Shown here: piece after piece, positions 1 to 64,000 of the stretch
Numbering within the stretch: position 1 is the first letter of the stretch
Layout of the letters: each line of letters opens with the position of its first letter
NCBI RefSeq assembly: GCF_963678835.1
Contig: NZ_OY787469.1
Span: forward strand, 1,364,001-1,428,000
DNA: 64,000 nt
Direction: 5' to 3'
DNA from: an uncultured Desulfuromonas sp.
GTDB lineage: Bacteria; Desulfobacterota; Desulfuromonadia; Desulfuromonadales; Desulfuromonadaceae
Notes under the pieces: model-generated
Database searches by the model: none
Seen by the model: only the letters and a program-made list of their open reading frames with translations
What the model was told of the DNA's origin: nothing
Made by a program: the position numbers and the translations under genes

Positions 1-533
1 TCTGGATTTTTCAGCGCCTGTTTGAGTTTTTTCGGCATGGCGCTGGCTTCAAACAGGATAAAAATGACAGTTAGTAAAATCAGAAATCCGTCGGTTAATA
101 CCGCTCCGACGCCGCTGAGGGTGTTGGCGGCAATTTTCATTGCCGCGCTCGGGTCAAAATAGTCGAGAACAATCTGCGACGAAATATCGATGCCGCGCTG
201 ATTGAGCCAATCGAACAGGGTGCGTGTCTGATCATGAAGACGCGCCTGATAGGTCGGCAATGTTCGGGAAAAATCGTGCAGCGAGCTGCCGACAAAGACG
301 GCCAACAGCAAACCGGCAAGCAACGCGACAGAAATGACGATGAAAATGTTCAGAGTCGTTGGCAGGTGTCGCCGTTCCAGCCAGTGGAGGGACGGCAGGC
401 ATAAAATGGCAATAAAGGCCGCCAGCAGGAACGGAACAATCAGATCCTGAGCGCTTTTCAGCCCGGCAATAATGATAATCAGGCTGGCAAATGCTGTGAG
501 GATGCGACCACAGGAGGGGCTGGTTGTTGTCAT
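1..533 (-). CDS. AI-2E family transporter (permease), 3' part outside window
   Basis: An open frame reads leftward from an ATG at 533-531 and leaves the window at base 1, so only the first 177 residues are visible. They show two hydrophobic helices near residues 10-46, another at about 59-81, a soluble segment containing an HDQTRTLFDWLNQRGIDI-type stretch, and a further helix at about 145-168. This order (paired helices, a long periplasmic loop, more helices) is that of the AI-2E/PerM/TqsA permease family (UPF0118), which normally has about 340-370 residues and 7-8 helices. Substrates of the family vary and cannot be told from sequence. No neighbour within the window shares its strand closely. 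Family assignment is from recognition of the N-terminal half only. Confidence 0.75.
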   Translation of the reverse strand, partial: MTTTSPSCGRILTAFASLIIIIAGLKSAQDLIVPFLLAAFIAILCLPSLHWLERRHLPTTLNIFIVISVALLAGLLLAVFVGSSLHDFSRTLPTYQARLHDQTRTLFDWLNQRGIDISSQIVLDYFDPSAAMKIAANTLSGVGAVLTDGFLILLTVIFILFEASAMPKKLKQALKNP

Positions 534-915
534 GACGTCACCGTTCGAGTAGGCATAGCATTGAAGTTCGCTAAATCAGCAAAATCTCATCATAAACAAT
601 CGCTGGCAACGGTTCAATATCTATTGGAATAAACAGTTTTTTTTCATCCGTTCATGTAGGAAATATCAGTATGGGATGAGAATGACTCCTGCGTAGTTTT
701 TGTTGGCAACGAAAATCATTTTTAAGTTTTATCGCGTGCCGGACATGCTGTGGTGAAAACAATGGTGTCGTTTGTCTCATTGCTCAGATGATAACACTTG
801 CTTTGCTCCATGAAATAAGAGGCATTGCTGGTCGCTGAAGATGTTTTGGTTTATAATTGACCACATGCTATTCATGTGAATTCAACAAAGTCATAAGACT
901 TGTGGGGAGGTTGGG
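534..915. other. Intergenic region between divergent permease and porin genes
   Basis: No gene is visible here. The stretch is AT-rich compared with its neighbours and must hold the promoters of both flanking genes. A TATAAT hexamer lies at 852-857, about 59 bases before the porin start, but without a good -35 box at normal spacing. A strong ribosome binding site (GGGGAGG, 904-910) precedes the GTG start of the porin. Confidence 0.4.
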
Positions 916-2253
916 GTGCGCTATCAGGTGAATATCCTGCGGGTGTGGATAGGTCAGGTTGTACTGGGCATGCTTCTGCTTTTCTGTGGCGACGTGCTGT
1001 GCCCGGACTCGGCGGGAGCCGTTAACTGGCTGATGTTGCAAGGGGTGGAAAAAAAGACAGCCCCCATCCGCCTTGGTGGTTTTATACTGCTCGATTATAT
1101 CAATGCCGGTGGCGGCGACCTCCCGGCGGGACCATTTACCGGCACGTCACTGAACTCAGGGGTGGTGACACCGAATCAGCGCTCTTCTGCCGAATTTAAT
1201 CTGAGAAAATTGCAGTTGGGAATTCGTGGTGCCCTGACGGACAAGATCAATTACAGTCTGAAAACCATCAGTGGCAATAACTCGGCCTCGCGCATTGATG
1301 ACCACAATCGTATCCGCCTGATCGAAAGCAGTGTGACGTTGAACCATCTGCCCGGTGCGCGTATCCGCATCGGCATGTTTAAAACGCCTGCCGTTGAAGA
1401 ATCCCTCGGCTTTGTCCCACCTTGTAATTACATCAATCTGACCAATATGACCAACATGCTGATGCAGGAACGTTTTTTCGATGCCGATGGCAGCGATCCC
1501 ACCGATGTCAATGCCCCAGGGGTTGCCGGCTGTTGTCGAGATATCGGTCTCATGGTTTTCAACACGTTTAATTTTAAACCGTGGGAGTTGACCTACGCCG
1601 CCATGCTCGCCAATGGCCACGGCCTCAACCTGCAGGACGATAATGACAACCCCGATCTGTATCTGTATCTGGCGGCGGAACGGTTGCGCGGGGTTGGAAA
1701 AGGGACCCGGCGTCAGGGCTGGAAACTGTTTGGCTGGTATCAAGAGGGCCAACGCAGCCTTGATGTCGGCATCAATCATACGGAACGGGTGTTCCGGCGG
1801 TGCCGTTACGGCGTGGGCACCACATTATTGTGGCAAAACCTGCGCATCGAAAGTGAGATCATCAAGGCGAACGGGATGATTTTTGCTGGAACGGATGGCG
1901 GTGCGGTTTCAGGAACCGTCAGTAATAACGGCCTGTCGGTCTCTGGATATAACGTGTTGCCTGAGGACCAGGCCTTGGGCTGGTATTTTGACATCGGCTG
2001 TGAGATCGTTGCCGACTTCTGGCTCAACGCCCGCTATGACCGCCTTGATCTGGGAACCGAAACCAGCAGCGAGCGCGAATTCAAGACCTTGAGCCTTGGT
2101 GTCCTCTACCGTTTCAGTTCGACATTGCGCGGCAAGTTGACCTATGAAATCCGCTCCGGCGAGGCCCCGCATCAGAATGATTCTTCGGTCTCCAATCGCG
2201 TTCTCGACGACCTTCCCAACCGCTTTTCGGCGCAATTGCTCTATCTGTTTTAA
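916..2253 (+). CDS. Outer-membrane porin, phosphate-selective porin O/P-like
   Basis: The 445-residue product begins at GTG 916, six bases after a GGGGAGG ribosome binding site. Residues 1-35 are a signal peptide with a hydrophobic core (VVLGMLLLFCGDVL). The mature part is rich in alternating hydrophobic/polar strands with aromatic girdles, for example LRKLQLGIRGALTDKINYSL near residue 95 and a closing strand that ends in Phe (SAQLLYLF), the usual C-terminal signature for outer-membrane beta-barrel assembly. Strand pattern and length fit the OprO/OprP-like porin family, which forms channels for anions or general solutes. Specificity cannot be read here. The gene converges on the EamA gene with only five bases between the stop codons. 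Confidence 0.7.
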   Translation: MRYQVNILRVWIGQVVLGMLLLFCGDVLCPDSAGAVNWLMLQGVEKKTAPIRLGGFILLDYINAGGGDLPAGPFTGTSLNSGVVTPNQRSSAEFNLRKLQLGIRGALTDKINYSLKTISGNNSASRIDDHNRIRLIESSVTLNHLPGARIRIGMFKTPAVEESLGFVPPCNYINLTNMTNMLMQERFFDADGSDPTDVNAPGVAGCCRDIGLMVFNTFNFKPWELTYAAMLANGHGLNLQDDNDNPDLYLYLAAERLRGVGKGTRRQGWKLFGWYQEGQRSLDVGINHTERVFRRCRYGVGTTLLWQNLRIESEIIKANGMIFAGTDGGAVSGTVSNNGLSVSGYNVLPEDQALGWYFDIGCEIVADFWLNARYDRLDLGTETSSEREFKTLSLGVLYRFSSTLRGKLTYEIRSGEAPHQNDSSVSNRVLDDLPNRFSAQLLYLF

Positions 2254-2258
2254 GGGGC

Positions 2259-3110
2259 TTAACGCAGTCGCTGCAGATGCCATTGGTTGAGCAGTAAGGA
2301 AAAAACAAGAATCCCCGAACCGATGAGGAGTTGCGGCCAGTTGATCTGTTCTGAAAAGACCAGGGCCGAACAGGCAATGGCCAGAGGGATTTTCAGGTTG
2401 TTACACACGGCCAAGGTGCCGGCATTGACCTGCCGGGCGCCGCGATTCCACAGAAAGAAACAGATCCCCGAAGCTAAAACCCCCAGATAGATCAATGAGG
2501 CTGATTGCATCAAGGTCATTTGTGTAAGCTGGTGCAGAGATTTTCCCCAGACCATCGGTACTGTGCTGAGAACGGCACCGAAGTAGAGCAGGCCGAAGAC
2601 GTGCAAATCGCTATGGGCAACATTTTTCATGATGCGGGTGTAGGCGACCTGACCGAAGGCAAAGCACAGGTTGGCGCCTTGGAGCAGGAGAAAGCCCTGT
2701 CGAAAATCGCCATGGTGAAAATCGCGGTAAAGAACAATCGCTGTACCCACAACCGCCAGCAAGGCCGCGTAGAAGAAACGACGGTGAAAACGGCGACTGA
2801 ACAGATCGTTGATCAACGTGACATAGATCGGGGTGAAGATGGTGAATAAGGCGACCTCGTAGGCATGCAGGTAGCGAAAAGAGGTCGTATAGGCCACGTA
2901 CATCAAGCCGTATTGAATGGCTCCGATCAAAATAAGTGCAACCAGATGATGGAAACGACAGCGCTGTAGGCGAAGAAATGGGAGAAAAACCAGTAGGCTG
3001 AGCAGCAGGCGTGCTGCGGCAACGACACTGGGATCAAGGCCGGTCAATTGGCCTTTAATCAAGCCGAAGGAAAAAGCCCAGATCACTGAGACGAGGATCA
3101 GGTAAAGCAT
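2259..3110 (-). CDS. EamA/DMT-family transporter
   Basis: This 283-residue protein is almost entirely hydrophobic, with about ten predicted membrane helices. It starts with MLYLILVSVIWAFSFGLIKG, typical of the first helix of EamA (drug/metabolite transporter) permeases, and repeats a five-helix pattern after the middle. Members export amino acids, nucleotides or other small metabolites; no substrate can be named. The chain ends soon after the last helix (LLIGSGILVFSLLLNQW). The start codon is ATG 3110-3108, with only a weak purine tract (AAGGAA) at greater than usual distance. It stands alone on this strand, separated by about 50 bases from the regulator upstream. Confidence 0.8.
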   Translation of the reverse strand: MLYLILVSVIWAFSFGLIKGQLTGLDPSVVAAARLLLSLLVFLPFLRLQRCRFHHLVALILIGAIQYGLMYVAYTTSFRYLHAYEVALFTIFTPIYVTLINDLFSRRFHRRFFYAALLAVVGTAIVLYRDFHHGDFRQGFLLLQGANLCFAFGQVAYTRIMKNVAHSDLHVFGLLYFGAVLSTVPMVWGKSLHQLTQMTLMQSASLIYLGVLASGICFFLWNRGARQVNAGTLAVCNNLKIPLAIACSALVFSEQINWPQLLIGSGILVFSLLLNQWHLQRLR

Positions 3111-3159
3111 TGGCGCAAAAATGTTCCTTCATAAGAGGAGGGGCACGGAAAATCGCCGG

Positions 3160-4677
3160 CTAATTATCCTGTTGCGGCAAGCTGATGCAGTTTTTTCCGG
3201 CTTTTTTGGATTGGTAGAGCCCTTTGTCGGCGATGTCGATCAATTCATTTTTGTTCTTTTTCCCCTGCTCAGGATCGTAAAAAGCCAACCCCATGCTGAC
3301 CGTCACTTGGAGCTTTTTGTTGTTCCAGGCAACTGTGAGTTTTTCGATCTCCTGGCGCAACCGGTTGGCAATTTCATGTGCCTGGGTGAGTGAGGTCTCC
3401 GGCAGCAGGGCGGCAAATTCTTCACCACCGTAACGAACCATCACGTCTGTATTGCGCAGCATATTGCGCGACAGACTGGCAATTTCAATCAAGACTTGAT
3501 CGCCGGCCTGGTGACCATGGGTGTCGTTGATGGCCTTGAAATCGTCGATGTCAAACATCAGCAGAGTGAAAACCGTGCCATAACGGGCGGATCGCTGTAG
3601 TTCACGGTCAAAATAGTCGTGAAAATAGCGCAGATTGTAGAGTCCGGTCAGACTGTCTTCAAACGCCAGACGACTGAGTTCCGTATTGACCGAGGCCAGT
3701 TCCTGGCGCTCAAGAACCGCAGCCTCTTTCTCCTGGCGATACTGGTCGAGCAACTGACTGTTGGTCAGGTTGAGCTTTGACAACTGTTCGTTTGCGTCCT
3801 GAAGGATCTCGGCGGCAGATTTCATTTCGTCCGAGGGAATTTCAAAGAAGGCCAAAATCTGCATGCTCCGTTCAGAGATCTCTTCAATCAACGTGGTGAT
3901 GGATGACTCTGAAAGGTGATAACGTGTCTCCAAGGTTTTGCGGAAAACCTTGAGTTTTTCCGGGACCGGTCGACCATGAAAGATCGCAGAAATCTTGTCG
4001 GCAAGGTTGATGACATGGGCCGGACAATCATACGGCTCTGGAATATCGTCGGAAAGATGGTGATAACGAATGGGCTGGCAGATCGCTTCGGGGACCCCCC
4101 AATGCGCAAGGATCTCCGAACCTAGCTGCGAATGGGCAAAACCGAAGCACTCTTGTTCGACAGCTTTGAGCGTGTGCTGACGCCGCTGTTCCTGATCGAA
4201 GATCGTCTTGTAGTCATCCAGACACAGGTAGGCAATGAGAACGCCAATATCCTGAAGAAGTGCTGTAATAAAAATATTGTCGTTTGCCTTGCAAACTTTC
4301 TGGGCGATAAGGTTTGCACTCACGGCTGATGTAACGGCGCGTTTCCAGAAATACGTGAAATTAAAGCCCTTGTTTTTATTGGCGTTAAAATGACCGACGA
4401 GGATAAAAGACAGGGCAATATTGGTGACTGTGGTAATTCCAAGACGCGTTAGAGCCGATTCCAGGTTGTTAATGCGCGCCACTGGGGCGTACATTGCCGA
4501 GTTGGCAATACGCAAAACCCGTGTGGTTAGCGCCGGGTCGGCGGCGATCACAGTGGCCAGACGACGAAAAGAGGGTTCCTCTTTATGGACCTCTTCAAGA
4601 ATCCGCAAGGCAATCGCCGGTGGCGTTGGCAAGCGGTTACACTGATCATGAGAGAGTAGTTGATCGATGGCTGACAT
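3160..4677 (-). CDS. HDOD domain - GGDEF diguanylate cyclase
   Basis: The product has 505 residues when started at ATG 4677, which has AAGGA eight bases upstream; a GTG 30 bases further out has no such site. Residues of about 12-210 form an HDOD domain (LPTPPAIALRILEEV, then VLRIANSAMY), a regulatory HD-like fold without the metal ligands. A coiled-coil stretch (about 280-335) leads into a GGDEF domain with DSLTGLYNLRYF, the active-site motif GGEEF (near residue 416) and, five residues before it, RNTD, which matches the RxxD inhibitory site. It is therefore expected to make cyclic di-GMP with product feedback inhibition. The signal sensed by the HDOD part is unknown. Confidence 0.9.
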   Translation of the reverse strand: MSAIDQLLSHDQCNRLPTPPAIALRILEEVHKEEPSFRRLATVIAADPALTTRVLRIANSAMYAPVARINNLESALTRLGITTVTNIALSFILVGHFNANKNKGFNFTYFWKRAVTSAVSANLIAQKVCKANDNIFITALLQDIGVLIAYLCLDDYKTIFDQEQRRQHTLKAVEQECFGFAHSQLGSEILAHWGVPEAICQPIRYHHLSDDIPEPYDCPAHVINLADKISAIFHGRPVPEKLKVFRKTLETRYHLSESSITTLIEEISERSMQILAFFEIPSDEMKSAAEILQDANEQLSKLNLTNSQLLDQYRQEKEAAVLERQELASVNTELSRLAFEDSLTGLYNLRYFHDYFDRELQRSARYGTVFTLLMFDIDDFKAINDTHGHQAGDQVLIEIASLSRNMLRNTDVMVRYGGEEFAALLPETSLTQAHEIANRLRQEIEKLTVAWNNKKLQVTVSMGLAFYDPEQGKKNKNELIDIADKGLYQSKKAGKNCISLPQQDN

Positions 4678-4904
4678 CAAGGGATTCCTTTTTTTGAACT
4701 GTACCACACCGGCCGGTAGTTTCCCAGAAAGCAGGGGTGAAAAACAATAACTTTTGCACTTTTGTTGGGTTTTTTTATTAAAATGGAAAAAATCTCTCTA
4801 ATTTATGGCGCGATTGTTTCACAGCTAATTTGTAAAATCGGCATGTTGGCGGATATCTTGCCCTTTAAGCATGAGCGAGCTTTTTCAGCGCGATGTCGGG
4901 TGAC

Positions 4905-4933
4905 TTGACAAAATCAGGGTAGCTGATTACTTT
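4905..4933 (+). promoter_or_regulatory. Sigma-70-type promoter for fmdB-like gene and probably folD
   Basis: A consensus -35 box TTGACA (4905-4910) is followed after 17 bases by TACTTT (4928-4933). The next gene starts at 4970 with AAAGGA at 4955-4960. The match is by eye. Confidence 0.5.
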
Positions 4934-4969
4934 ATCGGCTGATTTAACGTTGATAAAGGAGTATGCATT

Positions 4970-5215
4970 ATGCCGATGTACGAATATCAATGCCAAGAAT
5001 GTGGTTTGGTTTTTGAGGTGCGCCAGAAATTTTCCGATGTCCCTGTTGAAGAATGTCGGGAATGCCAAGGCCCGGTCAAAAAGTTGATCTCCCAGAGTGG
5101 TTTTGCGCTCAAAGGGGGAGGCTGGTATGACCAGGGATACTCGGCATCCAAGTCGGCTCCATCCTGCCCTGCTGCGGCCGATGGTAGCTGTGGCGGGTGT
5201 CCGAAGGCTTCCTGA
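4970..5215 (+). CDS. FmdB-family zinc ribbon protein
   Basis: This small protein of 81 residues opens with MPMYEYQCQECGLVFEV, the hallmark of the FmdB/CxxC_CXXC_SSSS zinc-ribbon family. Two cysteine pairs (CQEC near residue 9 and CREC near residue 33) would bind one zinc. The tail is rich in Ser, Gly and Cys (SCGGCPKAS), as common in the family. The original FmdB was described as a putative regulator of formamidase genes; most homologues have no tested role. It stands 65 bases before folD on the same strand and probably shares its transcript. The ribosome binding site AAAGGA is nine bases before ATG 4970. Confidence 0.85.
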   Translation: MPMYEYQCQECGLVFEVRQKFSDVPVEECRECQGPVKKLISQSGFALKGGGWYDQGYSASKSAPSCPAAADGSCGGCPKAS

Positions 5216-5280
5216 TTGGTTCAGGATGACGACCGACAGTAATCATTGATCGCGGGGAAACCCGTCAAGGAGGGTAATTT

Positions 5281-6132
5281 ATGGGGCAGTTGATTGATGG
5301 AAAAGCGCTGGCCGCAAAAATGCGCGAACAGATGACCGCACAGGTGGCCGAGTTGACCGCCAAGGGTGTGACCCCCGGCCTGGCCGTGGTTCTGGTCGGT
5401 GAAGATCCGGCAAGCCGTGTTTATGTCAGTATGAAGGAGAAAGCCTGCGCGGCGACCGGTATTTTTTCCGATGAACATAAGCTGCCTGCGGAAACGACAC
5501 AGGATGAGTTGCTGGCCCTGATCGACAAGCTTAACAACGATGAGCGTATCGACGGTATCCTGGTGCAACTGCCACTGCCCGACCATATTGATGAAGATTG
5601 CATTCTCAACGCGATCTCACCGCTCAAGGACGTCGATGGCTTTCACCCATTCAATGTTGGTTGCTTAGCCACGGGCAACCCGACGTTTCGTTCCTGTACC
5701 CCGTATGGCGTCATGAAAATGCTCGAATCAATCAATTATGACCTGAATGGCAAAGAGGTGGTTGTTGTCGGTCGTTCCAATATTGTTGGTAAGCCGGTGG
5801 CTCTGATGTGTCTGGCTGAAAACGCCACCGTGACCCTCTGCCATTCCCGTACCGCAGACCTTCCCGGTCACGTTGGTCGTGCCGATGTGGTGATTGCTGC
5901 CGTTGGTCGTCCTGAGATGATCAAGGGTGAGTGGATCAAGCCGGGGGCGGTGGTGATTGACGTCGGTATCAACCGGGTGGGCGATAAGAAGCTGGTCGGC
6001 GATGTCGAATTTGAGGCTGCTGAGAAGAAAGCCAGTTATATCACGCCGGTGCCTGGTGGTGTTGGCCCCATGACCATTACCATGCTGCTGTTTAACACGG
6101 TGCACAGCGCCATGCAGCGGGCGGCGCGTTAA
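5281..6132 (+). CDS. folD: Bifunctional methylenetetrahydrofolate dehydrogenase / methenyltetrahydrofolate cyclohydrolase
   Basis: FolD interconverts 5,10-methylene-, 5,10-methenyl- and 10-formyl-tetrahydrofolate in the cytoplasm, feeding purine and formyl-Met synthesis. The 283-residue chain has the usual length and all landmarks: [15 protein letters not shown] with the catalytic lysine (near residue 56), [13 protein letters not shown] (about 97), the nucleotide-binding [15 protein letters not shown] (about 160-173) and the C-terminal [15 protein letters not shown] (about 257). An AGGAGGG ribosome binding site lies just before ATG 5281. A strong intrinsic terminator follows the stop codon, so the fmdB-like gene and folD probably form one short transcription unit. 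Confidence 0.97.
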
Positions 6133-6163
6133 ATTTTACCGCTGTGTTTGATTGAATGGAAAA

Positions 6164-6188
6164 GGCCCGCATGTGCGGGCCTTTTTTT
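6164..6188 (+). terminator. Rho-independent terminator after folD
   Basis: A perfect seven-pair stem (GGCCCGC 6164-6170 with GCGGGCC 6175-6181) with an ATGT loop is followed directly by seven T residues (6182-6188). It lies 32 bases after the folD stop codon. Confidence 0.92.
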
Positions 6189-6311
6189 GTATGGGGGCGT
6201 TGATCGAACCGACGGGTAGGGCTTTCAGACCCGTAACTTCCCTGTGTTGTGGATCGTGCCGTATTGTCACCTTCGCGTTGTCGAACTTGATGGTTGCAGC
6301 GGTCTTGTTTC

Positions 6312-7175
6312 TTACTCACGGCGATAGATGTTGGGCAGCCGCTGGCCGAGGATATACTCGAAATAGGCCATGATCGTTAACTGGTCTTCCGGATAGCTGT
6401 CAGGCAGGGCGCCATAGGGGCCCCCTTTGAAAATTGCTGCGATGGCTTCACGGTCGAGGCGCTCGAACCCTGAGGCCGAGACCAGATCAACATCTTCGAC
6501 ACTGCCGTCACGGTTAATGATCACTTTGAGCAACGCAACGCCCTGCTGGCGTTTTTTCATGGACTCTTCAGGATAATTCCACACCCCGTAAATCTGTTTT
6601 TTGAAGCGCGAGAAGAATGAAAACAGTTTATCTTCACGCATATTAAGCAGCAGGTTGTCTCCGGATTCGACATTAGGGCGGGCCTTGGTCTGGGCGCGCT
6701 GGGTAATGTTGGCCGCCGCATTGTTGGCTGTTTGCAGCAATTGCTCCAGACTTGGCAGCGGCTCTGTCGGTTTCTCTTCAGGGGTGGTATCCGGCTGCTG
6801 CGGATCGACCGTGACGGTTGGGCGCGGTTTTTCCACTTTGTTGGGTTTGGGAGGTGGTGCTGTCTTGGGTTTTGCCGGGGCCGGTTGCGCCATCTTGGGG
6901 GAACTGTCTTCCATTTCCTGGCCCGGAGGGGCTTGTTCTTTGATCACCTGATGGTCGACAGCGCCAGTGCGCGGGGCCTGTTGTGGTGGTGCCGTCTTTT
7001 CCGGGATGGCTGTTTCCTGGACCGGTTTGGTTGGCCGCACCTCGACCAGAATCGGTTTTTTCGCCGACGGTTTTTCCTCCGGCCACTGAATATTAAACAG
7101 CAGCAGGGCTGCGTGAACGAGCAGCGAAAGAATCAGTCCGATGATCAGAGTGTATCTGGTGGAGGAAGAGGTCAT
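6312..7175 (-). CDS. TonB-like energy transducer / TonB C-terminal domain protein
   Basis: With the start at ATG 7175 the protein has 287 residues. A single N-terminal membrane anchor (YTLIIGLILSLLVHAALLLF, about residues 8-27) is followed by a long proline-, lysine- and glutamate-rich periplasmic linker (about 35-150). A TonB-type C-terminal domain (about 190-280) contains GVALLKVIINRDGSVEDV and REAIAAIF. Such proteins carry proton-motive energy to outer-membrane receptors or act in TolA-like envelope maintenance. No exbB/exbD or receptor lies next to it, so the partner is unknown. A longer reading from ATG 7268 adds 31 residues with no signal character and is less likely. Confidence 0.82.
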   Translation of the reverse strand: MTSSSTRYTLIIGLILSLLVHAALLLFNIQWPEEKPSAKKPILVEVRPTKPVQETAIPEKTAPPQQAPRTGAVDHQVIKEQAPPGQEMEDSSPKMAQPAPAKPKTAPPPKPNKVEKPRPTVTVDPQQPDTTPEEKPTEPLPSLEQLLQTANNAAANITQRAQTKARPNVESGDNLLLNMREDKLFSFFSRFKKQIYGVWNYPEESMKKRQQGVALLKVIINRDGSVEDVDLVSASGFERLDREAIAAIFKGGPYGALPDSYPEDQLTIMAYFEYILGQRLPNIYRRE

Positions 7176-7354
7176 GGCACCTGGGGTATTGACGGGATTC
7201 CTGAGCAACGAGGTTCGTGACGGGGCTGTGAGACAGAGCCCCGGTGACAGGGTCCACATGTCTGTCATCGATCTCTGCGCGGCCAGTATAACGTATGTTT
7301 CCAGTTGCGCCTAATCTCTTTTTGTTGTCTTCGCGTAGGTTTGCTTGAATAGGG

Positions 7355-7384
7355 TTGACGCCCGTTTAACGAATCGGGTATAAA
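7355..7384 (+). promoter_or_regulatory. Sigma-70-type promoter of pta
   Basis: TTGACG (7355-7360) and TATAAA (7379-7384) are 18 bases apart and lie 42 bases before the pta start at 7426. Both boxes are near consensus. Confidence 0.55.
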
Positions 7385-7425
7385 AGTTGGGCAATCAAAC
7401 CATGTTTTATAGATTAGGAGGAGAT

Positions 7426-8427
7426 ATGCATCTGGTAGATCAGATCAAAGCAAAAGCACGCACGAATCAGCAGACGGTTGTTTTGCCCGAGGGCTATGAT
7501 GACCGGATGGTTCAGGCGGCGGGGAAAATTGTGGCCGATGGCTTGGCCAACATTGTTCTTCTCGGCAATGAAGCAACCTTGCAGGCGAAAGCTGCTGAAC
7601 TCGGTGTGTCCCTTGATGGCGTGACGATTCTGGAGCCGGCAGCTGCCCCTCAGCTCGACGATTATGTTGCCGAGCTGGTTGAGCTGCGCAAGAAAAAGGG
7701 ATTGACACCTGAGCAGGCCCGGCAGTTACTGACCGCAGAGGATAATCTTTACTTTGCCTCGATGATGGTCCGTAAAAATGATGCCGGTGGTGCCGTGGCC
7801 GGAGCGTTTAACACCACGGGTGATGTACTGCGCGCCGCATTTCAGGTGATTGGCACCGCTCCGGGTATGAAGACGGTCTCGTCCGTGTTCCTCATGGTGA
7901 CCAAAAATCCCGATTTTGGTGAAAACGGTATTCTATTATTTGCCGATTGTGCGGTTAATCCCAATCCCGATGCCAAGGCATTGGCTGAAATTGCCGTCTC
8001 GACGGCAAGCAGCTGTAAGAGCTTTCTCGGTGTGGATGCGCGTGTTGCCATGCTGTCTTTTTCAACCAAAGGCAGTGCCAAACATGAAGATGCCGACAAG
8101 GTGCTTGAAGCCCTGGCCATAGCCAAGGAGCTTGATCCGCAATTGCAGATTGACGGTGAACTTCAGGCTGATGCGGCTTTGCTGCCCAAAGTTGGTGAAA
8201 AGAAAGCTCCTGGTTCTGCGGTGGCGGGTAAGGCCAATACCCTGATCTTCCCGGATCTGGATGCCGGTAATATCGGCTACAAACTGGTTGAGCGGGTTGC
8301 CGGTGCCGAAGCGGTTGGTCCGATCATTCAAGGCCTGGCAAAACCGGTCAATGATTTGTCTCGCGGTTGTTCCGTGGACGACATTATCAGTGTTTCGGCG
8401 ATTACAGCTGTACAGGCTCAAGGTTAA
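7426..8427 (+). CDS. pta: Phosphate acetyltransferase (short form)
   Basis: Pta interconverts acetyl-CoA plus phosphate and acetyl phosphate plus CoA; with AckA it links acetate and acetyl-CoA. The 333-residue length is that of the single-domain PTA_PTB type, without the regulatory DRTGG extension of enterobacterial Pta. Typical segments are VVLPEGYDDRMVQAAGKI near residue 18, NTTGDVLRAAFQVIG, ARVAMLSFSTKGSAKHED and ANTLIFPDLDAGNIGYKL close to the C-terminus. ATG 7426 has an excellent AGGAGGAG at 7416-7423; an in-frame start 39 bases upstream lies at the promoter and is rejected. It converges on ackA, so the pair is not co-transcribed here. Confidence 0.96.
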   Translation: MHLVDQIKAKARTNQQTVVLPEGYDDRMVQAAGKIVADGLANIVLLGNEATLQAKAAELGVSLDGVTILEPAAAPQLDDYVAELVELRKKKGLTPEQARQLLTAEDNLYFASMMVRKNDAGGAVAGAFNTTGDVLRAAFQVIGTAPGMKTVSSVFLMVTKNPDFGENGILLFADCAVNPNPDAKALAEIAVSTASSCKSFLGVDARVAMLSFSTKGSAKHEDADKVLEALAIAKELDPQLQIDGELQADAALLPKVGEKKAPGSAVAGKANTLIFPDLDAGNIGYKLVERVAGAEAVGPIIQGLAKPVNDLSRGCSVDDIISVSAITAVQAQG

Positions 8428-8514
8428 TCCCTGTTCAGGTCACCCTGTTTGAAAACGTCCCATCCGGGGGGGGGAGGCAACAGTCTGCTGGAAGACGATA
8501 CCCGGAAGATAAGA

Positions 8515-8543
8515 AAGCCCGCCTCATCAGAGGCGGGCTTTTT
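8515..8543 (+). terminator. Rho-independent terminator after pta
   Basis: An eleven-pair stem (AAGCCCGCCTC 8515-8525 with GAGGCGGGCTT 8530-8540), loop ATCA, ends in a short T run (8539-8543). It lies about 90 bases after the pta stop. Confidence 0.85.
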
Positions 8544-8581
8544 GCTGTCTTGGGCCGGAACGGGTCGGGCACTCATTCACA

Positions 8582-8710
8582 GGACATTGAAAACGTCCCA
8601 TTCGGGAGCTTTTCAACAACGCAAGCCGAAAATGCGATTTTTGGCTTGTTTACAAAATCAAGCACTTGAAAAAATCCGTTCTTGATTTTTGTCGCCCGTT
8701 CATAGGCTCC
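8582..8710 (+). repeat. Interspersed three-hairpin repeat, copy 1
   Basis: About 129 bases here recur at 38770-38896 with roughly 80% identity. Three successive stems can form: TTGAAAA/TTTTCAA enclosing TCCC/GGGA; CAAGCC/GGCTTG; and AAAATCAAG/CTTGATTTT. A partial copy of its start (TTGAAAACGTCCCAT) also occurs just after pta, near 8448-8462. It fills the gap between the convergent 3' ends of pta and ackA. Confidence 0.75.
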
Positions 8711-8718
8711 ACAGCCTG

Positions 8719-9981
8719 TTAAGGCGTATAATCTTGTGCCGTGAAGGTATAGGGAAACTTGGTGTGGTCAGTGTACGTATCGTCAAGGATCGCCACGACA
8801 TCTTCGACAAACACCAGCTCTTCATTGGTTGGGATCACAAAGACCTTGACCGGAGAGTCCGGCAGGGTGATCTCTGTTTCACCGCTTTTGCTGAATGTTT
8901 TGAGGTTTTTCTCAACATCCAGTTTGATCCCCATAAACTCAAGACCTTCCAGAGCTTTCTCGCGGATAATTCCGGCATTTTCGCCAACGCCGGCGGTGAA
9001 AACGATGGCGTCAACGCCACCAAGGGCGGCGGCATAAGAGCCGATGTATTTTTTGAGCCGATACGCTTCAACGTCGAGAGCCAGTTGACAACGTGCATCG
9101 CCATTATCCGCTTCGGTAATCACGTCGCGCCGGTCGGTGAAGCGGCCGGTAATGCCGAGTAGTCCCGATTTCTTGTTGAGAATCGAATCGATTTCACGCG
9201 GTGTGCATCCCTCCTGATCCATGATAAACGGTGGGATCGCCGGGTCAATGTCGCCGCAGCGGGTCCCCATCATGGCGCCTTCCAGTGGCGTCAGGCCCAT
9301 GCTGGTATCCATGGAGCGGCCCCCCCTGATGGCGGTATGGGAGACACCATTGCCAATGTGCAGCGTGATGATGTTGCACTCTTCCAGCGGCTTGCCGAGT
9401 TTGATGGCCGCCCGCTTCGACACGTAGAGATGGCTGGTGCCGTGAAAACCGTAACGCCGGACACCGTATTCTTCGTACCATTCGTAAGGCAGTGGATAGG
9501 TATAAGCATGGGGGGGCATGGTTTGATGGAATGCCGTATCGAAAATAGCGATGTGCGGAACCGTGGGCAAAACCGCCTGGGCGGCTTCGATTCCTGAAAT
9601 GTTGGGCGGATTGTGCAACGGGGCGAGGTGTTGAACACTGCGAATCGCATTGAGAACTTCATCGTCGATGCGCACTGAACAGGTGAATTTTTCACCGCCG
9701 TGAACGACACGATGACCGACTGCTGAAATTTCAGTCATCTTTTTGACAACGCCGTGAGCCGGATGTGTCAGGGTGCGAATAATCAGATCGATGGCAACCC
9801 GATGATCCGGGCATTCCGATTGTTCCTTATAGGTGTCGCGGCCGGGGACCTCATGGGCGATAAAGGAGTCACCAATGGTGACACGTTCCACGACGCCTTT
9901 GGCAATCACTTCTTTTTTGTCCCAGTTGAACAACTGATACTTGACAGATGAGCTGCCGCAGTTCAAAGCAAGAATATCCAT
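8719..9981 (-). CDS. ackA: Acetate kinase
   Basis: AckA transfers phosphate between ATP and acetate, making acetyl phosphate or, in reverse, ATP. With ATG 9981 the enzyme has 420 residues. It starts with the family signature MDILALNCGSSSVKYQLF and contains VGHRVVHGG, FHGTSHLYVS (acetate-kinase signature 2), HIGNGVSHTAIRGG and AGVGENAGIIRE. The chosen start has GGGAGGAG about ten bases upstream; a longer open frame reaches back to 10050 but crosses the palindromic leader. It has its own promoter region and is convergent with pta. Together they fit acetate activation or acetogenic ATP formation. Confidence 0.97.
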   Translation of the reverse strand: MDILALNCGSSSVKYQLFNWDKKEVIAKGVVERVTIGDSFIAHEVPGRDTYKEQSECPDHRVAIDLIIRTLTHPAHGVVKKMTEISAVGHRVVHGGEKFTCSVRIDDEVLNAIRSVQHLAPLHNPPNISGIEAAQAVLPTVPHIAIFDTAFHQTMPPHAYTYPLPYEWYEEYGVRRYGFHGTSHLYVSKRAAIKLGKPLEECNIITLHIGNGVSHTAIRGGRSMDTSMGLTPLEGAMMGTRCGDIDPAIPPFIMDQEGCTPREIDSILNKKSGLLGITGRFTDRRDVITEADNGDARCQLALDVEAYRLKKYIGSYAAALGGVDAIVFTAGVGENAGIIREKALEGLEFMGIKLDVEKNLKTFSKSGETEITLPDSPVKVFVIPTNEELVFVEDVVAILDDTYTDHTKFPYTFTAQDYTP

Positions 9982-10008
9982 AACCGGTTCTCCTCCCAGA
10001 GGGGTATC

Positions 10009-10028
10009 TATGTAATCTAAATTACATA
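10009..10028 (-). promoter_or_regulatory. Palindromic candidate operator in the ackA leader
   Basis: A perfect dyad, TATGTAAT-N4-ATTACATA, lies 28-47 bases before the ackA start codon. Its symmetry and place fit a repressor or activator site overlapping the promoter or transcript start. It does not match the FNR consensus (TTGAT-N4-ATCAA); the protein that might bind is not identified. Confidence 0.45.
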
Positions 10029-10322
10029 ATGCCGTTTTATCTGTCGGCAAATAAAATCTATTTGTTTTCTTAACTGCCTGTTTTTAAGGGAAAAAAGAGC
10101 AGTAAGGCGTTATAGAGGATAGCTAAATATCCTTTGTAATGCAAGGGCTTTTGTCCTTTTTAGTGCAGCTAAACACAACTTGTGTATACGTTGTTTCATC
10201 GAAATGGCAAGAATTTTTGCCATGGACGGCTTAGATGGGGGCTGTTGATTTCAGGAGGTTTTTGCCTGTTGATCTTTTGAGTCGCGTTACCGGATTGAAA
10301 GAAAACAGAGGTTTTAATCTCA

Positions 10323-10361
10323 ATAAAAAAATGTGCCGTAGCAAAGTGGCTGCTACGGCAC
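10323..10361 (-). terminator. Rho-independent terminator for hpt/DUF3426 operon
   Basis: On the minus strand an eleven-pair stem (GTGCCGTAGCA 10333-10343 with TGCTACGGCAC 10351-10361 as written on the plus strand) is followed by a T-rich run read across 10332-10323. It lies 22 bases after the stop of the zinc-ribbon gene. Confidence 0.88.
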
Positions 10362-10382
10362 GGTGATTCATGAAAAACTATG

Positions 10383-11867
10383 TTATTGCGATGCCGCTTT
10401 GGAGTGTGCCGGCTCAATACTGAACTCGCTCAGGTCGTCAGAGAGATCATTGAAAACGACAATAAAAGGCAGGGACGCCCCGGGAGCGACTCCGACATTG
10501 GCCAGCGCTGTGCCAAAGGGGTTGCTCATGGTTTCGACAAGGGCTGGGTAGGGCATGGTTTCGAGATCCTGACGGTTGATCTCATTGCCACAGTAGATAG
10601 TTTTTTTCGTGAACGGTTGGCCCTTGTCTTTATACAGCGTGGCCGTCACACTGAGTTCCGCGCGTGGCTCCTTGTAATCGTTGCGAATCGTCCCTTGAAT
10701 GACAAATAGAGAGCCCGCTTCGCTGTTATCGATATAATAGCTTTCGGAACGGGTGATGGTCAGTGACCCTTGCGGTTGTTGTTGGCTTGACGGCATCACC
10801 AATTGCTTAATTTCCCGGATCATGACCCGGACATCCGTGGTGCCGAGGGTGGCATAGAAGTAACCGTAAGCTCCGGCGGCCACCAGCAGCAGGAACAGAA
10901 TGAACAGCAAGGCTTTTGACGTGCCGCGTTTTTCCGTCTGGGGTGGTCGCTGCGCCGGACGCTTCTCCGTCTGGGGTTCTGTTTGTGGTGGCGGGCTTAC
11001 CACCTGTTCCATCTTTTCGTCAGAGGCCAGCGAACTTTCTTCGGCAGCCGGTTCGGGCTGAGGTGGTGTCGATGTGGTTTCGCTGGTTAACGGCTCGAAG
11101 ATGAAATCTGGAGATTCGTCACTATTATCCGAGCTGTCGATTCTTTCCACAGGTTGCGTTGGTTTATCCGCCGACCAGGAATCGTCCTCGTCAAAGCTGA
11201 AGTCTTCGCCGCTGTCTTCAAAGGTAAAGTCATCAGGGCTGCCTTCCCACTCCGGTTCGTCCTCCTCAGCGCTGAGGGTCGTTTCCTCTTGCCCTTCAGC
11301 AAACAGGTCGACGGGTTGTTCAAGTTCATCGGCGACGGCGATTTCTTCCGGTTCTGCAAAGGAGAAATCCGATGTTTCCTCACCCTGTTCCTGTTGCTCC
11401 GGTCGTTGTTCTGTCGGTGTTTCGTCGAGAGGGGCAAAGTCGAAGTCTGACCCGTTGTCAGATGCCGCTTGCTCAGCGAGGTGCTCTGCCGGTGTAAAGG
11501 AGAACTCGTCATCGCTGGATTCTTCACTATCGGATGCTTCCGGTTCGGGATGCAGGTCGATATGGGTTTGCGTGATGGGCGGAGCTTCGAAGGTCTGCTC
11601 CGGCTCCGGCTCAAACACGGCTTCTTCGCGGGGTTGTTGAGGCGTTTGTGCCGAAGTGTCGCTCAGTGTGGAACCGGTACTGGAGCGGAAAGACATGCCT
11701 TGCAGTTCATCTTCATTAACACGACAAACGTCCTGGCTGACCGCTGAAGAGGCATCGATGGTGAAAACGGTTTGGCATCGAGCACAACGGACATCAATGC
11801 TTGAGCCCTGTAGAGCCGAATCGTCGAAGTTATAAACGGTCTGACACTGTGTGCATTGAATGAGCAT
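10383..11867 (-). CDS. Zinc-ribbon (MJ0042-type) membrane protein with DUF3426 C-terminus
   Basis: The protein has 494 residues in three parts. Residues 1-40 form a CxxC...CxxC zinc ribbon (MLIQCTQCQTVYNF, then VRCARCQTVF). Residues of about 70-300 are a very acidic low-complexity region with six copies of a [DE]F-x-F motif (EFSF, DFDF, DFSF, DFTF, DFSF, DFIF). After a basic patch, one membrane helix (ALLFILFLLLVAAGAYGYFY, about residue 320) leads to a beta-rich DUF3426-like domain (about 360-494). Topology would put the zinc ribbon and acidic tract in the cytoplasm. Function is unknown. It overlaps the upstream hpt stop codon by one base (TAATG), implying coupled translation. Confidence 0.8.
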   Translation of the reverse strand: MLIQCTQCQTVYNFDDSALQGSSIDVRCARCQTVFTIDASSAVSQDVCRVNEDELQGMSFRSSTGSTLSDTSAQTPQQPREEAVFEPEPEQTFEAPPITQTHIDLHPEPEASDSEESSDDEFSFTPAEHLAEQAASDNGSDFDFAPLDETPTEQRPEQQEQGEETSDFSFAEPEEIAVADELEQPVDLFAEGQEETTLSAEEDEPEWEGSPDDFTFEDSGEDFSFDEDDSWSADKPTQPVERIDSSDNSDESPDFIFEPLTSETTSTPPQPEPAAEESSLASDEKMEQVVSPPPQTEPQTEKRPAQRPPQTEKRGTSKALLFILFLLLVAAGAYGYFYATLGTTDVRVMIREIKQLVMPSSQQQPQGSLTITRSESYYIDNSEAGSLFVIQGTIRNDYKEPRAELSVTATLYKDKGQPFTKKTIYCGNEINRQDLETMPYPALVETMSNPFGTALANVGVAPGASLPFIVVFNDLSDDLSEFSIEPAHSKAASQ

Positions 11868-12403
11868 TAAGCCTCTCCCTGAAATGGCAGATTAGTGGGG
11901 TCCAGCAAGTAAATTCCCGCAAGATTACGAAATCGTTCGTTGTAATCCAGGCCGTAGCCGATGATAAAGCCGTCGTCCATGGTGATGCCGACATAGTCGG
12001 CTTCGAAATCGACCTGGCGGTATTTTTTCTTGTCGATCAGTGTACAGCATTTGAGCGACTGCGGTTGTTGGTTCTGCAGATACGCATGAAGAACTTTGAG
12101 GGTCAGACCTGTATCAATAATATCTTCAACGATCAGTACATGCTTGCCGGCAATGTCGCATTGCAGTGGAACCTTGAAGTCGATCTTGCCACTTGATGTG
12201 GTGCCGCTGTCATAGCTGGAGACGCGGATAAATTCAAGTGTGACCGGTGCGGTAATCTCCCGGCACAGATCCGCAGCAAACAGCATAGAGCCTTTGAGGA
12301 CCACCAACATGACCAGTTCCTGATCCTGATAATCCCGGTTGATTTGTGCACCCAGCTCTTTGACCTGGCGGGCAATCTCCTCTTGGGCGTATAGAAGCTT
12401 CAT
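11867..12403 (-). CDS. hpt: Hypoxanthine phosphoribosyltransferase
   Basis: Hpt salvages hypoxanthine (and often guanine) to IMP (GMP) using PRPP. The 178-residue length is normal. The PRPP-binding motif LIVEDIIDTGLT lies near residue 95, preceded by LVVLKGSMLFAADL (PPi loop) and RVSSYDSGTTSSGKI, and followed by KKKYRQVDFEADYVGITMDD and the metal/base-binding GYGLDYNERFRNL. It is the first gene of a two-gene unit with the DUF3426 protein, which starts inside its stop codon. Start ATG 12403 faces the divergent DUF1573 gene across about 107 bases. Confidence 0.95.
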   Translation of the reverse strand: MKLLYAQEEIARQVKELGAQINRDYQDQELVMLVVLKGSMLFAADLCREITAPVTLEFIRVSSYDSGTTSSGKIDFKVPLQCDIAGKHVLIVEDIIDTGLTLKVLHAYLQNQQPQSLKCCTLIDKKKYRQVDFEADYVGITMDDGFIIGYGLDYNERFRNLAGIYLLDPTNLPFQGEA

Positions 12404-12510
12404 GGTAGCCTTGTCTGTATAAGGGTCGATTCTAGCGGATTTGAAACGTTAATTCTATAGCAACTTCGCCATTTAATGTCAATTTATCCCCAGTTTAATC
12501 GGAGGTTTCC

Positions 12511-13191
12511 GTGTGCCGAGTTCTTTTAGCCGTTTTGTTCGTTTTCTGTTGGGTGGGTGTGGCTTTCAGTGCAGCGCAGATTCATGTTTCCGTCAGTGAG
12601 GTGAACCTGGGTGTTTTGTATTCCGGGCAGAAGTCAAAACATATTTTTATTGTTGAAAATCGTGGCGACAAACCCTTAGTGATCAACAAGGTGCGCACAT
12701 CCTGTGGCTGCACTTCGGCGTTTACGCGCGATAAGGTAATTGAGCCCGGAGCCTCAACCGAACTTGCCGTGCAGTTCAATTCGAAAAATTTCCGTGGCAA
12801 CGTGTTGAAGAGGATTATGCTATTTACCAATGATCCGAGTGGTAAAACGGAATTGCGTTTGCGCGCAACAGTGCTGGCGGAATTGGCGTTGAAGCCGGCG
12901 CGGATTAAACTGGGCGTGCTTGAAAAAGGGCAGACGGCGCAGATTCCCCTGACTCTGTCGAATCTTTCCGATCTGCCGGTAACGGATGTGGTGGTACGAT
13001 GCACATCGCGGCTGATGACCGTGGAGGCTCTGCCGCAACGGCTGGAACCGGGGGAGACCGTGCCCTTGAATTTGACGGTCAACGTGCCGGACCAGCCCCA
13101 ATCACGGGTGAACGGTTATCTGCTGTTCAGTGGCCGCGGCCATGTCCTTAACCAATTGCGTATCCCGGTGACCGGAACGACGGGATCGTAG
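12511..13191 (+). CDS. Secreted DUF1573 protein
   Basis: The 226-residue product starts at GTG 12511 with GGAGG about seven bases upstream. Residues 1-21 are a signal peptide (VLLAVLFVFCWVGVAFSAAQ). The next about 100 residues match DUF1573: VNLGVLYSGQKSKHIFIVEN, then VRTSCGCTSAF, a conserved cysteine-containing turn, then a second immunoglobulin-like half (about 120-225). Such domains resemble ASH/MSP beta-sandwiches and are expected in the periplasm; their role is unknown. The gene ends 24 bases from the 3' end of the convergent nodT-like gene, with no clear terminator between them. Confidence 0.82.
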   Translation: MCRVLLAVLFVFCWVGVAFSAAQIHVSVSEVNLGVLYSGQKSKHIFIVENRGDKPLVINKVRTSCGCTSAFTRDKVIEPGASTELAVQFNSKNFRGNVLKRIMLFTNDPSGKTELRLRATVLAELALKPARIKLGVLEKGQTAQIPLTLSNLSDLPVTDVVVRCTSRLMTVEALPQRLEPGETVPLNLTVNVPDQPQSRVNGYLLFSGRGHVLNQLRIPVTGTTGS

Positions 13192-13215
13192 CTTAGAGCC
13201 AAGCCCGTATTTAAT

Positions 13216-14655
13216 TCACTGATCGCCTGTCGCCACAGGTCTTTCCCGGACGTTGCTTTGCGTTGTTTCTTCCTTTGTTGATGGCCATGGACCGCCGAGC
13301 GTCTGATACACTGTCATGGTGTTGTTGAGCAGGGCGAGGCGGTTCTCCAGCCAAGAGCGATAGGCACTGCGCTGTTGTTCCTGGCTGTCCAGCCAGGTTT
13401 GTTCCGCTGTTTCACCGCAACGGTAACGTTGTTCATAGAGCGCTGCACTGTCTTGGGCCAGTCGCAGGGCTTGCTTGAGGCGCTGCTCCTGCTCAAGGCA
13501 CTGTCGGCGCGCTGACAGGGCATCTTCCACCTCCTGCAGGGCGGTCAGCAGTGTCTGACGAAAGGAGATCGCCTGTAACTCATAATCGGTTTGTGCCTGC
13601 TCAATGGTCAGACGGCTGCTGTTCCAGTCAATCAGCGGCAGAGCCAGATCCGCCGCCAGAGTGGCCAGGGGATTATCGAGCAGGTCGCGCAAACGGGTGC
13701 TGCTGAATCCTAGAGAACCGGTCAGGTTCAGGGTGGGGTAGACACTTTTGCGCGTGATTTCCATGGCGATAAAACTTTGGCGCAGACGGCGTTCAGCCGC
13801 CCGCAGATCAGGGCGCCGACTGAGCACATCCGCCGGAATGCCGGCGGCAATACCGGGCAGGGCAAGAGCTGCAATGGATCGTGTTTGCGCCACGTCATTT
13901 TGTGGCTCCTGATCCAGCAACAGGGCCAGAGCGTGGCGATTTTGACGCCAATTATTCTGGTGCCCGGTCAAAATATTGCGGGCCGTAAGCACGTCCTGAC
14001 GGTTGCTGAGCAGTTCGATTTTTGAGACGGCCCCGGCCGCGAATTGTGCTTCGGCCTTGGCCAGGCTTTGTTCAGCATAATCAATGGTTTGGGCGTCGAG
14101 GGCCAAAATTTCACGCAGATAGCCCCCTTGCCAGTACAGTTGTGCCGTTGTGGCGACCAGCGACAACATGGTGGTGAGACGATCATCTTCCCGTGCCGTT
14201 ACTTCGAGTAGAGCGCTGTCGTATTGATCGCTAACGCGACCCCATAAATCCACTTCATAATTCAAGCCAGCGGATAATCCATAACTGCGTGAGGACGTGT
14301 TCTCATCCAGATTACGGCTGCGACTGGCTGATCCACTCAGCGACGGGTGCGCAAACAGATCGCTGCGCTCGAGATCAGCCGCTAAGCGAGCTTGACGGAT
14401 GTTCAGTGTGGCGGTGCGGATGTCGTTGTTGTGTTGCACCGCCGCGTCAATCAGACGGTTGAGTTCGCGATCGTCGAATCCCTGCCAGAACGGTGTGGAT
14501 GGCTGTGCCGCCGTGTCCGCCATTTGCCAGTGACTCACCTGAGGCGCAGAAGGTTCCTCATAGCGACGCGGGGCCAGCGTTGTACAGGCGCTGAGGGCGG
14601 CCATTGCGGTCATAACGAGCAGGGGCAAGGTCCATTTGGGGGCTGGTTTCATCAT
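13216..14655 (-). CDS. NodT-family outer-membrane efflux lipoprotein (TolC-like)
   Basis: This 479-residue protein has a lipoprotein signal peptide with lipobox LSAC (Cys at about residue 24), followed by the family start TLAPRRYEEPSAP. Two outer-membrane efflux protein repeats follow (about 70-260 and 280-460), with long coiled segments such as DLRAAERRLRQSF and GTLGFSS-type beta hairpins. It would form the trimeric exit duct of a tripartite pump. It is the last gene of the macA-macB-nodT unit, starting one base after the macB stop codon. Two adjacent ATGs (14655 and 14652) are both possible starts. Confidence 0.9.
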   Translation of the reverse strand: MMKPAPKWTLPLLVMTAMAALSACTTLAPRRYEEPSAPQVSHWQMADTAAQPSTPFWQGFDDRELNRLIDAAVQHNNDIRTATLNIRQARLAADLERSDLFAHPSLSGSASRSRNLDENTSSRSYGLSAGLNYEVDLWGRVSDQYDSALLEVTAREDDRLTTMLSLVATTAQLYWQGGYLREILALDAQTIDYAEQSLAKAEAQFAAGAVSKIELLSNRQDVLTARNILTGHQNNWRQNRHALALLLDQEPQNDVAQTRSIAALALPGIAAGIPADVLSRRPDLRAAERRLRQSFIAMEITRKSVYPTLNLTGSLGFSSTRLRDLLDNPLATLAADLALPLIDWNSSRLTIEQAQTDYELQAISFRQTLLTALQEVEDALSARRQCLEQEQRLKQALRLAQDSAALYEQRYRCGETAEQTWLDSQEQQRSAYRSWLENRLALLNNTMTVYQTLGGPWPSTKEETTQSNVRERPVATGDQ

Positions 14656-14656
14656 A

Positions 14657-16609
14657 TTAATCCCGTGACAGGGCCTCCACCGGATTCAATCGGGCGGCAT
14701 TGCGCGCCGGTAAAAAACCGAACGAAACGCCGATTAAGGTGGAACAGCTGACTGCAGAAATTATCGACCACGAGGTGAACTGCATGGTGATACTGGTGAC
14801 AAACAGAGGAAACACCAGGCTGACCAGATAAGACAGTCCGATGCCCAGGGCACCACCCATCAGGCACACCAGCACCGCCTCAATGAGAAACTGCTGCATG
14901 ATGTCGCTCTGGCGGGCACCCACAGCCATGCGGATGCCGATTTCATGAGTGCGCTCCGACACCGAGACCAGCATGATGTTCATGACGCCGATGCCGCCGA
15001 CTATCAGGGAGATAACGGCAATAGCGGCAATCAATAGGGTCATGGTCGACGTAGCCTTGTTGATGGTTTTGAGGATCGTGTCACTGCTGCTGGTGTAGAA
15101 ATCCTTACTGCCGTGACGGCGGATAAGCAACTGGGTGAGGTTGTTCTCGGCGGTGTCGTTGTCGTAGCCGTCGACCACCCGAACGGTGATGGAATTGAAG
15201 TAGCGTTGGCCGATGAGTCTGCTCATGGCCGACGTGTAGGGGAGCCAGGCGTTGAGGCTATCTCTGATACCGAATGGCGTGTCTTTTTCTGCCGTTACGC
15301 CGATGATTCGGCACGGCAAACTGTTGAGGAGAAGCACTTTGCCGACCGGCGAAATGTCACCTGGAAACAGGGTGTCGGCGGTGTTGGCGTCGATCACCAC
15401 CGCCTGGGCCAACTGGCGAACTTCCGTATCGGTGAAGATCCGTCCTTGAGCCATCTCGTAACCACGCACCCGAAAATAGTCCTGGCTGACGCCGGTAATC
15501 GAAGCCGAAACGGTCAGGTTACGGTAGCGCAGCAGGACACTGGTGCTCAAAGACGGCGAGGCGCTGTCAATGTAATCCTCCTGCCGGAGGGCTTCAAAGT
15601 CGGCAGGCATCAGGGTTTCGATGGCGGAGGCGCGTGAGTCGCCCCAGCCCTTGCCGGGCATAATAGAGATGATATTGGTGCCCATGGAGTTGATATCGCT
15701 GATGATCTTTTTCTGAGCCCCCTGACCGAGAGCGACCACCGACACCACAGCGGCAATGCCGATGATGATGCCGAGCATGGTCAACAGAGTGCGCAGACGG
15801 TGCGAGGCCATGGCGAATCCGGCCATGCGCAACGCTTCGAGGGTGCGTCCGGCTAACGCCCGCCAGGTGTGAGATTCTTGTGTATTGATGGCGGAGGGCT
15901 GTTGTTTATCCGTCTCGACCGCACGTTGACCACTGTCGGCGACAATCTTGCCATCACACATTTCGATGATGCGGTCGGCGTGAGCGGCAACCTTGCTGTC
16001 GTGGGTGACCAGAACGATGGCGTGACCATTGTGGTGCAGCTCCTTGAGCAGGGCCATCATCTCCTCACCACTTTTGCTGTCGAGGGCACCGGTAGGTTCA
16101 TCGGCAAGGATGACCTGACCGCCATTCATCAGAGCGCGCGCCACACTGACCCGTTGTTGTTGGCCGCCGGACAGTTGACTTGGCCGATGTCGCAGTCGGT
16201 CCTGCAAGCCCAGTCGCGTCAGCAGTTCATGGGAACGGGCGTGGCGCACTGCCGTGGAGGTTCCGGCGTAGATGGCCGGGATCTGGACGTTGTGCGCCGC
16301 ATCCAAATGCGGCAACAGATGATAACGCTGAAAAATAAAGCCGAAATGGTTGCGCCGCAAACGGGCCAGGGCGTCGGGTTCCAGAGCCGCGGTCGCTTGC
16401 CCGGCGACATGGTAGTCGCCTGCGCTGGGCGTGTCGAGACAGCCGAGGATATTCATCAATGTGGATTTCCCCGAACCGGACGGTCCGATGATGGCGACCA
16501 TCTCGCCGGCGTGTATTTTCAGGCTGATCGCGTCCAGAGCGCGAAATGGCACGTCACCCGTCGGGTAGATGCGTGAAATCCGGTCTAACTCAAGAAGGGG
16601 GGCACTCAC
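14657..16609 (-). CDS. macB: MacB-type ABC transporter (ATPase fused to permease)
   Basis: MacB couples ATP hydrolysis to movement of substrates from the periplasm through a TolC-like duct. The 650-residue chain has an N-terminal ATPase with Walker A GPSGSGKSTLMN (near residue 42), signature LSGGQQQRVSVARALM, Walker B VILADEPTGALDS and switch His in LVTHDSK. The permease part has a first helix at about 275-300, a large periplasmic domain, then three helices in the last about 130 residues (e.g. VISLIVGGIGVMNIMLV). The GTG start overlaps the macA stop by four bases (GTGA). Substrate is not determinable; family members export macrolides, peptides or siderophores. Confidence 0.93.
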   Translation of the reverse strand: MSAPLLELDRISRIYPTGDVPFRALDAISLKIHAGEMVAIIGPSGSGKSTLMNILGCLDTPSAGDYHVAGQATAALEPDALARLRRNHFGFIFQRYHLLPHLDAAHNVQIPAIYAGTSTAVRHARSHELLTRLGLQDRLRHRPSQLSGGQQQRVSVARALMNGGQVILADEPTGALDSKSGEEMMALLKELHHNGHAIVLVTHDSKVAAHADRIIEMCDGKIVADSGQRAVETDKQQPSAINTQESHTWRALAGRTLEALRMAGFAMASHRLRTLLTMLGIIIGIAAVVSVVALGQGAQKKIISDINSMGTNIISIMPGKGWGDSRASAIETLMPADFEALRQEDYIDSASPSLSTSVLLRYRNLTVSASITGVSQDYFRVRGYEMAQGRIFTDTEVRQLAQAVVIDANTADTLFPGDISPVGKVLLLNSLPCRIIGVTAEKDTPFGIRDSLNAWLPYTSAMSRLIGQRYFNSITVRVVDGYDNDTAENNLTQLLIRRHGSKDFYTSSSDTILKTINKATSTMTLLIAAIAVISLIVGGIGVMNIMLVSVSERTHEIGIRMAVGARQSDIMQQFLIEAVLVCLMGGALGIGLSYLVSLVFPLFVTSITMQFTSWSIISAVSCSTLIGVSFGFLPARNAARLNPVEALSRD

Positions 16610-17781
16610 CGCATCCCCCCCGACGGTGGCCCCTTGCGGCGTCCGCCTGATGGCAAGCTAACATCGCCCTCAACCGTGAACGGATGCAGTACCAACTCGT
16701 CCCCTTCTACAACACCGTCCTTGAGTTCAACATGCACCTTGTCGTTAAGTCCCAGAGTTACCTGGCGCGGCTGCTGTCGGCCCTCCTCAACAATATCGAC
16801 CACGGTTTGTCCGCTCGCTTCCGTATCGCGCAAGATGCTTACAGGCGCGGCGAGAACATTGGAGGCCTGGGCCAGAACAATCGTGACTTCGGCGGTCATG
16901 CCAACGCGCAGTATGTGGTCGCTGTTGTCGACGTCGAACAGGCCGTTGTAGTAAACGGCACTGCTGCTTGATGAACTGGTGGAGTCTTCCACCGGGCCGG
17001 GTTCAATGGCGCGCAACGTGGCGTGGCGTTTATTGTCGGGCTCACCGAGAATGGTGAAATACACCGCCATGCCTGGAGAAACCTTGGTAACATCGGCTTC
17101 GGAGATTTCTGCTTTGACCGTCATCTTGTCAACATTGGCCAGAGTGAGAATCGTGGAGACCGCCTGAGAGGAAACCAGGGTCTGGCCCTCTTCGGAGTCG
17201 ATGCTGATCACCACGCCACTGATCGGTGCGCTGATGCGGGTATAACCGAGGTTGGCTTCGGCCGTGTCCACGGCGATGCGCGCTTTACGCAGCTTGGCGT
17301 CCAGAGCAACGAGGTCTGCCTGGGTGCTGTCGCGTTGAGCACGAGCGCTTTCCAGATCAGCAACTGACGTGGCCTGGTGTTCAATCATCTGAACCTGACG
17401 GTCATACGCCTTTTGATATTCTTCAAGCATCGCCTTTTTGCTGACGATCTGAGCATTGATGTTATCCAGTTCAGCGTTGGTCTCTTTGAGGCTGTTCTGC
17501 TGTAGAATCGGGTCAATTTCAGCGAGAAGAACACCCGCTTCAACGCGATCGCCCAGATCAACGTGCAGTTTCTCCAATTGACCGGAAACCTGAGCACCCA
17601 CTTCAACGGTTTTGAAAGCGTTGATGGTGCCGGTGGCGAGGACCGTCTCTTCAAGGTCCATCCGGGAAACCTTGGTGGTTTGCAGAGCTGGGGGCGGTTC
17701 TGGTTGTCTGGCCTGATAAATGAAAAAAGCTGTCGTGTTTAGCACCATCAGGCCGAGAAGCCATAGAATGTATCGTTTCAT
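16606..17781 (-). CDS. macA: MacA-type periplasmic adaptor (membrane fusion protein)
   Basis: This 391-residue adaptor begins with one membrane anchor (YILWLLGLMVLNTTAFFIY, residues 3-21). It then shows the biotinyl-lipoyl half (GTINAFKTVEVGAQVSGQLE), a long alpha-hairpin (about 95-175), the second lipoyl half (ISAPISGVVISIDSEEGQT) and beta-barrel/membrane-proximal domains. This is the order of HlyD/MacA proteins that bridge an inner-membrane pump and an outer-membrane duct. It is first in the operon. The IS element ends only 80 bases upstream of its start codon and is transcribed in the same direction, so its native promoter may be displaced. Confidence 0.92.
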   Translation of the reverse strand: MKRYILWLLGLMVLNTTAFFIYQARQPEPPPALQTTKVSRMDLEETVLATGTINAFKTVEVGAQVSGQLEKLHVDLGDRVEAGVLLAEIDPILQQNSLKETNAELDNINAQIVSKKAMLEEYQKAYDRQVQMIEHQATSVADLESARAQRDSTQADLVALDAKLRKARIAVDTAEANLGYTRISAPISGVVISIDSEEGQTLVSSQAVSTILTLANVDKMTVKAEISEADVTKVSPGMAVYFTILGEPDNKRHATLRAIEPGPVEDSTSSSSSSAVYYNGLFDVDNSDHILRVGMTAEVTIVLAQASNVLAAPVSILRDTEASGQTVVDIVEEGRQQPRQVTLGLNDKVHVELKDGVVEGDELVLHPFTVEGDVSLPSGGRRKGPPSGGMR

Positions 17782-17851
17782 GATTGGTTTTCAATCCGTT
17801 TCAGAGCGCAAAAAAAAACAGTCAGACAGCGCGGTGTTGTCTTGCGTTAAA

Positions 17852-17860
17852 CTTAACAGG
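17852..17860. repeat. Left 9-bp target-site duplication of IS element
   Basis: CTTAACAGG directly outside the left inverted repeat is repeated exactly at 19419-19427 outside the right one. This marks a recent, single transposition event. Confidence 0.85.
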
Positions 17861-17943
17861 CTGAAGTTTAGAATTACACCCCTCCCCAAGCCAGCCTGAT
17901 TCGGCGCTGGGAAGCGTTCATTAATAACTGAAAATTGTCGAAG

Positions 17944-19251
17944 TTAAGCTGTTTTGTGTGGATCAGGTGGCCGATCCGGTTTTTTGCCCCGGTTTTGAGG
18001 GCTGAATTTTCCCGACTTCGGGTTCCAGTGGCTGCGGATATCGACATGACCAAAAATCCTTTGCAACCCTTGGCGCACACGCCCGGCCGTGATCGGCTGT
18101 TTGTCTCTCCAAGGGCAGAGAGAGGCGAGGTCTTTCACCTGTTCACTGTTCTGTTGAGCCAACAACTGTGGCAGCGCATAGCCGGTTGAAAGAATCTGTG
18201 TCCAGCGATGCAGCACCTGACGTGTTTGCTGCCAGGTCTGCTTCCAGCCCCAATGGTTCTTAAGCTGATTGAACAGGTCCTCGATGGACCACCTGCGGTT
18301 ATACGCCAGCAGGATGCGTGCGGCTGACAAGCTTAGATCGGTGCTCAAGATGAGCCGGGGCTGACGCAAGGTTCCATCTTTGTTTTCAATCTGAGACCAG
18401 ACCGCGCGAACCTGTTGTCCGTCAAGGAAGCGGGCTCGGGCAACGCAACTGCGATAATGAACCGTCTGCCATTGCCCGTAGAGAAAAAGGTTCTGGCTGA
18501 TCATGGGCAATTCAGCGACACGCTCAGCTGTCAGCTTATCGCCATATTTACGGGGCCGCCCGCGTTTGCCGTTGTGGCATGGCGGCGGTCGATAGAGCGC
18601 TGTGTCCTTGCGCACCTGGCCGATGACCTGGTAACCCAGAGTCTGGGCCGGAAGCAGCAGCGACTTGCGCATGTACCAGGAATCGACCAGCAGCGTCACA
18701 AGGCGTCCATGGAACAGAGGCCGAGTCACCCGGAGCAAAGTCTTGGCCGCGACCAGTTTGCCGCTGTTGCCTGTGCTTCTGGATAAACGGGAAAGAATCG
18801 GCAAGGCCAGAGAACGCCACCCCTGTGGCAACACCAGAGCCATGGTCACCCAGTTCTGTCCCCGGACATAAACGGGTCGGTTGACCTTGCAACCATGCTG
18901 ATGGTGGATGCGTGATTCGGGAGCCTTGCGCGAACAGCGGAAAACCACCGTATCGTCTATGGCGACATAGCAGCGCGAACATTCTGTTCGTTGCAAAGCG
19001 AGTCGAGCCGTTTGTAATCCAAGCGCAACCCAGGACCAGCGGCCCTTCTGCAACCATTTGAAATAACTGGTCCAATGACGCTTAGGTCTGATCGCCAACC
19101 AGGCTTCGGTGACAAAACCATTCTGGGTCAGCATCGCGCCGAACAGCAGTTCCAGAAAAGTCGGAACCGAACGTTTGGGCAGCGCCTGGGCCAGAAATGT
19201 GATAGCGTCGTACAGGGACTGGGGGATATTGCCGTATCCCTTGGTATCCAT
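17944..19251 (-). CDS. IS4-family DDE transposase
   Basis: The transposase has 435 residues from ATG 19251, which has GGAGG six bases upstream. The acidic triad is visible: Asp in YVAIDDTVV (about residue 119), Asp in LLVDSWYM (about 215) and Glu in NRRWSIEDLFNQLK (about 345). The last motif fits Y-(2)-R-(3)-E-(6)-K, diagnostic for the IS4 family. A basic C-terminal tail (NRGKKPDRPPDPHKTA) may contact DNA. No frameshift or stop is present, so the element looks competent to move. A longer in-frame reading to 19344 runs through the leader hairpin and is rejected. Confidence 0.92.
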   Translation of the reverse strand: MDTKGYGNIPQSLYDAITFLAQALPKRSVPTFLELLFGAMLTQNGFVTEAWLAIRPKRHWTSYFKWLQKGRWSWVALGLQTARLALQRTECSRCYVAIDDTVVFRCSRKAPESRIHHQHGCKVNRPVYVRGQNWVTMALVLPQGWRSLALPILSRLSRSTGNSGKLVAAKTLLRVTRPLFHGRLVTLLVDSWYMRKSLLLPAQTLGYQVIGQVRKDTALYRPPPCHNGKRGRPRKYGDKLTAERVAELPMISQNLFLYGQWQTVHYRSCVARARFLDGQQVRAVWSQIENKDGTLRQPRLILSTDLSLSAARILLAYNRRWSIEDLFNQLKNHWGWKQTWQQTRQVLHRWTQILSTGYALPQLLAQQNSEQVKDLASLCPWRDKQPITAGRVRQGLQRIFGHVDIRSHWNPKSGKFSPQNRGKKPDRPPDPHKTA

Positions 19252-19288
19252 AGCGGCCTCCGGAAGAAAGGGGGAACTTTCTTCTAGA

Positions 19289-19340
19289 GGCCGCGCCTTC
19301 AAAGCTTTCCAATATGACAATCGGCTTTGAAGGCGCGGCC
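19289..19340 (-). repeat. 17-bp perfect palindrome in the IS leader
   Basis: GGCCGCGCCTTCAAAGC (19289-19305) is exactly complementary to GCTTTGAAGGCGCGGCC (19324-19340), with an 18-base loop. It lies between the right IS end and the transposase ribosome binding site. A transcript entering from outside would form this stem right before the start region, a known way for IS elements to limit impinging expression. Confidence 0.8.
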
Positions 19341-19418
19341 ACACACAGTGGCCGTGGTGTCAACGCCTTTTTTTCAACTTCGACAAATTTTCAAAGATCA
19401 CGAAACTCTAAACTTCAG

Positions 19419-19427
19419 CTTAACAGG
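19419..19427. repeat. Right 9-bp target-site duplication of IS element
   Basis: CTTAACAGG is the exact partner of the copy at 17852-17860. Confidence 0.85.
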
Positions 19428-19594
19428 AAAAAAAACAAAAAAATGTGACATAAGTGTAAAGAAATATTTTGTCAGCCGTAGAAAAACACGACATTGTGAA
19501 GGGCTATAGCACAATGAGTCAACTTTTCTATCAATGGGCCTTCTCTCTTATGTGATATTATCTCACTTTACTCTCAAGCAGCTAGGAGTGATTG

Positions 19595-20821
19595 ATGCTG
19601 GAACCCATTCTTGTCATCGGGCTAATCCTGTTCGGCGGTTTTGTTATGGGCGAGGTGTGCATGCGTCTCGGTCTGCCCAAAGTGACCGGCTATATCCTCG
19701 CCGGTTTGCTGCTTAACCCCCGTCTGACGCCGATTATTCCCGGCGATTTTGTCGAACACACCGATCTTGTCACCAACATCTCTCTGGCGTTTATCACCTT
19801 TTCCGTAGGTGGTACGCTGTTGATGGAAAAAATTCGTACCCTCGGCAAGCCGATTGTTTTCATCACGCTGTTTGAGGCGGAGTGCGCCTTTTTGTTTGTC
19901 ACGACAGCTTTTGTGGTGGTGACACCGTGGCTGGGCGGCTTTGGCGAAGCCGGTATGGTTGGGCAGGTGGTGCCCATGGCACTCTTGCTGGGTTCTCTCG
20001 CCGCACCAACGGATCCGTCGGCCACACTGGCCGTTGTTCATGAATACCATGCCAAAGGGGAAGTGACCTCGACCATTATGGGCGTTGCCGCCTTTGACGA
20101 TATTCTCGGCATTATCAATTACAGTCTGGCCATCTCGTTTGCGGCCATGTTTGTGCTGCATCAGCCGTTGCGCAGTGATTCCCTTCTCGAGCCGGTGATT
20201 AAGATTGTTGGTTCCATTGGGGTCGGCATCCTATTTGGCTGGATTCTCAATGGGCTGATTCGCCTGATCCGTCATGAAAAAGAAGGGGTGTTGATCACGC
20301 TGGTGTTCAGTTTGTTGGCGTTGTGTTACGGGGTGACCGGCAGTGTCGGCGGCGACGAACTGTTGTCGACCATGGCCATGGGCATTGTGGTGACGAATTA
20401 CAATCCTCAGCGTGACAAAGTTTTCCAGATTCTCGAACGTTATACCGAAGAATTGATTTTCGTGCTGTTCTTCACCTTGAGTGCCATGCATCTTGATTTT
20501 TCAGTGCTCATGGCCAACCTGCCGATTATTCTCCTGTTTGTTCTGTTTCGTAGTTTGGGTAAATGGACCGGAGCGTTTCTTGGCGGCAGGCTGGGCCGAT
20601 CCAGCCGCATGGTGCAACGTTATACGGTTGGTGGTCTGCTTCCACAGGGGGGGATCGTCATTGGTCTGGCGCTGTTGATTCGCCAGGATGCGGCCTTTGC
20701 CGAATTTTCCGACATTCTTGTTAACGTGATTATCGGTGCGACCATTGTTCATGAAATTATCGGTCCCATTGTTTCTAAAACAGCCCTGCGTCTCGCCGGA
20801 GAATTGCCCAAGTCTTGTTGA
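19595..20821 (+). CDS. Cation:proton antiporter (CPA2 / KefB-like membrane domain)
   Basis: The 408-residue protein has about twelve membrane helices and no C-terminal TrkA-N domain. It begins MLEPILVIGLILFGGFVMGE and continues with RLGLPKVTGYILAGLLLNP, typical of Na+/H+ or K+/H+ antiporters of the CPA2 class. The segment AAPTDPSATLAVVHEYHAKG followed by FDDILGIINYSLAISF carries the paired acidic residues expected in the transport core. The exchanged cation cannot be read. ATG 19595 has AGGAG six bases before it; a TTG one codon upstream is less likely. About 170 bases separate it from the glycogen cluster. Confidence 0.85.
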   Translation: MLEPILVIGLILFGGFVMGEVCMRLGLPKVTGYILAGLLLNPRLTPIIPGDFVEHTDLVTNISLAFITFSVGGTLLMEKIRTLGKPIVFITLFEAECAFLFVTTAFVVVTPWLGGFGEAGMVGQVVPMALLLGSLAAPTDPSATLAVVHEYHAKGEVTSTIMGVAAFDDILGIINYSLAISFAAMFVLHQPLRSDSLLEPVIKIVGSIGVGILFGWILNGLIRLIRHEKEGVLITLVFSLLALCYGVTGSVGGDELLSTMAMGIVVTNYNPQRDKVFQILERYTEELIFVLFFTLSAMHLDFSVLMANLPIILLFVLFRSLGKWTGAFLGGRLGRSSRMVQRYTVGGLLPQGGIVIGLALLIRQDAAFAEFSDILVNVIIGATIVHEIIGPIVSKTALRLAGELPKSC

Positions 20822-20990
20822 CGATGGTTTTTCTCCGCCGACAGGCGACATTTGCTTAAAATTCGTTACACTGGGAAGTGTTTGATCTGTTGCCATCAGA
20901 CGGCAGACCGTTTGGCTTTTGGCGGATTGCAACGTTGCCAATGGGGCCTTTTGCACCATCCGGCTAAAAAGGGTGAACAGGGGGAATGTT

Positions 20991-22706
20991 ATGGAATGGA
21001 GTCGTTTTACCGAGATTACCCGCATCGCCTATTTCTCTATGGAGATCGGATTGTCTCAAGAGATCCCAACCTACAGCGGAGGTCTGGGAATTCTTGCTGG
21101 TGATACCATTAAAAGTGCCGCTGATCTCAATGTACCGCTGGTCGCTGTCACTCTGGCCAGCCGCAAAGGCTATTTCGAACAAACCATCGACAGTCACGGC
21201 TATCAGCACGAGCAGCCGGTTTCCTGGGATATCGCTTCCCAGATGGAACGGTTGCCGGTGCGGGTTTCCGTACCCATTGAAGGACGCGCCGTGGTGGTAC
21301 AGGCGTGGCTGTATCGCACCAAGAGTCCCGCGGGCGGAGTCGTGCCGGTGCTGTTTCTCGATACCGACATGGAAGAGAATACTCCCGAAGACCGTGCCAT
21401 TACCGATGTGCTGTACGGCGGCGACCAGCGTTATCGCTTCAAGCAGGAGATTGTTCTCGGTGTTGGTGGTGTTCGCCTGCTGTCGGCCATGGGCTTCCGG
21501 ATTTTCCAGTTCCACATGAATGAGGGACACGCTGCTCTGCTGACTCTGGAGTTGCTCAACAAGACGCGTAATCTGTCCGCCGCCACCTGGACCGAAACGT
21601 TGGCGATGGATCGTGAATCCGTAGCACGGCGCTGTGTGTTTACCACCCATACCCCGGTGCCGGCCGGGCACGACCGATTTTCCTATGACCTGGTGTCAGA
21701 AGTGCTTGGTGACAGTCTGCTACCGTATGAAGAGCTGCGTGAGCTGGCCGGTCATGAAGAGCTCAATTTGACCACCTTAGCGCTCAATCTGAGCCGCTTT
21801 GTCAACGGTGTGGCGAAAAAACATGGCCAGGTTTCTCAGGCGATGTTTCCTGGGTACGAGATCCACGCCATCACCAACGGCATTCACCCCTTGACCTGGG
21901 CATCACCCTATATGGTGGCCCTCTTCAACGATTTTATACAGGGCTGGGCTGTTCAACCGGAGTTGCTGGTGCGCGTCGACTTGATCCCGGATCTGCAGGT
22001 GTGGGAAGCGCATCAGGGCGCCAAGGCCTATCTGGCCCAGTACATCAAAGAGGTCACCGGCCAGAAACTCGAACTTGATGTTCTCACCATCGGTTTTGCC
22101 CGGCGTGTGGCCACCTACAAGCGCAATGATCTGATTTTTCATGATCTGGAGCGTCTGCTCGCCCTTGGCGAAGGGAAGTTACAACTGATTTTCTCCGGCA
22201 AATCCCATCCCCATGACGAAGAGGGGAAACGGTTGATCCAGCGCATTCACGAGATGATCAACACCCTTGAAGGTCGCATCACGGTGATTTACCTGCCCAA
22301 CTACAATATGGATGTCGCTTATCGACTCATTCCGGGTGTCGACGTGTGGTTGAATACGCCGACCCGGCCGTTGGAGGCCTCCGGCACCAGCGGCATGAAA
22401 GCGGCACTGAACGGGGTGCCTAATTTCAGTGTGCTCGATGGCTGGTGGATAGAAGGCCATATCGAAGGGGTGACCGGCTGGTCGATCGGCGCGGTGTCCA
22501 CAGAGTTGCATGCCAATGAGGGCAGTCGTGATGAAGACGCTCTTGATCTGTACAACAAGCTCGAATACGTGATCATGCCGTTGTATTACCAGCAACGCCA
22601 GGCCTGGATTCAGGTGATGAAAAACGCCATCGGCAAAAACGCCTATTACTTTAATACCCATGTTATGATGCGCCGTTATGTGACGGAAGCGTATCTGCAA
22701 CGCTAA
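20991..22706 (+). CDS. Alpha-glucan phosphorylase, short (MalP/archaeal-type) form
   Basis: This GT35 enzyme releases glucose 1-phosphate from alpha-1,4-glucans using PLP. The 571-residue length and start IAYFSMEIGLSQEIPTYSGG (about residues 10-29) mark the compact form known from Thermotoga and archaea, distinct from the 837-residue GlgP further along. The PLP lysine lies in ASGTSGMKAALNGVPNFS (about residue 470); HMNEGHAALLTLELL and RRVATYKRND are other conserved blocks. ATG 20991 has a GGGGGA tract upstream; the open frame extends further back without a better start. It opens the glycogen gene island, eleven bases before pgi. Confidence 0.9.
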   Translation: MEWSRFTEITRIAYFSMEIGLSQEIPTYSGGLGILAGDTIKSAADLNVPLVAVTLASRKGYFEQTIDSHGYQHEQPVSWDIASQMERLPVRVSVPIEGRAVVVQAWLYRTKSPAGGVVPVLFLDTDMEENTPEDRAITDVLYGGDQRYRFKQEIVLGVGGVRLLSAMGFRIFQFHMNEGHAALLTLELLNKTRNLSAATWTETLAMDRESVARRCVFTTHTPVPAGHDRFSYDLVSEVLGDSLLPYEELRELAGHEELNLTTLALNLSRFVNGVAKKHGQVSQAMFPGYEIHAITNGIHPLTWASPYMVALFNDFIQGWAVQPELLVRVDLIPDLQVWEAHQGAKAYLAQYIKEVTGQKLELDVLTIGFARRVATYKRNDLIFHDLERLLALGEGKLQLIFSGKSHPHDEEGKRLIQRIHEMINTLEGRITVIYLPNYNMDVAYRLIPGVDVWLNTPTRPLEASGTSGMKAALNGVPNFSVLDGWWIEGHIEGVTGWSIGAVSTELHANEGSRDEDALDLYNKLEYVIMPLYYQQRQAWIQVMKNAIGKNAYYFNTHVMMRRYVTEAYLQR

Positions 22707-22717
22707 ACGGATTTTTT

Positions 22718-24295
22718 ATGACAAAGACGACAAATAATCTCGACCGTTGTGAAGCTTTTGCCCGATTGACCGCCGTGCAGCCGGTTGCTGATCTCGCCAC
22801 CCTGCTGACCCCCCAACGGGTGGCTACCGCGCAAGTCGCCATGGACGATGACATGTGGTTCAACTATGCGGCAAAAGCGGTGGATGAACCGATTCTGCAA
22901 GCGCTCCAGCAGTTAGCGGATGAGCAGCAGGTGGTCAGCCAGTATCGGCAGTTGTTGGACGGCGCGGTGATGAACGGCAGTGAGCAGCGCATGGTGCTGC
23001 ATCATCTCACCCGTGGCCAACTGGGCGCCGATGTCGTTCATAACGGGACGTCCTTGCGAGAATTCTATCAGCAACAACTTGATCGGATCGCGGCGTTTTG
23101 CACCCAGGTGCATAACGGTGAGGTGCGTGGCAGCAGTGGAGAGCGGTTTTCCCGGGTCTGTCAGATCGGTATTGGTGGCTCAGACCTTGGCCCGCGCGCC
23201 ATGTACCTGGCTCTGGCCCATGGCCAGCGCAGTCGGGAACCGTTGAACTTAGAGGCCTCGTTTATCTCCAATGTTGATCCTGACGACGCCGGTCAGGTCC
23301 TGGCAGAACTGCCGTTGTCTCAAACCTTGTTTATTCTTGTGTCCAAGTCCGGCACCACTCAGGAAACGCTGACCAACGAATCTCTGGTCCGCGAAGCCTT
23401 GCGCGGCCAGGGCCTTGATCCGGCCTGCCACATGGTGGCTGTGACCAGCGAAACCAGTCCGCTGGCGCAAAGCAACGGGTTTTTAACCAGTTTTTATATG
23501 GATGATTTCGTCGGTGGCCGCTTTTCCTCCACCAGTGCCGTTGGCGCGGCCGTGCTGATGCTGGCCTTTGGTGAAGCTGTGGTCAAAGAATTCCTCGCTG
23601 GAGCCCACCAACAGGACCGTCTGGCTCTGAATGAAAAGATTGATGAAAATCCGGCGCTGCTCGATGCCCTGATCGGTGTTTATGAGCGCAATGTGCTCGG
23701 CTATCCGGCCACGGCCGTGTTACCGTACAGCCAGGCGCTAAGTCGGTTTCCAGCCCATCTGCAACAGCTCGATATGGAATCCAACGGCAAGTCAGTGAAT
23801 CGTCAGGGCCAGGCTGTGAGGTATGCCACCGGTCCGGTGGTGTTCGGTGAGCCGGGGACGAACGGCCAACACTCCTTTTATCAACTGTTGCATCAAGGCA
23901 CGGATCGCGTGCCCTTACAATTTATCGGTTTTCTGCACGAACAGGGCGGTCCGGACCGGGTGATTCAAGGCTCGACCAGCCAGCAGAAACTCAATGCCAA
24001 TCTGATGGCGCAGATTGTCGCCTTTGCCAAAGGCCGCCGACATGAGGACGCCAACAAAGTGTTTATCGGTCAACGACCTTCAAGCCTGATCTATGCGGCG
24101 CAACTGACCCCGCGGGTCTTGGGCAGCCTGCTGGCCCATTTTGAAAACAAAGTGATGTTTCAGGGGTTTTTATGGAACATTAACTCGTTTGATCAGGAGG
24201 GGGTGCAATTGGGCAAATTGCTCACTCAACAGGTGCTCGGTGGCCGGGTGGAAGATGATGCTTTGGAGGCCTATTGCCGGTTATTTCAATCCTGA
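22718..24295 (+). CDS. pgi: Glucose-6-phosphate isomerase
   Basis: Pgi interconverts glucose 6-phosphate and fructose 6-phosphate. The 525-residue chain shows IGIGGSDLGPRAMYLAL (about 150), the phosphate-binding SKSGTTQETLTNE (about 210), GGRFSSTSAVGAA (about 265), QQLDMESNGKSVNR (about 350), GEPGTNGQHSFYQLLHQG with catalytic Glu and His (about 375-392) and the lysine region near the C-terminus (NSFDQEGVQLGK). It is placed between a phosphorylase and glucokinase, as expected for exchange between glycogen-derived hexose phosphate and glycolysis. No strong ribosome binding site precedes ATG 22718; it lies 11 bases after the upstream stop. Confidence 0.96.
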   Translation: MTKTTNNLDRCEAFARLTAVQPVADLATLLTPQRVATAQVAMDDDMWFNYAAKAVDEPILQALQQLADEQQVVSQYRQLLDGAVMNGSEQRMVLHHLTRGQLGADVVHNGTSLREFYQQQLDRIAAFCTQVHNGEVRGSSGERFSRVCQIGIGGSDLGPRAMYLALAHGQRSREPLNLEASFISNVDPDDAGQVLAELPLSQTLFILVSKSGTTQETLTNESLVREALRGQGLDPACHMVAVTSETSPLAQSNGFLTSFYMDDFVGGRFSSTSAVGAAVLMLAFGEAVVKEFLAGAHQQDRLALNEKIDENPALLDALIGVYERNVLGYPATAVLPYSQALSRFPAHLQQLDMESNGKSVNRQGQAVRYATGPVVFGEPGTNGQHSFYQLLHQGTDRVPLQFIGFLHEQGGPDRVIQGSTSQQKLNANLMAQIVAFAKGRRHEDANKVFIGQRPSSLIYAAQLTPRVLGSLLAHFENKVMFQGFLWNINSFDQEGVQLGKLLTQQVLGGRVEDDALEAYCRLFQS

Positions 24296-24638
24296 TACCA
24301 CGCACCGAAGGTGACAGGAGTTTGGTTGTGTTTTGAAAGGGAGGCAAAACGGTCGGGCGTCTTCTTCGCCGCTGCGCGAGGCTTTTTCATATCAAATGCA
24401 ATGATTTGGTAAGAAATACCTCTCTGTATTGACAACCCGGTATTTCTTGGCACGATTGAACATTGTGATGTAAACATTTCCGGCGAGCCGGTTGCGGGGT
24501 TCACAGATGGTGGGAAACCGCTGATCCGGTGCTTTGGTCAGGACGTAAATCGACCGCGGTTTTCGCCGTTCTGGTGACGTTGGACAGACCCGTGATCCGC
24601 TGAGCGTGAGCCATCGGTTTGTCGAGTTGTTGATTGGA
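24296..24638. other. Gene-free gap between pgi and glk with an inverted repeat
   Basis: About 340 bases without a convincing gene interrupt an otherwise tight cluster. A perfect ten-base inverted repeat (AAGAAATACC 24411-24420 and GGTATTTCTT 24439-24448) encloses a TTGACA hexamer (24429-24434), but no good -10 box follows at 16-18 bases. A promoter for glk and the genes after it probably lies in this region. Confidence 0.4.
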
Positions 24639-24644
24639 ATGACG

Positions 24645-25622
24645 ATGATTTTGTTGGCAGGCGATATTGGGGGGACCACATCTCGTTTTCAATGGCTGGA
24701 CAGTGAGGCTCCGAAGTCTCCGTCCTCGTTGTTCTACTATCCGAGCAAACGCTTTTCCTCATTTACGGCACTCTTGACCACGTTGTTGTCTGACAGTGGC
24801 ATCCCACACGTGGATGTGGCCTGTTTTGGCGTGCCCGGTCCGGTTCAGGGCTGTCAGGTCACCTTGACCAATCTACCGTGGACCATTGATGCCTGTGAGC
24901 TTCAGGAGAGCTTGCCGGTTGATCAGATTTCTCTGGTCAATGATTTTCAGGCGGCGGCCTTGGGGATTGATGCGTTGAGTGGCGATAGAATTCTCTGCCT
25001 GCATCCCGGCGAGTTTGATCCGGCGGGCAATCGGCTTGTGGTCGGTGCCGGGACCGGTTTGGGCGTGGCCCCGGTTTATCAGCTTGAAGGCCATTTCTAC
25101 CCGCAATCGTCGGAAGGGGGGCATATTGCTTTTGCTCCGGTGACCGCCGAACAGTCGCGACTCATGGATTGGCTGCATCGGGAACGTAGTCATATCTCTT
25201 ACGAAGATCTGTTGTCCGGTGAAGGGTTGGAGCGGCTGTACCGGTTTTGTCATCTGCAACATACGGGTGAACGCCCCTATCCCTGCTCTGCTGAGACTGT
25301 TCATGAACTGGCGGAGCTCGGTGATGAGGACGCTATTGCCGCTTTGCGGATGTTTGTTCATATTTACGGTCAGTTTATCGGCGATGTTGCCTTGATCTGG
25401 CCGGCACGGGCCGGGATTTATATCGCCGGCGGCATTGCCGGAAAAATTGTCCGCTGGATGACACAGGAAGATTTTACCAGCTATTTTCTGGCCAAAGAAT
25501 CGATGAACGGTGTGGTTGAAAAAATGCCTGTTTACCTGGTCAAAGATGAGTTGCTCGGCCTCAAAGGGGCGATGCGGTCTGCCCGGCGGTTGGCCGGGCT
25601 GGAGATTGAAGGAGAGGTATGA
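24645..25622 (+). CDS. glk: Glucokinase
   Basis: Glk phosphorylates glucose with ATP to glucose 6-phosphate. The product (325 residues from ATG 24645; ATG 24639 would add two) starts MILLAGDIGGTTSRFQWL, the phosphate-1 motif of bacterial glucokinases. It contains CFGVPGPVQGCQVTLTNLPW, SLVNDFQAAALGI, VVGAGTGLGVAPV with the following SSEGGHIAFAP, and GIYIAGGIAGKIV near the end. Length and motifs match the E. coli-type Glk family, not the ROK family. A GGA lies six bases before 24645. The last codons overlap glgC by four bases (ATGA), so the two are translationally coupled. Confidence 0.92.
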   Translation: MILLAGDIGGTTSRFQWLDSEAPKSPSSLFYYPSKRFSSFTALLTTLLSDSGIPHVDVACFGVPGPVQGCQVTLTNLPWTIDACELQESLPVDQISLVNDFQAAALGIDALSGDRILCLHPGEFDPAGNRLVVGAGTGLGVAPVYQLEGHFYPQSSEGGHIAFAPVTAEQSRLMDWLHRERSHISYEDLLSGEGLERLYRFCHLQHTGERPYPCSAETVHELAELGDEDAIAALRMFVHIYGQFIGDVALIWPARAGIYIAGGIAGKIVRWMTQEDFTSYFLAKESMNGVVEKMPVYLVKDELLGLKGAMRSARRLAGLEIEGEV

Positions 25623-26875
25623 AAAAGTTTGATACAGTTTCTGAATTGACGCGTAATACACTGGCTCTGGTTTTGGCTGGAGGTGAGGGGAGTCGGCTCA
25701 AAGATCTCACCCAGTGGCGAGCCAAGCCGGCGGTGCCGTTTGGCGGCAAATACCGCATTATCGACTTTGTTCTGTCCAACTGCGTCAATTCCGACATCCG
25801 GCGCATTGGCGTTTTGACTCAGTATAAATCCCATTCCCTGATCCGCCATATTCAACGGGCGTGGAGCTTTATGCGTTACGAAGTCGGCGAATTTGTTGAA
25901 TTGCTCCCTGCCCAGCAGCGATTGGGCAAAGAGTGGTATCAGGGCACGGCCAATGCTCTGTATCAAAATCTGGATATCCTGCGCCGTCACAATCCCGCAT
26001 ATGTGCTGGTGCTGGGCGGTGATCATATTTATGCCATGGATTATCGCGACATGATCGCCACCCATGCTGAATCGGGGGCCGATGTGACGGTTGGTTGTGT
26101 AGAAGTGCCGCGTATGGAGGCCACCGGATTTGGCGTCATGTCGGTGAATAAGGACCTCCGGGTGACCCGTTTTACTGAAAAACCGGCTGATCCCGAAGCG
26201 ATTCCCGGTAAACCGGACAAGGCTCTGGCGTCCATGGGCATCTATATTTTTTCGCCGCAGTTTTTGTTCGATAAGTTGATTGAAGATCATGACGATCCGC
26301 ACTCGTCGAAAGATTTTGGCAAAGACATTATTCCGTCACTGATGGCCAACAGCCATGTGCAGGCATATCCGTTTGTCGATGATCACGGTGAACCGGGTTA
26401 CTGGCGGGATGTCGGGACCTTGGCCTCCTATTGGAACGCTAATATGGATCTGTGTTCCATCACACCGGAATTGAACCTTTACAATGAAAACTGGCCGATC
26501 TGGACCTATCAGGCGCAGATGCCACCAGCGAAATTCGCTTTTGACGACGAGGGGCGGCGTGGGGCTGCGATTGATTCCATGGTGTCTGCCGGATGCATTC
26601 TGTCCGGTTCGCGGGTCAAGCGCTCCGTCGTGTTCAGCGGCTGTTTTCTGCATAGCTATTCGTTTATCAAGGACAGTGTTATCCTGCCCCATGTCGATAT
26701 CGGTCGCGATTGTCGCATCACCAAAGCTATTATTGACAAGTCGTGTGTCATTCCACCGGGCACCGTCATTGGTGAAGATCGCGCTGAGGATGAAAAGCGC
26801 TTTTATGTTGATGAAAACGGCATCGTGCTGGTGACGCCGGATATGCTTGGTCAACATCTGCACATGGTGCGTTAA
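25619..26875 (+). CDS. glgC: Glucose-1-phosphate adenylyltransferase (ADP-glucose pyrophosphorylase)
   Basis: GlgC makes ADP-glucose from glucose 1-phosphate and ATP, the committed step of bacterial glycogen synthesis. The 418-residue enzyme has ALVLAGGEGSRLKDLTQWRAKPAVPFGGKYRIID-type N-terminal nucleotidyl-transferase signatures (about residues 16-48), GTANALYQNLD, VLVLGGDHIYAMDY with the metal-binding Asp, and FTEKPADP. A left-handed beta-helix at the C-terminus carries ILSGSRVKRSVVFSGC. The allosteric N-terminal arginine/lysine region is present. It begins within the glk stop codon and heads the biosynthetic part of the cluster. Confidence 0.97.
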   Translation: MKKFDTVSELTRNTLALVLAGGEGSRLKDLTQWRAKPAVPFGGKYRIIDFVLSNCVNSDIRRIGVLTQYKSHSLIRHIQRAWSFMRYEVGEFVELLPAQQRLGKEWYQGTANALYQNLDILRRHNPAYVLVLGGDHIYAMDYRDMIATHAESGADVTVGCVEVPRMEATGFGVMSVNKDLRVTRFTEKPADPEAIPGKPDKALASMGIYIFSPQFLFDKLIEDHDDPHSSKDFGKDIIPSLMANSHVQAYPFVDDHGEPGYWRDVGTLASYWNANMDLCSITPELNLYNENWPIWTYQAQMPPAKFAFDDEGRRGAAIDSMVSAGCILSGSRVKRSVVFSGCFLHSYSFIKDSVILPHVDIGRDCRITKAIIDKSCVIPPGTVIGEDRAEDEKRFYVDENGIVLVTPDMLGQHLHMVR

Positions 26876-26889
26876 CCCATCATTGTCAT

Positions 26890-26924
26890 GGCCCTGATCA
26901 CGATGGCGACATCCGGTCAGGGCC
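26890..26924 (+). other. Hairpin between glgC and the GH57 gene
   Basis: GGCCCTGA (26890-26897) pairs exactly with TCAGGGCC (26917-26924) across a 19-base loop. No T run follows, so it is more likely an RNA stability or attenuation element than a full terminator. Confidence 0.4.
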
Positions 26925-26945
26925 GTGCTTTCTCATGAGGTGGTT

Positions 26946-28670
26946 ATGAGCAGTAAAACCCGCGTAGTGCTGTGCTGGCACATGCATCAACCCCATTATC
27001 GTGATGCCCTGGATGGCGACTACCGTCTGCCCTGGGTGTATCTCCATGCCATCAAAGATTATGCCGACATGGTGGCTCACCTGGAGGCGTTCCCCAAGGC
27101 ACGGGTTGTGGTGAACTTTGCTCCGGTACTGCTGGAGCAACTCGATGATTACGGTCGACAAATGCGTGGCTGGATTCGCGAAGAAATTCCCATGCAGGAC
27201 CCATTGCTCAACTTGGTCTCCGGCGCAACGTCTATTCCGCCGGAGCCCGAGCTACGGGCTGATATCATCACCGCCTGTCAGCGTGCTTATGCGCCGACCA
27301 TGATCGATCGCTATGCTCCGTTTCGTGAACTGCTCGATATTGCCCGACAGCAATATATCGGCGACGAACTCGACACCATGCGCATCAGCTATCTGAATTC
27401 GCAGTTTTTTGCCGACCTGCTGGTCTGGTACCATTTGGCCTGGCTGGGAAAAAGTGTCAAAAACAACGATGCCAGAGTGGCGCAATTGATGGCGCGGAAA
27501 AACAATTTTACCCGCATTGATCGCATGCTGTTGATGGAGGTGATGGCCGAGGTGGTGGAGAATATCCTGCCACGTTATCAGGCCTTGATGGAAGCGGGCC
27601 AGATCGAGTTGTCCATGACCCCGTACGGTCATCCCATCGTGCCGTTGCTGATCAATTTTGACAGTATGAAAGACGCTCAACCCGAAGCGCCGAAGCCGCG
27701 CAGTAACGGTTACCCCGGTGGTCTGGATCGCTGTCGCTGGCATATGGCGCGTGGAATTGAAGTGTTTCAGGAGTATTTTGGAGCAGCGCCCAACGGGGTG
27801 TGGTTATCGGAAGGGGCGATAAGCAGTGCGGCGCTGGCATTGCTTGATGAGTACGATATTGCCTGGACGGCTTCCGGCGAAGGGGTGTGGCGGGCCTCCT
27901 GCGAGGCGTCCAACGTTTCTGCCGCCGAAATGGAGCACAAAAAGGCGCTTTACCGTGTCACCGAGCATCCCCCGAGTCGGTGCCGACTGTTTTTTCGCGA
28001 CGACGGTTTGTCCGACTTGATCGGGTTTCGTTACAAAGATTGGAGGGCCAAGGATGCCGCAGCCGATTTTTGTCATCATCTGGAAACGATTCATGGATTT
28101 TTTGCCGATGATGACAAGGACCGGGTGATCACAGTGATTCTCGACGGTGAGAATGCCTGGGAGTATTATCCCGACAATGCCCACCAATTCCTTCAGGCGT
28201 TGTATGGACGACTCAGCGAACATCCGATTCTGTCCATGGCGACATTCAGCGAGGTCTGCGAGTCACCGGCAGCTAAAAACAGCGTCAGTCTGCCGGTCCT
28301 GAAAGCCGGGAGCTGGGTGTATGGCAGCTTCTCCACCTGGATCGGTGAACGGGATAAAAATGCCGCCTGGGATCTGCTGGTTGAAGCCAAGCAGTGTTAT
28401 GACCGTGTCGCCATGAGTGGTGTCCTTCCCGAGGATAAGCTGGCACGCGCCACCGCGCAGTTGGCTGTGTGTGAAGGCTCTGACTGGTTCTGGTGGTTCG
28501 GCGATCAGAACCCTTCTGACAGTGTGCGTGATTTTGACCAGTTGTTCCGGCGTCATCTGGTGCGTCTGTATCAACTGCTGGAAAAAATTCCGCCACAAAA
28601 GCTGAAGAATCCGTTATCTCATGGAGGGGGTGCCGCAGAAAATGCCGGTACCATGCGACGTAACCTGTAA
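26946..28670 (+). CDS. Glycoside hydrolase family 57 alpha-glucan-acting enzyme
   Basis: The 574-residue protein opens with TRVVLCWHMHQPHYRDAL, the conserved HxHQP start of GH57 enzymes, and continues VYLHAIKDYADMVAHLE and VVVNFAPVLLEQLDDYG. Later blocks are MTPYGHPIVPLLIN, GVWLSEGAISSAALALLDEY with the presumed catalytic Glu (about residue 290), and VILDGENAWEYYP (about 400) with the presumed Asp/Glu pair. GH57 members include alpha-amylases, amylopullulanases and glucanotransferases; the exact bond attacked is not clear. ATG 26946 has GAGGTGG just upstream. Its place inside the glycogen genes suggests a role in debranching or trimming glycogen. Confidence 0.88.
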   Translation: MSSKTRVVLCWHMHQPHYRDALDGDYRLPWVYLHAIKDYADMVAHLEAFPKARVVVNFAPVLLEQLDDYGRQMRGWIREEIPMQDPLLNLVSGATSIPPEPELRADIITACQRAYAPTMIDRYAPFRELLDIARQQYIGDELDTMRISYLNSQFFADLLVWYHLAWLGKSVKNNDARVAQLMARKNNFTRIDRMLLMEVMAEVVENILPRYQALMEAGQIELSMTPYGHPIVPLLINFDSMKDAQPEAPKPRSNGYPGGLDRCRWHMARGIEVFQEYFGAAPNGVWLSEGAISSAALALLDEYDIAWTASGEGVWRASCEASNVSAAEMEHKKALYRVTEHPPSRCRLFFRDDGLSDLIGFRYKDWRAKDAAADFCHHLETIHGFFADDDKDRVITVILDGENAWEYYPDNAHQFLQALYGRLSEHPILSMATFSEVCESPAAKNSVSLPVLKAGSWVYGSFSTWIGERDKNAAWDLLVEAKQCYDRVAMSGVLPEDKLARATAQLAVCEGSDWFWWFGDQNPSDSVRDFDQLFRRHLVRLYQLLEKIPPQKLKNPLSHGGGAAENAGTMRRNL

Positions 28671-28772
28671 TACGGCGTGATGGTTTTGATTGATGAATCT
28701 CGCTACAACAAAGCTCGTGTGGTTTTGAAAATTATTTTTTTTGCACTATTTAATTAACCTGAAGGAGTGGGC

Positions 28773-30104
28773 ATGACCCGAACAGCCGGGGTGCTGTTGC
28801 ATCCGACATCATTACCTGGGGGAACGCTTGATCATGAGGTGATCCGTTTTCTTGATTGGATGAGTGACGCAGGACTAAGGCTGTGGCAGATGTTACCGCT
28901 GGGCGTGCCTCACGATGATCGCTCACCGTACCAGTCGTTGTCCTGTCATGCCTTGAATCCGGCATTGCTGCCAGCCGAGCAGGAGGTGATCGACGCTGCG
29001 GAGTATCGACGCTTTGCCGATGAGCAGCAGTGGTGGCTCGATGATTATGCTTTTTTTGTTGTGTTGCGTGGTTTGTTCAATAAACAGAGTTGGTCGGAGT
29101 GGCCGGAGCCGTTGCGCTTTCGTGATACGCACGCGCTGGCGGCGATCCGTGAGCGTCACCACAACGAACTTGAGGCACTGAAAAAAGAGCAGTACCGCCT
29201 TTTTTTACGTTGGGAGCACGTGCGTGAAGCCGCTCATCAGCGCGGCATTACCCTGTTTGGCGATGTGCCGATCGCCGTGGCTTATGACAGCGTCGATGTC
29301 TGGGCGAACCCCGAGTTGTTTAAGCTGGATGAAAATCTGCAGCCGACCGTGGTTGCCGGGGTGCCGCCCGATTATTTCTCCGAAACCGGCCAACGCTGGG
29401 GCAACCCTCACTATCACTGGCAACTCATGGAGCGAAACGGTTTTCACTGGTGGCGACAGCGTATTGCCATGGCCTTGACCAAGGTGGATTTGTTGCGGAT
29501 TGATCATTTTCGTGGCCTCGAAGCCTTGTGGGAGATTCCCGCTGCGGCAGAAACCGCCATTGACGGCACCTGGGTGAAAACGCCGGGGCGTGCTTTGCTG
29601 GAGACGTTGCGCCAAGACTTTCCCCACATGCCGTTTGTTGCCGAAGATCTCGGTGTGATCACCGAAGATGTGATAGCGTTGCGGGATGATTTTGACTTGC
29701 CCGGCCTGTCTGTTCTACAGTTTGGCTTTGACGGCATGGCGGGCAATCCGCACCGTATTGATAATCAGGTTGAAAATTCCGTAGTTTACACCGGAACCCA
29801 TGATAACAATACCACGCTGGGCTGGTTTGAGTCTCTGGATGAGAAGCTGCAACAACAGGTGGTAACTGAGCTGCCCACAGATGCCGGAGACATGCCGTGG
29901 CCGGTCATTGTTGCGGCGTTGCAGTCCCCGGCCGAACGTGCCATGGTGCCGATGCAGGATTGGTTGGGATTAAATGAACAGCACCGCCTTAACACGCCGG
30001 GCACTGTTGAAGGTAATTGGAACTGGCATTTTGGCTGGGACCAGGTTGCGCCCACTTTGGCGGCGACGATTCGGGACTGGCTGAATCGCTGTGACCGTTT
30101 ATAA
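28773..30104 (+). CDS. malQ: 4-alpha-glucanotransferase (amylomaltase, GH77)
   Basis: MalQ disproportionates short malto-oligosaccharides, recycling products of phosphorolysis. The 443-residue chain is somewhat shorter than the common about 500. GH77 landmarks are TAGVLLHPTSLPGG at the N-terminus, QSLSCHALNPALL, GDVPIAVAYDSVDVWANPEL, WWRQRIAMALTKVDLLRIDHFRG with the nucleophile Asp (about residue 245), FVAEDLGVITEDV with the acid/base Glu (about 290) and VVYTGTHDNNTTLGWF with the third Asp. ATG 28773 follows AAGGAG by five bases; a GTG two codons earlier overlaps that site. About 100 AT-rich bases separate it from the GH57 gene. Confidence 0.95.
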   Translation: MTRTAGVLLHPTSLPGGTLDHEVIRFLDWMSDAGLRLWQMLPLGVPHDDRSPYQSLSCHALNPALLPAEQEVIDAAEYRRFADEQQWWLDDYAFFVVLRGLFNKQSWSEWPEPLRFRDTHALAAIRERHHNELEALKKEQYRLFLRWEHVREAAHQRGITLFGDVPIAVAYDSVDVWANPELFKLDENLQPTVVAGVPPDYFSETGQRWGNPHYHWQLMERNGFHWWRQRIAMALTKVDLLRIDHFRGLEALWEIPAAAETAIDGTWVKTPGRALLETLRQDFPHMPFVAEDLGVITEDVIALRDDFDLPGLSVLQFGFDGMAGNPHRIDNQVENSVVYTGTHDNNTTLGWFESLDEKLQQQVVTELPTDAGDMPWPVIVAALQSPAERAMVPMQDWLGLNEQHRLNTPGTVEGNWNWHFGWDQVAPTLAATIRDWLNRCDRL

Positions 30105-30192
30105 CTTCTGAACCAGCGCCGGAACAACAGCCCAGGGCTGCCGCTCTTGATGTGTTGCCCGTGCGCTGATTTTGAGAGATGAAAGAGACTGT

Positions 30193-32385
30193 ATGATTGA
30201 AGAACCGCTAACTCCGGATCATTATGATGTCAAATGCCTTGCCGAAGGGCGTCATTATGATCCGTTTGTCCTGCTTGGCTACCATGAAACGCCGACGGAC
30301 GAGTGGATTATCCGTGAATGGCTACCGACGGCAACTCGGGCGTGGATTATCGATGGTCCGCAACTGGAGGCTGTTGGCAACAGCGGCGTCTTCCGTGCGC
30401 GGATCAGTCGCGCTGATAAGCAGCGTCTTGGCAATCATTATGCGATCGGTTGGCAGGAAGCCGACGGTTTTGAACATCAGGTGATCTCTTCCTATACGTT
30501 TTTACCTCAGGTCGGCGATGTCGACTTGCATCTGTTCGCGGAGGGGCGTCATTGGTTTCTCTACGATGTCCTTGGTGCTAACCCCTGTTGTCTGGATGGT
30601 ATTGACGGTGTGTTGTTTGCCGTCTGGGCGCCGTCGGCCGAGAGGGTTTCCGTGGTGGGCGGGTTCAATGCCTGGAACGGACTGCGTCACCCCATGCGTT
30701 CGCGGGGACAATCCGGTGTCTGGGAGCTGTTTATTCCCGGCCTGTGCCCTGATGACCGCTATAAATTTGAAATTCGCGATCAATGGGGCCATGTCCACCA
30801 AAAGACCGACCCTTACGCCCGTTCCATGGAGATGCGACCGCGCACCGCCTCAATTATCCATGCCAGTCAGCATGAATGGCACGATCAGGCGTGGATGGAA
30901 CAACGCCGCGAATACGACTGGCAGCATCAACCGCTGAGTATCTACGAAGTGCACCTTGGTTCGTGGCAACGGCGTGATGATCAGCGCTTCCTCAATTACC
31001 GCGAGCTGGCCCATCGCTTGGTCGATTATGTGTTGTGGATGGGGTTCACCCACATCAACCTGATGCCGATCAGCGAACATCCCCTCGACGAATCGTGGGG
31101 CTATCAGACCACCGGGTATTATGCGCCGACGCGCCGGTTCGGCGATCCCGACGATTTCCGTTACTTTGTTGATCATTGTCATCAAAACGGTATCGGCGTG
31201 TTTCTCGATTGGGTGCCGGCCCATTTCCCTAAGGATGATTACGCCTTGGCCCGCTTTGACGGTAGCGCTCTCTATGAGCACGAAGATCCGCGCCTCGGCG
31301 AACACCAGGATTGGGGCACCTATATTTTCAATTTCGGTCGCAATGAGGTGCGCAATTTTCTCATTGCCAACGCGTTGTATTGGATGCGCGAATTTCACCT
31401 CGACGGTTTGCGGGTCGATGCCGTGGCTTCGATGTTGTATCTCGATTACTCACGTGAGCCGGGAGAATGGCTGCCCAACGCCTATGGCGGTAACGAAAAT
31501 ATCGATGCCATTGATTTTATCAAAACCCTCAACACTGAGATCCACGCCCAGTATCCCGGTGCCGTGTTGATGGCTGAAGAATCGACCTCATGGCCGATGG
31601 TATCGCGACCCACCTGGATGGGCGGACTGGGGTTTTCCATGAAATGGAACATGGGCTGGATGAACGATACCCTGGGCTATTTTTCACAGAATCCGGTGTA
31701 TCGGTCCTTTCATCATAACGAGCTGACCTTCAGTCAGATGTACGCTTATTTTGAAAACTTTATTTTGCCGCTATCGCATGACGAAGTGGTGCATCTTAAA
31801 CATTCTTTGGTCGATAAAATGCCCGGTGACGTGTGGCAAAAACGGGCTAACCTGCGATTGCTGTTCAGTTATATGATGGTCCATCCGGGAAAGAAGCTGC
31901 TGTTCATGGGCGGTGAGTTTGCCCAGTGGGAAGAGTGGGATTGTCGCCACAGTCTCGACTGGTCGGTGTGTGATGATCCGGGGCATCGTGGTGTGCAGTT
32001 GCTGATGCGCGACCTGAATCATCTCTACCAGCAGGAGACTGCTCTACATCTGCACGATTTTGAGTCACAGGGTTTTGATTGGATCGATTGTCATGACCAT
32101 CAACAGTCGGTCTTAAGCTTTATTCGTCAGGCCGGTGATGAACAACTGATCTGCCTGTTCAACTTTACCCCGGTGGTGCGTGAAGGTTACCGCATCGGCT
32201 TGCCACGGCGCGGCTGCTATCGGGAATTGATCAACAGTGATGCCGAAATTTACGGTGGCAGCAATGTCGGTTTGGCGGGTCGGCTGTGCAGCGAAGACCA
32301 ATCGTGGATGGGCCGACCGGTCAGTGGCATAGTGACTTTGCCACCACTGGCAATGCTGGTGTTGAAATGGGAAGGTGATCTCTGA
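30193..32385 (+). CDS. glgB: 1,4-alpha-glucan branching enzyme
   Basis: GlgB introduces alpha-1,6 branches into growing glycogen. The 730-residue protein has the long N-terminal arrangement: a CBM48-like module (about 10-110), a second one (VWAPSAERVSVVGGFNAWNG, about 135-155), the GH13 barrel and a C-terminal beta domain. Barrel motifs include LGSWQRR, HPLDESWGYQTTGYYAPTRR, FLDWVPAHFPKD, LDGLRVDAVASMLYLDYSR with the nucleophile Asp (about 415), LMAEESTSWPMV with the acid/base Glu, and PLSHDEVVHLKHS with the third catalytic Asp. The start is set at ATG 30193; a TTG 21 bases earlier is possible. glgA starts within its stop codon. Confidence 0.97.
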   Translation: MIEEPLTPDHYDVKCLAEGRHYDPFVLLGYHETPTDEWIIREWLPTATRAWIIDGPQLEAVGNSGVFRARISRADKQRLGNHYAIGWQEADGFEHQVISSYTFLPQVGDVDLHLFAEGRHWFLYDVLGANPCCLDGIDGVLFAVWAPSAERVSVVGGFNAWNGLRHPMRSRGQSGVWELFIPGLCPDDRYKFEIRDQWGHVHQKTDPYARSMEMRPRTASIIHASQHEWHDQAWMEQRREYDWQHQPLSIYEVHLGSWQRRDDQRFLNYRELAHRLVDYVLWMGFTHINLMPISEHPLDESWGYQTTGYYAPTRRFGDPDDFRYFVDHCHQNGIGVFLDWVPAHFPKDDYALARFDGSALYEHEDPRLGEHQDWGTYIFNFGRNEVRNFLIANALYWMREFHLDGLRVDAVASMLYLDYSREPGEWLPNAYGGNENIDAIDFIKTLNTEIHAQYPGAVLMAEESTSWPMVSRPTWMGGLGFSMKWNMGWMNDTLGYFSQNPVYRSFHHNELTFSQMYAYFENFILPLSHDEVVHLKHSLVDKMPGDVWQKRANLRLLFSYMMVHPGKKLLFMGGEFAQWEEWDCRHSLDWSVCDDPGHRGVQLLMRDLNHLYQQETALHLHDFESQGFDWIDCHDHQQSVLSFIRQAGDEQLICLFNFTPVVREGYRIGLPRRGCYRELINSDAEIYGGSNVGLAGRLCSEDQSWMGRPVSGIVTLPPLAMLVLKWEGDL

Positions 32386-33860
32386 TGAAAATACTGTTTG
32401 CAACCTCGGAAGTGTATCCGCTGATTAAAACCGGCGGGCTGGCTGATGTCAGCTCGGGGTTGCCGGCGGCGTTACACGCCTTGGGAGAAGACGTTCGGGT
32501 CGTGATCCCGGCCTATCGCGATGCTTTGTCCGCTGTTGGCGCGGTTGAGGAGCTTGCCCGTTTTGCTGTCAGCGGCTGTGGTGTGACCCGCACTGTTACG
32601 GTGTTGTCGGCCGTGGAGAAACCGTTTGATGCCGAGGTGCTGCTGCTGGCGGTGGATGATCTGTTCAATCGGTCGGGCAATCCCTATCAGAACAGTGACG
32701 GTGAAGACTTGTGGGATAACGGTGAACGGTTTGGTCTGTTCAGCCGTGCCGTGGTTGAGATCGCCATGGATCGTGCCGGCCTGCGCTGGCAACCCGATGT
32801 GGTGCATAGCCACGATTGGCAGACCGGTCTGGTGCCGGCGTTTCTCAGCTTGGAAACGCCACGGCCGCGCACGGTGTTTACGATCCATAACCTGTCCTAC
32901 CCCGGCCGTTTCCCCTATGCGCTGTTTGCCGGACTCGGACTGCCTGCCGACTGGTGGCATTACACTAAACTGGAATTTTACAATAGCCTGTCGATGATTA
33001 AGGGTGGGATCGTTTTTGCCGACCAAGTGACCACGGTCAGTCCCAGTTATGCCGACGAGATCTGTCTGCCCGAGCACGGCTTGGGCTTGGATGGTGCGTT
33101 GCAGCAATGCCGCGATGAACAGCGCCTGAGCGGCATTATCAATGGCATGGATACCCAAGTCTGGAACCCGGCCACAGATGAACATATCCCGTATCGCTAC
33201 AGTGTGAAAAAAGGGCGGGTGGCACAGAAAAAACGCAATAAGCAGGCGCTGTTGACTCAGATGGCCGGTCCTCATGGTGAGGCTGTCCTGGACGCGCCGT
33301 TGTGCGGATTTGTCGGTCGGCTGGTGGAGCAGAAAGGCATTGATCTGATTGTTGATGCCGTACCTGACTTGTTGGAAAACAGCGACGCCTGTTTTGTCTT
33401 TATCGGCAGCGGCCAGGCGCAGTATGAGACGCTGTTGCGTGGGTTGGCCGAACGCCATCCCCAGCGGGTGTTTGTTTATATCGGTTATTCGGAAGCCATG
33501 GCCCATCTGCTTGAAGCGGGCTGTGATCTGTTCCTGATGCCGTCGCGCTTTGAACCCTGTGGCCTCAACCAGATGTACAGTCTTACCTATGGCACACCGC
33601 CACTGGTCCACGCCACTGGTGGTCTCAAGGACACCGTGGTTAATGCGACGGCCGACAGCATCAAACAGGGTGACGGCACGGGATTTGTTTTCAATGTGCC
33701 ATCCAGTGATGCGTTACGCGATACATTGTTGCAGGCGCTGGCGCTCTATCGGCGTCTGCGCAGTTGGCAGCAATTACAGAAAAACGGCATGCTCAAAGAT
33801 TTCAGCTGGCAATCCAGTGCTGAGCGTTATCTTGAACTGTACCGTTCGGGAGAGGTATAA
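32385..33860 (+). CDS. glgA: Glycogen synthase (ADP-glucose, GT5)
   Basis: GlgA elongates alpha-1,4-glucan chains from ADP-glucose. The 491-residue enzyme starts MKILFATSEVYPLIKTGGLADV; the K-T-G-G-L motif (about residues 15-19) binds the nucleotide sugar. Further landmarks are VVHSHDWQTGLVPAFL, TIHNLSYPGRFP, TTVSPSYADEI, NGMDTQVWNPATD, FVGRLVEQKGIDLI (about 308) and the C-terminal MPSRFEPCGLNQMYSLTYGTPPLV with the catalytic Glu (about 387) and donor-binding residues. Its ATG overlaps the glgB stop by one base, and its stop (TAATG) overlaps glgP by one base, so glgB-glgA-glgP are tightly coupled. Confidence 0.97.
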   Translation: MKILFATSEVYPLIKTGGLADVSSGLPAALHALGEDVRVVIPAYRDALSAVGAVEELARFAVSGCGVTRTVTVLSAVEKPFDAEVLLLAVDDLFNRSGNPYQNSDGEDLWDNGERFGLFSRAVVEIAMDRAGLRWQPDVVHSHDWQTGLVPAFLSLETPRPRTVFTIHNLSYPGRFPYALFAGLGLPADWWHYTKLEFYNSLSMIKGGIVFADQVTTVSPSYADEICLPEHGLGLDGALQQCRDEQRLSGIINGMDTQVWNPATDEHIPYRYSVKKGRVAQKKRNKQALLTQMAGPHGEAVLDAPLCGFVGRLVEQKGIDLIVDAVPDLLENSDACFVFIGSGQAQYETLLRGLAERHPQRVFVYIGYSEAMAHLLEAGCDLFLMPSRFEPCGLNQMYSLTYGTPPLVHATGGLKDTVVNATADSIKQGDGTGFVFNVPSSDALRDTLLQALALYRRLRSWQQLQKNGMLKDFSWQSSAERYLELYRSGEV

Positions 33861-36373
33861 TGGTCATTCCAGATTTTGAACGTGAAACCGAGACCGTTGT
33901 GCGCAAGGCCCTGAAATGTCTGGGCAATGATGAGGCGGGTCTTGAAGCCAGTTTTCTCCATTACCTGTACAACACCTTTGGCCGTCATCTGCAGTCGCCC
34001 CATTACTATCTGTTCAAAGCGCTGTCCTACAGTGTGCGCGACCGGCTGATGGCCCGCTGGCGCGATACCTGGCTGTCCCATTATCAGGCCGGAACCAAAA
34101 AAGCCTATTATCTGTCGATGGAGTTTCTCATCGGTCGCTCGTTGCTCAACAACCTGTTGAGTCTGGATGTTGAAGATCCGGTGCGCAACGTGCTGTATCG
34201 TCTCGGCCAGACCCTTGAAGAAGTGGAGAATGCCGAACGCGATGCCGGGTTGGGCAATGGTGGCCTCGGTCGGCTGGCTGCCTGCTTCATGGACAGCTGC
34301 GCTACATTGCAACTTCCGGTGATGGGCTATGGATTGCGCTATAAATACGGCATGTTCCGGCAACGGATTCAAAACGGTTACCAGATGGAAGACCCGGATC
34401 CCTGGTTGCGTCACGGCGAGTATCCCTGGGAGGTGCAACGGGCTGATTACACCTGCGTTATCCCGTTTGGCGGTTGTACGCGTATGTACAAGGAGCCCCA
34501 TAGCGGACGGTTGATCGTGCACTGGGATCACGATGAGGAAGTGCTGGCCGTGCCTTATGATGTGCCGATTGCCGGGTATCAGAACCAGACCGTCAACACG
34601 TTGCGGTTGTGGTCGGCGGCCTCAGTGGAAGATTTCAACCTGTCGGAGTTTAACGCCGGGTCCTATTATGAAGCCGTGGCAGAGAAAAACGAGGCCGAAA
34701 GCATCACCATGGTGCTGTATCCCAATGATGCCAACGAGTCCGGCAAAGAGCTGCGCTTACGCCAGCAGTATTTTCTGGTGTCGGCCAGCCTGCAGGATAT
34801 CCTCAAACACTGGAAGCGCAACCATGGAGCCGATTTCAGCAATTTCTCCGAAAGTAATGTCTTTCAGTTAAATGATACCCACCCCAGTCTGGCCGTGGTT
34901 GAGCTGATGCGACTGCTGGTTGATGACGAACATCTCGAATGGGATGAGGCCTGGTGCATTGTCACGCAGACCATGGCTTACACCAATCACACCCTGCTGC
35001 CTGAAGCTCTGGAGACCTGGTCGGTTTCGTTAATACGGCGCATGTTGCCGCGCCATCTGGAGATCATTTACGAGATCAACAGCCGCTTTCTGACTGAGGT
35101 ATCGATGAAGTGGCCCGGTGATGAACAACGGGTGCAGCGTATGTCACTTATCGATCCCAACAACCGGGTGCGTATGGCTCATCTCGCTCTGGTCGGCAGT
35201 TTTTCGGTCAATGGGGTGGCCGAACTGCATTCACGCTTGTTGCGCGAGGGGCTGTTTTACGATTTTTATCAGTTGTGGCCGGAAAAGTTCAACAACAAGA
35301 CCAACGGTGTCACCCCGCGGCGCTGGCTGGCTTGTGCTAATCCTCAATTTCGTGAACTGTTGTTTGAAACCATCGGCGATGGCTGGATGACTGATCTGTC
35401 ACAGTTGGTACGATTGGAAGATTATATTGATGATCGGGGCTTTTGCCGGCGTTGGTGGCAGATCCGCCACCACAATAAAAAACGTCTTGCCGAGCTGGTT
35501 CACCAACGTACCGGGATTGTGATCAATCCTGAGGTGATGTTCGATGTCCAGGTCAAGCGGATTCACGAATATAAACGGCAGTTGCTCAATGTGCTGCATA
35601 TCATTCACCTGTATGCGCGGATTAAATTTGAGCGCCCAAGCCAGTGGACTAACCGCTGTGTGATTATCGGCGGCAAAGCAGCCCCCGGTTATGCCATGGC
35701 CAAGAAGATCATCAAACTGATCCATAATGTCGCCAATGTCATTAACAACGATCCGGAAGTCGGTGACCGCCTCAAATTGGTGTTTTTGCCCGATTATAAT
35801 GTCTCGGCCATGGAAGTGATTTGCGCCGGTACCGATCTTTCCGAACAGATTTCCACCGCCGGCAAAGAAGCCTCTGGAACCGGGAATATGAAGTTTATGA
35901 TGAATGGTGCCATCACCATCGGCACCCTCGACGGGGCCAATGTTGAGATTCGTGACGCTGTGGGCGAAGAGAACTTCTTTCTGTTCGGTTTACATGCCGA
36001 GCAGGTGGAGCAACAACGAAAAACCTACCGGCCTGTTGCGGTCATTGCCGGAGATGATGATTTGAAACTGGTGATGCAATTGCTCAAATCGGGCCATTTC
36101 AACCGCTTTGAACGAGGCATTTTTGATGATGTCATTGCCTCATTGACCAGTCCCCATGATCCGTGGATGACTCTGGCCGACTTCCGCAGTTATGTGGAGT
36201 GCCAGAAACGGGTGGCCGAGCTGTTTAACGATGAGGAGGCTTGGATACGGATGAGCCTGATCAACTGTGCGCGCAGTGGTCGTTTCTCCACCGATCGTAC
36301 CATGCGTGAATACAATGACGATATCTGGCGGCTGACTCCGGTAGAAGTTCAGACCGAGCAACTGCCGGACTGA
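33860..36373 (+). CDS. glgP: Glycogen/starch/alpha-glucan phosphorylase (long form)
   Basis: This 837-residue GT35 phosphorylase is the classical bacterial/eukaryotic size. It contains KKAYYLSMEFLIGRSL (about 80), ERDAGLGNGGLGRLAACFMD (about 127-146), GYGLRYKYGMFRQ, NTLRLWSAASVEDFNLSEFN, FQLNDTHPSLAVVELMR, KFNNKTNGVTPRRWL, VQVKRIHEYKRQLLNV and the PLP-lysine motif EASGTGNMKFMMNGA (about 670). It would mobilise glucose 1-phosphate from glycogen made by the neighbouring genes. Its presence beside the compact phosphorylase at the start of the cluster suggests division of labour, for example long branched versus short linear chains. Confidence 0.97.
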   Translation: MVIPDFERETETVVRKALKCLGNDEAGLEASFLHYLYNTFGRHLQSPHYYLFKALSYSVRDRLMARWRDTWLSHYQAGTKKAYYLSMEFLIGRSLLNNLLSLDVEDPVRNVLYRLGQTLEEVENAERDAGLGNGGLGRLAACFMDSCATLQLPVMGYGLRYKYGMFRQRIQNGYQMEDPDPWLRHGEYPWEVQRADYTCVIPFGGCTRMYKEPHSGRLIVHWDHDEEVLAVPYDVPIAGYQNQTVNTLRLWSAASVEDFNLSEFNAGSYYEAVAEKNEAESITMVLYPNDANESGKELRLRQQYFLVSASLQDILKHWKRNHGADFSNFSESNVFQLNDTHPSLAVVELMRLLVDDEHLEWDEAWCIVTQTMAYTNHTLLPEALETWSVSLIRRMLPRHLEIIYEINSRFLTEVSMKWPGDEQRVQRMSLIDPNNRVRMAHLALVGSFSVNGVAELHSRLLREGLFYDFYQLWPEKFNNKTNGVTPRRWLACANPQFRELLFETIGDGWMTDLSQLVRLEDYIDDRGFCRRWWQIRHHNKKRLAELVHQRTGIVINPEVMFDVQVKRIHEYKRQLLNVLHIIHLYARIKFERPSQWTNRCVIIGGKAAPGYAMAKKIIKLIHNVANVINNDPEVGDRLKLVFLPDYNVSAMEVICAGTDLSEQISTAGKEASGTGNMKFMMNGAITIGTLDGANVEIRDAVGEENFFLFGLHAEQVEQQRKTYRPVAVIAGDDDLKLVMQLLKSGHFNRFERGIFDDVIASLTSPHDPWMTLADFRSYVECQKRVAELFNDEEAWIRMSLINCARSGRFSTDRTMREYNDDIWRLTPVEVQTEQLPD

Positions 36374-36424
36374 CCATCGACCCCTCAATAATCAATTAAT
36401 TTGACAACGAAAGGTGAAATCTCA

Positions 36425-37774
36425 ATGGAGTTGACCTGTTTTAAAGCCTATGACATTCGCGGGCGGTTGCCCGATGAACTCAATGAAGAGATTGCCTACC
36501 GGATCGGGCGTGCCTATGCGGAGTTTCTCAAGCCGCAAAAAGTGATTGTCGGGCGGGATGTGCGCCTGTCCAGCACGTCGTTGTGTGCGGCGTTGGCCAA
36601 AGGGCTGACCGAGGCCGGTGTGGATGTCTTTGATATCGGCCTGTGCGGCACCGAAGAGGTCTACTTTGCGACATTCAGCCAGAATATGGACGGTGGCATC
36701 ATGGTGACGGCCAGCCACAATCCCATGGATTTTAACGGCATGAAGCTGGTTCGCGAGCAGTCAAAACCGATCAGCAGTGATACCGGGCTCAAAGAGATTC
36801 AGACTATGGTGGCGGCCAACCGTTTTGTCGAGCCGCAACGCCAGGGAACCATCCAGTCACTGGATGTGACGCAAGAGTATGTGGACCATCTGCTTAGCTA
36901 CATCGATGTCAATGCCCTGAAGCCGCTCAAAGTGGTGGTCAATGCCGGCAACGGTTGTGCCGGGCCAACCATTGATCGGCTGGAAAAATATCTGCCGTTT
37001 GAATTCATCAAAATTTACCATGAACCGGACGGCCATTTCCCCAACGGCATCCCCAATCCTATTTTGCCGGAAAACCGTGCGGCGACTGTTGAGGCCCTCA
37101 ACGCCCATAACGCTGATGTTGGGATTGCCTGGGACGGCGATTTTGATCGCTGCTTTTTCTTTGATGAAACCGGTCGATTTATCGAAGGTTATTACCTGGT
37201 CGGCCTGCTCGGATTGGCCCTGTTGCAGAGCAACCCAGGCGCCAAGATTATTCACGATCCACGGTTGGTGTGGAACACCGTTGATATGGTCACCGAAGCC
37301 GGAGGTCAGGCGATCCAGTGCAAATCAGGCCATGCGTTCATCAAAGAGCGGATGCGTAGCGAAGATGCGATCTACGGCGGTGAGATGAGTGCCCATCATT
37401 ATTTCCGCGATTTTTCCTATTGCGACAGCGGTATGATCCCGTGGTTGCTGGTGCTGGAGATCATGAGTCGTACCGGTAACAGCTTGTCGAGTCTGGTTGA
37501 TCAGCGCATTGCGCTGTTTCCGGCCAGTGGTGAAATCAACCGCCATGTTGATGATGCTCAGGCCACCATTGAACGGGTTCGAGCCCATTACAGTCCGCAG
37601 GCCATCAGCGAAGATTTTACCGACGGTGTCAGCCTTGGATTTGCCCAATGGCGCTTCAATCTGCGCATGTCCAACACCGAGCCGGTGGTGCGCCTTAATG
37701 TCGAATCACGGGGTGATCAGGCGTTGATGGAGCAGAAAACTGCTGAAGTTCTTGAAATTTTAGGTGGCCAATAA
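36425..37774 (+). CDS. Phosphomannomutase/phosphoglucomutase (alpha-D-phosphohexomutase)
   Basis: This 449-residue enzyme moves phosphate between positions 1 and 6 of hexoses, linking glucose 1-phosphate of glycogen metabolism to glucose 6-phosphate. It starts [20 protein letters not shown], carries the phosphoserine loop [18 protein letters not shown] (about residues 90-107), the metal-binding loop [16 protein letters not shown] (about 235), the sugar-specificity loop [11 protein letters not shown] (about 320) and the phosphate-binding [14 protein letters not shown] (about 415). The EMSAHH sequence resembles ManB/AlgC-type enzymes with dual mannose/glucose specificity. ATG 36425 has AAAGGTGA nearby. 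It is the last gene of the glycogen island. Confidence 0.93.
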
Positions 37775-38200
37775 CTTCAGTGTGAACATCTGGAATCATT
37801 TTTTTCAGCCGTCTTGTTCACAACGGTTCGCTAAGTCCATGGATGGGAGTCCCAAAGGGCCGGGTTTATTTTTAACCCGGCCCTTTGGCATTAAATGGGG
37901 CGCAGCGGATTTTTACCACATCAGCCAGGGGCTTTTCCAACGATTCCCATTTTAACGCGGACCCTGACCCGCGCCAGAGAAAAGGTCAGGTAAAAAAGCC
38001 GCAGTAACAAAAAAAAGAGGGCCGCAAAAAGGGCTGTGGCTGCTGTTGAACTCGCAGGATCAGGGGCAATAGAGAGACCTCTCGCCCTTAGCGTCCCGGC
38101 GAGTTTATTGAATCCTGACTCGGGCTGAGCAAAATCCTAACATCCACTGAGCACAGTAGCGTCGTGACCTGTCCTGATAACTCATAAGGAGAACGATGCT
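37775..38200. other. Gene-free region after the glycogen cluster
   Basis: It contains the strong hairpin at 37852-37888 and then about 310 bases with no gene, repeat or promoter that I can defend. The right end holds AAGGAG (38187-38192), the ribosome binding site of the next gene. Confidence 0.4.
37852..37888. terminator. Fifteen-bp stem-loop closing the glycogen operon
   Basis: CCAAAGGGCCGGGTT (37852-37866) pairs perfectly with AACCCGGCCCTTTGG (37874-37888) around TATTTTT. The next bases (CATTAAATGG) are not a T run, so it may act with Rho, or protect the mRNA 3' end, and not as a classical intrinsic terminator. Confidence 0.6.
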
Positions 38201-38767
38201 ATGTTTGTAAAGATTTTGATGGTTTTCAGTGTGCTGCTGTGTGGTGTCGGCTGTGTGGCGCAAACCACGCCCAAAGCGGTTGAGTCAGCGAGTAAAAGCG
38301 CTGTTGAAGAACGCCCGGTGGAGCTTAATGTCGATCAAAAAGAGATTGCGGTTTACCGTTACAACAACCGCCTCTACGTGATCGGCGATGAAGAGACCAA
38401 AGCCGCTTTTGTCGCTCATAAACATCTGCCTTACACTAAAACCACCCTCGGCGCCGGTCCGCAAGGTGAGACGGTGATCTACGAAGTCAAAAAGAAGGAT
38501 CCTGCCTACACCGAAAACCTGATGGAAAAATTCAACGAGATCGCCTGGATGCTGGAAAGCAACGACATCTATACCGCCTGGAAATACAAAGGCCGTATCT
38601 TTGTCATTGGTGATGCCACAATGAACGAAAAGTTTTCAACCCATAAACACCTCCCTTACACCAAGACCCTTCTGGGTGCCGGTCCTCATGGTGAAACGGT
38701 CATCTTTCAGGTTGATAAGAAAAACCCGGAGCTGGCTTCAACCCTGGAGAATGCCTATCTCAGATAA
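38201..38767 (+). CDS. Putative lipoprotein with a tandem internal duplication
   Basis: I do not recognise this 188-residue protein. Residues 1-18 look like a lipoprotein signal (ILMVFSVLLCGVGC), although the lipobox is not ideal. Two copies of a module of about 48 residues follow: the first around YRYNNRLYVIGDEETKAAF with HKHLPYTKTTLGAGPQGETV, the second around WKYKGRIFVIGDATMNEKF with HKHLPYTKTLLGAGPHGETV. The near-identity of HKHLPYTKT-LGAGP in both, and the spacing of about 87 residues, shows a recent or strongly constrained duplication. AAGGAG lies eight bases before ATG 38201, and a terminator follows at 38949, so it is probably monocistronic. Confidence 0.75.
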   Translation: MFVKILMVFSVLLCGVGCVAQTTPKAVESASKSAVEERPVELNVDQKEIAVYRYNNRLYVIGDEETKAAFVAHKHLPYTKTTLGAGPQGETVIYEVKKKDPAYTENLMEKFNEIAWMLESNDIYTAWKYKGRIFVIGDATMNEKFSTHKHLPYTKTLLGAGPHGETVIFQVDKKNPELASTLENAYLR

Positions 38768-38769
38768 CA

Positions 38770-38896
38770 GGATGTTGAAACAGGCGCATCCGCGGGCTTT
38801 TCAACGACGCAAGCCGAAAATGCAATTTCCGTCTTGCTTATAAAATCAAGCACCTGAAATCCGTTCTTGATTTTTGACGCCCATCTATGGGGGCTG
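38770..38896 (+). repeat. Interspersed three-hairpin repeat, copy 2
   Basis: About 127 bases match 8582-8710, including the blocks CTTTTCAAC, ACGCAAGCCGAAAATGC, AAAATCAAGCAC and CCGTTCTTGATTTTTG. As in copy 1 it begins a few bases after the stop codon region of a plus-strand gene and points the same way. Confidence 0.75.
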
Positions 38897-38948
38897 CCGA
38901 TTGTTTTTCAACCCGCTGCTAAAACATCAGTGTCCTACCCTGCAATTG

Positions 38949-38981
38949 GCCAGCCGGCTTCCCATCCGGCTGGCTTTTTTT
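38949..38981 (+). terminator. Rho-independent terminator before fumC
   Basis: GCCAGCCGG (38949-38957) pairs with CCGGCTGGC (38966-38974) over an eight-base loop and is followed by seven T residues (38975-38981). Confidence 0.9.
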
Positions 38982-39133
38982 ATGTTTGAAAAGGTGCTTT
39001 TGACACCGCCATGTGTGGCCAATACATTAAATCGGGTTCAAGTCCGCGATGTTTTTGTTACTATTGCTCATAGCAACCCTGAAAAACCCGCACATTGCCT
39101 TGAATCAGATGTTTTGACATATCAGGAGGAACC

Positions 39134-40534
39134 ATGACCACTTATCGTAAAGAAACCGATTCTATGGGGGCCATTGATGTGGTGGCTGATCGTTATTGGG
39201 GGGCACAAACCCAACGTTCCATCGGCAACTTTCCCATCGGCGTCAGTCGCTTCCAATGGCAACGTCCGGTAATCAAAGCTCTCGGGATTCTGAAAAAATC
39301 TGCTGCTCGCGCCAATGCCGAACTCGGTGAATTGCCCGAAGACCTGGCCCAGTTGATCTGCAAAGCGGCCGACGAAGTGATCAAGGGACTCCTGGACGAG
39401 CATTTTCCGTTGGTGGTGTTTCAGACCGGTTCCGGCACCCAATCCAACATGAACGCCAACGAAGTAATCTCCAACCGCGCCATTGAGTTGGCTGGTGGCA
39501 GCATGGGGACCAAAGATCCGGTGCATCCCAATGATCATGTCAATCGTGGCCAGTCGTCGAACGACACCTTTCCCACCGCCATGCATATTGCCGTGGTCGA
39601 CCAACTCGAATCCGTACTGTTTCCGGCGGTGACCGAGTTGCGTGACACGCTCGCCGCTAAGGCCGAACAGTTTGACGCCATTGTCAAGGTGGGACGCACT
39701 CATCTCCAGGATGCCACGCCCATCACCCTCGGTCAGGAGATCAGCGCCTGGGTGGCGCAGATCGATTTTGGCCTGCAGGCGGTGCGTGAGTCTTTACCGG
39801 GGCTCTACGATCTGGCCATCGGTGGCACCGCCGTCGGCACCGGCCTCAACGCCCACCCACAGTTCGGTGATAAAACCGCCGCCTACATCGCTGAAGAGAG
39901 CGGTCATCCGTTTCGCAGTGCCGATAATAAATTCTTTGCCCTGTCCGCTCACGATGCTCTGGTTCATACCTCGGCGGCCCTGCGCACCTTGGCCGGCGGT
40001 CTGATGAAGATGGCCAACGATGTGCGCTGGCTGGCCAGCGGCCCACGCTGTGGTATCGGTGAACTGGTGATCCCGGAAAACGAACCCGGATCCTCCATCA
40101 TGCCCGGCAAGGTTAATCCGACCCAGTGTGAAGCCATGACCATGGTTTGCACCCAGGTATTCGGTAATGATGCCGCCGTGGCTTTTGCCGGTTCTCAAGG
40201 CAATTTTCAACTCAATGTGTACAAGCCGGTCATGGTGCATAATGTTTTGGAAAGCTGTGAGCTGCTCGCCGATACCTGCAAGGCTTTCAATGAGCACTGT
40301 GCCGTCGGCATTGAACCAGAGCACGAGAAGATCAACGAAAACCTGAATAAAAACCTGATGCTGGTCACTGCCCTTAATCGCCATATTGGCTACGACAAGG
40401 CGGCGCATATTGCCAAAAAAGCCCACCACGAAGGGCTGACTTTGCGCGAGTCGGCCTTGGCATTGGGCTACGTGACCGAACAGCAGTTCGCCGAGTGGAT
40501 TGTGCCGTTGGATATGACCGATAACCGTCGTTAA
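39134..40534 (+). CDS. fumC: Fumarate hydratase class II
   Basis: FumC interconverts fumarate and malate in the TCA cycle without an iron-sulfur cluster. The 466-residue protein shows [21 protein letters not shown]-type opening (about residues 8-26), [16 protein letters not shown] (about 96), [13 protein letters not shown] (about 138), [16 protein letters not shown] (about 185) and the lyase-superfamily signature [13 protein letters not shown] (about 318-330). The start ATG 39134 follows a strong AGGAGG. It is followed 36 bases later by a ZIP transporter on the same strand, which may be co-transcribed. Confidence 0.97.
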
Positions 40535-40570
40535 CAGGATGTTTCACTGCCGTTATTAAAAGGAGTTGTC

Positions 40571-41383
40571 ATGTCCGACTGGTTTTTGAATCTGACCCCG
40601 GTAATGCAGGCGTTGGTGGCCACTTTATTTACCTGGTTTATGACTGCATTGGGAGCCAGTGTTGTCATCTTTTTCAAGACAATTAATCGTAAAATGCTTG
40701 ACGGTATGCTCGGTGCGGCCGCCGGAGTCATGATTGCGGCGAGTTTCTGGTCGTTGCTTGCACCGGCCATTGAAATGACGGAAAATGCCGGAGGAACACC
40801 GTGGATTCCCGCCACAGTTGGCTTTCTGTCCGGCGGTGGGTTTCTTTGGCTGGTCGATAAAATCCTGCCCCATCTGCACTCTGGTTATCCCATGTCCGAA
40901 GCCGAAGGGATCAAAACCAGTTGGCAGCGCAGCACTCTGCTGTGTCTTGCCATCACTCTGCATAATATTCCTGAAGGTCTCGCAGTCGGCGTGGCCTTTG
41001 GCGCATTGGCTGCTGATTTGCCTTCCGCCTCTTTAGCTGGAGCCATTGCTCTGGCGGTTGGTATCGGCATTCAGAACTTCCCCGAAGGCTCGGCTGTCTC
41101 CGTTCCGCTGCGTCGCGAGGGGATGTCTCGTGCAAAGAGCTTTTGGTACGGCCAGTTATCCGGCATGGTCGAACCCATTGCCGGGGTGCTTGGGGCCATA
41201 GCTGTTATCTGGATGGAACCGTTGTTGCCCTATGCGCTGTCCTTTGCTGCCGGCGCCATGATCTACGTGGTGGTGGAGGAGGTTATTCCCGAGTCGCAAC
41301 TGGCGCGCAATACCGATTTGGCCACGGTTGGCGCCATGTGCGGGTTTGCCATCATGATGACATTGGATGTGGCTTTGGGCTGA
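40571..41383 (+). CDS. ZIP-family divalent metal transporter
   Basis: The 270-residue membrane protein has about eight helices. The paired metal-binding motifs of ZIP transporters are clear: [14 protein letters not shown] (about residue 138) and [16 protein letters not shown] (about 176), each with the conserved E in a PEG context. ZIP proteins import zinc, iron or other divalent cations; the ion cannot be fixed from sequence. AGGAG precedes ATG 40571. It follows fumC closely. The first tandem repeat array begins about 100 bases after its stop codon. Confidence 0.9.
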
Positions 41384-41483
41384 GGGGCGTGGAATCGCGG
41401 AGACTTGAGATACGTGTCATGTGGTTCTTAACGGGCGTGTCCAGGTGATGTCTGTCTTTGCGATCCGTTGTGAATTGCGAACT

Positions 41484-43555
41484 ACTGAAGATCAAGGTCA
41501 AAGTCAAGGTCGCCGGGTTTCGTCCCGGCAGCCGACATACTTTTGACTAGCCGCTCAAAAGTATGCAAAAACCAGCTTGAACACCTCCTGAACCTAAATC
41601 CACTGACAATGGGTCTGTTTCCGTGATGCTTCACAGATTCGGCTCGTCGCCCTTTAGGTCGACGAATCCTGCGACTCATCTCCTTTGGTGTAAAACGGTG
41701 ATAACAATCTTCAGTCGCGCTCTATCTCTGTTGTGGCACCAATAAAACGGGCGGGACGGTGCCCGCCCTTCAGTCGTGTGTTATTAAGCAGCCTAGCTCT
41801 CCCGTTCAGCAGCGCCGAACGAAGAGAACGGTCAGCGCGATGGTTGTCGGCAACCTGTTTGAGGACTGATGCCGACTGGGCGAGTTTTGCCAACATCGCG
41901 GTGTTAGTGAACGCAGGGAGGGAACCCGTAAGGGCGCAATGGGGTTGTTATTGATCAGATGAACGAGAGGTGTTGCGTGAGATTTTTTGCGTCAGCAAGG
42001 CAGAGGGAGGAGCTATAGTCGTTCTATGGCGACGACCGATAACGCGGCTGACGTGAAAAAGATCCGCAACAACACCGTGAAGGCTGATTGATGACAACCC
42101 CTTGGGAGTCGATTTTGCGGTACTTTTGTCGACGCAAAAGTGCCCCGACGAGCGGGCGCGGAAGCCCGCGTCACGTGGGTACCACCTTCGCGAACGGATG
42201 ATGTTCGCCAGAGCGATTCTTTTCGGATTACGAACCATTAAAGATCAAGATCAAAGTCAAGGTCGCCGGGATTCGTCCCGGCAGCCGACATCCTTTTGAC
42301 TGGCCGCTCAAAAGGATGCAAAAACCGGCTTGAACACCTCCTGAACCTGAATCCACCGACAATGGGTCTGTTTCCGTGATGCGTCACAGATTCGGCTCGC
42401 CGCCCTTTAGGTCGGCGAATCGCGTGCAATTCATCGTCTGTGGCGTAAAACGGTGATAACAATCTTAAGTCGCGCCCTATCTCAGGTGTGGTACCGATCA
42501 AACGGGCGGGACGGTGCCCGCCCTTGCGTCAGAGTGTAATTGAGCACCCAAGCCCTCCCGTTCAGCAGCACCGAACGCAATGAACGTCAGCGCAATGGTT
42601 GTCGGCAACCTGTTTGAGCGTCAGCGAGTTTTGCCGACATTGCGATGTAAGAGAATGGAGTGAGGGAACCCGATAGGGTGCAATGACGGGAGTCGATTTT
42701 GCGGTACTTTTGTCGACGCAAAAGTGCCCCGAAGTGCGGGCGCGGAAGCCCGCGTCATGTGGGTACCACCTTCGCGAACGGATGATGTTCGCCAGAGCGG
42801 TCAGTTCCGAGTGACGAACCACTGAAGAGCAAAGTCAAGGTCGCCGGGATTCGTCCCGGCAGCCGACATCCTTTTGACTGGCCGCTCAAAAGTATGCAAA
42901 AACCAGCTTGAACACCTCCTGACCCTCAGATTAACCGACAATGGGTCTGTTTCCGTAATGCTTCACAGATTCGGCTCGCCGCCCTTTAGGTCGACGAATC
43001 TTGCGACTCATCTCCTTTGGCGTAAAACCGTGATAACAATCTTCAGTCGCGTTCTATCTCTGGTGTGGCACCAATCAAACGGGCGGGACGGTGCCCGCCC
43101 TGCAGTGGTGTGTTATTAAGCAGCCCAGCCCTCCCGTTCAGCAGCACCGAACGCAATGAACGTCAGCGCAATGGTTGTCGGCAACCTGTTTGAGCGGTAG
43201 CGAGTTTTGCCGACATTGCGATGTAAGAGAATGGAGAGAGGGAACCCGATAGGGTGCAATGACGGGAGTCGATTTTGCGGTACTTTTGTCGACGCAAAAG
43301 TGCCCCGAAGTGCGGGCGCGGAAGCCCGCGTCACGTGGGTACCAACATCGCGAACGGATGATGCCTGCCAGCGCAATTCGCTCTGAATAATGAACCACTG
43401 AAGCTCAAGATCACAGTCAAGGTCGCCGGATTTCGTCCCGGCAGCCGATATCCTTTTGACTGAGCGTTCAAGAGGAAGCAAAAACAAGTTGAGCTTCTCC
43501 TGAACCTGGATCAACCGACAATGCGTTTGTTTCCAGCGTGCTTCACCGCTCCTAT
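41484..43555 (+). repeat. Tandem array 1 of ~577-bp hairpin-rich units (three full, one partial)
   Basis: Units begin with an ACTGAAGaTCAA-type block at 41484, 42237, 42821 and 43397. The last is cut after about 159 bases, right at the stop codon of the HD-GYP gene. Each full unit contains, in order: CCGGG/CCCGG stem; CATCCTTTTGA/TCAAAAGGATG stem; GATTCGG...CGAATC stem; GGGCGGG/CCCGCCC stem (41749-41768 in unit 1); a long CGCAATG...CATTGCG stem; an ACTTTTG/CAAAAGT stem; and GCGGGC/GCCCGC. Unit 1 is longer because of a 161-bp insertion (41941-42101). Short open frames inside (64-147 codons) repeat with the units and show no domain; they are taken as spurious. Confidence 0.9.
41941..42101. mobile_element. 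MITE-like 161-bp fold-back insertion inside repeat unit 1
   Basis: Present only in the first unit. Its ends, GGGGTTGTTATTGATCAG (41941-41958) and CTGATTGATGACAACCCC (42084-42101), are inverted repeats matching at 15 of 18 positions. The interior also folds back: GGTGTTG...GCGTCAGC faces GCTGACGT...CAACAACACC. No coding capacity and no clear target duplication is seen. Confidence 0.65.
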
Positions 43556-44848
43556 TCATGAGACTTGATAGTTCATCCTTTCGGGAACCATTCCGTGATA
43601 ACTCAACCGTTCATCCTGATCCTCACCCGAAGCAATACGGAAACATGCCACGGCATGCTGCTTGACTAACGCCACAATTTCCTCATCCAGCTTGCCGCAA
43701 CACGCCATCTCTTCGAGGATTCTTATGGCTTCATTCAAAGTCAGGCCGTCACGGTAAGGGCGGTCTTGTACCACAGCCTGAAAAATATCCGCCACTGCGA
43801 TAATACGCGCTTCGGTGCTGAGTTTGGTGGCGGAGGGATGAAAGGGATAGCCTCCCCCGTTAATCCCTTCATGATGATAAGCCGCCCATTCGGCGATCTC
43901 TCCCAGCCCGTTAATGTGGCGAAGAATCTCATAGGTTTCATAACTGTGTTGATTCATGATGGAGCGCTCAATGGTGGTGAGTGGGGCAGGTTTAGCGAGA
44001 ATGTGATCCGGCGTGTGCAGCTTGCCGAGGTCGTGAAGTAATCCGGCAACCTCGATTTTTTCACACTGTATCGGTGACAGGCCGTAACTTTTGGCAATAT
44101 AGGAAGCGAGGCTGGCAACCAGCAGAGAATGCTCGGCGGTGAACGGGCTTTTCTGGTCGACAATATAGGCCATGATCAGCGAGAGCTGGCGCAGTTGCTC
44201 CAGGGTTAGCGGTGTGTTGCTTTCCATCTGGCCCATATTCCACACATAACGGGTAACGTGACGATCTTCCAGGGAAATCCAAAATGCCTCGGATTTTTTC
44301 ACAGCATTAAAGGCATCGACCAGGGTTAGGTCAAAATAACTGCCGCCATACGTGTTGATGGAACGGCTGATCTCCTCTCGGGCGACTAGAATATCGTTTT
44401 TATAATGTGATGCGGCTAGAATGTCGATGCGGTCACTTAAAAAAATCAGGTTCGCCATCCGAGCATCATGACGGGTCACGTTGGTTTCCACAAGTTGCTG
44501 CCAGGGGGTATGGTGGTAGAGGATCGGTGTGGCATAGGCGGCCAGGGGAGCGAAATTTTTCAGCAGATTGTAGCCGATCTCACAATGGATATGGGCGTCT
44601 TCCCAGTCAAAATGGTTGACCAGGTTGGAGTGCATCTGTTCGGTGGAGACCCCGCAGTCATGAAGCAGACCGAGATCAAAGGCAAATTGAATACCTTCGT
44701 CGCTGAAACCAAGATGATGGCCGAGTTGACTGGCGATGTAGCCGACGCGTTTGCCGTGGTTGACGTCGTTCATGCCGACGAACGAGACGGCGGTTTCAAT
44801 GGCCAGGATCATCTGGCGTAGATCAATGGTCAATTCGTTTTTTGTCAT
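43556..44848 (-). CDS. HD-GYP domain protein (putative cyclic di-GMP phosphodiesterase)
   Basis: The 430-residue protein has two HD-type halves. Residues of about 20-190 are a degenerate first HD domain (HGKRVGYIASQLGHHLGF, LLHDCGVST, ILYHHTPW). Residues of about 215-410 are the canonical HD-GYP half: EHSLLVASLASYIAKSYGL, LLHDLGKLHTPD (catalytic HD), NQHSYETYEIL, YHHEGINGGGYPF and ARIIAVADIFQAVVQDRPYR. The HHExxxGxGYP core is present but the usual Arg and Asp between HHE and GYP are Gly and Asn here, so activity should not be taken for granted. AGGA lies nine bases before ATG 44848. Array 1 begins directly at its 3' end. Confidence 0.88.
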   Translation of the reverse strand: MTKNELTIDLRQMILAIETAVSFVGMNDVNHGKRVGYIASQLGHHLGFSDEGIQFAFDLGLLHDCGVSTEQMHSNLVNHFDWEDAHIHCEIGYNLLKNFAPLAAYATPILYHHTPWQQLVETNVTRHDARMANLIFLSDRIDILAASHYKNDILVAREEISRSINTYGGSYFDLTLVDAFNAVKKSEAFWISLEDRHVTRYVWNMGQMESNTPLTLEQLRQLSLIMAYIVDQKSPFTAEHSLLVASLASYIAKSYGLSPIQCEKIEVAGLLHDLGKLHTPDHILAKPAPLTTIERSIMNQHSYETYEILRHINGLGEIAEWAAYHHEGINGGGYPFHPSATKLSTEARIIAVADIFQAVVQDRPYRDGLTLNEAIRILEEMACCGKLDEEIVALVKQHAVACFRIASGEDQDERLSYHGMVPERMNYQVS

Positions 44849-44934
44849 GGTGAGAATCCTGATCTTATGTCTGATCTTATGTAAAGCGAACGGGAAAACA
44901 CAGTGTCAGAGCAGGGCAAGATTGCTTCAATGAA

Positions 44935-45135
44935 TCAGTCCCGTTTTTCTTCATTCCCTTTGCGTCGATCCAACCACCAGGTCAAGCCCTGAGCGACCCC
45001 GGAGCCAAATAGAAATCCCATGATGACAGCCAGAGCCACAGCACGTTGCCAGGAATTATCACTGATGGAGATGGCGAACATCACCAGGCCAAAAGGGATG
45101 GCACTGCCCAAAAACAACAGATAAAATCGTTTCAT
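44935..45135 (-). CDS. Small 66-residue inner-membrane protein coupled to PPK2
   Basis: Not recognised. It has two membrane helices (FYLLFLGSAIPFGLVMFAIS, residues 3-22; VALAVIMGFLFGSGVAQGLT, about 33-52) and a basic, charged tail (WWLDRRKGNEEKRD). ATG 45135 overlaps the stop of the PPK2 gene by four bases (ATGA), and the GAGG just upstream serves as its ribosome binding site, so it is read as the last gene of the operon. A longer frame to 45234 lies inside the PPK2 coding region and lacks a signal. Confidence 0.7.
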   Translation of the reverse strand: MKRFYLLFLGSAIPFGLVMFAISISDNSWQRAVALAVIMGFLFGSGVAQGLTWWLDRRKGNEEKRD

Positions 45136-46613
45136 TTTTTTACCTCGTTGAGCAGCCGTTCGAGCTGCTCGACCGTGTGCCGCAAGACGGCAATACGGGC
45201 AAATTTTTTGTCGTTGGCCGCAATCAGTTGCCAAGGGGCTTCTCGAGTGCTGGTGCGGCTGATCGTTTCATTGACGGCCCGTTCGTAATCAGCCCATTTT
45301 TCACGGTTGCGCCAGTCTTCGTCGGTGATCTTGTGTTGCTTCCACGGTGTAACCTCCCGCTCTTTGAATCGACGCAATTGCTCGTCCTGATCAATGTGTA
45401 GCCAAAACTTGAGCAGCAGAGTGGGAGCCTGGATCAGTTGCTGCTCAAACTCATTGATCTCCTCGTAAGCACGATGCCATTCGGCAGGGTGGGCAAAACC
45501 TTCCACCCGTTCCACCAGGGTGCGTCCGTACCAGCTTCGATCATAAATGGTCACCATGCCGGCACGCGGCAGGTGCCGCCAGAAACGCCACAGGTAATGG
45601 TGGTCTTTCTCTTCGTCTGTGGGCGAGCCGATGGAGATCTGTTGCACCAGTCGCGGGTCCATGGCGTTGGCAACGCGACGGATGCTGCCGCCTTTACCGG
45701 CGGCATCCCAGCCTTCAAACAGCAGGATGGTTGATAACCGTTTCTTGTACGCCAGCCAGATAAGGCGGTGTAATCGGCTCTGATACTCTGTGAGCTGATC
45801 GTGGTAGGAGTCGGGTCCCAGCGTGTGGTCGAGATTGACGCTGTTGAGTACTGGTGCAGTATCCACATCCATGATCACATCATCGGCGACCAGCGGGCTG
45901 TGGTTTTGCTCGGTACAGATCTGTAGGGCCTTGTTGAGAATGGTGAACACGCGCAGATGGCGGTGGCGCTTATGACTGGCGTCAATCAGATACCAGCGGG
46001 CCTGGGCGCGATCCGTGTGGCGAATCGACTGTTCAGCGGCATCGCGGATGCGCGAGTAATGGTCGAAATGCCACATGGCGCGCTTGATCATCTCCGGCGA
46101 TTCTTTGTGCTTTTTCTTCAGTTTCTGATGTTTTTGTTTCTGCGTTTCCGCACTGAGGTGAAACCAGAATTTAAGGATCACCGCATGGTCGTCGGCGAGC
46201 ATCTTCTCCAGGCGGACAATGCGGCGCATGTCGTGTTCCAGGGCGATTTCATCGGCCTGGCCTTCAACATAGCGACGCATGGGATCGGTGTACCAGGCAC
46301 CGAAAAAGATGCCGATCTGGCCCCGTTTGGGCATCGCCCGCCAGAATCGCCAATGGTCGGGCCGTTGCTGTTCTTCGTCGCTGGTTTCCCAAAAGGTCTG
46401 GATCACCACATTGCGCATGTCAAGCATGTCGCCTAGAGCATTGACCAGCTCCCCTTTACCGGCACCATCCATTCCGGAGATCAGAAGAATGATCGGCCCT
46501 GAGGCCTTTTGACAGGCGATCTGGGCGGTGATCAGCTGGGTACGCAGTTGGGCGATGGCGTCTTTGTACTCCTGCTTGTCGACCTGTTGGCCGAGTTCGA
46601 CAGATTCAAACAT
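45132..46613 (-). CDS. Two-domain polyphosphate kinase 2 (polyphosphate:AMP phosphotransferase type)
   Basis: The 493-residue protein holds two PPK2 domains in tandem, each with a P-loop: SGMDGAGKGELVN (about residue 45) and FEGWDAAGKGGSIRRV (about 298). Matching lid and Walker B regions follow in both (IFFGAWYTDPMRRYVEG with LKFWFHLSAETQ; TIYDRSWYGRTLVERVEG with LKFWLHIDQDEQ). Tandem-domain PPK2 enzymes (class II, Pap) phosphorylate AMP to ADP with polyphosphate. It lies third in an operon after the 1425-residue membrane protein and a DUF4126 protein. This suggests energy or nucleotide balancing tied to the envelope, but the link is inference. Confidence 0.92.
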   Translation of the reverse strand: MFESVELGQQVDKQEYKDAIAQLRTQLITAQIACQKASGPIILLISGMDGAGKGELVNALGDMLDMRNVVIQTFWETSDEEQQRPDHWRFWRAMPKRGQIGIFFGAWYTDPMRRYVEGQADEIALEHDMRRIVRLEKMLADDHAVILKFWFHLSAETQKQKHQKLKKKHKESPEMIKRAMWHFDHYSRIRDAAEQSIRHTDRAQARWYLIDASHKRHRHLRVFTILNKALQICTEQNHSPLVADDVIMDVDTAPVLNSVNLDHTLGPDSYHDQLTEYQSRLHRLIWLAYKKRLSTILLFEGWDAAGKGGSIRRVANAMDPRLVQQISIGSPTDEEKDHHYLWRFWRHLPRAGMVTIYDRSWYGRTLVERVEGFAHPAEWHRAYEEINEFEQQLIQAPTLLLKFWLHIDQDEQLRRFKEREVTPWKQHKITDEDWRNREKWADYERAVNETISRTSTREAPWQLIAANDKKFARIAVLRHTVEQLERLLNEVKK

Positions 46614-46630
46614 GGTGCCCTCCTGCGTGG

Positions 46631-47287
46631 TTAGGTTGGAGGTTCGATTTGGGGTGGTTCTTGAACAACCTCAGCAGATTTTTTGCCGGAAAACAATCGG
46701 CCGATGGCGGCAAACACCTTTTTGATTCCCCGCCACAGTTTCGGCAGCAGCCAGACCAGCAGCAAAATAAAAACAATCAGCAAACCGATGAACACCAGGG
46801 GGTGATTAAGGGCCACCCACAGTCCACCGATGACGGCGACATCTTCACTCAGTGAGGCCGCCCAATTGGTCACCGGCTCGGGTGAGGTGTTGATCAGCAC
46901 CCGCGAACCGGCCTTGGTGGCATGAGTCGCCGCCGTCAGAGTGCCGCCGACAATCGCAGCGGCCAGACTGATCGAGGGATCAACGCCACCGGTGGCTGCT
47001 GCGGCCAGAGCGGCGCCGGCCGGAATGCGGATAAAGGTGTGGATGGTGTCCCAGCCGGTATCCACACCGGGGAATTTATCAGCAAAGAACTCCACCACAT
47101 ACATCAGGGCGCTGGCGCCGATAACGATGGGTTCCTGAACAATCTGCAATGTCTGTGGAAGGACCATGGTGCCGGAATTGCCCATCAGCCCCAGCACCAG
47201 AATGGTGGCGTAGAGGTTGATGCCGCTGGCCCAGGCCGCGCCCATGCTCAAGGCGATAACGGCTGTAATCTGATCCAGTTGATCCAT
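46631..47287 (-). CDS. DUF4126 membrane protein
   Basis: The 218-residue protein has four or more hydrophobic stretches, starting with TAVIALSMGAAWASGINLYATILVLGLM-like sequence (about residues 8-36), matching DUF4126 in pattern: ALMYVVEFFADKFPGVDTGWD, IRIPAGAALAAAA, AAAIVGGTLTAATHATKAG. A C-terminal helix (FIGLLIVFILLLVWLLPKLW) leads into a basic tail with many Lys. Function is unknown. It starts three bases after the stop of the large membrane protein and ends 17 bases before PPK2, clearly one operon. Confidence 0.8.
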   Translation of the reverse strand: MDQLDQITAVIALSMGAAWASGINLYATILVLGLMGNSGTMVLPQTLQIVQEPIVIGASALMYVVEFFADKFPGVDTGWDTIHTFIRIPAGAALAAAATGGVDPSISLAAAIVGGTLTAATHATKAGSRVLINTSPEPVTNWAASLSEDVAVIGGLWVALNHPLVFIGLLIVFILLLVWLLPKLWRGIKKVFAAIGRLFSGKKSAEVVQEPPQIEPPT

Positions 47288-47290
47288 GGG

Positions 47291-50200
47291 TTACTCCTTC
47301 TCCTTTTCATCATCTGGAAAGGCGCTTTCAATGACAAACGACAGCTCCTCTTCCGGCGCTTTGGCAATCGGATTGTCCTGCTTGTCCGGCACAGCCGTTG
47401 CGGATTGCGTGGCTTCTTCGCCGGTCTGATCCGTTGGCGGAGCAGCCGGTGGGCTTGAAGTCTTGGCCGCCGTGGCCTTACGCGGCTGGCGCGGTGGGAA
47501 CTTTTTCCACAGACCGTCGCGGTTGAAGCTCTCCCACCCCCAGTTGATCCAACGCAGCAGGGCTGAAGCCAGCCACAGCGCCCACAGCAACATCAACACG
47601 CGGTAGACATACATCGGCACTGAAACCGCCCATGCTTCTGCGACCGGGCCGAGACTGCGGTCTTGATACCAGCGCAGATTCCACGCCGTTGAGTTGTTGC
47701 CGGCAATCTGCATTTCCGGCAGCCCCAACAATCCTTGCTGAATGGCGCTGAGAATCGTAAGTAGTGCAATGACGCTTAAAAAGACCAGGCCCGTTTGTGC
47801 CAGGTTGAAACGCAGTGGCGTGTTCAGTTTATCGCTATGGTCACGGCGCACTCCCAGCAACACCAGCCAGCCGACTACCGGCAGCAGCGCCGGCAGACTG
47901 GCCTGACTCAGTCCGGCACACAGCAGCAGCCAGTGCCACCAGCGCAGCGGTGTTGGCGCTTTGCGGCCGAGAATCAAGGCTCCGGCCAGGATCACCAGCA
48001 GCACGCCCCAGAACAACACCGCTGGTCCGAGCACCGGCCCGCCGACAAACAATGTCCAGCGACTCTCAGGCAGCTTGAGAGCCATATGACTCTCAACATG
48101 AGAGGTGCCGAGATTAACCGTTGGCGTTTTTGTCAGACAACTGACACCCTCAGGCTGATGCCAGTTCAGGGTGATACTCTGGGCACCGGGCACCAGCGGC
48201 AGGGTGACCAGACGGGGATTCTGATTGTTCTGCTTGATGGGCTGGCTCTGGCCGTTGATGGTGACCTCGTCGAGTTCCGCACCTTTCGGCAGGGTGATGA
48301 CGTGATCGGTTCCGTGACTGCTGCGGATATCAATGGTCAGATGTGCCGAGGTGCTGCGCTTACCCGGCGTAATTTCAAGATGGCTGTTGTCAATGGTCAC
48401 CGTTTGCCCTTTAACCCCTTCGGGGCGGGTGATGCTCAGGGTCAGTCGTTCGTTGGCCCACGGCGACCATTGCGGCAACCAGCGGCCATACTGGTAACGG
48501 TGGATTACGGGAATACCTTTGCTAACCACATGCCACATCCGATCAGCGTTGACGCGCCAGATTTCGTTGAACGGGCCACTGTCGGCAGCGACCAGTTCGA
48601 GCTGGCTTGATTTTTCCAATGATGATTGCCAGCGCACCTGTTCGATATCTGCGGGCAGATTGATGATGGCTATGTTGTCTTTGACGGTAATGTCACGACC
48701 GGTGACCCGTTCACCGCTGAGCAGGGGAATTTCCAGTACCGCGGCCGCACCTTTCTGACTGAGGCGGGTGACAGTGGTCTGCACTTGCCAATCGAGGCCG
48801 AGCACCAGTTCGCGCTCGACACGAACAAAGGCCGGTAGTTCACCGGGTTGCAGTTTTTTCTCTTCACTGTCACTAAGGCGGGTCAGCTCAATGGGGCCAT
48901 GACTGGCCTGACCGTTGCTGATGCCGCCGATGCGCCAGCCCGGCGTTGTCAGATGGACCATGCCGGCCGCCATAGGCACCGGCAGCTGGACGCGTTGCAG
49001 GCTGTCGGGTAACGGCGCATGCAGGGTGATGACGTGTTTGCCCGCCGGGACCCGTGCCCACAGTTGTTGGCGCTGATCGCGATAGAGCGGGATACGGCTT
49101 TTGCCATCCAGTTGGACGGTCTGCACTGAGAGTTGCTGTAACGGGAAAGGCAATGGTACGGCACTGGCGACCTGACTGTGATAGGTCATCTCCAGCTTGA
49201 GGCGTTGGCTGTCGGCCTGAATATCGAGCTGATCCAATGCGGTGCAGTAGGGGGCGCAAGCCACCGGCTCGGTAAGGCGAGCATAGAGTTCATCCAACAG
49301 CTCCGGCGAAGGAAAGGTGCCTTGCCCCCCTTGCGCGGCCTGGGTCGTTGTTGTGCCAACGCCGAGCAGCAAAGTGAGCAGACTGGCTGCAACGAAGGCC
49401 GCCAGAGCTGTGGTGGTGCCGCTCTTGCCGTGATCCGTGCCGTTCGATTCACTCTTCCAGCGTGGCAGTGGACCCTGGCTGAACAGATGGAGGAACATCA
49501 GGGCGATCATCACCACCCCGGCAACCAGGAGCAGGCGGGTTGCCAGCGGTGGCAACAGGAACAGGTGCAGGCTCTGGTCGGACATGACCGGGCCGTTCCA
49601 GCGCAGTTCAACCTGTTGCCATTGCCACTTCGGTAGCCCTGGTCCAGTCTGAATTTTCAGGTCAGGACGGTAGCTGGACAGTGCTTTCCCCAGCGACTGG
49701 CGTGTTGCCTTCAGCGGCGCGACGGCGTTTTTTTCCATCATCACCTCATCCGTGGCCACGGACATCATCGGCTCCGCCTGATAGTGGCGCGGCGCACTGC
49801 GGTGTGGGGTCAGTTGCGGATACAGGGCACTGCGAATCTGCTGGACGCTGAACATCAATACAATTACCAGCAGACCGAGCAGGGCCAGATTGCGATACCA
49901 TTGGGTGAGCTGTTTGACGCGTCCGGCGGGCAGCACGCGCAGCAGAGCGATCGGGATCAACACATGCAGCCAGATAAGTCGCGGTGCCTGAGGTTCGTGG
50001 TAGATCAGCACCAGCCCGGTCAGGGCGACGGCACCAGCGGTAAAACCCCACAAACGGCCAAAACTCAGAGTGAGAATCAGCACGATAAAGATGTCCAGCA
50101 GGGTCCAGCGCTGCAGCCACGTGGAGGAGGCGCTGTCGACGCCGGTGGCTTCAATGAGTCGCCAGCCCGGCGGCAGATTAAGGCGGGTGACCAGATGTTC

Positions 50201-51568
50201 GGGATTAAACTGCCAGCCGACCGCCGGCAGAGAACCCAGCTCTGTCGGTTGCATGCGGCTTTCCGCTTCCAGAGCCACCTGGCTCTGGCGCAGTTCAACA
50301 CCTGGCCCGGCGGCACCGTCAACATGGGTGATGAACTGGTCTTCGCCATGGCTGCTGACCCGGCCCAGTTGCAGCACCGGTGTTGCATCAAGGCGCGAGC
50401 GGTTTTTCAGCTCGCCGGAAATAAAATCTTTGACCGTGTAACCGCCGCCGTCAAAATCGAGCCACAAGGTGCGCTCAAGACGTAGTCGCTCACTGGCTGG
50501 ATCGCTGTCACCACGTTTACGCGGTACCAGGGTCAATGGCGTGTCCGGGGTCATCAGATAACTCGGCAGGTTGCGCCATTGGCCGGGCATGCCGGTCTGC
50601 GCCGGATCGATGGCTGTGGCCCCTTCAATGCTGATCACTCGTAATTCAGGGTGGGCTTCCACCGCCCAGATCTCCTGATCGGCCCACGGACCGTTCGGCG
50701 CTGGTGGTGATAAGGTATCAATGGGCCCCTGGTGCCGGGCGGCCAATTGCAGGGTCCAGTTGCCGGGCTTGAGTTGAATGCGTAGAGTTCCGTCGTTTTC
50801 CAGACGAGCGGGCAACGGGCTGTTGAGTGATAAAGGAATAAAGCCCTGTGGCAGCATAACGCCGGTGCGCATCTCTCGGGCTTGGCCGGAGACATGCAGT
50901 TGGATGCGGGTGGTCAACACCAGAGGGATGGTGTCGGCAACATGGCGAAAAACGCGGAAACTGACATGGTCCTGGACGGCTTCGGCGCTCTGGTCGCCTT
51001 TGTTGAGCCAAAGGAGACCATTGCTGTCCATTTGTGGTTGGTGGATAAACTGGCCGTTGCGGGTCAATTTGAGCAGGGCGGTGCCCTGAGGAACTTTGAG
51101 GGTTTCCGGCAAGTTGCTCCATGTGAATCGACCACTGATTTCATAGTGGCCGGCGTCAAGCCACAGGGCTGGGCGTTGCTGGTTTTCAGCGGCAGAATTT
51201 TCCGCCGGGCTGACCGTACCTGGATGGCGCAATACCGTGGCGGTCGTCCCGTTGACTGTGACCTGTTGCGGCCAGAAACGGTTGTCTCCAGGCAGTTGTA
51301 CCCAGCCGGGTTGTTCCAGTTCCCAGTATTGGTCAAAGCTGGCACCACGATCATTGGCGGTCAGAGTCAGACTGCCGGGCCATTGGCAGCGGTGTTCGTC
51401 ACGGCTGTTCCACAGCAGGGTACAGGCTTGTTGCGGGTCGTCATGGAGCACCCATTGTTGCCACGGTTGCAGATCCTCCGGGACATAAGGGTCAGAGACG
51501 GCTACAGCCGGACTGCTGATCGACAAAATCATCAGAAACAGGGCCACAAAGAATTGCAATGCAGACAT
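47291..51568 (-). CDS. Very large exported/membrane protein of unknown function (about 1425 residues)
   Basis: Not assigned to a family. A signal peptide (FFVALFLMILSISSPAVA, about residues 6-23) is followed by about 450 residues of predicted beta-rich, Trp-rich periplasmic domain. Next come a membrane-helix cluster (DIFIVLILTLSFGRLWGF, LIWLHVLIPIALLRVLP, LALLGLLVIVLMFSV), a helix near LLLVAGVVMIALMFLHLF and another near AAFVAASLLTLLLGVGT. A second beta-rich domain of about 450 residues and a C-terminal helix cluster (VLFWGVLLVILAGALILG onwards) follow, then a charged tail. The two halves share the plan exported domain-helices. Starts at 51568, 51583 or 51586 are possible; 51568 has GGGA eight bases before it. 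Confidence 0.7.
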   Translation of the reverse strand: MSALQFFVALFLMILSISSPAVAVSDPYVPEDLQPWQQWVLHDDPQQACTLLWNSRDEHRCQWPGSLTLTANDRGASFDQYWELEQPGWVQLPGDNRFWPQQVTVNGTTATVLRHPGTVSPAENSAAENQQRPALWLDAGHYEISGRFTWSNLPETLKVPQGTALLKLTRNGQFIHQPQMDSNGLLWLNKGDQSAEAVQDHVSFRVFRHVADTIPLVLTTRIQLHVSGQAREMRTGVMLPQGFIPLSLNSPLPARLENDGTLRIQLKPGNWTLQLAARHQGPIDTLSPPAPNGPWADQEIWAVEAHPELRVISIEGATAIDPAQTGMPGQWRNLPSYLMTPDTPLTLVPRKRGDSDPASERLRLERTLWLDFDGGGYTVKDFISGELKNRSRLDATPVLQLGRVSSHGEDQFITHVDGAAGPGVELRQSQVALEAESRMQPTELGSLPAVGWQFNPEHLVTRLNLPPGWRLIEATGVDSASSTWLQRWTLLDIFIVLILTLSFGRLWGFTAGAVALTGLVLIYHEPQAPRLIWLHVLIPIALLRVLPAGRVKQLTQWYRNLALLGLLVIVLMFSVQQIRSALYPQLTPHRSAPRHYQAEPMMSVATDEVMMEKNAVAPLKATRQSLGKALSSYRPDLKIQTGPGLPKWQWQQVELRWNGPVMSDQSLHLFLLPPLATRLLLVAGVVMIALMFLHLFSQGPLPRWKSESNGTDHGKSGTTTALAAFVAASLLTLLLGVGTTTTQAAQGGQGTFPSPELLDELYARLTEPVACAPYCTALDQLDIQADSQRLKLEMTYHSQVASAVPLPFPLQQLSVQTVQLDGKSRIPLYRDQRQQLWARVPAGKHVITLHAPLPDSLQRVQLPVPMAAGMVHLTTPGWRIGGISNGQASHGPIELTRLSDSEEKKLQPGELPAFVRVERELVLGLDWQVQTTVTRLSQKGAAAVLEIPLLSGERVTGRDITVKDNIAIINLPADIEQVRWQSSLEKSSQLELVAADSGPFNEIWRVNADRMWHVVSKGIPVIHRYQYGRWLPQWSPWANERLTLSITRPEGVKGQTVTIDNSHLEITPGKRSTSAHLTIDIRSSHGTDHVITLPKGAELDEVTINGQSQPIKQNNQNPRLVTLPLVPGAQSITLNWHQPEGVSCLTKTPTVNLGTSHVESHMALKLPESRWTLFVGGPVLGPAVLFWGVLLVILAGALILGRKAPTPLRWWHWLLLCAGLSQASLPALLPVVGWLVLLGVRRDHSDKLNTPLRFNLAQTGLVFLSVIALLTILSAIQQGLLGLPEMQIAGNNSTAWNLRWYQDRSLGPVAEAWAVSVPMYVYRVLMLLWALWLASALLRWINWGWESFNRDGLWKKFPPRQPRKATAAKTSSPPAAPPTDQTGEEATQSATAVPDKQDNPIAKAPEEELSFVIESAFPDDEKEKE

Positions 51569-51718
51569 AGGTCGAATTCCCATCACTTAAGATGTTCGTT
51601 GTCAATGGATCGATATTTTATTTGCCACCGACGGTGGAGCATGGCGTGAATAAACAGTTTACCGCAAAATAGTGTCCGGCGCATGTCCCGGTACCACAGT
51701 TGTCCTATCGGTTGCGTA

Positions 51719-52498
51719 TCAGGGCGTGTTCACCGGGAACTGATCCCTGAGGGTATCGAGATGGCGGCGGAAGATGGTCAGCATCACCTCATAGTTATGT
51801 CCGCCGGGGACATGAAAGCTGTTACAGGGCGGCAGCACTGTGGCCAGCAGAGGCGGACCTTCATCGGCGATGCTGTCATCTTGCCCATAGCCCAGATAAA
51901 TAGGGGGCGATGGTGGACCGAGAGGGCGTGTGTGCTGAGACTGCTTGATCCAGCTCCACACCATGCGTTGCCAGTCGTCAGCCGGGTCAAAGATTCCAGG
52001 CTGCCAGACGGAGACTCCACCGGCATCTTTGATTTCGTGAATGATGCCGTCCCAACCGAGAAACGGTGTGATGAGCAAAATGCCGTCGATATCTTCAGGG
52101 TGCTCGCGCACATAGATCAAACTGCCGAGTCCTCCCATGGAAAAACCCGCCAGCCAGATGTGTTGATAGCCCTGCTGGCGTGCCGGTTGGATGACATCCT
52201 CATAGAGACGGTCAACAAGGGTTTGTTTTTTGTAATAGCCGAAATGGGCATCGGGAACAACGACGTCAAACGGCAAATTGCGCTGACGAACCGCTGTGAT
52301 GGCGCCAAGGCGTTCAAAATCCTCAGCAGAACCGCCAATGCCGCGCAGGATAACGAGCAGGTTGGGGTTCTGCTGGGGCTGTGTATAGGTCAGTACCGGC
52401 AACGGGCTGCGTGTTGCCGGGGTGCAACTGAGGAGGAGGCTGCTCACAAAGATCAGTGTTGTGATGAGCCTCAACCGGTTGAACCAGAGTCGTGACAT
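51719..52498 (-). CDS. Alpha/beta-hydrolase lipoprotein
   Basis: From ATG 52498 (AAGGAG eight bases upstream) the product has 259 residues. It begins with a lipoprotein signal: LITTLIFVSSLLLSC with lipobox LLSC at about residue 23. The mature part has an alpha/beta-hydrolase core: LLVILRGIGGSAEDFERLGA (oxyanion region), IWLAGFSMGGLGSLIYV with nucleophile Ser in GFSMGG (about residue 137), and PGGHNYEVML near the end with the likely catalytic His. It probably sits on the periplasmic face of a membrane as an esterase-like enzyme. It is upstream of the large membrane protein with a gap of 150 bases. Confidence 0.78.
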   Translation of the reverse strand: MSRLWFNRLRLITTLIFVSSLLLSCTPATRSPLPVLTYTQPQQNPNLLVILRGIGGSAEDFERLGAITAVRQRNLPFDVVVPDAHFGYYKKQTLVDRLYEDVIQPARQQGYQHIWLAGFSMGGLGSLIYVREHPEDIDGILLITPFLGWDGIIHEIKDAGGVSVWQPGIFDPADDWQRMVWSWIKQSQHTRPLGPPSPPIYLGYGQDDSIADEGPPLLATVLPPCNSFHVPGGHNYEVMLTIFRRHLDTLRDQFPVNTP

Positions 52499-52577
52499 GG
52501 TCGAACTCCTTATACTTTGTGCCGCGGTAATCACTGTTCGGTGGCTGTATGTAACGAACCTGTTGCCGTGTCAGGGG

Positions 52578-53429
52578 TTATCGCATGGCGCCCAGCTTAA
52601 CCAGCAGTCGATCCAGCCATCGCCATGGCAGTAGACGTCGGCACGTCGCCAGAACATAAGTCGGCAGCGTGACATAGTAGCGTGGTTGCGGGCGCGGGCT
52701 GCTCAGAGCATGGAGCACTCGCTTGGTGACCAGTGCCGGTGATCCGGTAAACGGGGTCGGGTGGTCACTGGCGGCATAATAGTTGGTCACTCGCCGGTAG
52801 TCGTTGGCGTGATCACTGTCCTGCCAGTTAATCTCCTGCTGAAACGCTTCCAGGGCATTGTAGCGAAAACGACTGCGGATCGGTCCCGGTTCGATCAGGC
52901 TGACTTTGACCGGGGAATCGTAAAGTTCCAAACGCAGGGTGTCGGTCAGTCCTTCGAGGGCGAACTTGCTGGCGTTGTAAGCGCCTTGCCATGGGAAGGC
53001 GACCAAACCGAGCACCGAGCTGATGGTGACCAACCGTCCTTCCGCGCCCTGTTTCAATGCGGGAAGCAGGCCGACGGTCAGCTGGTGGGTGCCGAACAGG
53101 TTGACGGCAAACTGTTGTTCAAGGCTGTCGCGGGAAAGGTCTTCGACCGCGCCGGGCTGGCCGTAGGCGGCGTTATTGATCAGGGCGTAGAGGGCGTTAT
53201 CGCACAACGACAGGATGGTGTTGATAGCTCGGTCAACGCCGGCACTATCCGCCAGTTCCAGAGCACAGGTGGTCAGACCGAGGCGGCGCAGTTCCTCAAG
53301 GTCTTCGTCGCGGCGGGCGGTGGCGATCACCCGGTAGTCGTATTGATACAGGGTCAGGGCGATATCCCGGCCGATACCGCTGGAAGCGCCGGTGACAACG
53401 ACCCAACGTTGCTGTCCCATGCTGGTCAT
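52578..53429 (-). CDS. Short-chain dehydrogenase/reductase (SDR)
   Basis: The 283-residue enzyme has the SDR cofactor motif TGASSGIGRDIA (about residues 15-26), an NNAAYG motif (about 95), catalytic Ser in VTISSVLG (about 145) and YNASKFALEGLT (Tyr and Lys, about 158-162). The Arg-rich stretch after the first strand (ATARRDEDLEELR) favours NADP(H). Substrate is unknown; the C-terminus has a basic hydrophobic tail (LATCRRLLPWRWLDRLLVKL) that might associate with membrane. GAGG precedes ATG 53429. Upstream lies a degenerate, inverted copy of the large repeat. Confidence 0.88.
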   Translation of the reverse strand: MTSMGQQRWVVVTGASSGIGRDIALTLYQYDYRVIATARRDEDLEELRRLGLTTCALELADSAGVDRAINTILSLCDNALYALINNAAYGQPGAVEDLSRDSLEQQFAVNLFGTHQLTVGLLPALKQGAEGRLVTISSVLGLVAFPWQGAYNASKFALEGLTDTLRLELYDSPVKVSLIEPGPIRSRFRYNALEAFQQEINWQDSDHANDYRRVTNYYAASDHPTPFTGSPALVTKRVLHALSSPRPQPRYYVTLPTYVLATCRRLLPWRWLDRLLVKLGAMR

Positions 53430-53793
53430 GATGTTTTCCTCACTGATTGAATCTTGTAATCTCCGCTCTGACTTTTGATTGCTGAAGCTTTACCGTGGAG
53501 CATCTAGGCTGCTTTGGCGAGCATCCTCCGTCTGCGTGGTTTGGTGCCCACGTGACGCGGGCTTCCGCGCAAAATCGACTCCCGGGCTTCGCGTCCTGCG
53601 GAGTCCCTCACGCCATCCGCTTACGCCGCGATATCGGCAAAAAACTCGGTCTGTTGGTAACCGCCCTCAAACAGTTTGCCGACGATCATCACGGCGACGC
53701 TCCTTGCGTTCGGCGCTGCAGTACCGGAGAGCGGGTGGAATGCGGACGGTTCATTCCTGATGTCCTTATTCCCACCTGCTAGAGGTGTCGCGT
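53430..53793. other. Gap containing a degenerate repeat unit
   Basis: Between the SDR start and the stop codon of the DAC-like gene. Most of it is the inverted repeat remnant at 53541-53732. Short open frames here repeat the translated pattern of the arrays and are not considered genes. Confidence 0.5.
53541..53732 (-). repeat. Degenerate single unit of the large repeat, inverted
   Basis: On the minus strand this stretch matches the second half of the array units: GCAGCGCCGAACG, then the long stem around CGTCGGCAAACTG, then GGAGTCGATTTTGCG, GCGGAAGCCCGCGTCACGTGG. Compared with full units it lacks the ACTTTTG/CAAAAGT hairpin, apparently lost between short GCG repeats. It is the only copy outside the two arrays that keeps several blocks in order. 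Confidence 0.75.
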
Positions 53794-55080
53794 CTACCCA
53801 AAACGATAAATCAGTTGGCCGTTGTGGAACAGTTCGATGGGACCGTCTTCGGACACCTTGATGACGCGGCCGTAATGGGATGCGGCGGTGGCCGCCGTGG
53901 TGCGACCGCCGCCGGTGACTAGGTCGCCGGCTTTGGAGGTGTCGATGATGACACCGGTGTCGAGCAGTTCCCCTTTGCGGTTGATGACCGTCAGACCGTC
54001 TGAAGAGAGGATGCGCATCAGTTCACCGGAACGTTTCAACACGCCGATACGGGTGCCGCAGACGTGGCGGATCAGCGCCCGGCTCAGCGGGTCGCGACCG
54101 CCGACCGAACCTTTGCGCAGCTCCTGCAGATCGGTTTTTTCATTACTGATCAGGATGACTGTACCGTGGCGTGATTTGGACAGGGCGTACACCGACCAGA
54201 TCAGCACATCGATGGCGCGTTTATCAAAATAGCCGCGCAAAAAGACGCGGAAAATATCCGGGTCGAAAATCCCCCAGTCGCCGTGACGCCACACCAGCAG
54301 TTTGCCGCTGTCCAGCACGACTTCAACCTCCGAGGCCTCATTCACGAAAATGGCAAAGGCCCCAGAACCGGCTTTTTCAAGTAAGGACACGGTTTCGCGG
54401 TTGGCCAACTGATCGATGGAGTCGCGTGGTCCCGGACTGCTGGTGCGGATGGTGCCCTTGACGTTCATACGGATGTCGCAGATGTACAGGGCACGCAAAC
54501 CGTCGACAAAACGGTATGACAGCGGATTGACAAAAAAGTTGGCGTTGATCCGTTTGCGGTCATCCCCCAGATCGAGCCAGGTGTAGCGGGTTTGTTTCAG
54601 CAACGGCAGCAGCTCTTCGAGCTGATTACGATAGATGAGAAAGCCGGTGGTGGCCGGAACGCCCTCGTAGCGTTGGTATGAGAGCTTTTTCAGCAGCTGG
54701 ATCAGGTTTTGGGTGGTCCAGAACACCCCTTTACGGTCATCGCGAATGTAGCGGGCAACGGCAATATCCATCAACGACGTGAGTAGGGCGGTGCGGAAAT
54801 GCGCGGCATAGCCTTTGGCGGAAAATCCGGAGAACAGGCCCTCGAGCGCCGTGAGCATTTCCTGAATAAAACTTTCCTCGGTCGGCGTGAATGCCAGTTC
54901 ACCACGTTGGGCACAAAAATGGTAGGGAACGCCACCAATTTCAATGTTGATCACCAAGTCGTTTTCTTGCTCTCCACACTGGTCGCACTCCTCCAATTCA
55001 TTGAAGGCGACTTTGGCACCACCAAGAAAAGAACTGACGCTGTTGCGAATGGCATTAAAGGCTGACTTCGGCATAGACAA
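53794..55080 (-). CDS. Divergent DisA/DAC-domain protein (diadenylate cyclase-like) with N-terminal sensor-like region
   Basis: The 428-residue protein has a C-terminal stretch (about 355-428) that aligns with diadenylate cyclase (DAC) domains: SSDGLTVINRKGELLDTGV corresponds to the DGA motif, GGGRTTAATAAS to GTRHRAA, and VIKVSEDGPIELFHNGQ to the VSEETG-I-S block. The RHR motif reads RTT, so two ATP-binding residues are replaced. The N-terminal about 330 residues include an ECDQCG cysteine pair (about 32) and no family I can name with certainty; DAC-associated sensor domains of this size are known. TTG 55080 has GAGG seven bases upstream; ATG 55074 is the alternative start. Whether it makes cyclic di-AMP is open. 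Confidence 0.68.
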   Translation of the reverse strand: MSMPKSAFNAIRNSVSSFLGGAKVAFNELEECDQCGEQENDLVINIEIGGVPYHFCAQRGELAFTPTEESFIQEMLTALEGLFSGFSAKGYAAHFRTALLTSLMDIAVARYIRDDRKGVFWTTQNLIQLLKKLSYQRYEGVPATTGFLIYRNQLEELLPLLKQTRYTWLDLGDDRKRINANFFVNPLSYRFVDGLRALYICDIRMNVKGTIRTSSPGPRDSIDQLANRETVSLLEKAGSGAFAIFVNEASEVEVVLDSGKLLVWRHGDWGIFDPDIFRVFLRGYFDKRAIDVLIWSVYALSKSRHGTVILISNEKTDLQELRKGSVGGRDPLSRALIRHVCGTRIGVLKRSGELMRILSSDGLTVINRKGELLDTGVIIDTSKAGDLVTGGGRTTAATAASHYGRVIKVSEDGPIELFHNGQLIYRFG

Positions 55081-55154
55081 CAGCTTGCCTCATCCAGGCT
55101 AAGCGTGCAACAAAAAAGGGCTTTTCCGGTTAATGTTTTTTTAGGGTTTACGCA

Positions 55155-56483
55155 TCAGGGTGTTAGAATGCCTTCAATTTCGCCCGAGATCTGAATGGCA
55201 TAGTTGTCGGTGAGGCCAGAGACAAAATCAAAGATTTGCCGCAGCCACCATTGATAAGATTGATCGACGTTTTTTTTGATGTAGGCGTCGTCCCACGCCA
55301 GATTGAAACAACGCTGGGAGATGAAGTCGAGGTCGCGGTAATCTTTGCGGTCGCACAGGGATTGGGCAGAAAGCACAAAGGCCTTGATGATGCGGCCGAG
55401 CATTTTGTAGGAGCCGATCTCATAGCCGAGTTTGGACCGATGGGAAAAAATGGTGGTGTAGAGCGTCGCGATCTCTGCAAACGCCTCGCTGAATCTGTCG
55501 GAAAAATCGCTTTTTAGATCGGCTTCGCGTTCGCCGTTGAGGATCGCCGCATAATCGTCAGTAAACACCCGACAGGTTTCTTTGATCAGGGCATCAACCG
55601 CTTCACTGCGTGCCATGGCCGTGGGTTTCCAGGTGTCATCGGGACAGTCGGCGAGTGTTAAAAACAGCTTCTTGATCGGTTTTTCCGGGAAAATGCGCAT
55701 AGACACGGCATCTTCCATGTCAAGCAGGCGGTAGCAGATATCATCTGCCGCTTCAGTGAGAAACGACAGAGGATGACGGGCGACAGTGCCATCCGCACGC
55801 GCCAGTCCCATGGTGCTGACCATGTCTTCAAAGATCTCTTTTTCGCTGGCAAAAACGTTGAACTTTTTCTTGTCCGCGGCGCGCGGGTCATCACTGGTCC
55901 ACGGGTATTTGATCATGGCGCCGAGGGAGGCATAGGTCAGGCGCATGTAGCCATAGGGGGTGCTGTCCTTGCGTGCCGCCAGACGAAAACCTTGGGCGTT
56001 TCCCTCGAACTGCAGCAGGTCCGCACGTGTTTTTTCATCGACGCGTTCGATGGCGTCGTCGCGGTCGTCGAAAACCAGTTTGTCATGTTTGGCCACCCAT
56101 TCACGGATCGTGTTTTCACCCGCATGGCCAAAGGGCGGATTGCCGATGTCGTGAATCAGGCAGCCGACCTGGACAATCTGGGCGATGTCACCAAAAAGAT
56201 GGGTGTGCTCGGGATGTTGCTTGACCAGAAACGGCTGAATTTTTTTTCCCAGAGAACGGCCAACGCTGCCGACTTCAATGGAGTGAATTAAGCGGTTGTG
56301 GATATGATCATTGGGCGCCAGAGGGTGAACCTGAGTCTTTTTTGCCAGACGGCGGAAAGGCTCACAGAACACCACCCGGTCATAATCGATTTCGAACGGA
56401 CTGCGTTCAACAGTCGTCGGGAACGACGAGGCGGGCTGTCCAACACGACTATGGGACAACAATCGGGGCCATTCTAGGGACAT
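55155..56483 (-). CDS. dgt: Deoxyguanosinetriphosphate triphosphohydrolase (dGTPase-like HD protein)
   Basis: dGTPases split dNTPs into nucleoside and triphosphate. The 442-residue protein starts at ATG 56483 with GGAGG six bases upstream. It has FEIDYDRVVFCEPFRRLAKKTQV-type family start (about 30-50), HNRLIHSIEVGSVGRSLG with the first His (about 65), and VGCLIHDIGNPPFGHAGENTI (about 110-130), the HD metal site with the dGTPase-specific NPPFGHxGE motif. A second region, LTEAADDICYRLLDMEDAV, supplies the last Asp. Besides dNTP control, relatives of this enzyme take part in phage resistance. It is followed by the DAC-like gene after 74 bases. Confidence 0.92.
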   Translation of the reverse strand: MSLEWPRLLSHSRVGQPASSFPTTVERSPFEIDYDRVVFCEPFRRLAKKTQVHPLAPNDHIHNRLIHSIEVGSVGRSLGKKIQPFLVKQHPEHTHLFGDIAQIVQVGCLIHDIGNPPFGHAGENTIREWVAKHDKLVFDDRDDAIERVDEKTRADLLQFEGNAQGFRLAARKDSTPYGYMRLTYASLGAMIKYPWTSDDPRAADKKKFNVFASEKEIFEDMVSTMGLARADGTVARHPLSFLTEAADDICYRLLDMEDAVSMRIFPEKPIKKLFLTLADCPDDTWKPTAMARSEAVDALIKETCRVFTDDYAAILNGEREADLKSDFSDRFSEAFAEIATLYTTIFSHRSKLGYEIGSYKMLGRIIKAFVLSAQSLCDRKDYRDLDFISQRCFNLAWDDAYIKKNVDQSYQWWLRQIFDFVSGLTDNYAIQISGEIEGILTP

Positions 56484-56557
56484 CATTTACCTCCACAAGG
56501 CTGGATCTGGGTTGCCTGCAGCATAAAAGGTTTTGGCCGCGGATGCAAAAAGTTGTT

Positions 56558-57307
56558 TCACGCGGTTTGTCTGATCCAATCCTGTGCCTCATCCAGCTCC
56601 GCGAACACCGCCGTACGATGGTCTGACAAAATCTTGTTGCCCTGTTGCCAGAGTTCCAGCCAGGCATCAACACGGTCCGCCCCGACAACAAACGCCGACT
56701 TGCCGTTGCCGATCTGGTCTTGGTGATTGCGGTGAAAATCGCGGATCTCGTCCAGCTCTTCAACGGCGGTTGAGATGAATGTCAGATGACGATGGTCGAA
56801 AATGACCGGCATGCCAGGCTGCCATTGTGGCTGCTGCAGCAATGTTTGGCCAAGGTCCGTCATCCCTTGTGCCGTCAGACTCCCCGAGGTTGTTGCGATA
56901 AAGAGGTGCTGTTGGTGATCAAATTGCACCGTATAGGTCATCAGCTCGGCCGAGACGGGTGGCCTACGGCGAGGAACCATCCATCCCAACAGCACAACTT
57001 CCAGAATCGTGCGCAGTTTATCCCACCAGCTATAGGTGGGTTGCGACAGCGTGGACGTGGGTTGTTTTTGCCGGGCCAGGAAGTCGTGCAGGACGGCTTG
57101 CGCCTGAGGCAGGGCGCTGTCGGCCACGAGAATCCAGCGGCGGTTAAAGGACTCAATCTGTACCCCAATGTACAGTGAACCGAAATGGTCGTTGGTGACG
57201 GTGTAAGGGATATCCTCTGCGTCGAGACGGCTGCGCAGCAGGCTGAGTTCCAGTTCTGTGTGGGGTGAATAGAGGGCGGTCAATAGTTCGCGCTGAGGGG
57301 CGCTCAT
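56558..57307 (-). CDS. DUF2007 domain - membrane segment - STAS/SpoIIAA-like domain protein
   Basis: The 249-residue product starts at ATG 57307. Residues 5-75 fit DUF2007 (LLTALYSPHTELELSLLRSRLDAEDIP, then GVQIESFNRRWILVADSALPQAQAVL), a small putative signal-transducing domain. A hydrophobic segment (LRTILEVVLLGWMVP, about 98-112) follows. Residues of about 120-249 resemble a STAS/SpoIIAA-like domain (MPVIFDHRHLTFIS with the beta-strand-loop pattern, then FVVGADRVDAWLELW). Function is unknown. Its start overlaps the stop of tag by four bases (ATGA), indicating coupled translation. Confidence 0.6.
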   Translation of the reverse strand: MSAPQRELLTALYSPHTELELSLLRSRLDAEDIPYTVTNDHFGSLYIGVQIESFNRRWILVADSALPQAQAVLHDFLARQKQPTSTLSQPTYSWWDKLRTILEVVLLGWMVPRRRPPVSAELMTYTVQFDHQQHLFIATTSGSLTAQGMTDLGQTLLQQPQWQPGMPVIFDHRHLTFISTAVEELDEIRDFHRNHQDQIGNGKSAFVVGADRVDAWLELWQQGNKILSDHRTAVFAELDEAQDWIRQTA

Positions 57308-57900
57308 GGTGTTATGCCGGGTGCGCTGAGCTGGGCATGGCGGGGGCAACTGACCAAATGGTCGTTGACCATACCGATGGATTGCATCAATGCGTAGCAG
57401 ATGGTCGGACCGACAAAGTTGAACCCGCGCTTTTTCAGGTCGCGACTCATCGCCTGGGATTCACTGGTCTGAGCCGGAACCTCGTCGAGATTCTGCCAAT
57501 GGTTGATGATGGGTTGGCCATTGACAAAAGACCATAAATAACGGTCAAAACTGCCGAATTCATCGATCAGGCGCAAGACGCCGCGAGCATTGCGAATGGT
57601 CGAGGTGATTTTCAACCGGTTGCGCACGATGCCGGGGTTGGCCATCAACCGCGCGATGTCGCTGTCGGTGTAGGCGGCAACCGTGGCAATATCGAAATAG
57701 GCAAACGCCTCGCGGTAATGGGGGCGTTTCTTGAGAATCGTCAGCCAGCTCAGACCAGCCTGGGCCCCTTCGAGAGTGAGCATTTCGAACAGCTCGCGGT
57801 CGTCATGCAGCGGCACCCCCCATTGATTGTCGTGATAGGCGATATAATCGGCGTTACCGAGGCACCAACTGCAGCGGGGATCATCACAGGAAGAGATCAT
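57304..57900 (-). CDS. tag: DNA-3-methyladenine glycosylase I
   Basis: Tag removes 3-methyladenine from alkylated DNA. The 198-residue length is normal. It follows the E. coli protein closely: CSWCLGNADYIAYHDNQWGVP (zinc Cys and His, about residues 10-30), FEMLTLEGAQAGLSWLTILKKR with the catalytic-pocket Glu, IVRNRLKI, LWSFVNGQPI, LKKRGFNFVGPTICYALMQ and VNDHLVSC with the remaining zinc ligands His and Cys. It overlaps the DUF2007/STAS-like gene by four bases and is preceded by the DUF3024 gene 33 bases upstream. Confidence 0.96.
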   Translation of the reverse strand: MISSCDDPRCSWCLGNADYIAYHDNQWGVPLHDDRELFEMLTLEGAQAGLSWLTILKKRPHYREAFAYFDIATVAAYTDSDIARLMANPGIVRNRLKITSTIRNARGVLRLIDEFGSFDRYLWSFVNGQPIINHWQNLDEVPAQTSESQAMSRDLKKRGFNFVGPTICYALMQSIGMVNDHLVSCPRHAQLSAPGITP

Positions 57901-57933
57901 TGATCCGGCCTTTCGTCATTGTTGTTGACGGCG

Positions 57934-58278
57934 TTAGCCAAAAAAAACGCCAAAAGCGTCTTCACTGATCTCTTTGACCAGCGCGTCGAGAACCCGATCT
58001 TCAAAATGGGCTTCATAGGGAGCCCATTGCAGATTGACGCGCTGCCACGACAGGGTCCACAGTTGTTTTTCGGACACATAGGTAAGCCGCGCAACGCCGG
58101 TTTCAGTTTTCTTTTGTGGATCTTTCCAATGCGGGCGAATCTCTGTGATAAACACGTCGTTGTCCCGAACAAGATAGTCATAACGTAACCGATCACGCAG
58201 GGTATCCGGAGTTTTCTGACGGCACAGTCCGCCGATCACTTTGTCGATCCGTTTTAATTCAAATTCAGAAAATGCCAT
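57934..58278 (-). CDS. DUF3024 protein
   Basis: A small cytoplasmic protein of 114 residues, starting MAFSEFELKRIDKVIGGLC. It matches DUF3024 in plan: DRLRYDYLVRDNDVFITEIRP, then the Trp-rich LWTLSWQRVNLQWAPYE, with FEDRVLDALVKEI. No enzymatic residues can be pointed out and the role is unknown. ATG 58278 has only a weak GGGGC upstream; the longer frame to 58395 has no ribosome binding site and different character. It may be the first gene of a unit with tag and the DUF2007/STAS-like gene. Confidence 0.75.
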   Translation of the reverse strand: MAFSEFELKRIDKVIGGLCRQKTPDTLRDRLRYDYLVRDNDVFITEIRPHWKDPQKKTETGVARLTYVSEKQLWTLSWQRVNLQWAPYEAHFEDRVLDALVKEISEDAFGVFFG

Positions 58279-58528
58279 GTCAGCCCCATTGCTGGAAACA
58301 CCACTCAGTGAGTTGCTTATAATGAATCCTATTTTTACTGTATTCTTGCTATGTTCGTCAATGATATGTCGAAAACTTTGCAAAAAGTTCACCATGGCAT
58401 TTGCTGACGTGATATTTGAGGGTGCAGGCTGTCGACGGGGGCTGATCCTGAGGGCGGCGCAGGGCGGGGTTTTGTCACCTTTAAACCCGAGTCCCTGCTG
58501 AAATGATCATGGAAATGGTGCAAAGAGC

Positions 58529-59977
58529 ATGAAGATTGAACTAGATAATATTCGCGTCGTAGTTCGTAAACAACCGTGGTTACACGACCTCTCTCTGGTG
58601 ATTTCACCTGATGAGCAATGGGCGTTTGTCGGCAGCAATGGCTCCGGTAAAAGCGTTTTAGGGCGTGTTTTGTGTGCAGAACAGCCGGTAACTTCCGGTC
58701 GCTGCCGTTTGAACGTGCCCGCTGCTCTGGTCAGCTTTGAACGGCTGGGTGAGGTGTTGCAGTTTGAACGGGAACATGATGATTCTGATTTTCTCGACCG
58801 GGTGGATCACGGGACTCCAGTGCGAGACTTTATCGCTGCCGATGCATCGGGTGACGTAGAAACCTTGGCCGAGGCTCTGGGATGCCAAGGGCTGCTGGAT
58901 CGTGGGCTGCGTTTTCTTTCCACCGGTGAAATGCGCAAAGTGATGATCCTTCAGGCCATGGTGCAGAAACCCCGCCTGTTGGTGCTGGACGAGCCGTTTG
59001 ACGGTTTGGATTCGCAGTCGCGTCATGCATTACGCATTCTGATTGGCCGTTGGATCGAGCAGGGGGGACAGCTGGTTCTTATGGTCAACCGTTTCAGCAA
59101 CCTGTTGCCGCAGGTGACGCATCTGGGGTATCTGCGTGATGGAACACTGCTGGTGCAGGGAGGCCGGGAGGATGATTACGTCCAGAACGCCATCCAACGT
59201 CTGAACCATTTTGATGCGCATCAGACGCTGCAACTGCCGGAGTGTGATGCGCCATTGCCGCTGTTGCCCGACCTGCACGGCCAGCCGTTGATTGCCATGA
59301 ACAACGTCACTGTTCGCTATGCTGAGGCGTTGGTCCTTAACCGGCTGTGCTGGCAGGTGCTGCCGGGCGAACACTGGAAAATTTCCGGTCCGAATGGTTC
59401 CGGAAAATCAACTCTGCTCAGCTTGATCAGCGGCGATAATCCCCAGGCCTACGCCAATGAGATTATGCTGTTCGGGCGCGCTAAAGGCAGTGGCGAAAGT
59501 GTTTGGGAGATCAAGCGTCATCTCGGACAGGTCTCCGCCTTGTTTCACCAGGAATACCGGGTACGGGTCACGGTTTTGACCACGGTTTTGTCTGGTTTTT
59601 TTGACTCCGTGGGCCTTTATCAGACGCCGAACCGTCGTCAGCAACAGATTGCCCGCCAATGGCTGGAGTTGTTGGGATTGGAGGGCAAGGCCAACCTGCC
59701 GTTTCATCGCTTGTCCTACGGGGAACAACGTCTGGTCTTACTCGCGCGAGCCATGGTCAAGCAGCCCCGGGTGCTGATTCTTGATGAGCCGTGCCAGGGG
59801 CTTGATGAAGTGCATCGCCATCTGGTGCTGGGATTGATTGATTATCTGGGGCGTCAGGGGCGCACTCAGCTGCTGTATGTCACTCACCATGATGAAGATC
59901 GCATTCCCTGTATTCAGCGTCATTTGCGGCTGGTCCCTGCCTGCGGTGGTGGTTTTGTGGCTGAGGTGGTGTCGTGA
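58529..59977 (+). CDS. modF: ModF-type protein with two ABC ATPase domains
   Basis: The 482-residue protein has two complete ABC ATPase domains. The first has Walker A GSNGSGKSVLGR (about 33), signature LSTGEMRKVMILQAMV and Walker B LLVLDEPFDGLD; the second has GPNGSGKSTLLSL (about 290), LSYGEQRLVLLARAMV and VLILDEPCQGLDE. Segments such as LLDRGLRFLSTGE and LSGFFDSVGLYQTPNRRQQ match E. coli ModF (PhrA) closely. In enterobacteria modF is beside molybdate transport and regulation genes, but none is visible here. No membrane partner is adjacent. Start ATG 58529 has only a weak purine run (AAAGAG) upstream. Confidence 0.9.
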   Translation: MKIELDNIRVVVRKQPWLHDLSLVISPDEQWAFVGSNGSGKSVLGRVLCAEQPVTSGRCRLNVPAALVSFERLGEVLQFEREHDDSDFLDRVDHGTPVRDFIAADASGDVETLAEALGCQGLLDRGLRFLSTGEMRKVMILQAMVQKPRLLVLDEPFDGLDSQSRHALRILIGRWIEQGGQLVLMVNRFSNLLPQVTHLGYLRDGTLLVQGGREDDYVQNAIQRLNHFDAHQTLQLPECDAPLPLLPDLHGQPLIAMNNVTVRYAEALVLNRLCWQVLPGEHWKISGPNGSGKSTLLSLISGDNPQAYANEIMLFGRAKGSGESVWEIKRHLGQVSALFHQEYRVRVTVLTTVLSGFFDSVGLYQTPNRRQQQIARQWLELLGLEGKANLPFHRLSYGEQRLVLLARAMVKQPRVLILDEPCQGLDEVHRHLVLGLIDYLGRQGRTQLLYVTHHDEDRIPCIQRHLRLVPACGGGFVAEVVS

Positions 59978-60258
59978 TTGTTGTGTGGTGTTGCCGGATT
60001 GAGATCACGGTCAACGCCACGGTACGCCGGGTTTTGACTCGGCAGTCGGCGTCACGTGGGTACTAAGTTATGTGAACGGATGAAACTAGCACTTCAGCAT
60101 AATTGAAATTGTTTATTGTAGGAGCGGCTTCAGCCGCGAATTCCCATCATGAAAAGGATCAATGTCCAAAACAATTCGCTCCTACAGGTGGTCACTCCGA
60201 TGACAACATTGAGTGTGTTCAAGGACTAGCCGGAGCAATCAGATTCGTTACATGAACC
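59978..60258. other. Intergenic: remnant repeat pieces and a REP-like palindrome
   Basis: At 60020-60085 lie fragments matching the array units out of their full context (GCCGGGTTTTGACTCGGCAG, then GGCGTCACGTGGGTACTAAG and GTGAACGGATGA). A REP-like element follows at 60117-60186. No gene is present. Confidence 0.5.
60117..60186. repeat. REP-like palindromic element
   Basis: TGTAGGAGCG (60117-60126) is the exact complement of CGCTCCTACA (60177-60186). An inner stem GCGGCTTCAGCCGC sits next to the left arm. The GTAGGAGCGGCTTCAGCCGCG core resembles REP sequences of Pseudomonas and relatives, which are mobilised by RAYT/TnpA-REP transposases. No such transposase lies in this window. Confidence 0.7.
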
Positions 60259-62340
60259 ACTGAAGGTCAAGGTCAAAGTCAAGGTCGCCGGGTTTCGTCC
60301 CGGCAGCCGACATCCTTTTGACTGGCCGCTCAAAAGTATGCAAAAACCAGCTTGGACACCTCCTGACCCTCAGATTAACCGACAATGCGTCTGTTTCCGT
60401 TACGCGTCACAGATCCGGCTCGCCGCCCTTTAGGTCGGCGAATCATGCAACGCATCATCTTTGGCGTAAAACGTTGATAACAATCTTAAGTCGCGCTCTA
60501 TCACTGGTGTGGCACCGATCAAACGGGCGGGACGGTGCCCGCCCTGCAGTCGTGTGGTATTGAGCAGCCCAGCCCTCCCGTTCAGCAGCACCGAACGCAA
60601 TGAACGTCAGCGCAATGGTTGTCGGCAACCTGTTTGAGCGGTAGCGAGTTTTGCCGACATTGCGATGTAAGAGAATGGAGAGAGGGAACCCGATAGGGTG
60701 CAATGACGGGAGTCGATTTTGCGGTACTTTTGTCGACGCAAAAGTGCCCCGACGTGCGGGCGCGGAAGCCCGCGTCATGTGGGTACCACCTTCGCGAACG
60801 GATGAAGTTCGCTGGTGCGATTCGTTTCAAGTTGCAAACCACTGAAGATCAAAGTCAATGTCGCCGGGTTTCGTCCCGGCAGCCGACATCCTTTTGACTG
60901 GCCGCTCAAAAGGATGCAAAAACCAGCTTGGACACCTCCTGACCCTCAGATTAACCGACAATGCGTCTGTTTCCGTTATGCGTCACAGATTCGGCTCGCC
61001 GCCCTTTAGATCGACGAATCCTGCAAATCATCGCCTGTGGCGTAAAACGTTGATAACAATCTTAAGTCGCGCTCTACCACTGGTGTGGCACCGATCAAAC
61101 GGGTGGGACGGTGTCCACCCTTGCGGCAGAGTGTCATTTAGCAGCCAAGCCCTCCCGTTCAGCAGCACCGAACGCAATGAACGTCAGCGCAATGGTTGTC
61201 GGCAACCTGTTTGAGCGGTAGCGAGTTTTGCCGACATTGCGATGTAAGAGAATGGAGAGAGGGAACCCGATAGGGTGCAATGACGGGAGTCGATTTTGCG
61301 GTACTTTTGTCGACGCAAAAGTGCCCCGACGTGCGGGAGCGGAAGCCCGCGTCATGTGGGTACCACCTTCGCGAACGGATGAAGTTCGCTGGTGCGATTC
61401 GTTTCAAGTTGCAAACCACTGAAGATCAAAGTCAATGTCGCCGGGTTTCGTCCCGGCAGCCGACATCCTTTTGACTGGCCGCTCAAAAGGATGCAAAAAC
61501 CAGCTTGGACACCTCCTGACCCTCAGATTAACCGACAATGCGTCTGTTTCCGTTACGCGTCACAGATCCGGCTCGCCGCCCTTTAGGTCGGCGAATCATG
61601 CAACGCATCATCTTTGGAGTAAAACGTTGATAACAATCTTAAGTCGCGCTCTATCACTGGTGTGGCACCGATCAAACGGGCGGGACGGTGCCCGCCCTGC
61701 AGTCGTGTGTTATTAAGCAGCCAAGCTCTCCCGTTCAGCAGCGCCGAACGAAGAGAACGGTCAGCGCGATGGTCGTCGGCAACCTGTTTGAGCGTCAGCG
61801 AGTTTTGCCGACATCGCGATGTAAGTGAACGCAGAGAGGGAACCCGTAAGGGCGCAATGACGGGAGTCGATTTTGCGCCACTTTTGTCGACGCAAAAGTG
61901 GCCCGACGTGCGGGCGCGGAAGCCCGCGTCATGTGGGTACCACCTTCGCGAACGGATGATGTTCGCTGGTGCGATTCGTTTCAAGTTGCAAACCACTGAA
62001 GATCAAAGTCAAGGTCGCCGGGTTTCGTCCCGGCAGCCGACATACTTTTGATTGGCCGCTCAAAAGGATGCAAAAACCAGCTGAACACCTCCTGACCCTC
62101 AGATTAACCGACACTGAGTCTGTTTCCGATGTGCGTTACGGATTCGGCTCGCCGCCCTTTAGGTCGGCGAATCGTGCAACTCATCTCCTGTGGCGTAAAA
62201 CGGTGATAACAATCTTAAGTCGCGCTTTATCTCTGGTGTGGCACCGATCAAACGGGCGGGACGGTGCCCGCCCTGCAGTCGTGTGTCATTGAGTAGCCAA
62301 GCTCTTCCGTTCAGCAGCGTCGAGTGTAGAGAGCGTTGTC
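60259..62340 (+). repeat. Tandem array 2 of ~577-bp hairpin-rich units (three full, one partial)
   Basis: Units begin at 60259, 60841, 61418 and 61995 (periods 582, 577 and 577). The last ends about 40 bases before the stop codon of the GGDEF-EAL gene. The block order is the same as in array 1. Units 2 and 3 of this array are very alike over their first half, implying recent unit duplication or conversion. Some stems carry paired changes: GGTACTTTTG/CAAAAGTGCC in unit 1 (60723-60748) against GCCACTTTTG/CAAAAGTGGC in unit 3 (61877-61902), and GGGCGGG/CCCGCCC against GGGTGGG/TCCACCC in unit 2 (61101-61120). Confidence 0.9.
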
Positions 62341-62379
62341 GTTGATTGGACGATATAAGAGGACAGATCTGCCAGCAGC

Positions 62380-64000
62380 CTACTGGAAAAATTGTTTCTC
62401 GAAGAATTCTGCCGTACAGGGTTTCCCGTAAAAGTAACCCTGCACCTGCTGACAGCGATGTTGTTTGAGAAAGTCGACCTGGGCCTGCTCTTCCACCCCT
62501 TCAGCGATTACCTCCATGTTGAGGTTGCGTCCAAGAGAGATGATGGAGGCGGCGATGGCGACATCATCGGAATCACCGGGGATATCTTTGACAAATGAGC
62601 GGTCGATTTTAAGGTAGCGCGCCGGGAAATTTTTGACATAGCTCAGTGAGGAGTAGCCGGTGCCGAAGTCGTCAATGGCAATGCTGACGCCCAATGCGGT
62701 GAGCTGTGTCATGATGGCAATGGCGGATGTGGTATCGCTCATAACGGCATTTTCGGTGACCTCCAGAGTCAGACATTCCGCAGGCAGTCCGGTGTTGTTC
62801 AGAACGTCTTTCACCCGTTGAACCAGTTTCTGGTCTTTGGCGAACTGGTTGGATGAGAGGTTTACGGACATTTTGAAATTATGGCCACTCTGTTCGCGCC
62901 ATTGATTGGCCTGTCGGCAGGCGGCCTTGAGAACCCAGTGGTCAATTTGAGTGATCAGGCCCGACTCTTCGGCAATGGGGATGAATTCATCCGGATACAC
63001 CAGTTGACCTTCCGGTTTCTGCCAGCGGATCAAGGCCTCTGCACCAACGACCTGCTCGTTTTCCAGATCCACCTGTGGCTGATAAAACAGGACGAACTCA
63101 TTATGGTGTAGAGCGTCACTGAGCCGGGATTCGAGTTCAATTCTCTGCATGATGGTTTCTTGCATGGCGGTGGTAAACAGTTGGTAACCGTTTTTGCCTG
63201 CCTCCTTGGCACGGTACATGGCAATGTCGGCATTTTTGATTAAATCTTCCGGGGTGTCGGCATCATTGGGGAACACTGTGACCCCCATACTGACATTCAC
63301 CGTGTAGTCGCGCCCTGACAGGGAGTGTGGCAGCTCCAGATGTTTGAGGATCCGTCGACACAGGACCGTGATGTCGTGCGGGTCCTCAATCTCGGGCATG
63401 AGAATGATAAATTCATCACCGCCAAGTCGAGCGGTGGTATCTTCCTGGCGTGTGCAACTGAGCAGACGTTCGCTGATCTGCTGAAGAAGTTTGTCGCCAT
63501 AATGGTGGCCGAGCGAGTCGTTGATATTTTTAAAGTTGTCGATGTCGAGATAGATGATAGCCAGTTTGGTGGCATGCTGCCGAGCATGGGCAACCGCAAC
63601 ACTTAACCGGTCATGAAACAGTTTGCGATTGGGAAGGCAGGTTAAGGCGTCATGATAGGCCTGATGCTCAAGCTTTTCCTCGCTGCGTTTGATTTCCGAA
63701 ATATCGTGAAAAATCGCCACGTAATGGCTGGGTACTCCGGCAGAATTGGTACAGCGTGAGATGGAGACATTTAACGGATAGACTTCGCCGTTTTTTCGCC
63801 GGTTCCACACTTCTCCTTCCCACCGTCCTCCTTCGGTCAGCCCCTGCCACATCTGTTGATAGAATGTGGGGCCATGATGATCCGATTTGAAAATACGCGG
63901 AGTTTCGCCGATCAGTTCTTCGCGGCGGTAACCCGACATGGCTTCACAGGCCGGGTTGACCTGTTCAATGATGCCGTCAAGGTTGGTGATGACAATGCCT
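62380..64000 (-). CDS. PAS-GGDEF-EAL cyclic di-GMP signalling protein (5' end outside window)
   Basis: The frame is open to the right edge, so the N-terminus is missing; 539 residues are visible. A PAS domain comes first (GIVITNLDGIIEQVNPACEA, then MSGYRREELIGETPRIFKSD). Then follow a GGDEF domain with DALTCLPNRKLFHDRL and ARLGGDEFIILMPE, including the RxxD inhibitory site (RQED) five residues before GGDEF, and an EAL domain with VGAEALIRWQKPEGQLVYP, DDFGTGYSSLSYVKNFP, LKIDRSFVKD and VIAEGVEEQAQ. Both catalytic motifs look intact, so the protein could make and break cyclic di-GMP, or use one domain for regulation. Array 2 lies directly after its stop codon. Confidence 0.94.
   Translation of the reverse strand, partial: GIVITNLDGIIEQVNPACEAMSGYRREELIGETPRIFKSDHHGPTFYQQMWQGLTEGGRWEGEVWNRRKNGEVYPLNVSISRCTNSAGVPSHYVAIFHDISEIKRSEEKLEHQAYHDALTCLPNRKLFHDRLSVAVAHARQHATKLAIIYLDIDNFKNINDSLGHHYGDKLLQQISERLLSCTRQEDTTARLGGDEFIILMPEIEDPHDITVLCRRILKHLELPHSLSGRDYTVNVSMGVTVFPNDADTPEDLIKNADIAMYRAKEAGKNGYQLFTTAMQETIMQRIELESRLSDALHHNEFVLFYQPQVDLENEQVVGAEALIRWQKPEGQLVYPDEFIPIAEESGLITQIDHWVLKAACRQANQWREQSGHNFKMSVNLSSNQFAKDQKLVQRVKDVLNNTGLPAECLTLEVTENAVMSDTTSAIAIMTQLTALGVSIAIDDFGTGYSSLSYVKNFPARYLKIDRSFVKDIPGDSDDVAIAASIISLGRNLNMEVIAEGVEEQAQVDFLKQHRCQQVQGYFYGKPCTAEFFEKQFFQ

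Follow-up and report, generated by a model that had tools for sequence, protein, structure and literature searches.

A 64,000-nucleotide stretch of the genome of an uncultured Desulfuromonas sp. (the window) holds two arrays of a tandem repeat whose hairpin stems vary from copy to copy while their arms stay paired. What kind of element carries these hairpins, and are the arms kept matched in RNA or in DNA? Compensatory changes are usually taken as proof of RNA structure. Here, the end module that we followed across the order covaries strongly yet has scarcely any G-T, and no excess of G-T over A-C, so that reading RNA from compensatory change could lead astray. Our preferred reading, to which we assign a probability of about one half, is that a compound palindromic DNA element of ~500 nt, which stands head to tail and is scattered between genes, carries the hairpins at its ends and as its internal stems, and that the pairing belongs to the DNA level and not to a structured RNA.

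Anatomy of the repeat and its end modules

The first homology searches resolved a core of ~350 nt and, between cores, a spacer in three sizes (~230, ~400 and ~30 nt), of which the ~400-nt form is the one that carries a 164-nt insertion at a fixed site. A covariance model (R1), built from 33 left-end matches comprising the hairpins H1 and H2, extends the element from H1 to H8, over 500 nt, so that each array reads as a head-to-tail tandem of an element of ~500 nt and a spacer of ~77 nt, with a period of ~577 nt (Table 1). Tandem Repeats Finder reported nothing on the arrays because its longest period was 500.

Both ends of the element are one two-hairpin module, inverted to each other. In plan, the module has a GC-rich hairpin whose loop is 6 nt long, followed by a second hairpin, whose inner stem is usually CTTTTG/CAAAAG, and by an A-rich GCAAAA tract. 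No right end of the genus was among the sequences from which R1 was built, and R1 matches right ends at full length on the opposite strand in both arrays and in many other arrays of the genome; by this model, H8-H7 appears to be related to H1-H2, in inverted orientation. Other genera of the order share the plan but not the sequences, with elements of 458-471 nt (genome G017) and 536-542 nt (G040). The inverted-end claim rests on a model of structure plus sequence, because an alignment of the left and right ends of one element by sequence only was not significant (score 22; shuffle mean 15.3, maximum 31).

Table 1. Positions of the arrays, elements and hairpins in the window, and of related features at other loci (locus handle given before the position)
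Feature	Position	Strand	Description
Array 1	41493..43552	+	R1 matches with filters off; core homology limits
Array 1, elements	41506-42175, 42259-42759, 42837-43335	+	first element with the 164-nt insertion
Array 1, right ends	42106-42175, 42690-42759, 43266-43335	-	full-length R1 matches, 22.6-24.5 bits
Array 1, truncated fourth element	43419-43491	+	left end
Insertion I	41942..42105	+	164 nt, partly palindromic; inverted ends GGGGTTGT.../...ACAACCCC
Array 2	60268..62337	+	R1 left ends and inverted right ends; core homology limits
Array 2, complete elements	60281-60779, 60857-61356, 61434-61933	+	
Array 2, right ends	60710-60779, 61287-61356, 61864-61933	-	full-length R1 matches, 27.3, 22.8 and 30.3 bits
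Array 2, fourth element	from 62011	+	without right end
Left end module, reference element	60857..60929	+	R1 94.8 bits; covariation
H1	60863-60880	+	left end module of reference element
H2	60887-60916	+	left end module of reference element; then GCAAAAACC
H3, internal hairpin	60988..61020	+	GATTCG..TCGCCG / CGGCGA..AATC type; pair 153/172 beyond tree null; 3' side of this copy reads TCGACGAATC
H4, internal G/C-rich hairpin	61101..61120	+	GGGTGGG / TCCACCC in this copy, elsewhere GGGCGGG / CCCGCCC
H5, internal long stem with extension	61188..61241	+	extension CGCAA / TTGCG
Right end module, reference element	61287..61356	-	full-length R1 match, 22.8 bits
H7, TCGACG-loop hairpin	61300-61325		right end module of reference element; then GCAAAA
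H8	61333-61350		right end module of reference element; innermost pair A/G in this copy
Spacer between elements	61357..61433	.	holds non-covarying H9
Hexamer-run left edges	L057 3001; L064 3001; L035 3001; L036 2984		
End modules on IMG/VR contigs	L322 14897-14964; L325 4847-4920; L323 11031-11091; L328 10367-10428		74.3, 38.7, 36.3 and 34.3 bits

Smaller sequence features accompany the element. Insertion I occupies the same fixed site within the element in many units genome-wide and looks like a second small mobile element. Hexamer runs of variable length, such as (AAGGTC)n and (CAAGAG)n, lie directly left of the first hairpin in several arrays, and in the tabulated spacer a short (GTCAAG)-like run precedes the next left end. 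Positions 60933-60942 of the core, and the same place in other units, read CACCTCCTGA, which includes an anti-Shine-Dalgarno-like ACCTCCT; in 113 copies, the conservation of CCTCCT is 98% or higher.

Covariation of the stems and types of base pair

All stems quoted in the first-pass annotation are present in the window. For the TCGACG-loop hairpin (H7), it had counted two pairs changed on both sides between the copies at 60723-60748 and 61877-61902; one pair is indeed changed on both sides (G60724-C60747 to C61878-G61901), and the neighbouring pair passes from a T.G wobble to C-G by a one-sided change. The T-A variant of H4 is as it described, with the GGGCGGG/CCCGCCC form in the other six of the seven window copies shown. 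The two versions of the H5 extension were also confirmed, and the 179 usable copies from four genomes include 82 CGCGA/TCGCG, 30 CGCAA/TTGCG and 21 CGTGA/TCACG. CATCC/GGATG does alternate with CATAC/GTATG, yet this pair is mismatched in three of seven well-preserved window copies (60311, 42867 and 62041), an eighth copy at 43449 being degenerate.

To place these changes in a larger set, we collected matches from four genomes of the genus (334 to the core, 300 to the spacer) and compared covariation with a tree null, in which the changes counted for each column were scattered randomly over a FastTree tree of 244 core and 146 spacer copies from four genomes. According to the first-pass annotation, a lack of covariation above a phylogenetic null in a larger alignment would speak against compensatory change; we found 9 of 68 pairs above the family-wise 95% limit (three in H2, one in H3, one in H4, three in H7 and one in H8). 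The nine include pairs that it had named. H4 260/273 (134 T-A and 102 C-G of 251 cells) gives the strongest single covariation, with G of 272 and a null maximum of 60.5; H7 110/133 occurs as 74 C-G, 70 G-C and 43 T-A; and H2 46/69 occurs as 133 C-G, 69 A-T and 42 C/T or A/G mismatches, with 46 of 248 copies non-Watson-Crick. Several pairs are present in two or more Watson-Crick forms within the genus, and many others are nearly invariant and therefore uninformative on covariation. H1 hardly varies within the genus, and H9 showed no covariation against the tree null.

The same pattern extends across the order. An alignment fitted to the structure model (A2), in which 57 chosen loci gave 153 matches and 150 aligned rows, contains 413 cells with both-sided changes, as compared with 121.6 in shuffles (none of 500 as high) and 5-44 with the partners slid. 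An earlier MAFFT alignment (A1) agrees, with 47 both-sided cells versus 15.2. Altogether, the tree null and the order-wide shuffles support the claim that the stems are kept paired through compensatory change.

Pair types bear on the molecule in which the pairing takes place. An RNA read from one strand tolerates G-U, which is equivalent to A-C on the other strand. For the end module, 27 of the 150 A2 rows (duplicates and rows of fewer than 60 letters) were dropped, and the 2034 cells of the 123 distinct modules left comprise 1990 Watson-Crick (97.8%), 7 G-T, 20 A-C and 17 other, with nine of the 20 A-C cells at one pair, which could be an alignment-register effect; the other families alone show 7 G-T versus 15 A-C of 1465 cells, with 1432 Watson-Crick. 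As a control, we used 30 fetched c-di-GMP-I riboswitch loci of the same order, a subset of the matches, with the structure taken from RNAalifold, which favours G-U; their 540 cells comprise 492 Watson-Crick, 39 G-T, 7 A-C and 2 other, or 22 G-T versus 7 A-C without the most wobble-rich pair (17 of the 39 G-T). The G-T:A-C proportion of the end module differs from that of the control (Fisher, 7e-7), also without the control's most wobble-rich pair (4e-4) and for the other families only (4e-5). Over all nine stems in the four same-genus genomes, 120 tree-counted departures lead to G-T and 137 to A-C, figures that are approximate because the copies recombine.

The first-pass annotation had leaned towards RNA on the strength of tolerated T.G pairs. 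For the family as a whole, these counts do not bear that out. The wobble itself is real in two stems: H7 leans to + strand G-T (25 versus 5 events, mostly at one pair, with 73 T-G of 207 cells), and the H5 extension does so within the genus (28 versus 10 cells). Both would be expected if the array encoded a structured RNA on the + strand, as would the conserved loops and the strong covariation. We nevertheless consider such an RNA very unlikely, given the scarcity of G-T relative to A-C in the end module and their reversed proportion in the RNA control, the opposite lean of H3 (31 G-T versus 59 A-C events, 32 of the 59 at one pair), the lack of an excess of promoter-like sites over shuffles and the lack of any Rfam match for array 2 at E 1. 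Neither strand is consistently favoured by the RNAalifold consensus (core -38 on + and -48 on -; spacer -59 on + and -39 on -), Rfam gave no match over the whole window at gathering scores, and no tRNA was found. Among the marks of a structured RNA, covariation above the null is present, and an excess of G-U over A-C on one strand (for the family as a whole) and a match to a curated family are absent.

A purely mutational account needs no function that depends on the hairpins: as replication proceeds, switches of template from one arm of a quasi-palindrome to the other, a mechanism described in PMC8794818, would homogenise the stems. Near-strict Watson-Crick pairing without a G-T excess is the expected residue of such arm copying, and both-sided Watson-Crick changes are common between nearest copies (both-sided/one-sided: H2 30/72, H3 23/122, H4 22/27, H7 30/36, H8 10/8). 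However, H9 and H1 both have 6-bp stems and are 77% and 98% Watson-Crick, respectively, with 2 both-sided versus 96 one-sided changes between nearest copies of H9, so that correction would need selectivity. In addition, loop inversion, which PMC8794818 presents as one (minority) outcome of template switching, is absent here. None of 1154 loops from five hairpins (266+251+207+208+222) is exactly inverted, four (one H1, three H2) are nearer the inverted form than the consensus, and the loops are fixed in sequence and polarity. The inversion between arms that the first-pass annotation had entertained as an alternative is accordingly unsupported; arm-to-arm template correction without loop inversion may still operate. 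The module is, moreover, carried by 124 of the 136 genomes searched in the order, its inner stem mostly conserved and its loops constant in polarity. We regard a purely mutational origin of the matching as tentative and rather unlikely.

In favour of pairing at the DNA level we count the covariation, the inverted end modules and the scarcity of G-T in the end module across the order, together with the avoidance of divergent junctions and the copy-number differences at orthologous junctions described below. Against it, H7 and the H5 extension lean to G-T, as RNA would; a fixed loop sequence and polarity is not needed by a purely strand-symmetric DNA function; A2 was fitted to the model, the control structure came from a method that favours G-U, and nine A-C cells fall at one pair; and the non-Watson-Crick copies at H2 46/69 make up nearly a fifth of its total. 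We read the whole as pairing on DNA inverted repeats, a reading that H7 and H5 may not fit. The pairing would be maintained as single-stranded DNA hairpins or cruciforms, with the arms kept matched by arm-to-arm template switching, by selection for recognition of the ends by a putative mobilising enzyme, or by both. Taken together, these repeats are probably widespread tandem DNA elements with hairpin-forming ends and near-perfect Watson-Crick inverted repeats.

Distribution, genomic placement and turnover

With R1 at E 1e-4, the 124 genomes of the order with an end module compare with 10 of 395 genomes drawn from the phylum, of which nine (the window's genome included) belong to the same order and the tenth has 6% contamination; the surveys scored at most 36 (order) or 12 (phylum) candidates per genome under strict filters, so that outside the order a weak or diverged module may have escaped them. 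The window's genome, which consists of two contigs of 3.7 and 0.82 Mb and belongs to the same genus as genome G001, has at least 150 end-module matches to R1. An exact 22-mer of H2 occurs on nine contigs of the MAG Desulfuromonas sp. BM513 and in no other record of the collection searched, which may omit records of the window's own genome. A plasmid or phage origin was rejected, since the 577-nt unit matched nothing among 72,556 plasmid and 50,697 phage records, nor did the left end among plasmids. A pattern scan of viral contigs (12 contigs) gave one strong end module and four at 34-39 bits, two of these identical in sequence. A possible similarity to Pseudomonas intergenic repeats was likewise dropped, since the motif gave four partial matches in plasmids (E 0.4), none convincing.

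In four genomes, 162 places hold an element (one further place at a stretch edge excluded; genes called by a home-made combination of ORFs and codon score): 86 lie between convergent genes, 71 between co-directional genes and 5 between divergent genes. These places are a sample, the window's genome having further ones and 27 loci having been taken from genome G008. Because convergent and divergent junctions alternate along a chromosome, equal counts of the two are expected, and the elements avoid divergent junctions; we relied on their ratio because the background from the surrounding context is biased against convergent gaps, the neighbours of which cannot themselves be convergent. Other genera sampled gave 10 convergent, 23 co-directional and 5 divergent places (38 non-edge places), plus 9 at edges.

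The predominance of convergent places raises the possibility that the hairpins work in RNA made from either strand, as structures at the 3' ends of convergent transcripts. Both strands would then have to fold, G-T and A-C would both be disfavoured, and the symmetric suppression of the two fits. Nevertheless, terminator-like sites were not above shuffles (1 versus 2.7 and 2 versus 3.0), and the end hairpins are followed by A-rich and not T-rich sequence; on the first of these grounds we also rejected an array of intrinsic terminators (GC hairpin plus T run). Furthermore, 71 of the 162 places are co-directional, and in other genera 23 of 38 are, with pairing equally strict there (1432/1465). We keep RNA hairpins on both strands as a rival reading, though an improbable one.

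Orthologous junctions differ in copy number. The array 2 junction lies between convergent genes for an ABC ATPase and a GGDEF-EAL protein and has four elements in the window, roughly one in G008 and only a piece around H5 in genome G002; no element lies there in G001, where no more than about 55 nt separate the genes, or in G007, where the genes meet. The array 1 junction has two cores and a fragment in G008, remnants in G002 and about 85 nt without an element in G001. These differences indicate turnover, which fits unequal recombination added to gain or loss; under the DNA-level reading, arrays would grow and shrink by unequal recombination after an element reaches a site. At both G002 junctions examined (L279 and L142), the piece around H5 is kept, as if left behind or pre-existing, and L142 has a further core fragment.

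The order-wide occurrence of the module, an inner stem that is largely conserved and loops of fixed polarity speak for a function of some kind or for active spread. Neither the function nor the mobiliser of the element was found, and caution is called for because no mobiliser turned up and no insertion boundary or target-site duplication was defined. A bolder version of the DNA-level reading, which we hold to be improbable, is that the element persists throughout the order because a putative enzyme or nucleoid factor recognises its hairpin ends in their folded DNA form, and that it is kept close to the 3' ends of genes, where it might serve at convergent junctions as a cruciform or a sink for supercoils; it would be a new class of bacterial DNA element, defined by structure and fluid in sequence.

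Comparison with known systems

The family resembles REP sequences and BIMEs in being extragenic, high-copy, palindromic and modular, and in lying mainly at convergent or co-directional junctions, the placement described for REPs (PMC3733652). The many extragenic palindromic copies (at least 150) and the low share of divergent places (5/162) fit a REP family, and a unit of 20-40 bp, the size given for REPs in PMC3733652, does not: the end modules are 73 nt with two hairpins, the elements are 451-542 nt, and the arrays run head to tail. G-T pairing is frequent in REP stems according to work cited by PMC3733652, whereas it is rare in the end module here. As for the REP tag GTAG/CGTC, inspection by eye found GTAG at none of the stem feet of H1, H2 and H8, a GGTAC inside the H7 stem and a CGTC beside H8.

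Inverted, hairpin-bearing ends around a core, with no gene of its own seen, also recall REPINs, which are far shorter than the element here. REPINs are mobilised by RAYT transposases (PMC3116915). Most genomes of the order (115 of 134) have Y1_Tnp (PF01797) genes, and none of 10 fetched loci, which cover 9 of the 20 hits in the window's genome, had an end module near the Y1_Tnp gene; on the loci covered, RAYT mobilisation gains no support, and it may still apply. The R0/R2-type repeats of Pseudomonas fluorescens, proposed MITEs of 89-110 bp with inverted repeats of 24-43 bp, are likewise intergenic, with inverted repeats flanking a core, and differ in that no two-hairpin ends such as those seen here are described in the part of PMC2718517 that bears on them.

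Multicopy nucleotide sequences, intergenic and in some cases palindromic, are reported for the related bacteria Geobacter metallireducens, G. bemidjiensis and Pelobacter carbinolicus (PMC2700814, PMC2996986, PMC3543383), and the present family may be among them, the alignments being in the supplements of those papers. In the passages covered here, the 2025 REP survey (PMC12306157) does not name Desulfuromonas or Geobacter. The template-switch-maintained hairpins of PMC8794818 share compensatory stem changes without a G-U path, and differ in that the account there concerns RNA genes and in that loop inversion, a possible mark, is not seen here.

The family is therefore best filed as a new BIME/REPIN-like compound palindromic repeat with its arms matched at the DNA level. 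It is also a natural record of how the arms of palindromes stay matched, and a simple way to discriminate between RNA and DNA pairing is to set the G-T count against the A-C count and to do likewise for an RNA control taken from the same genomes.
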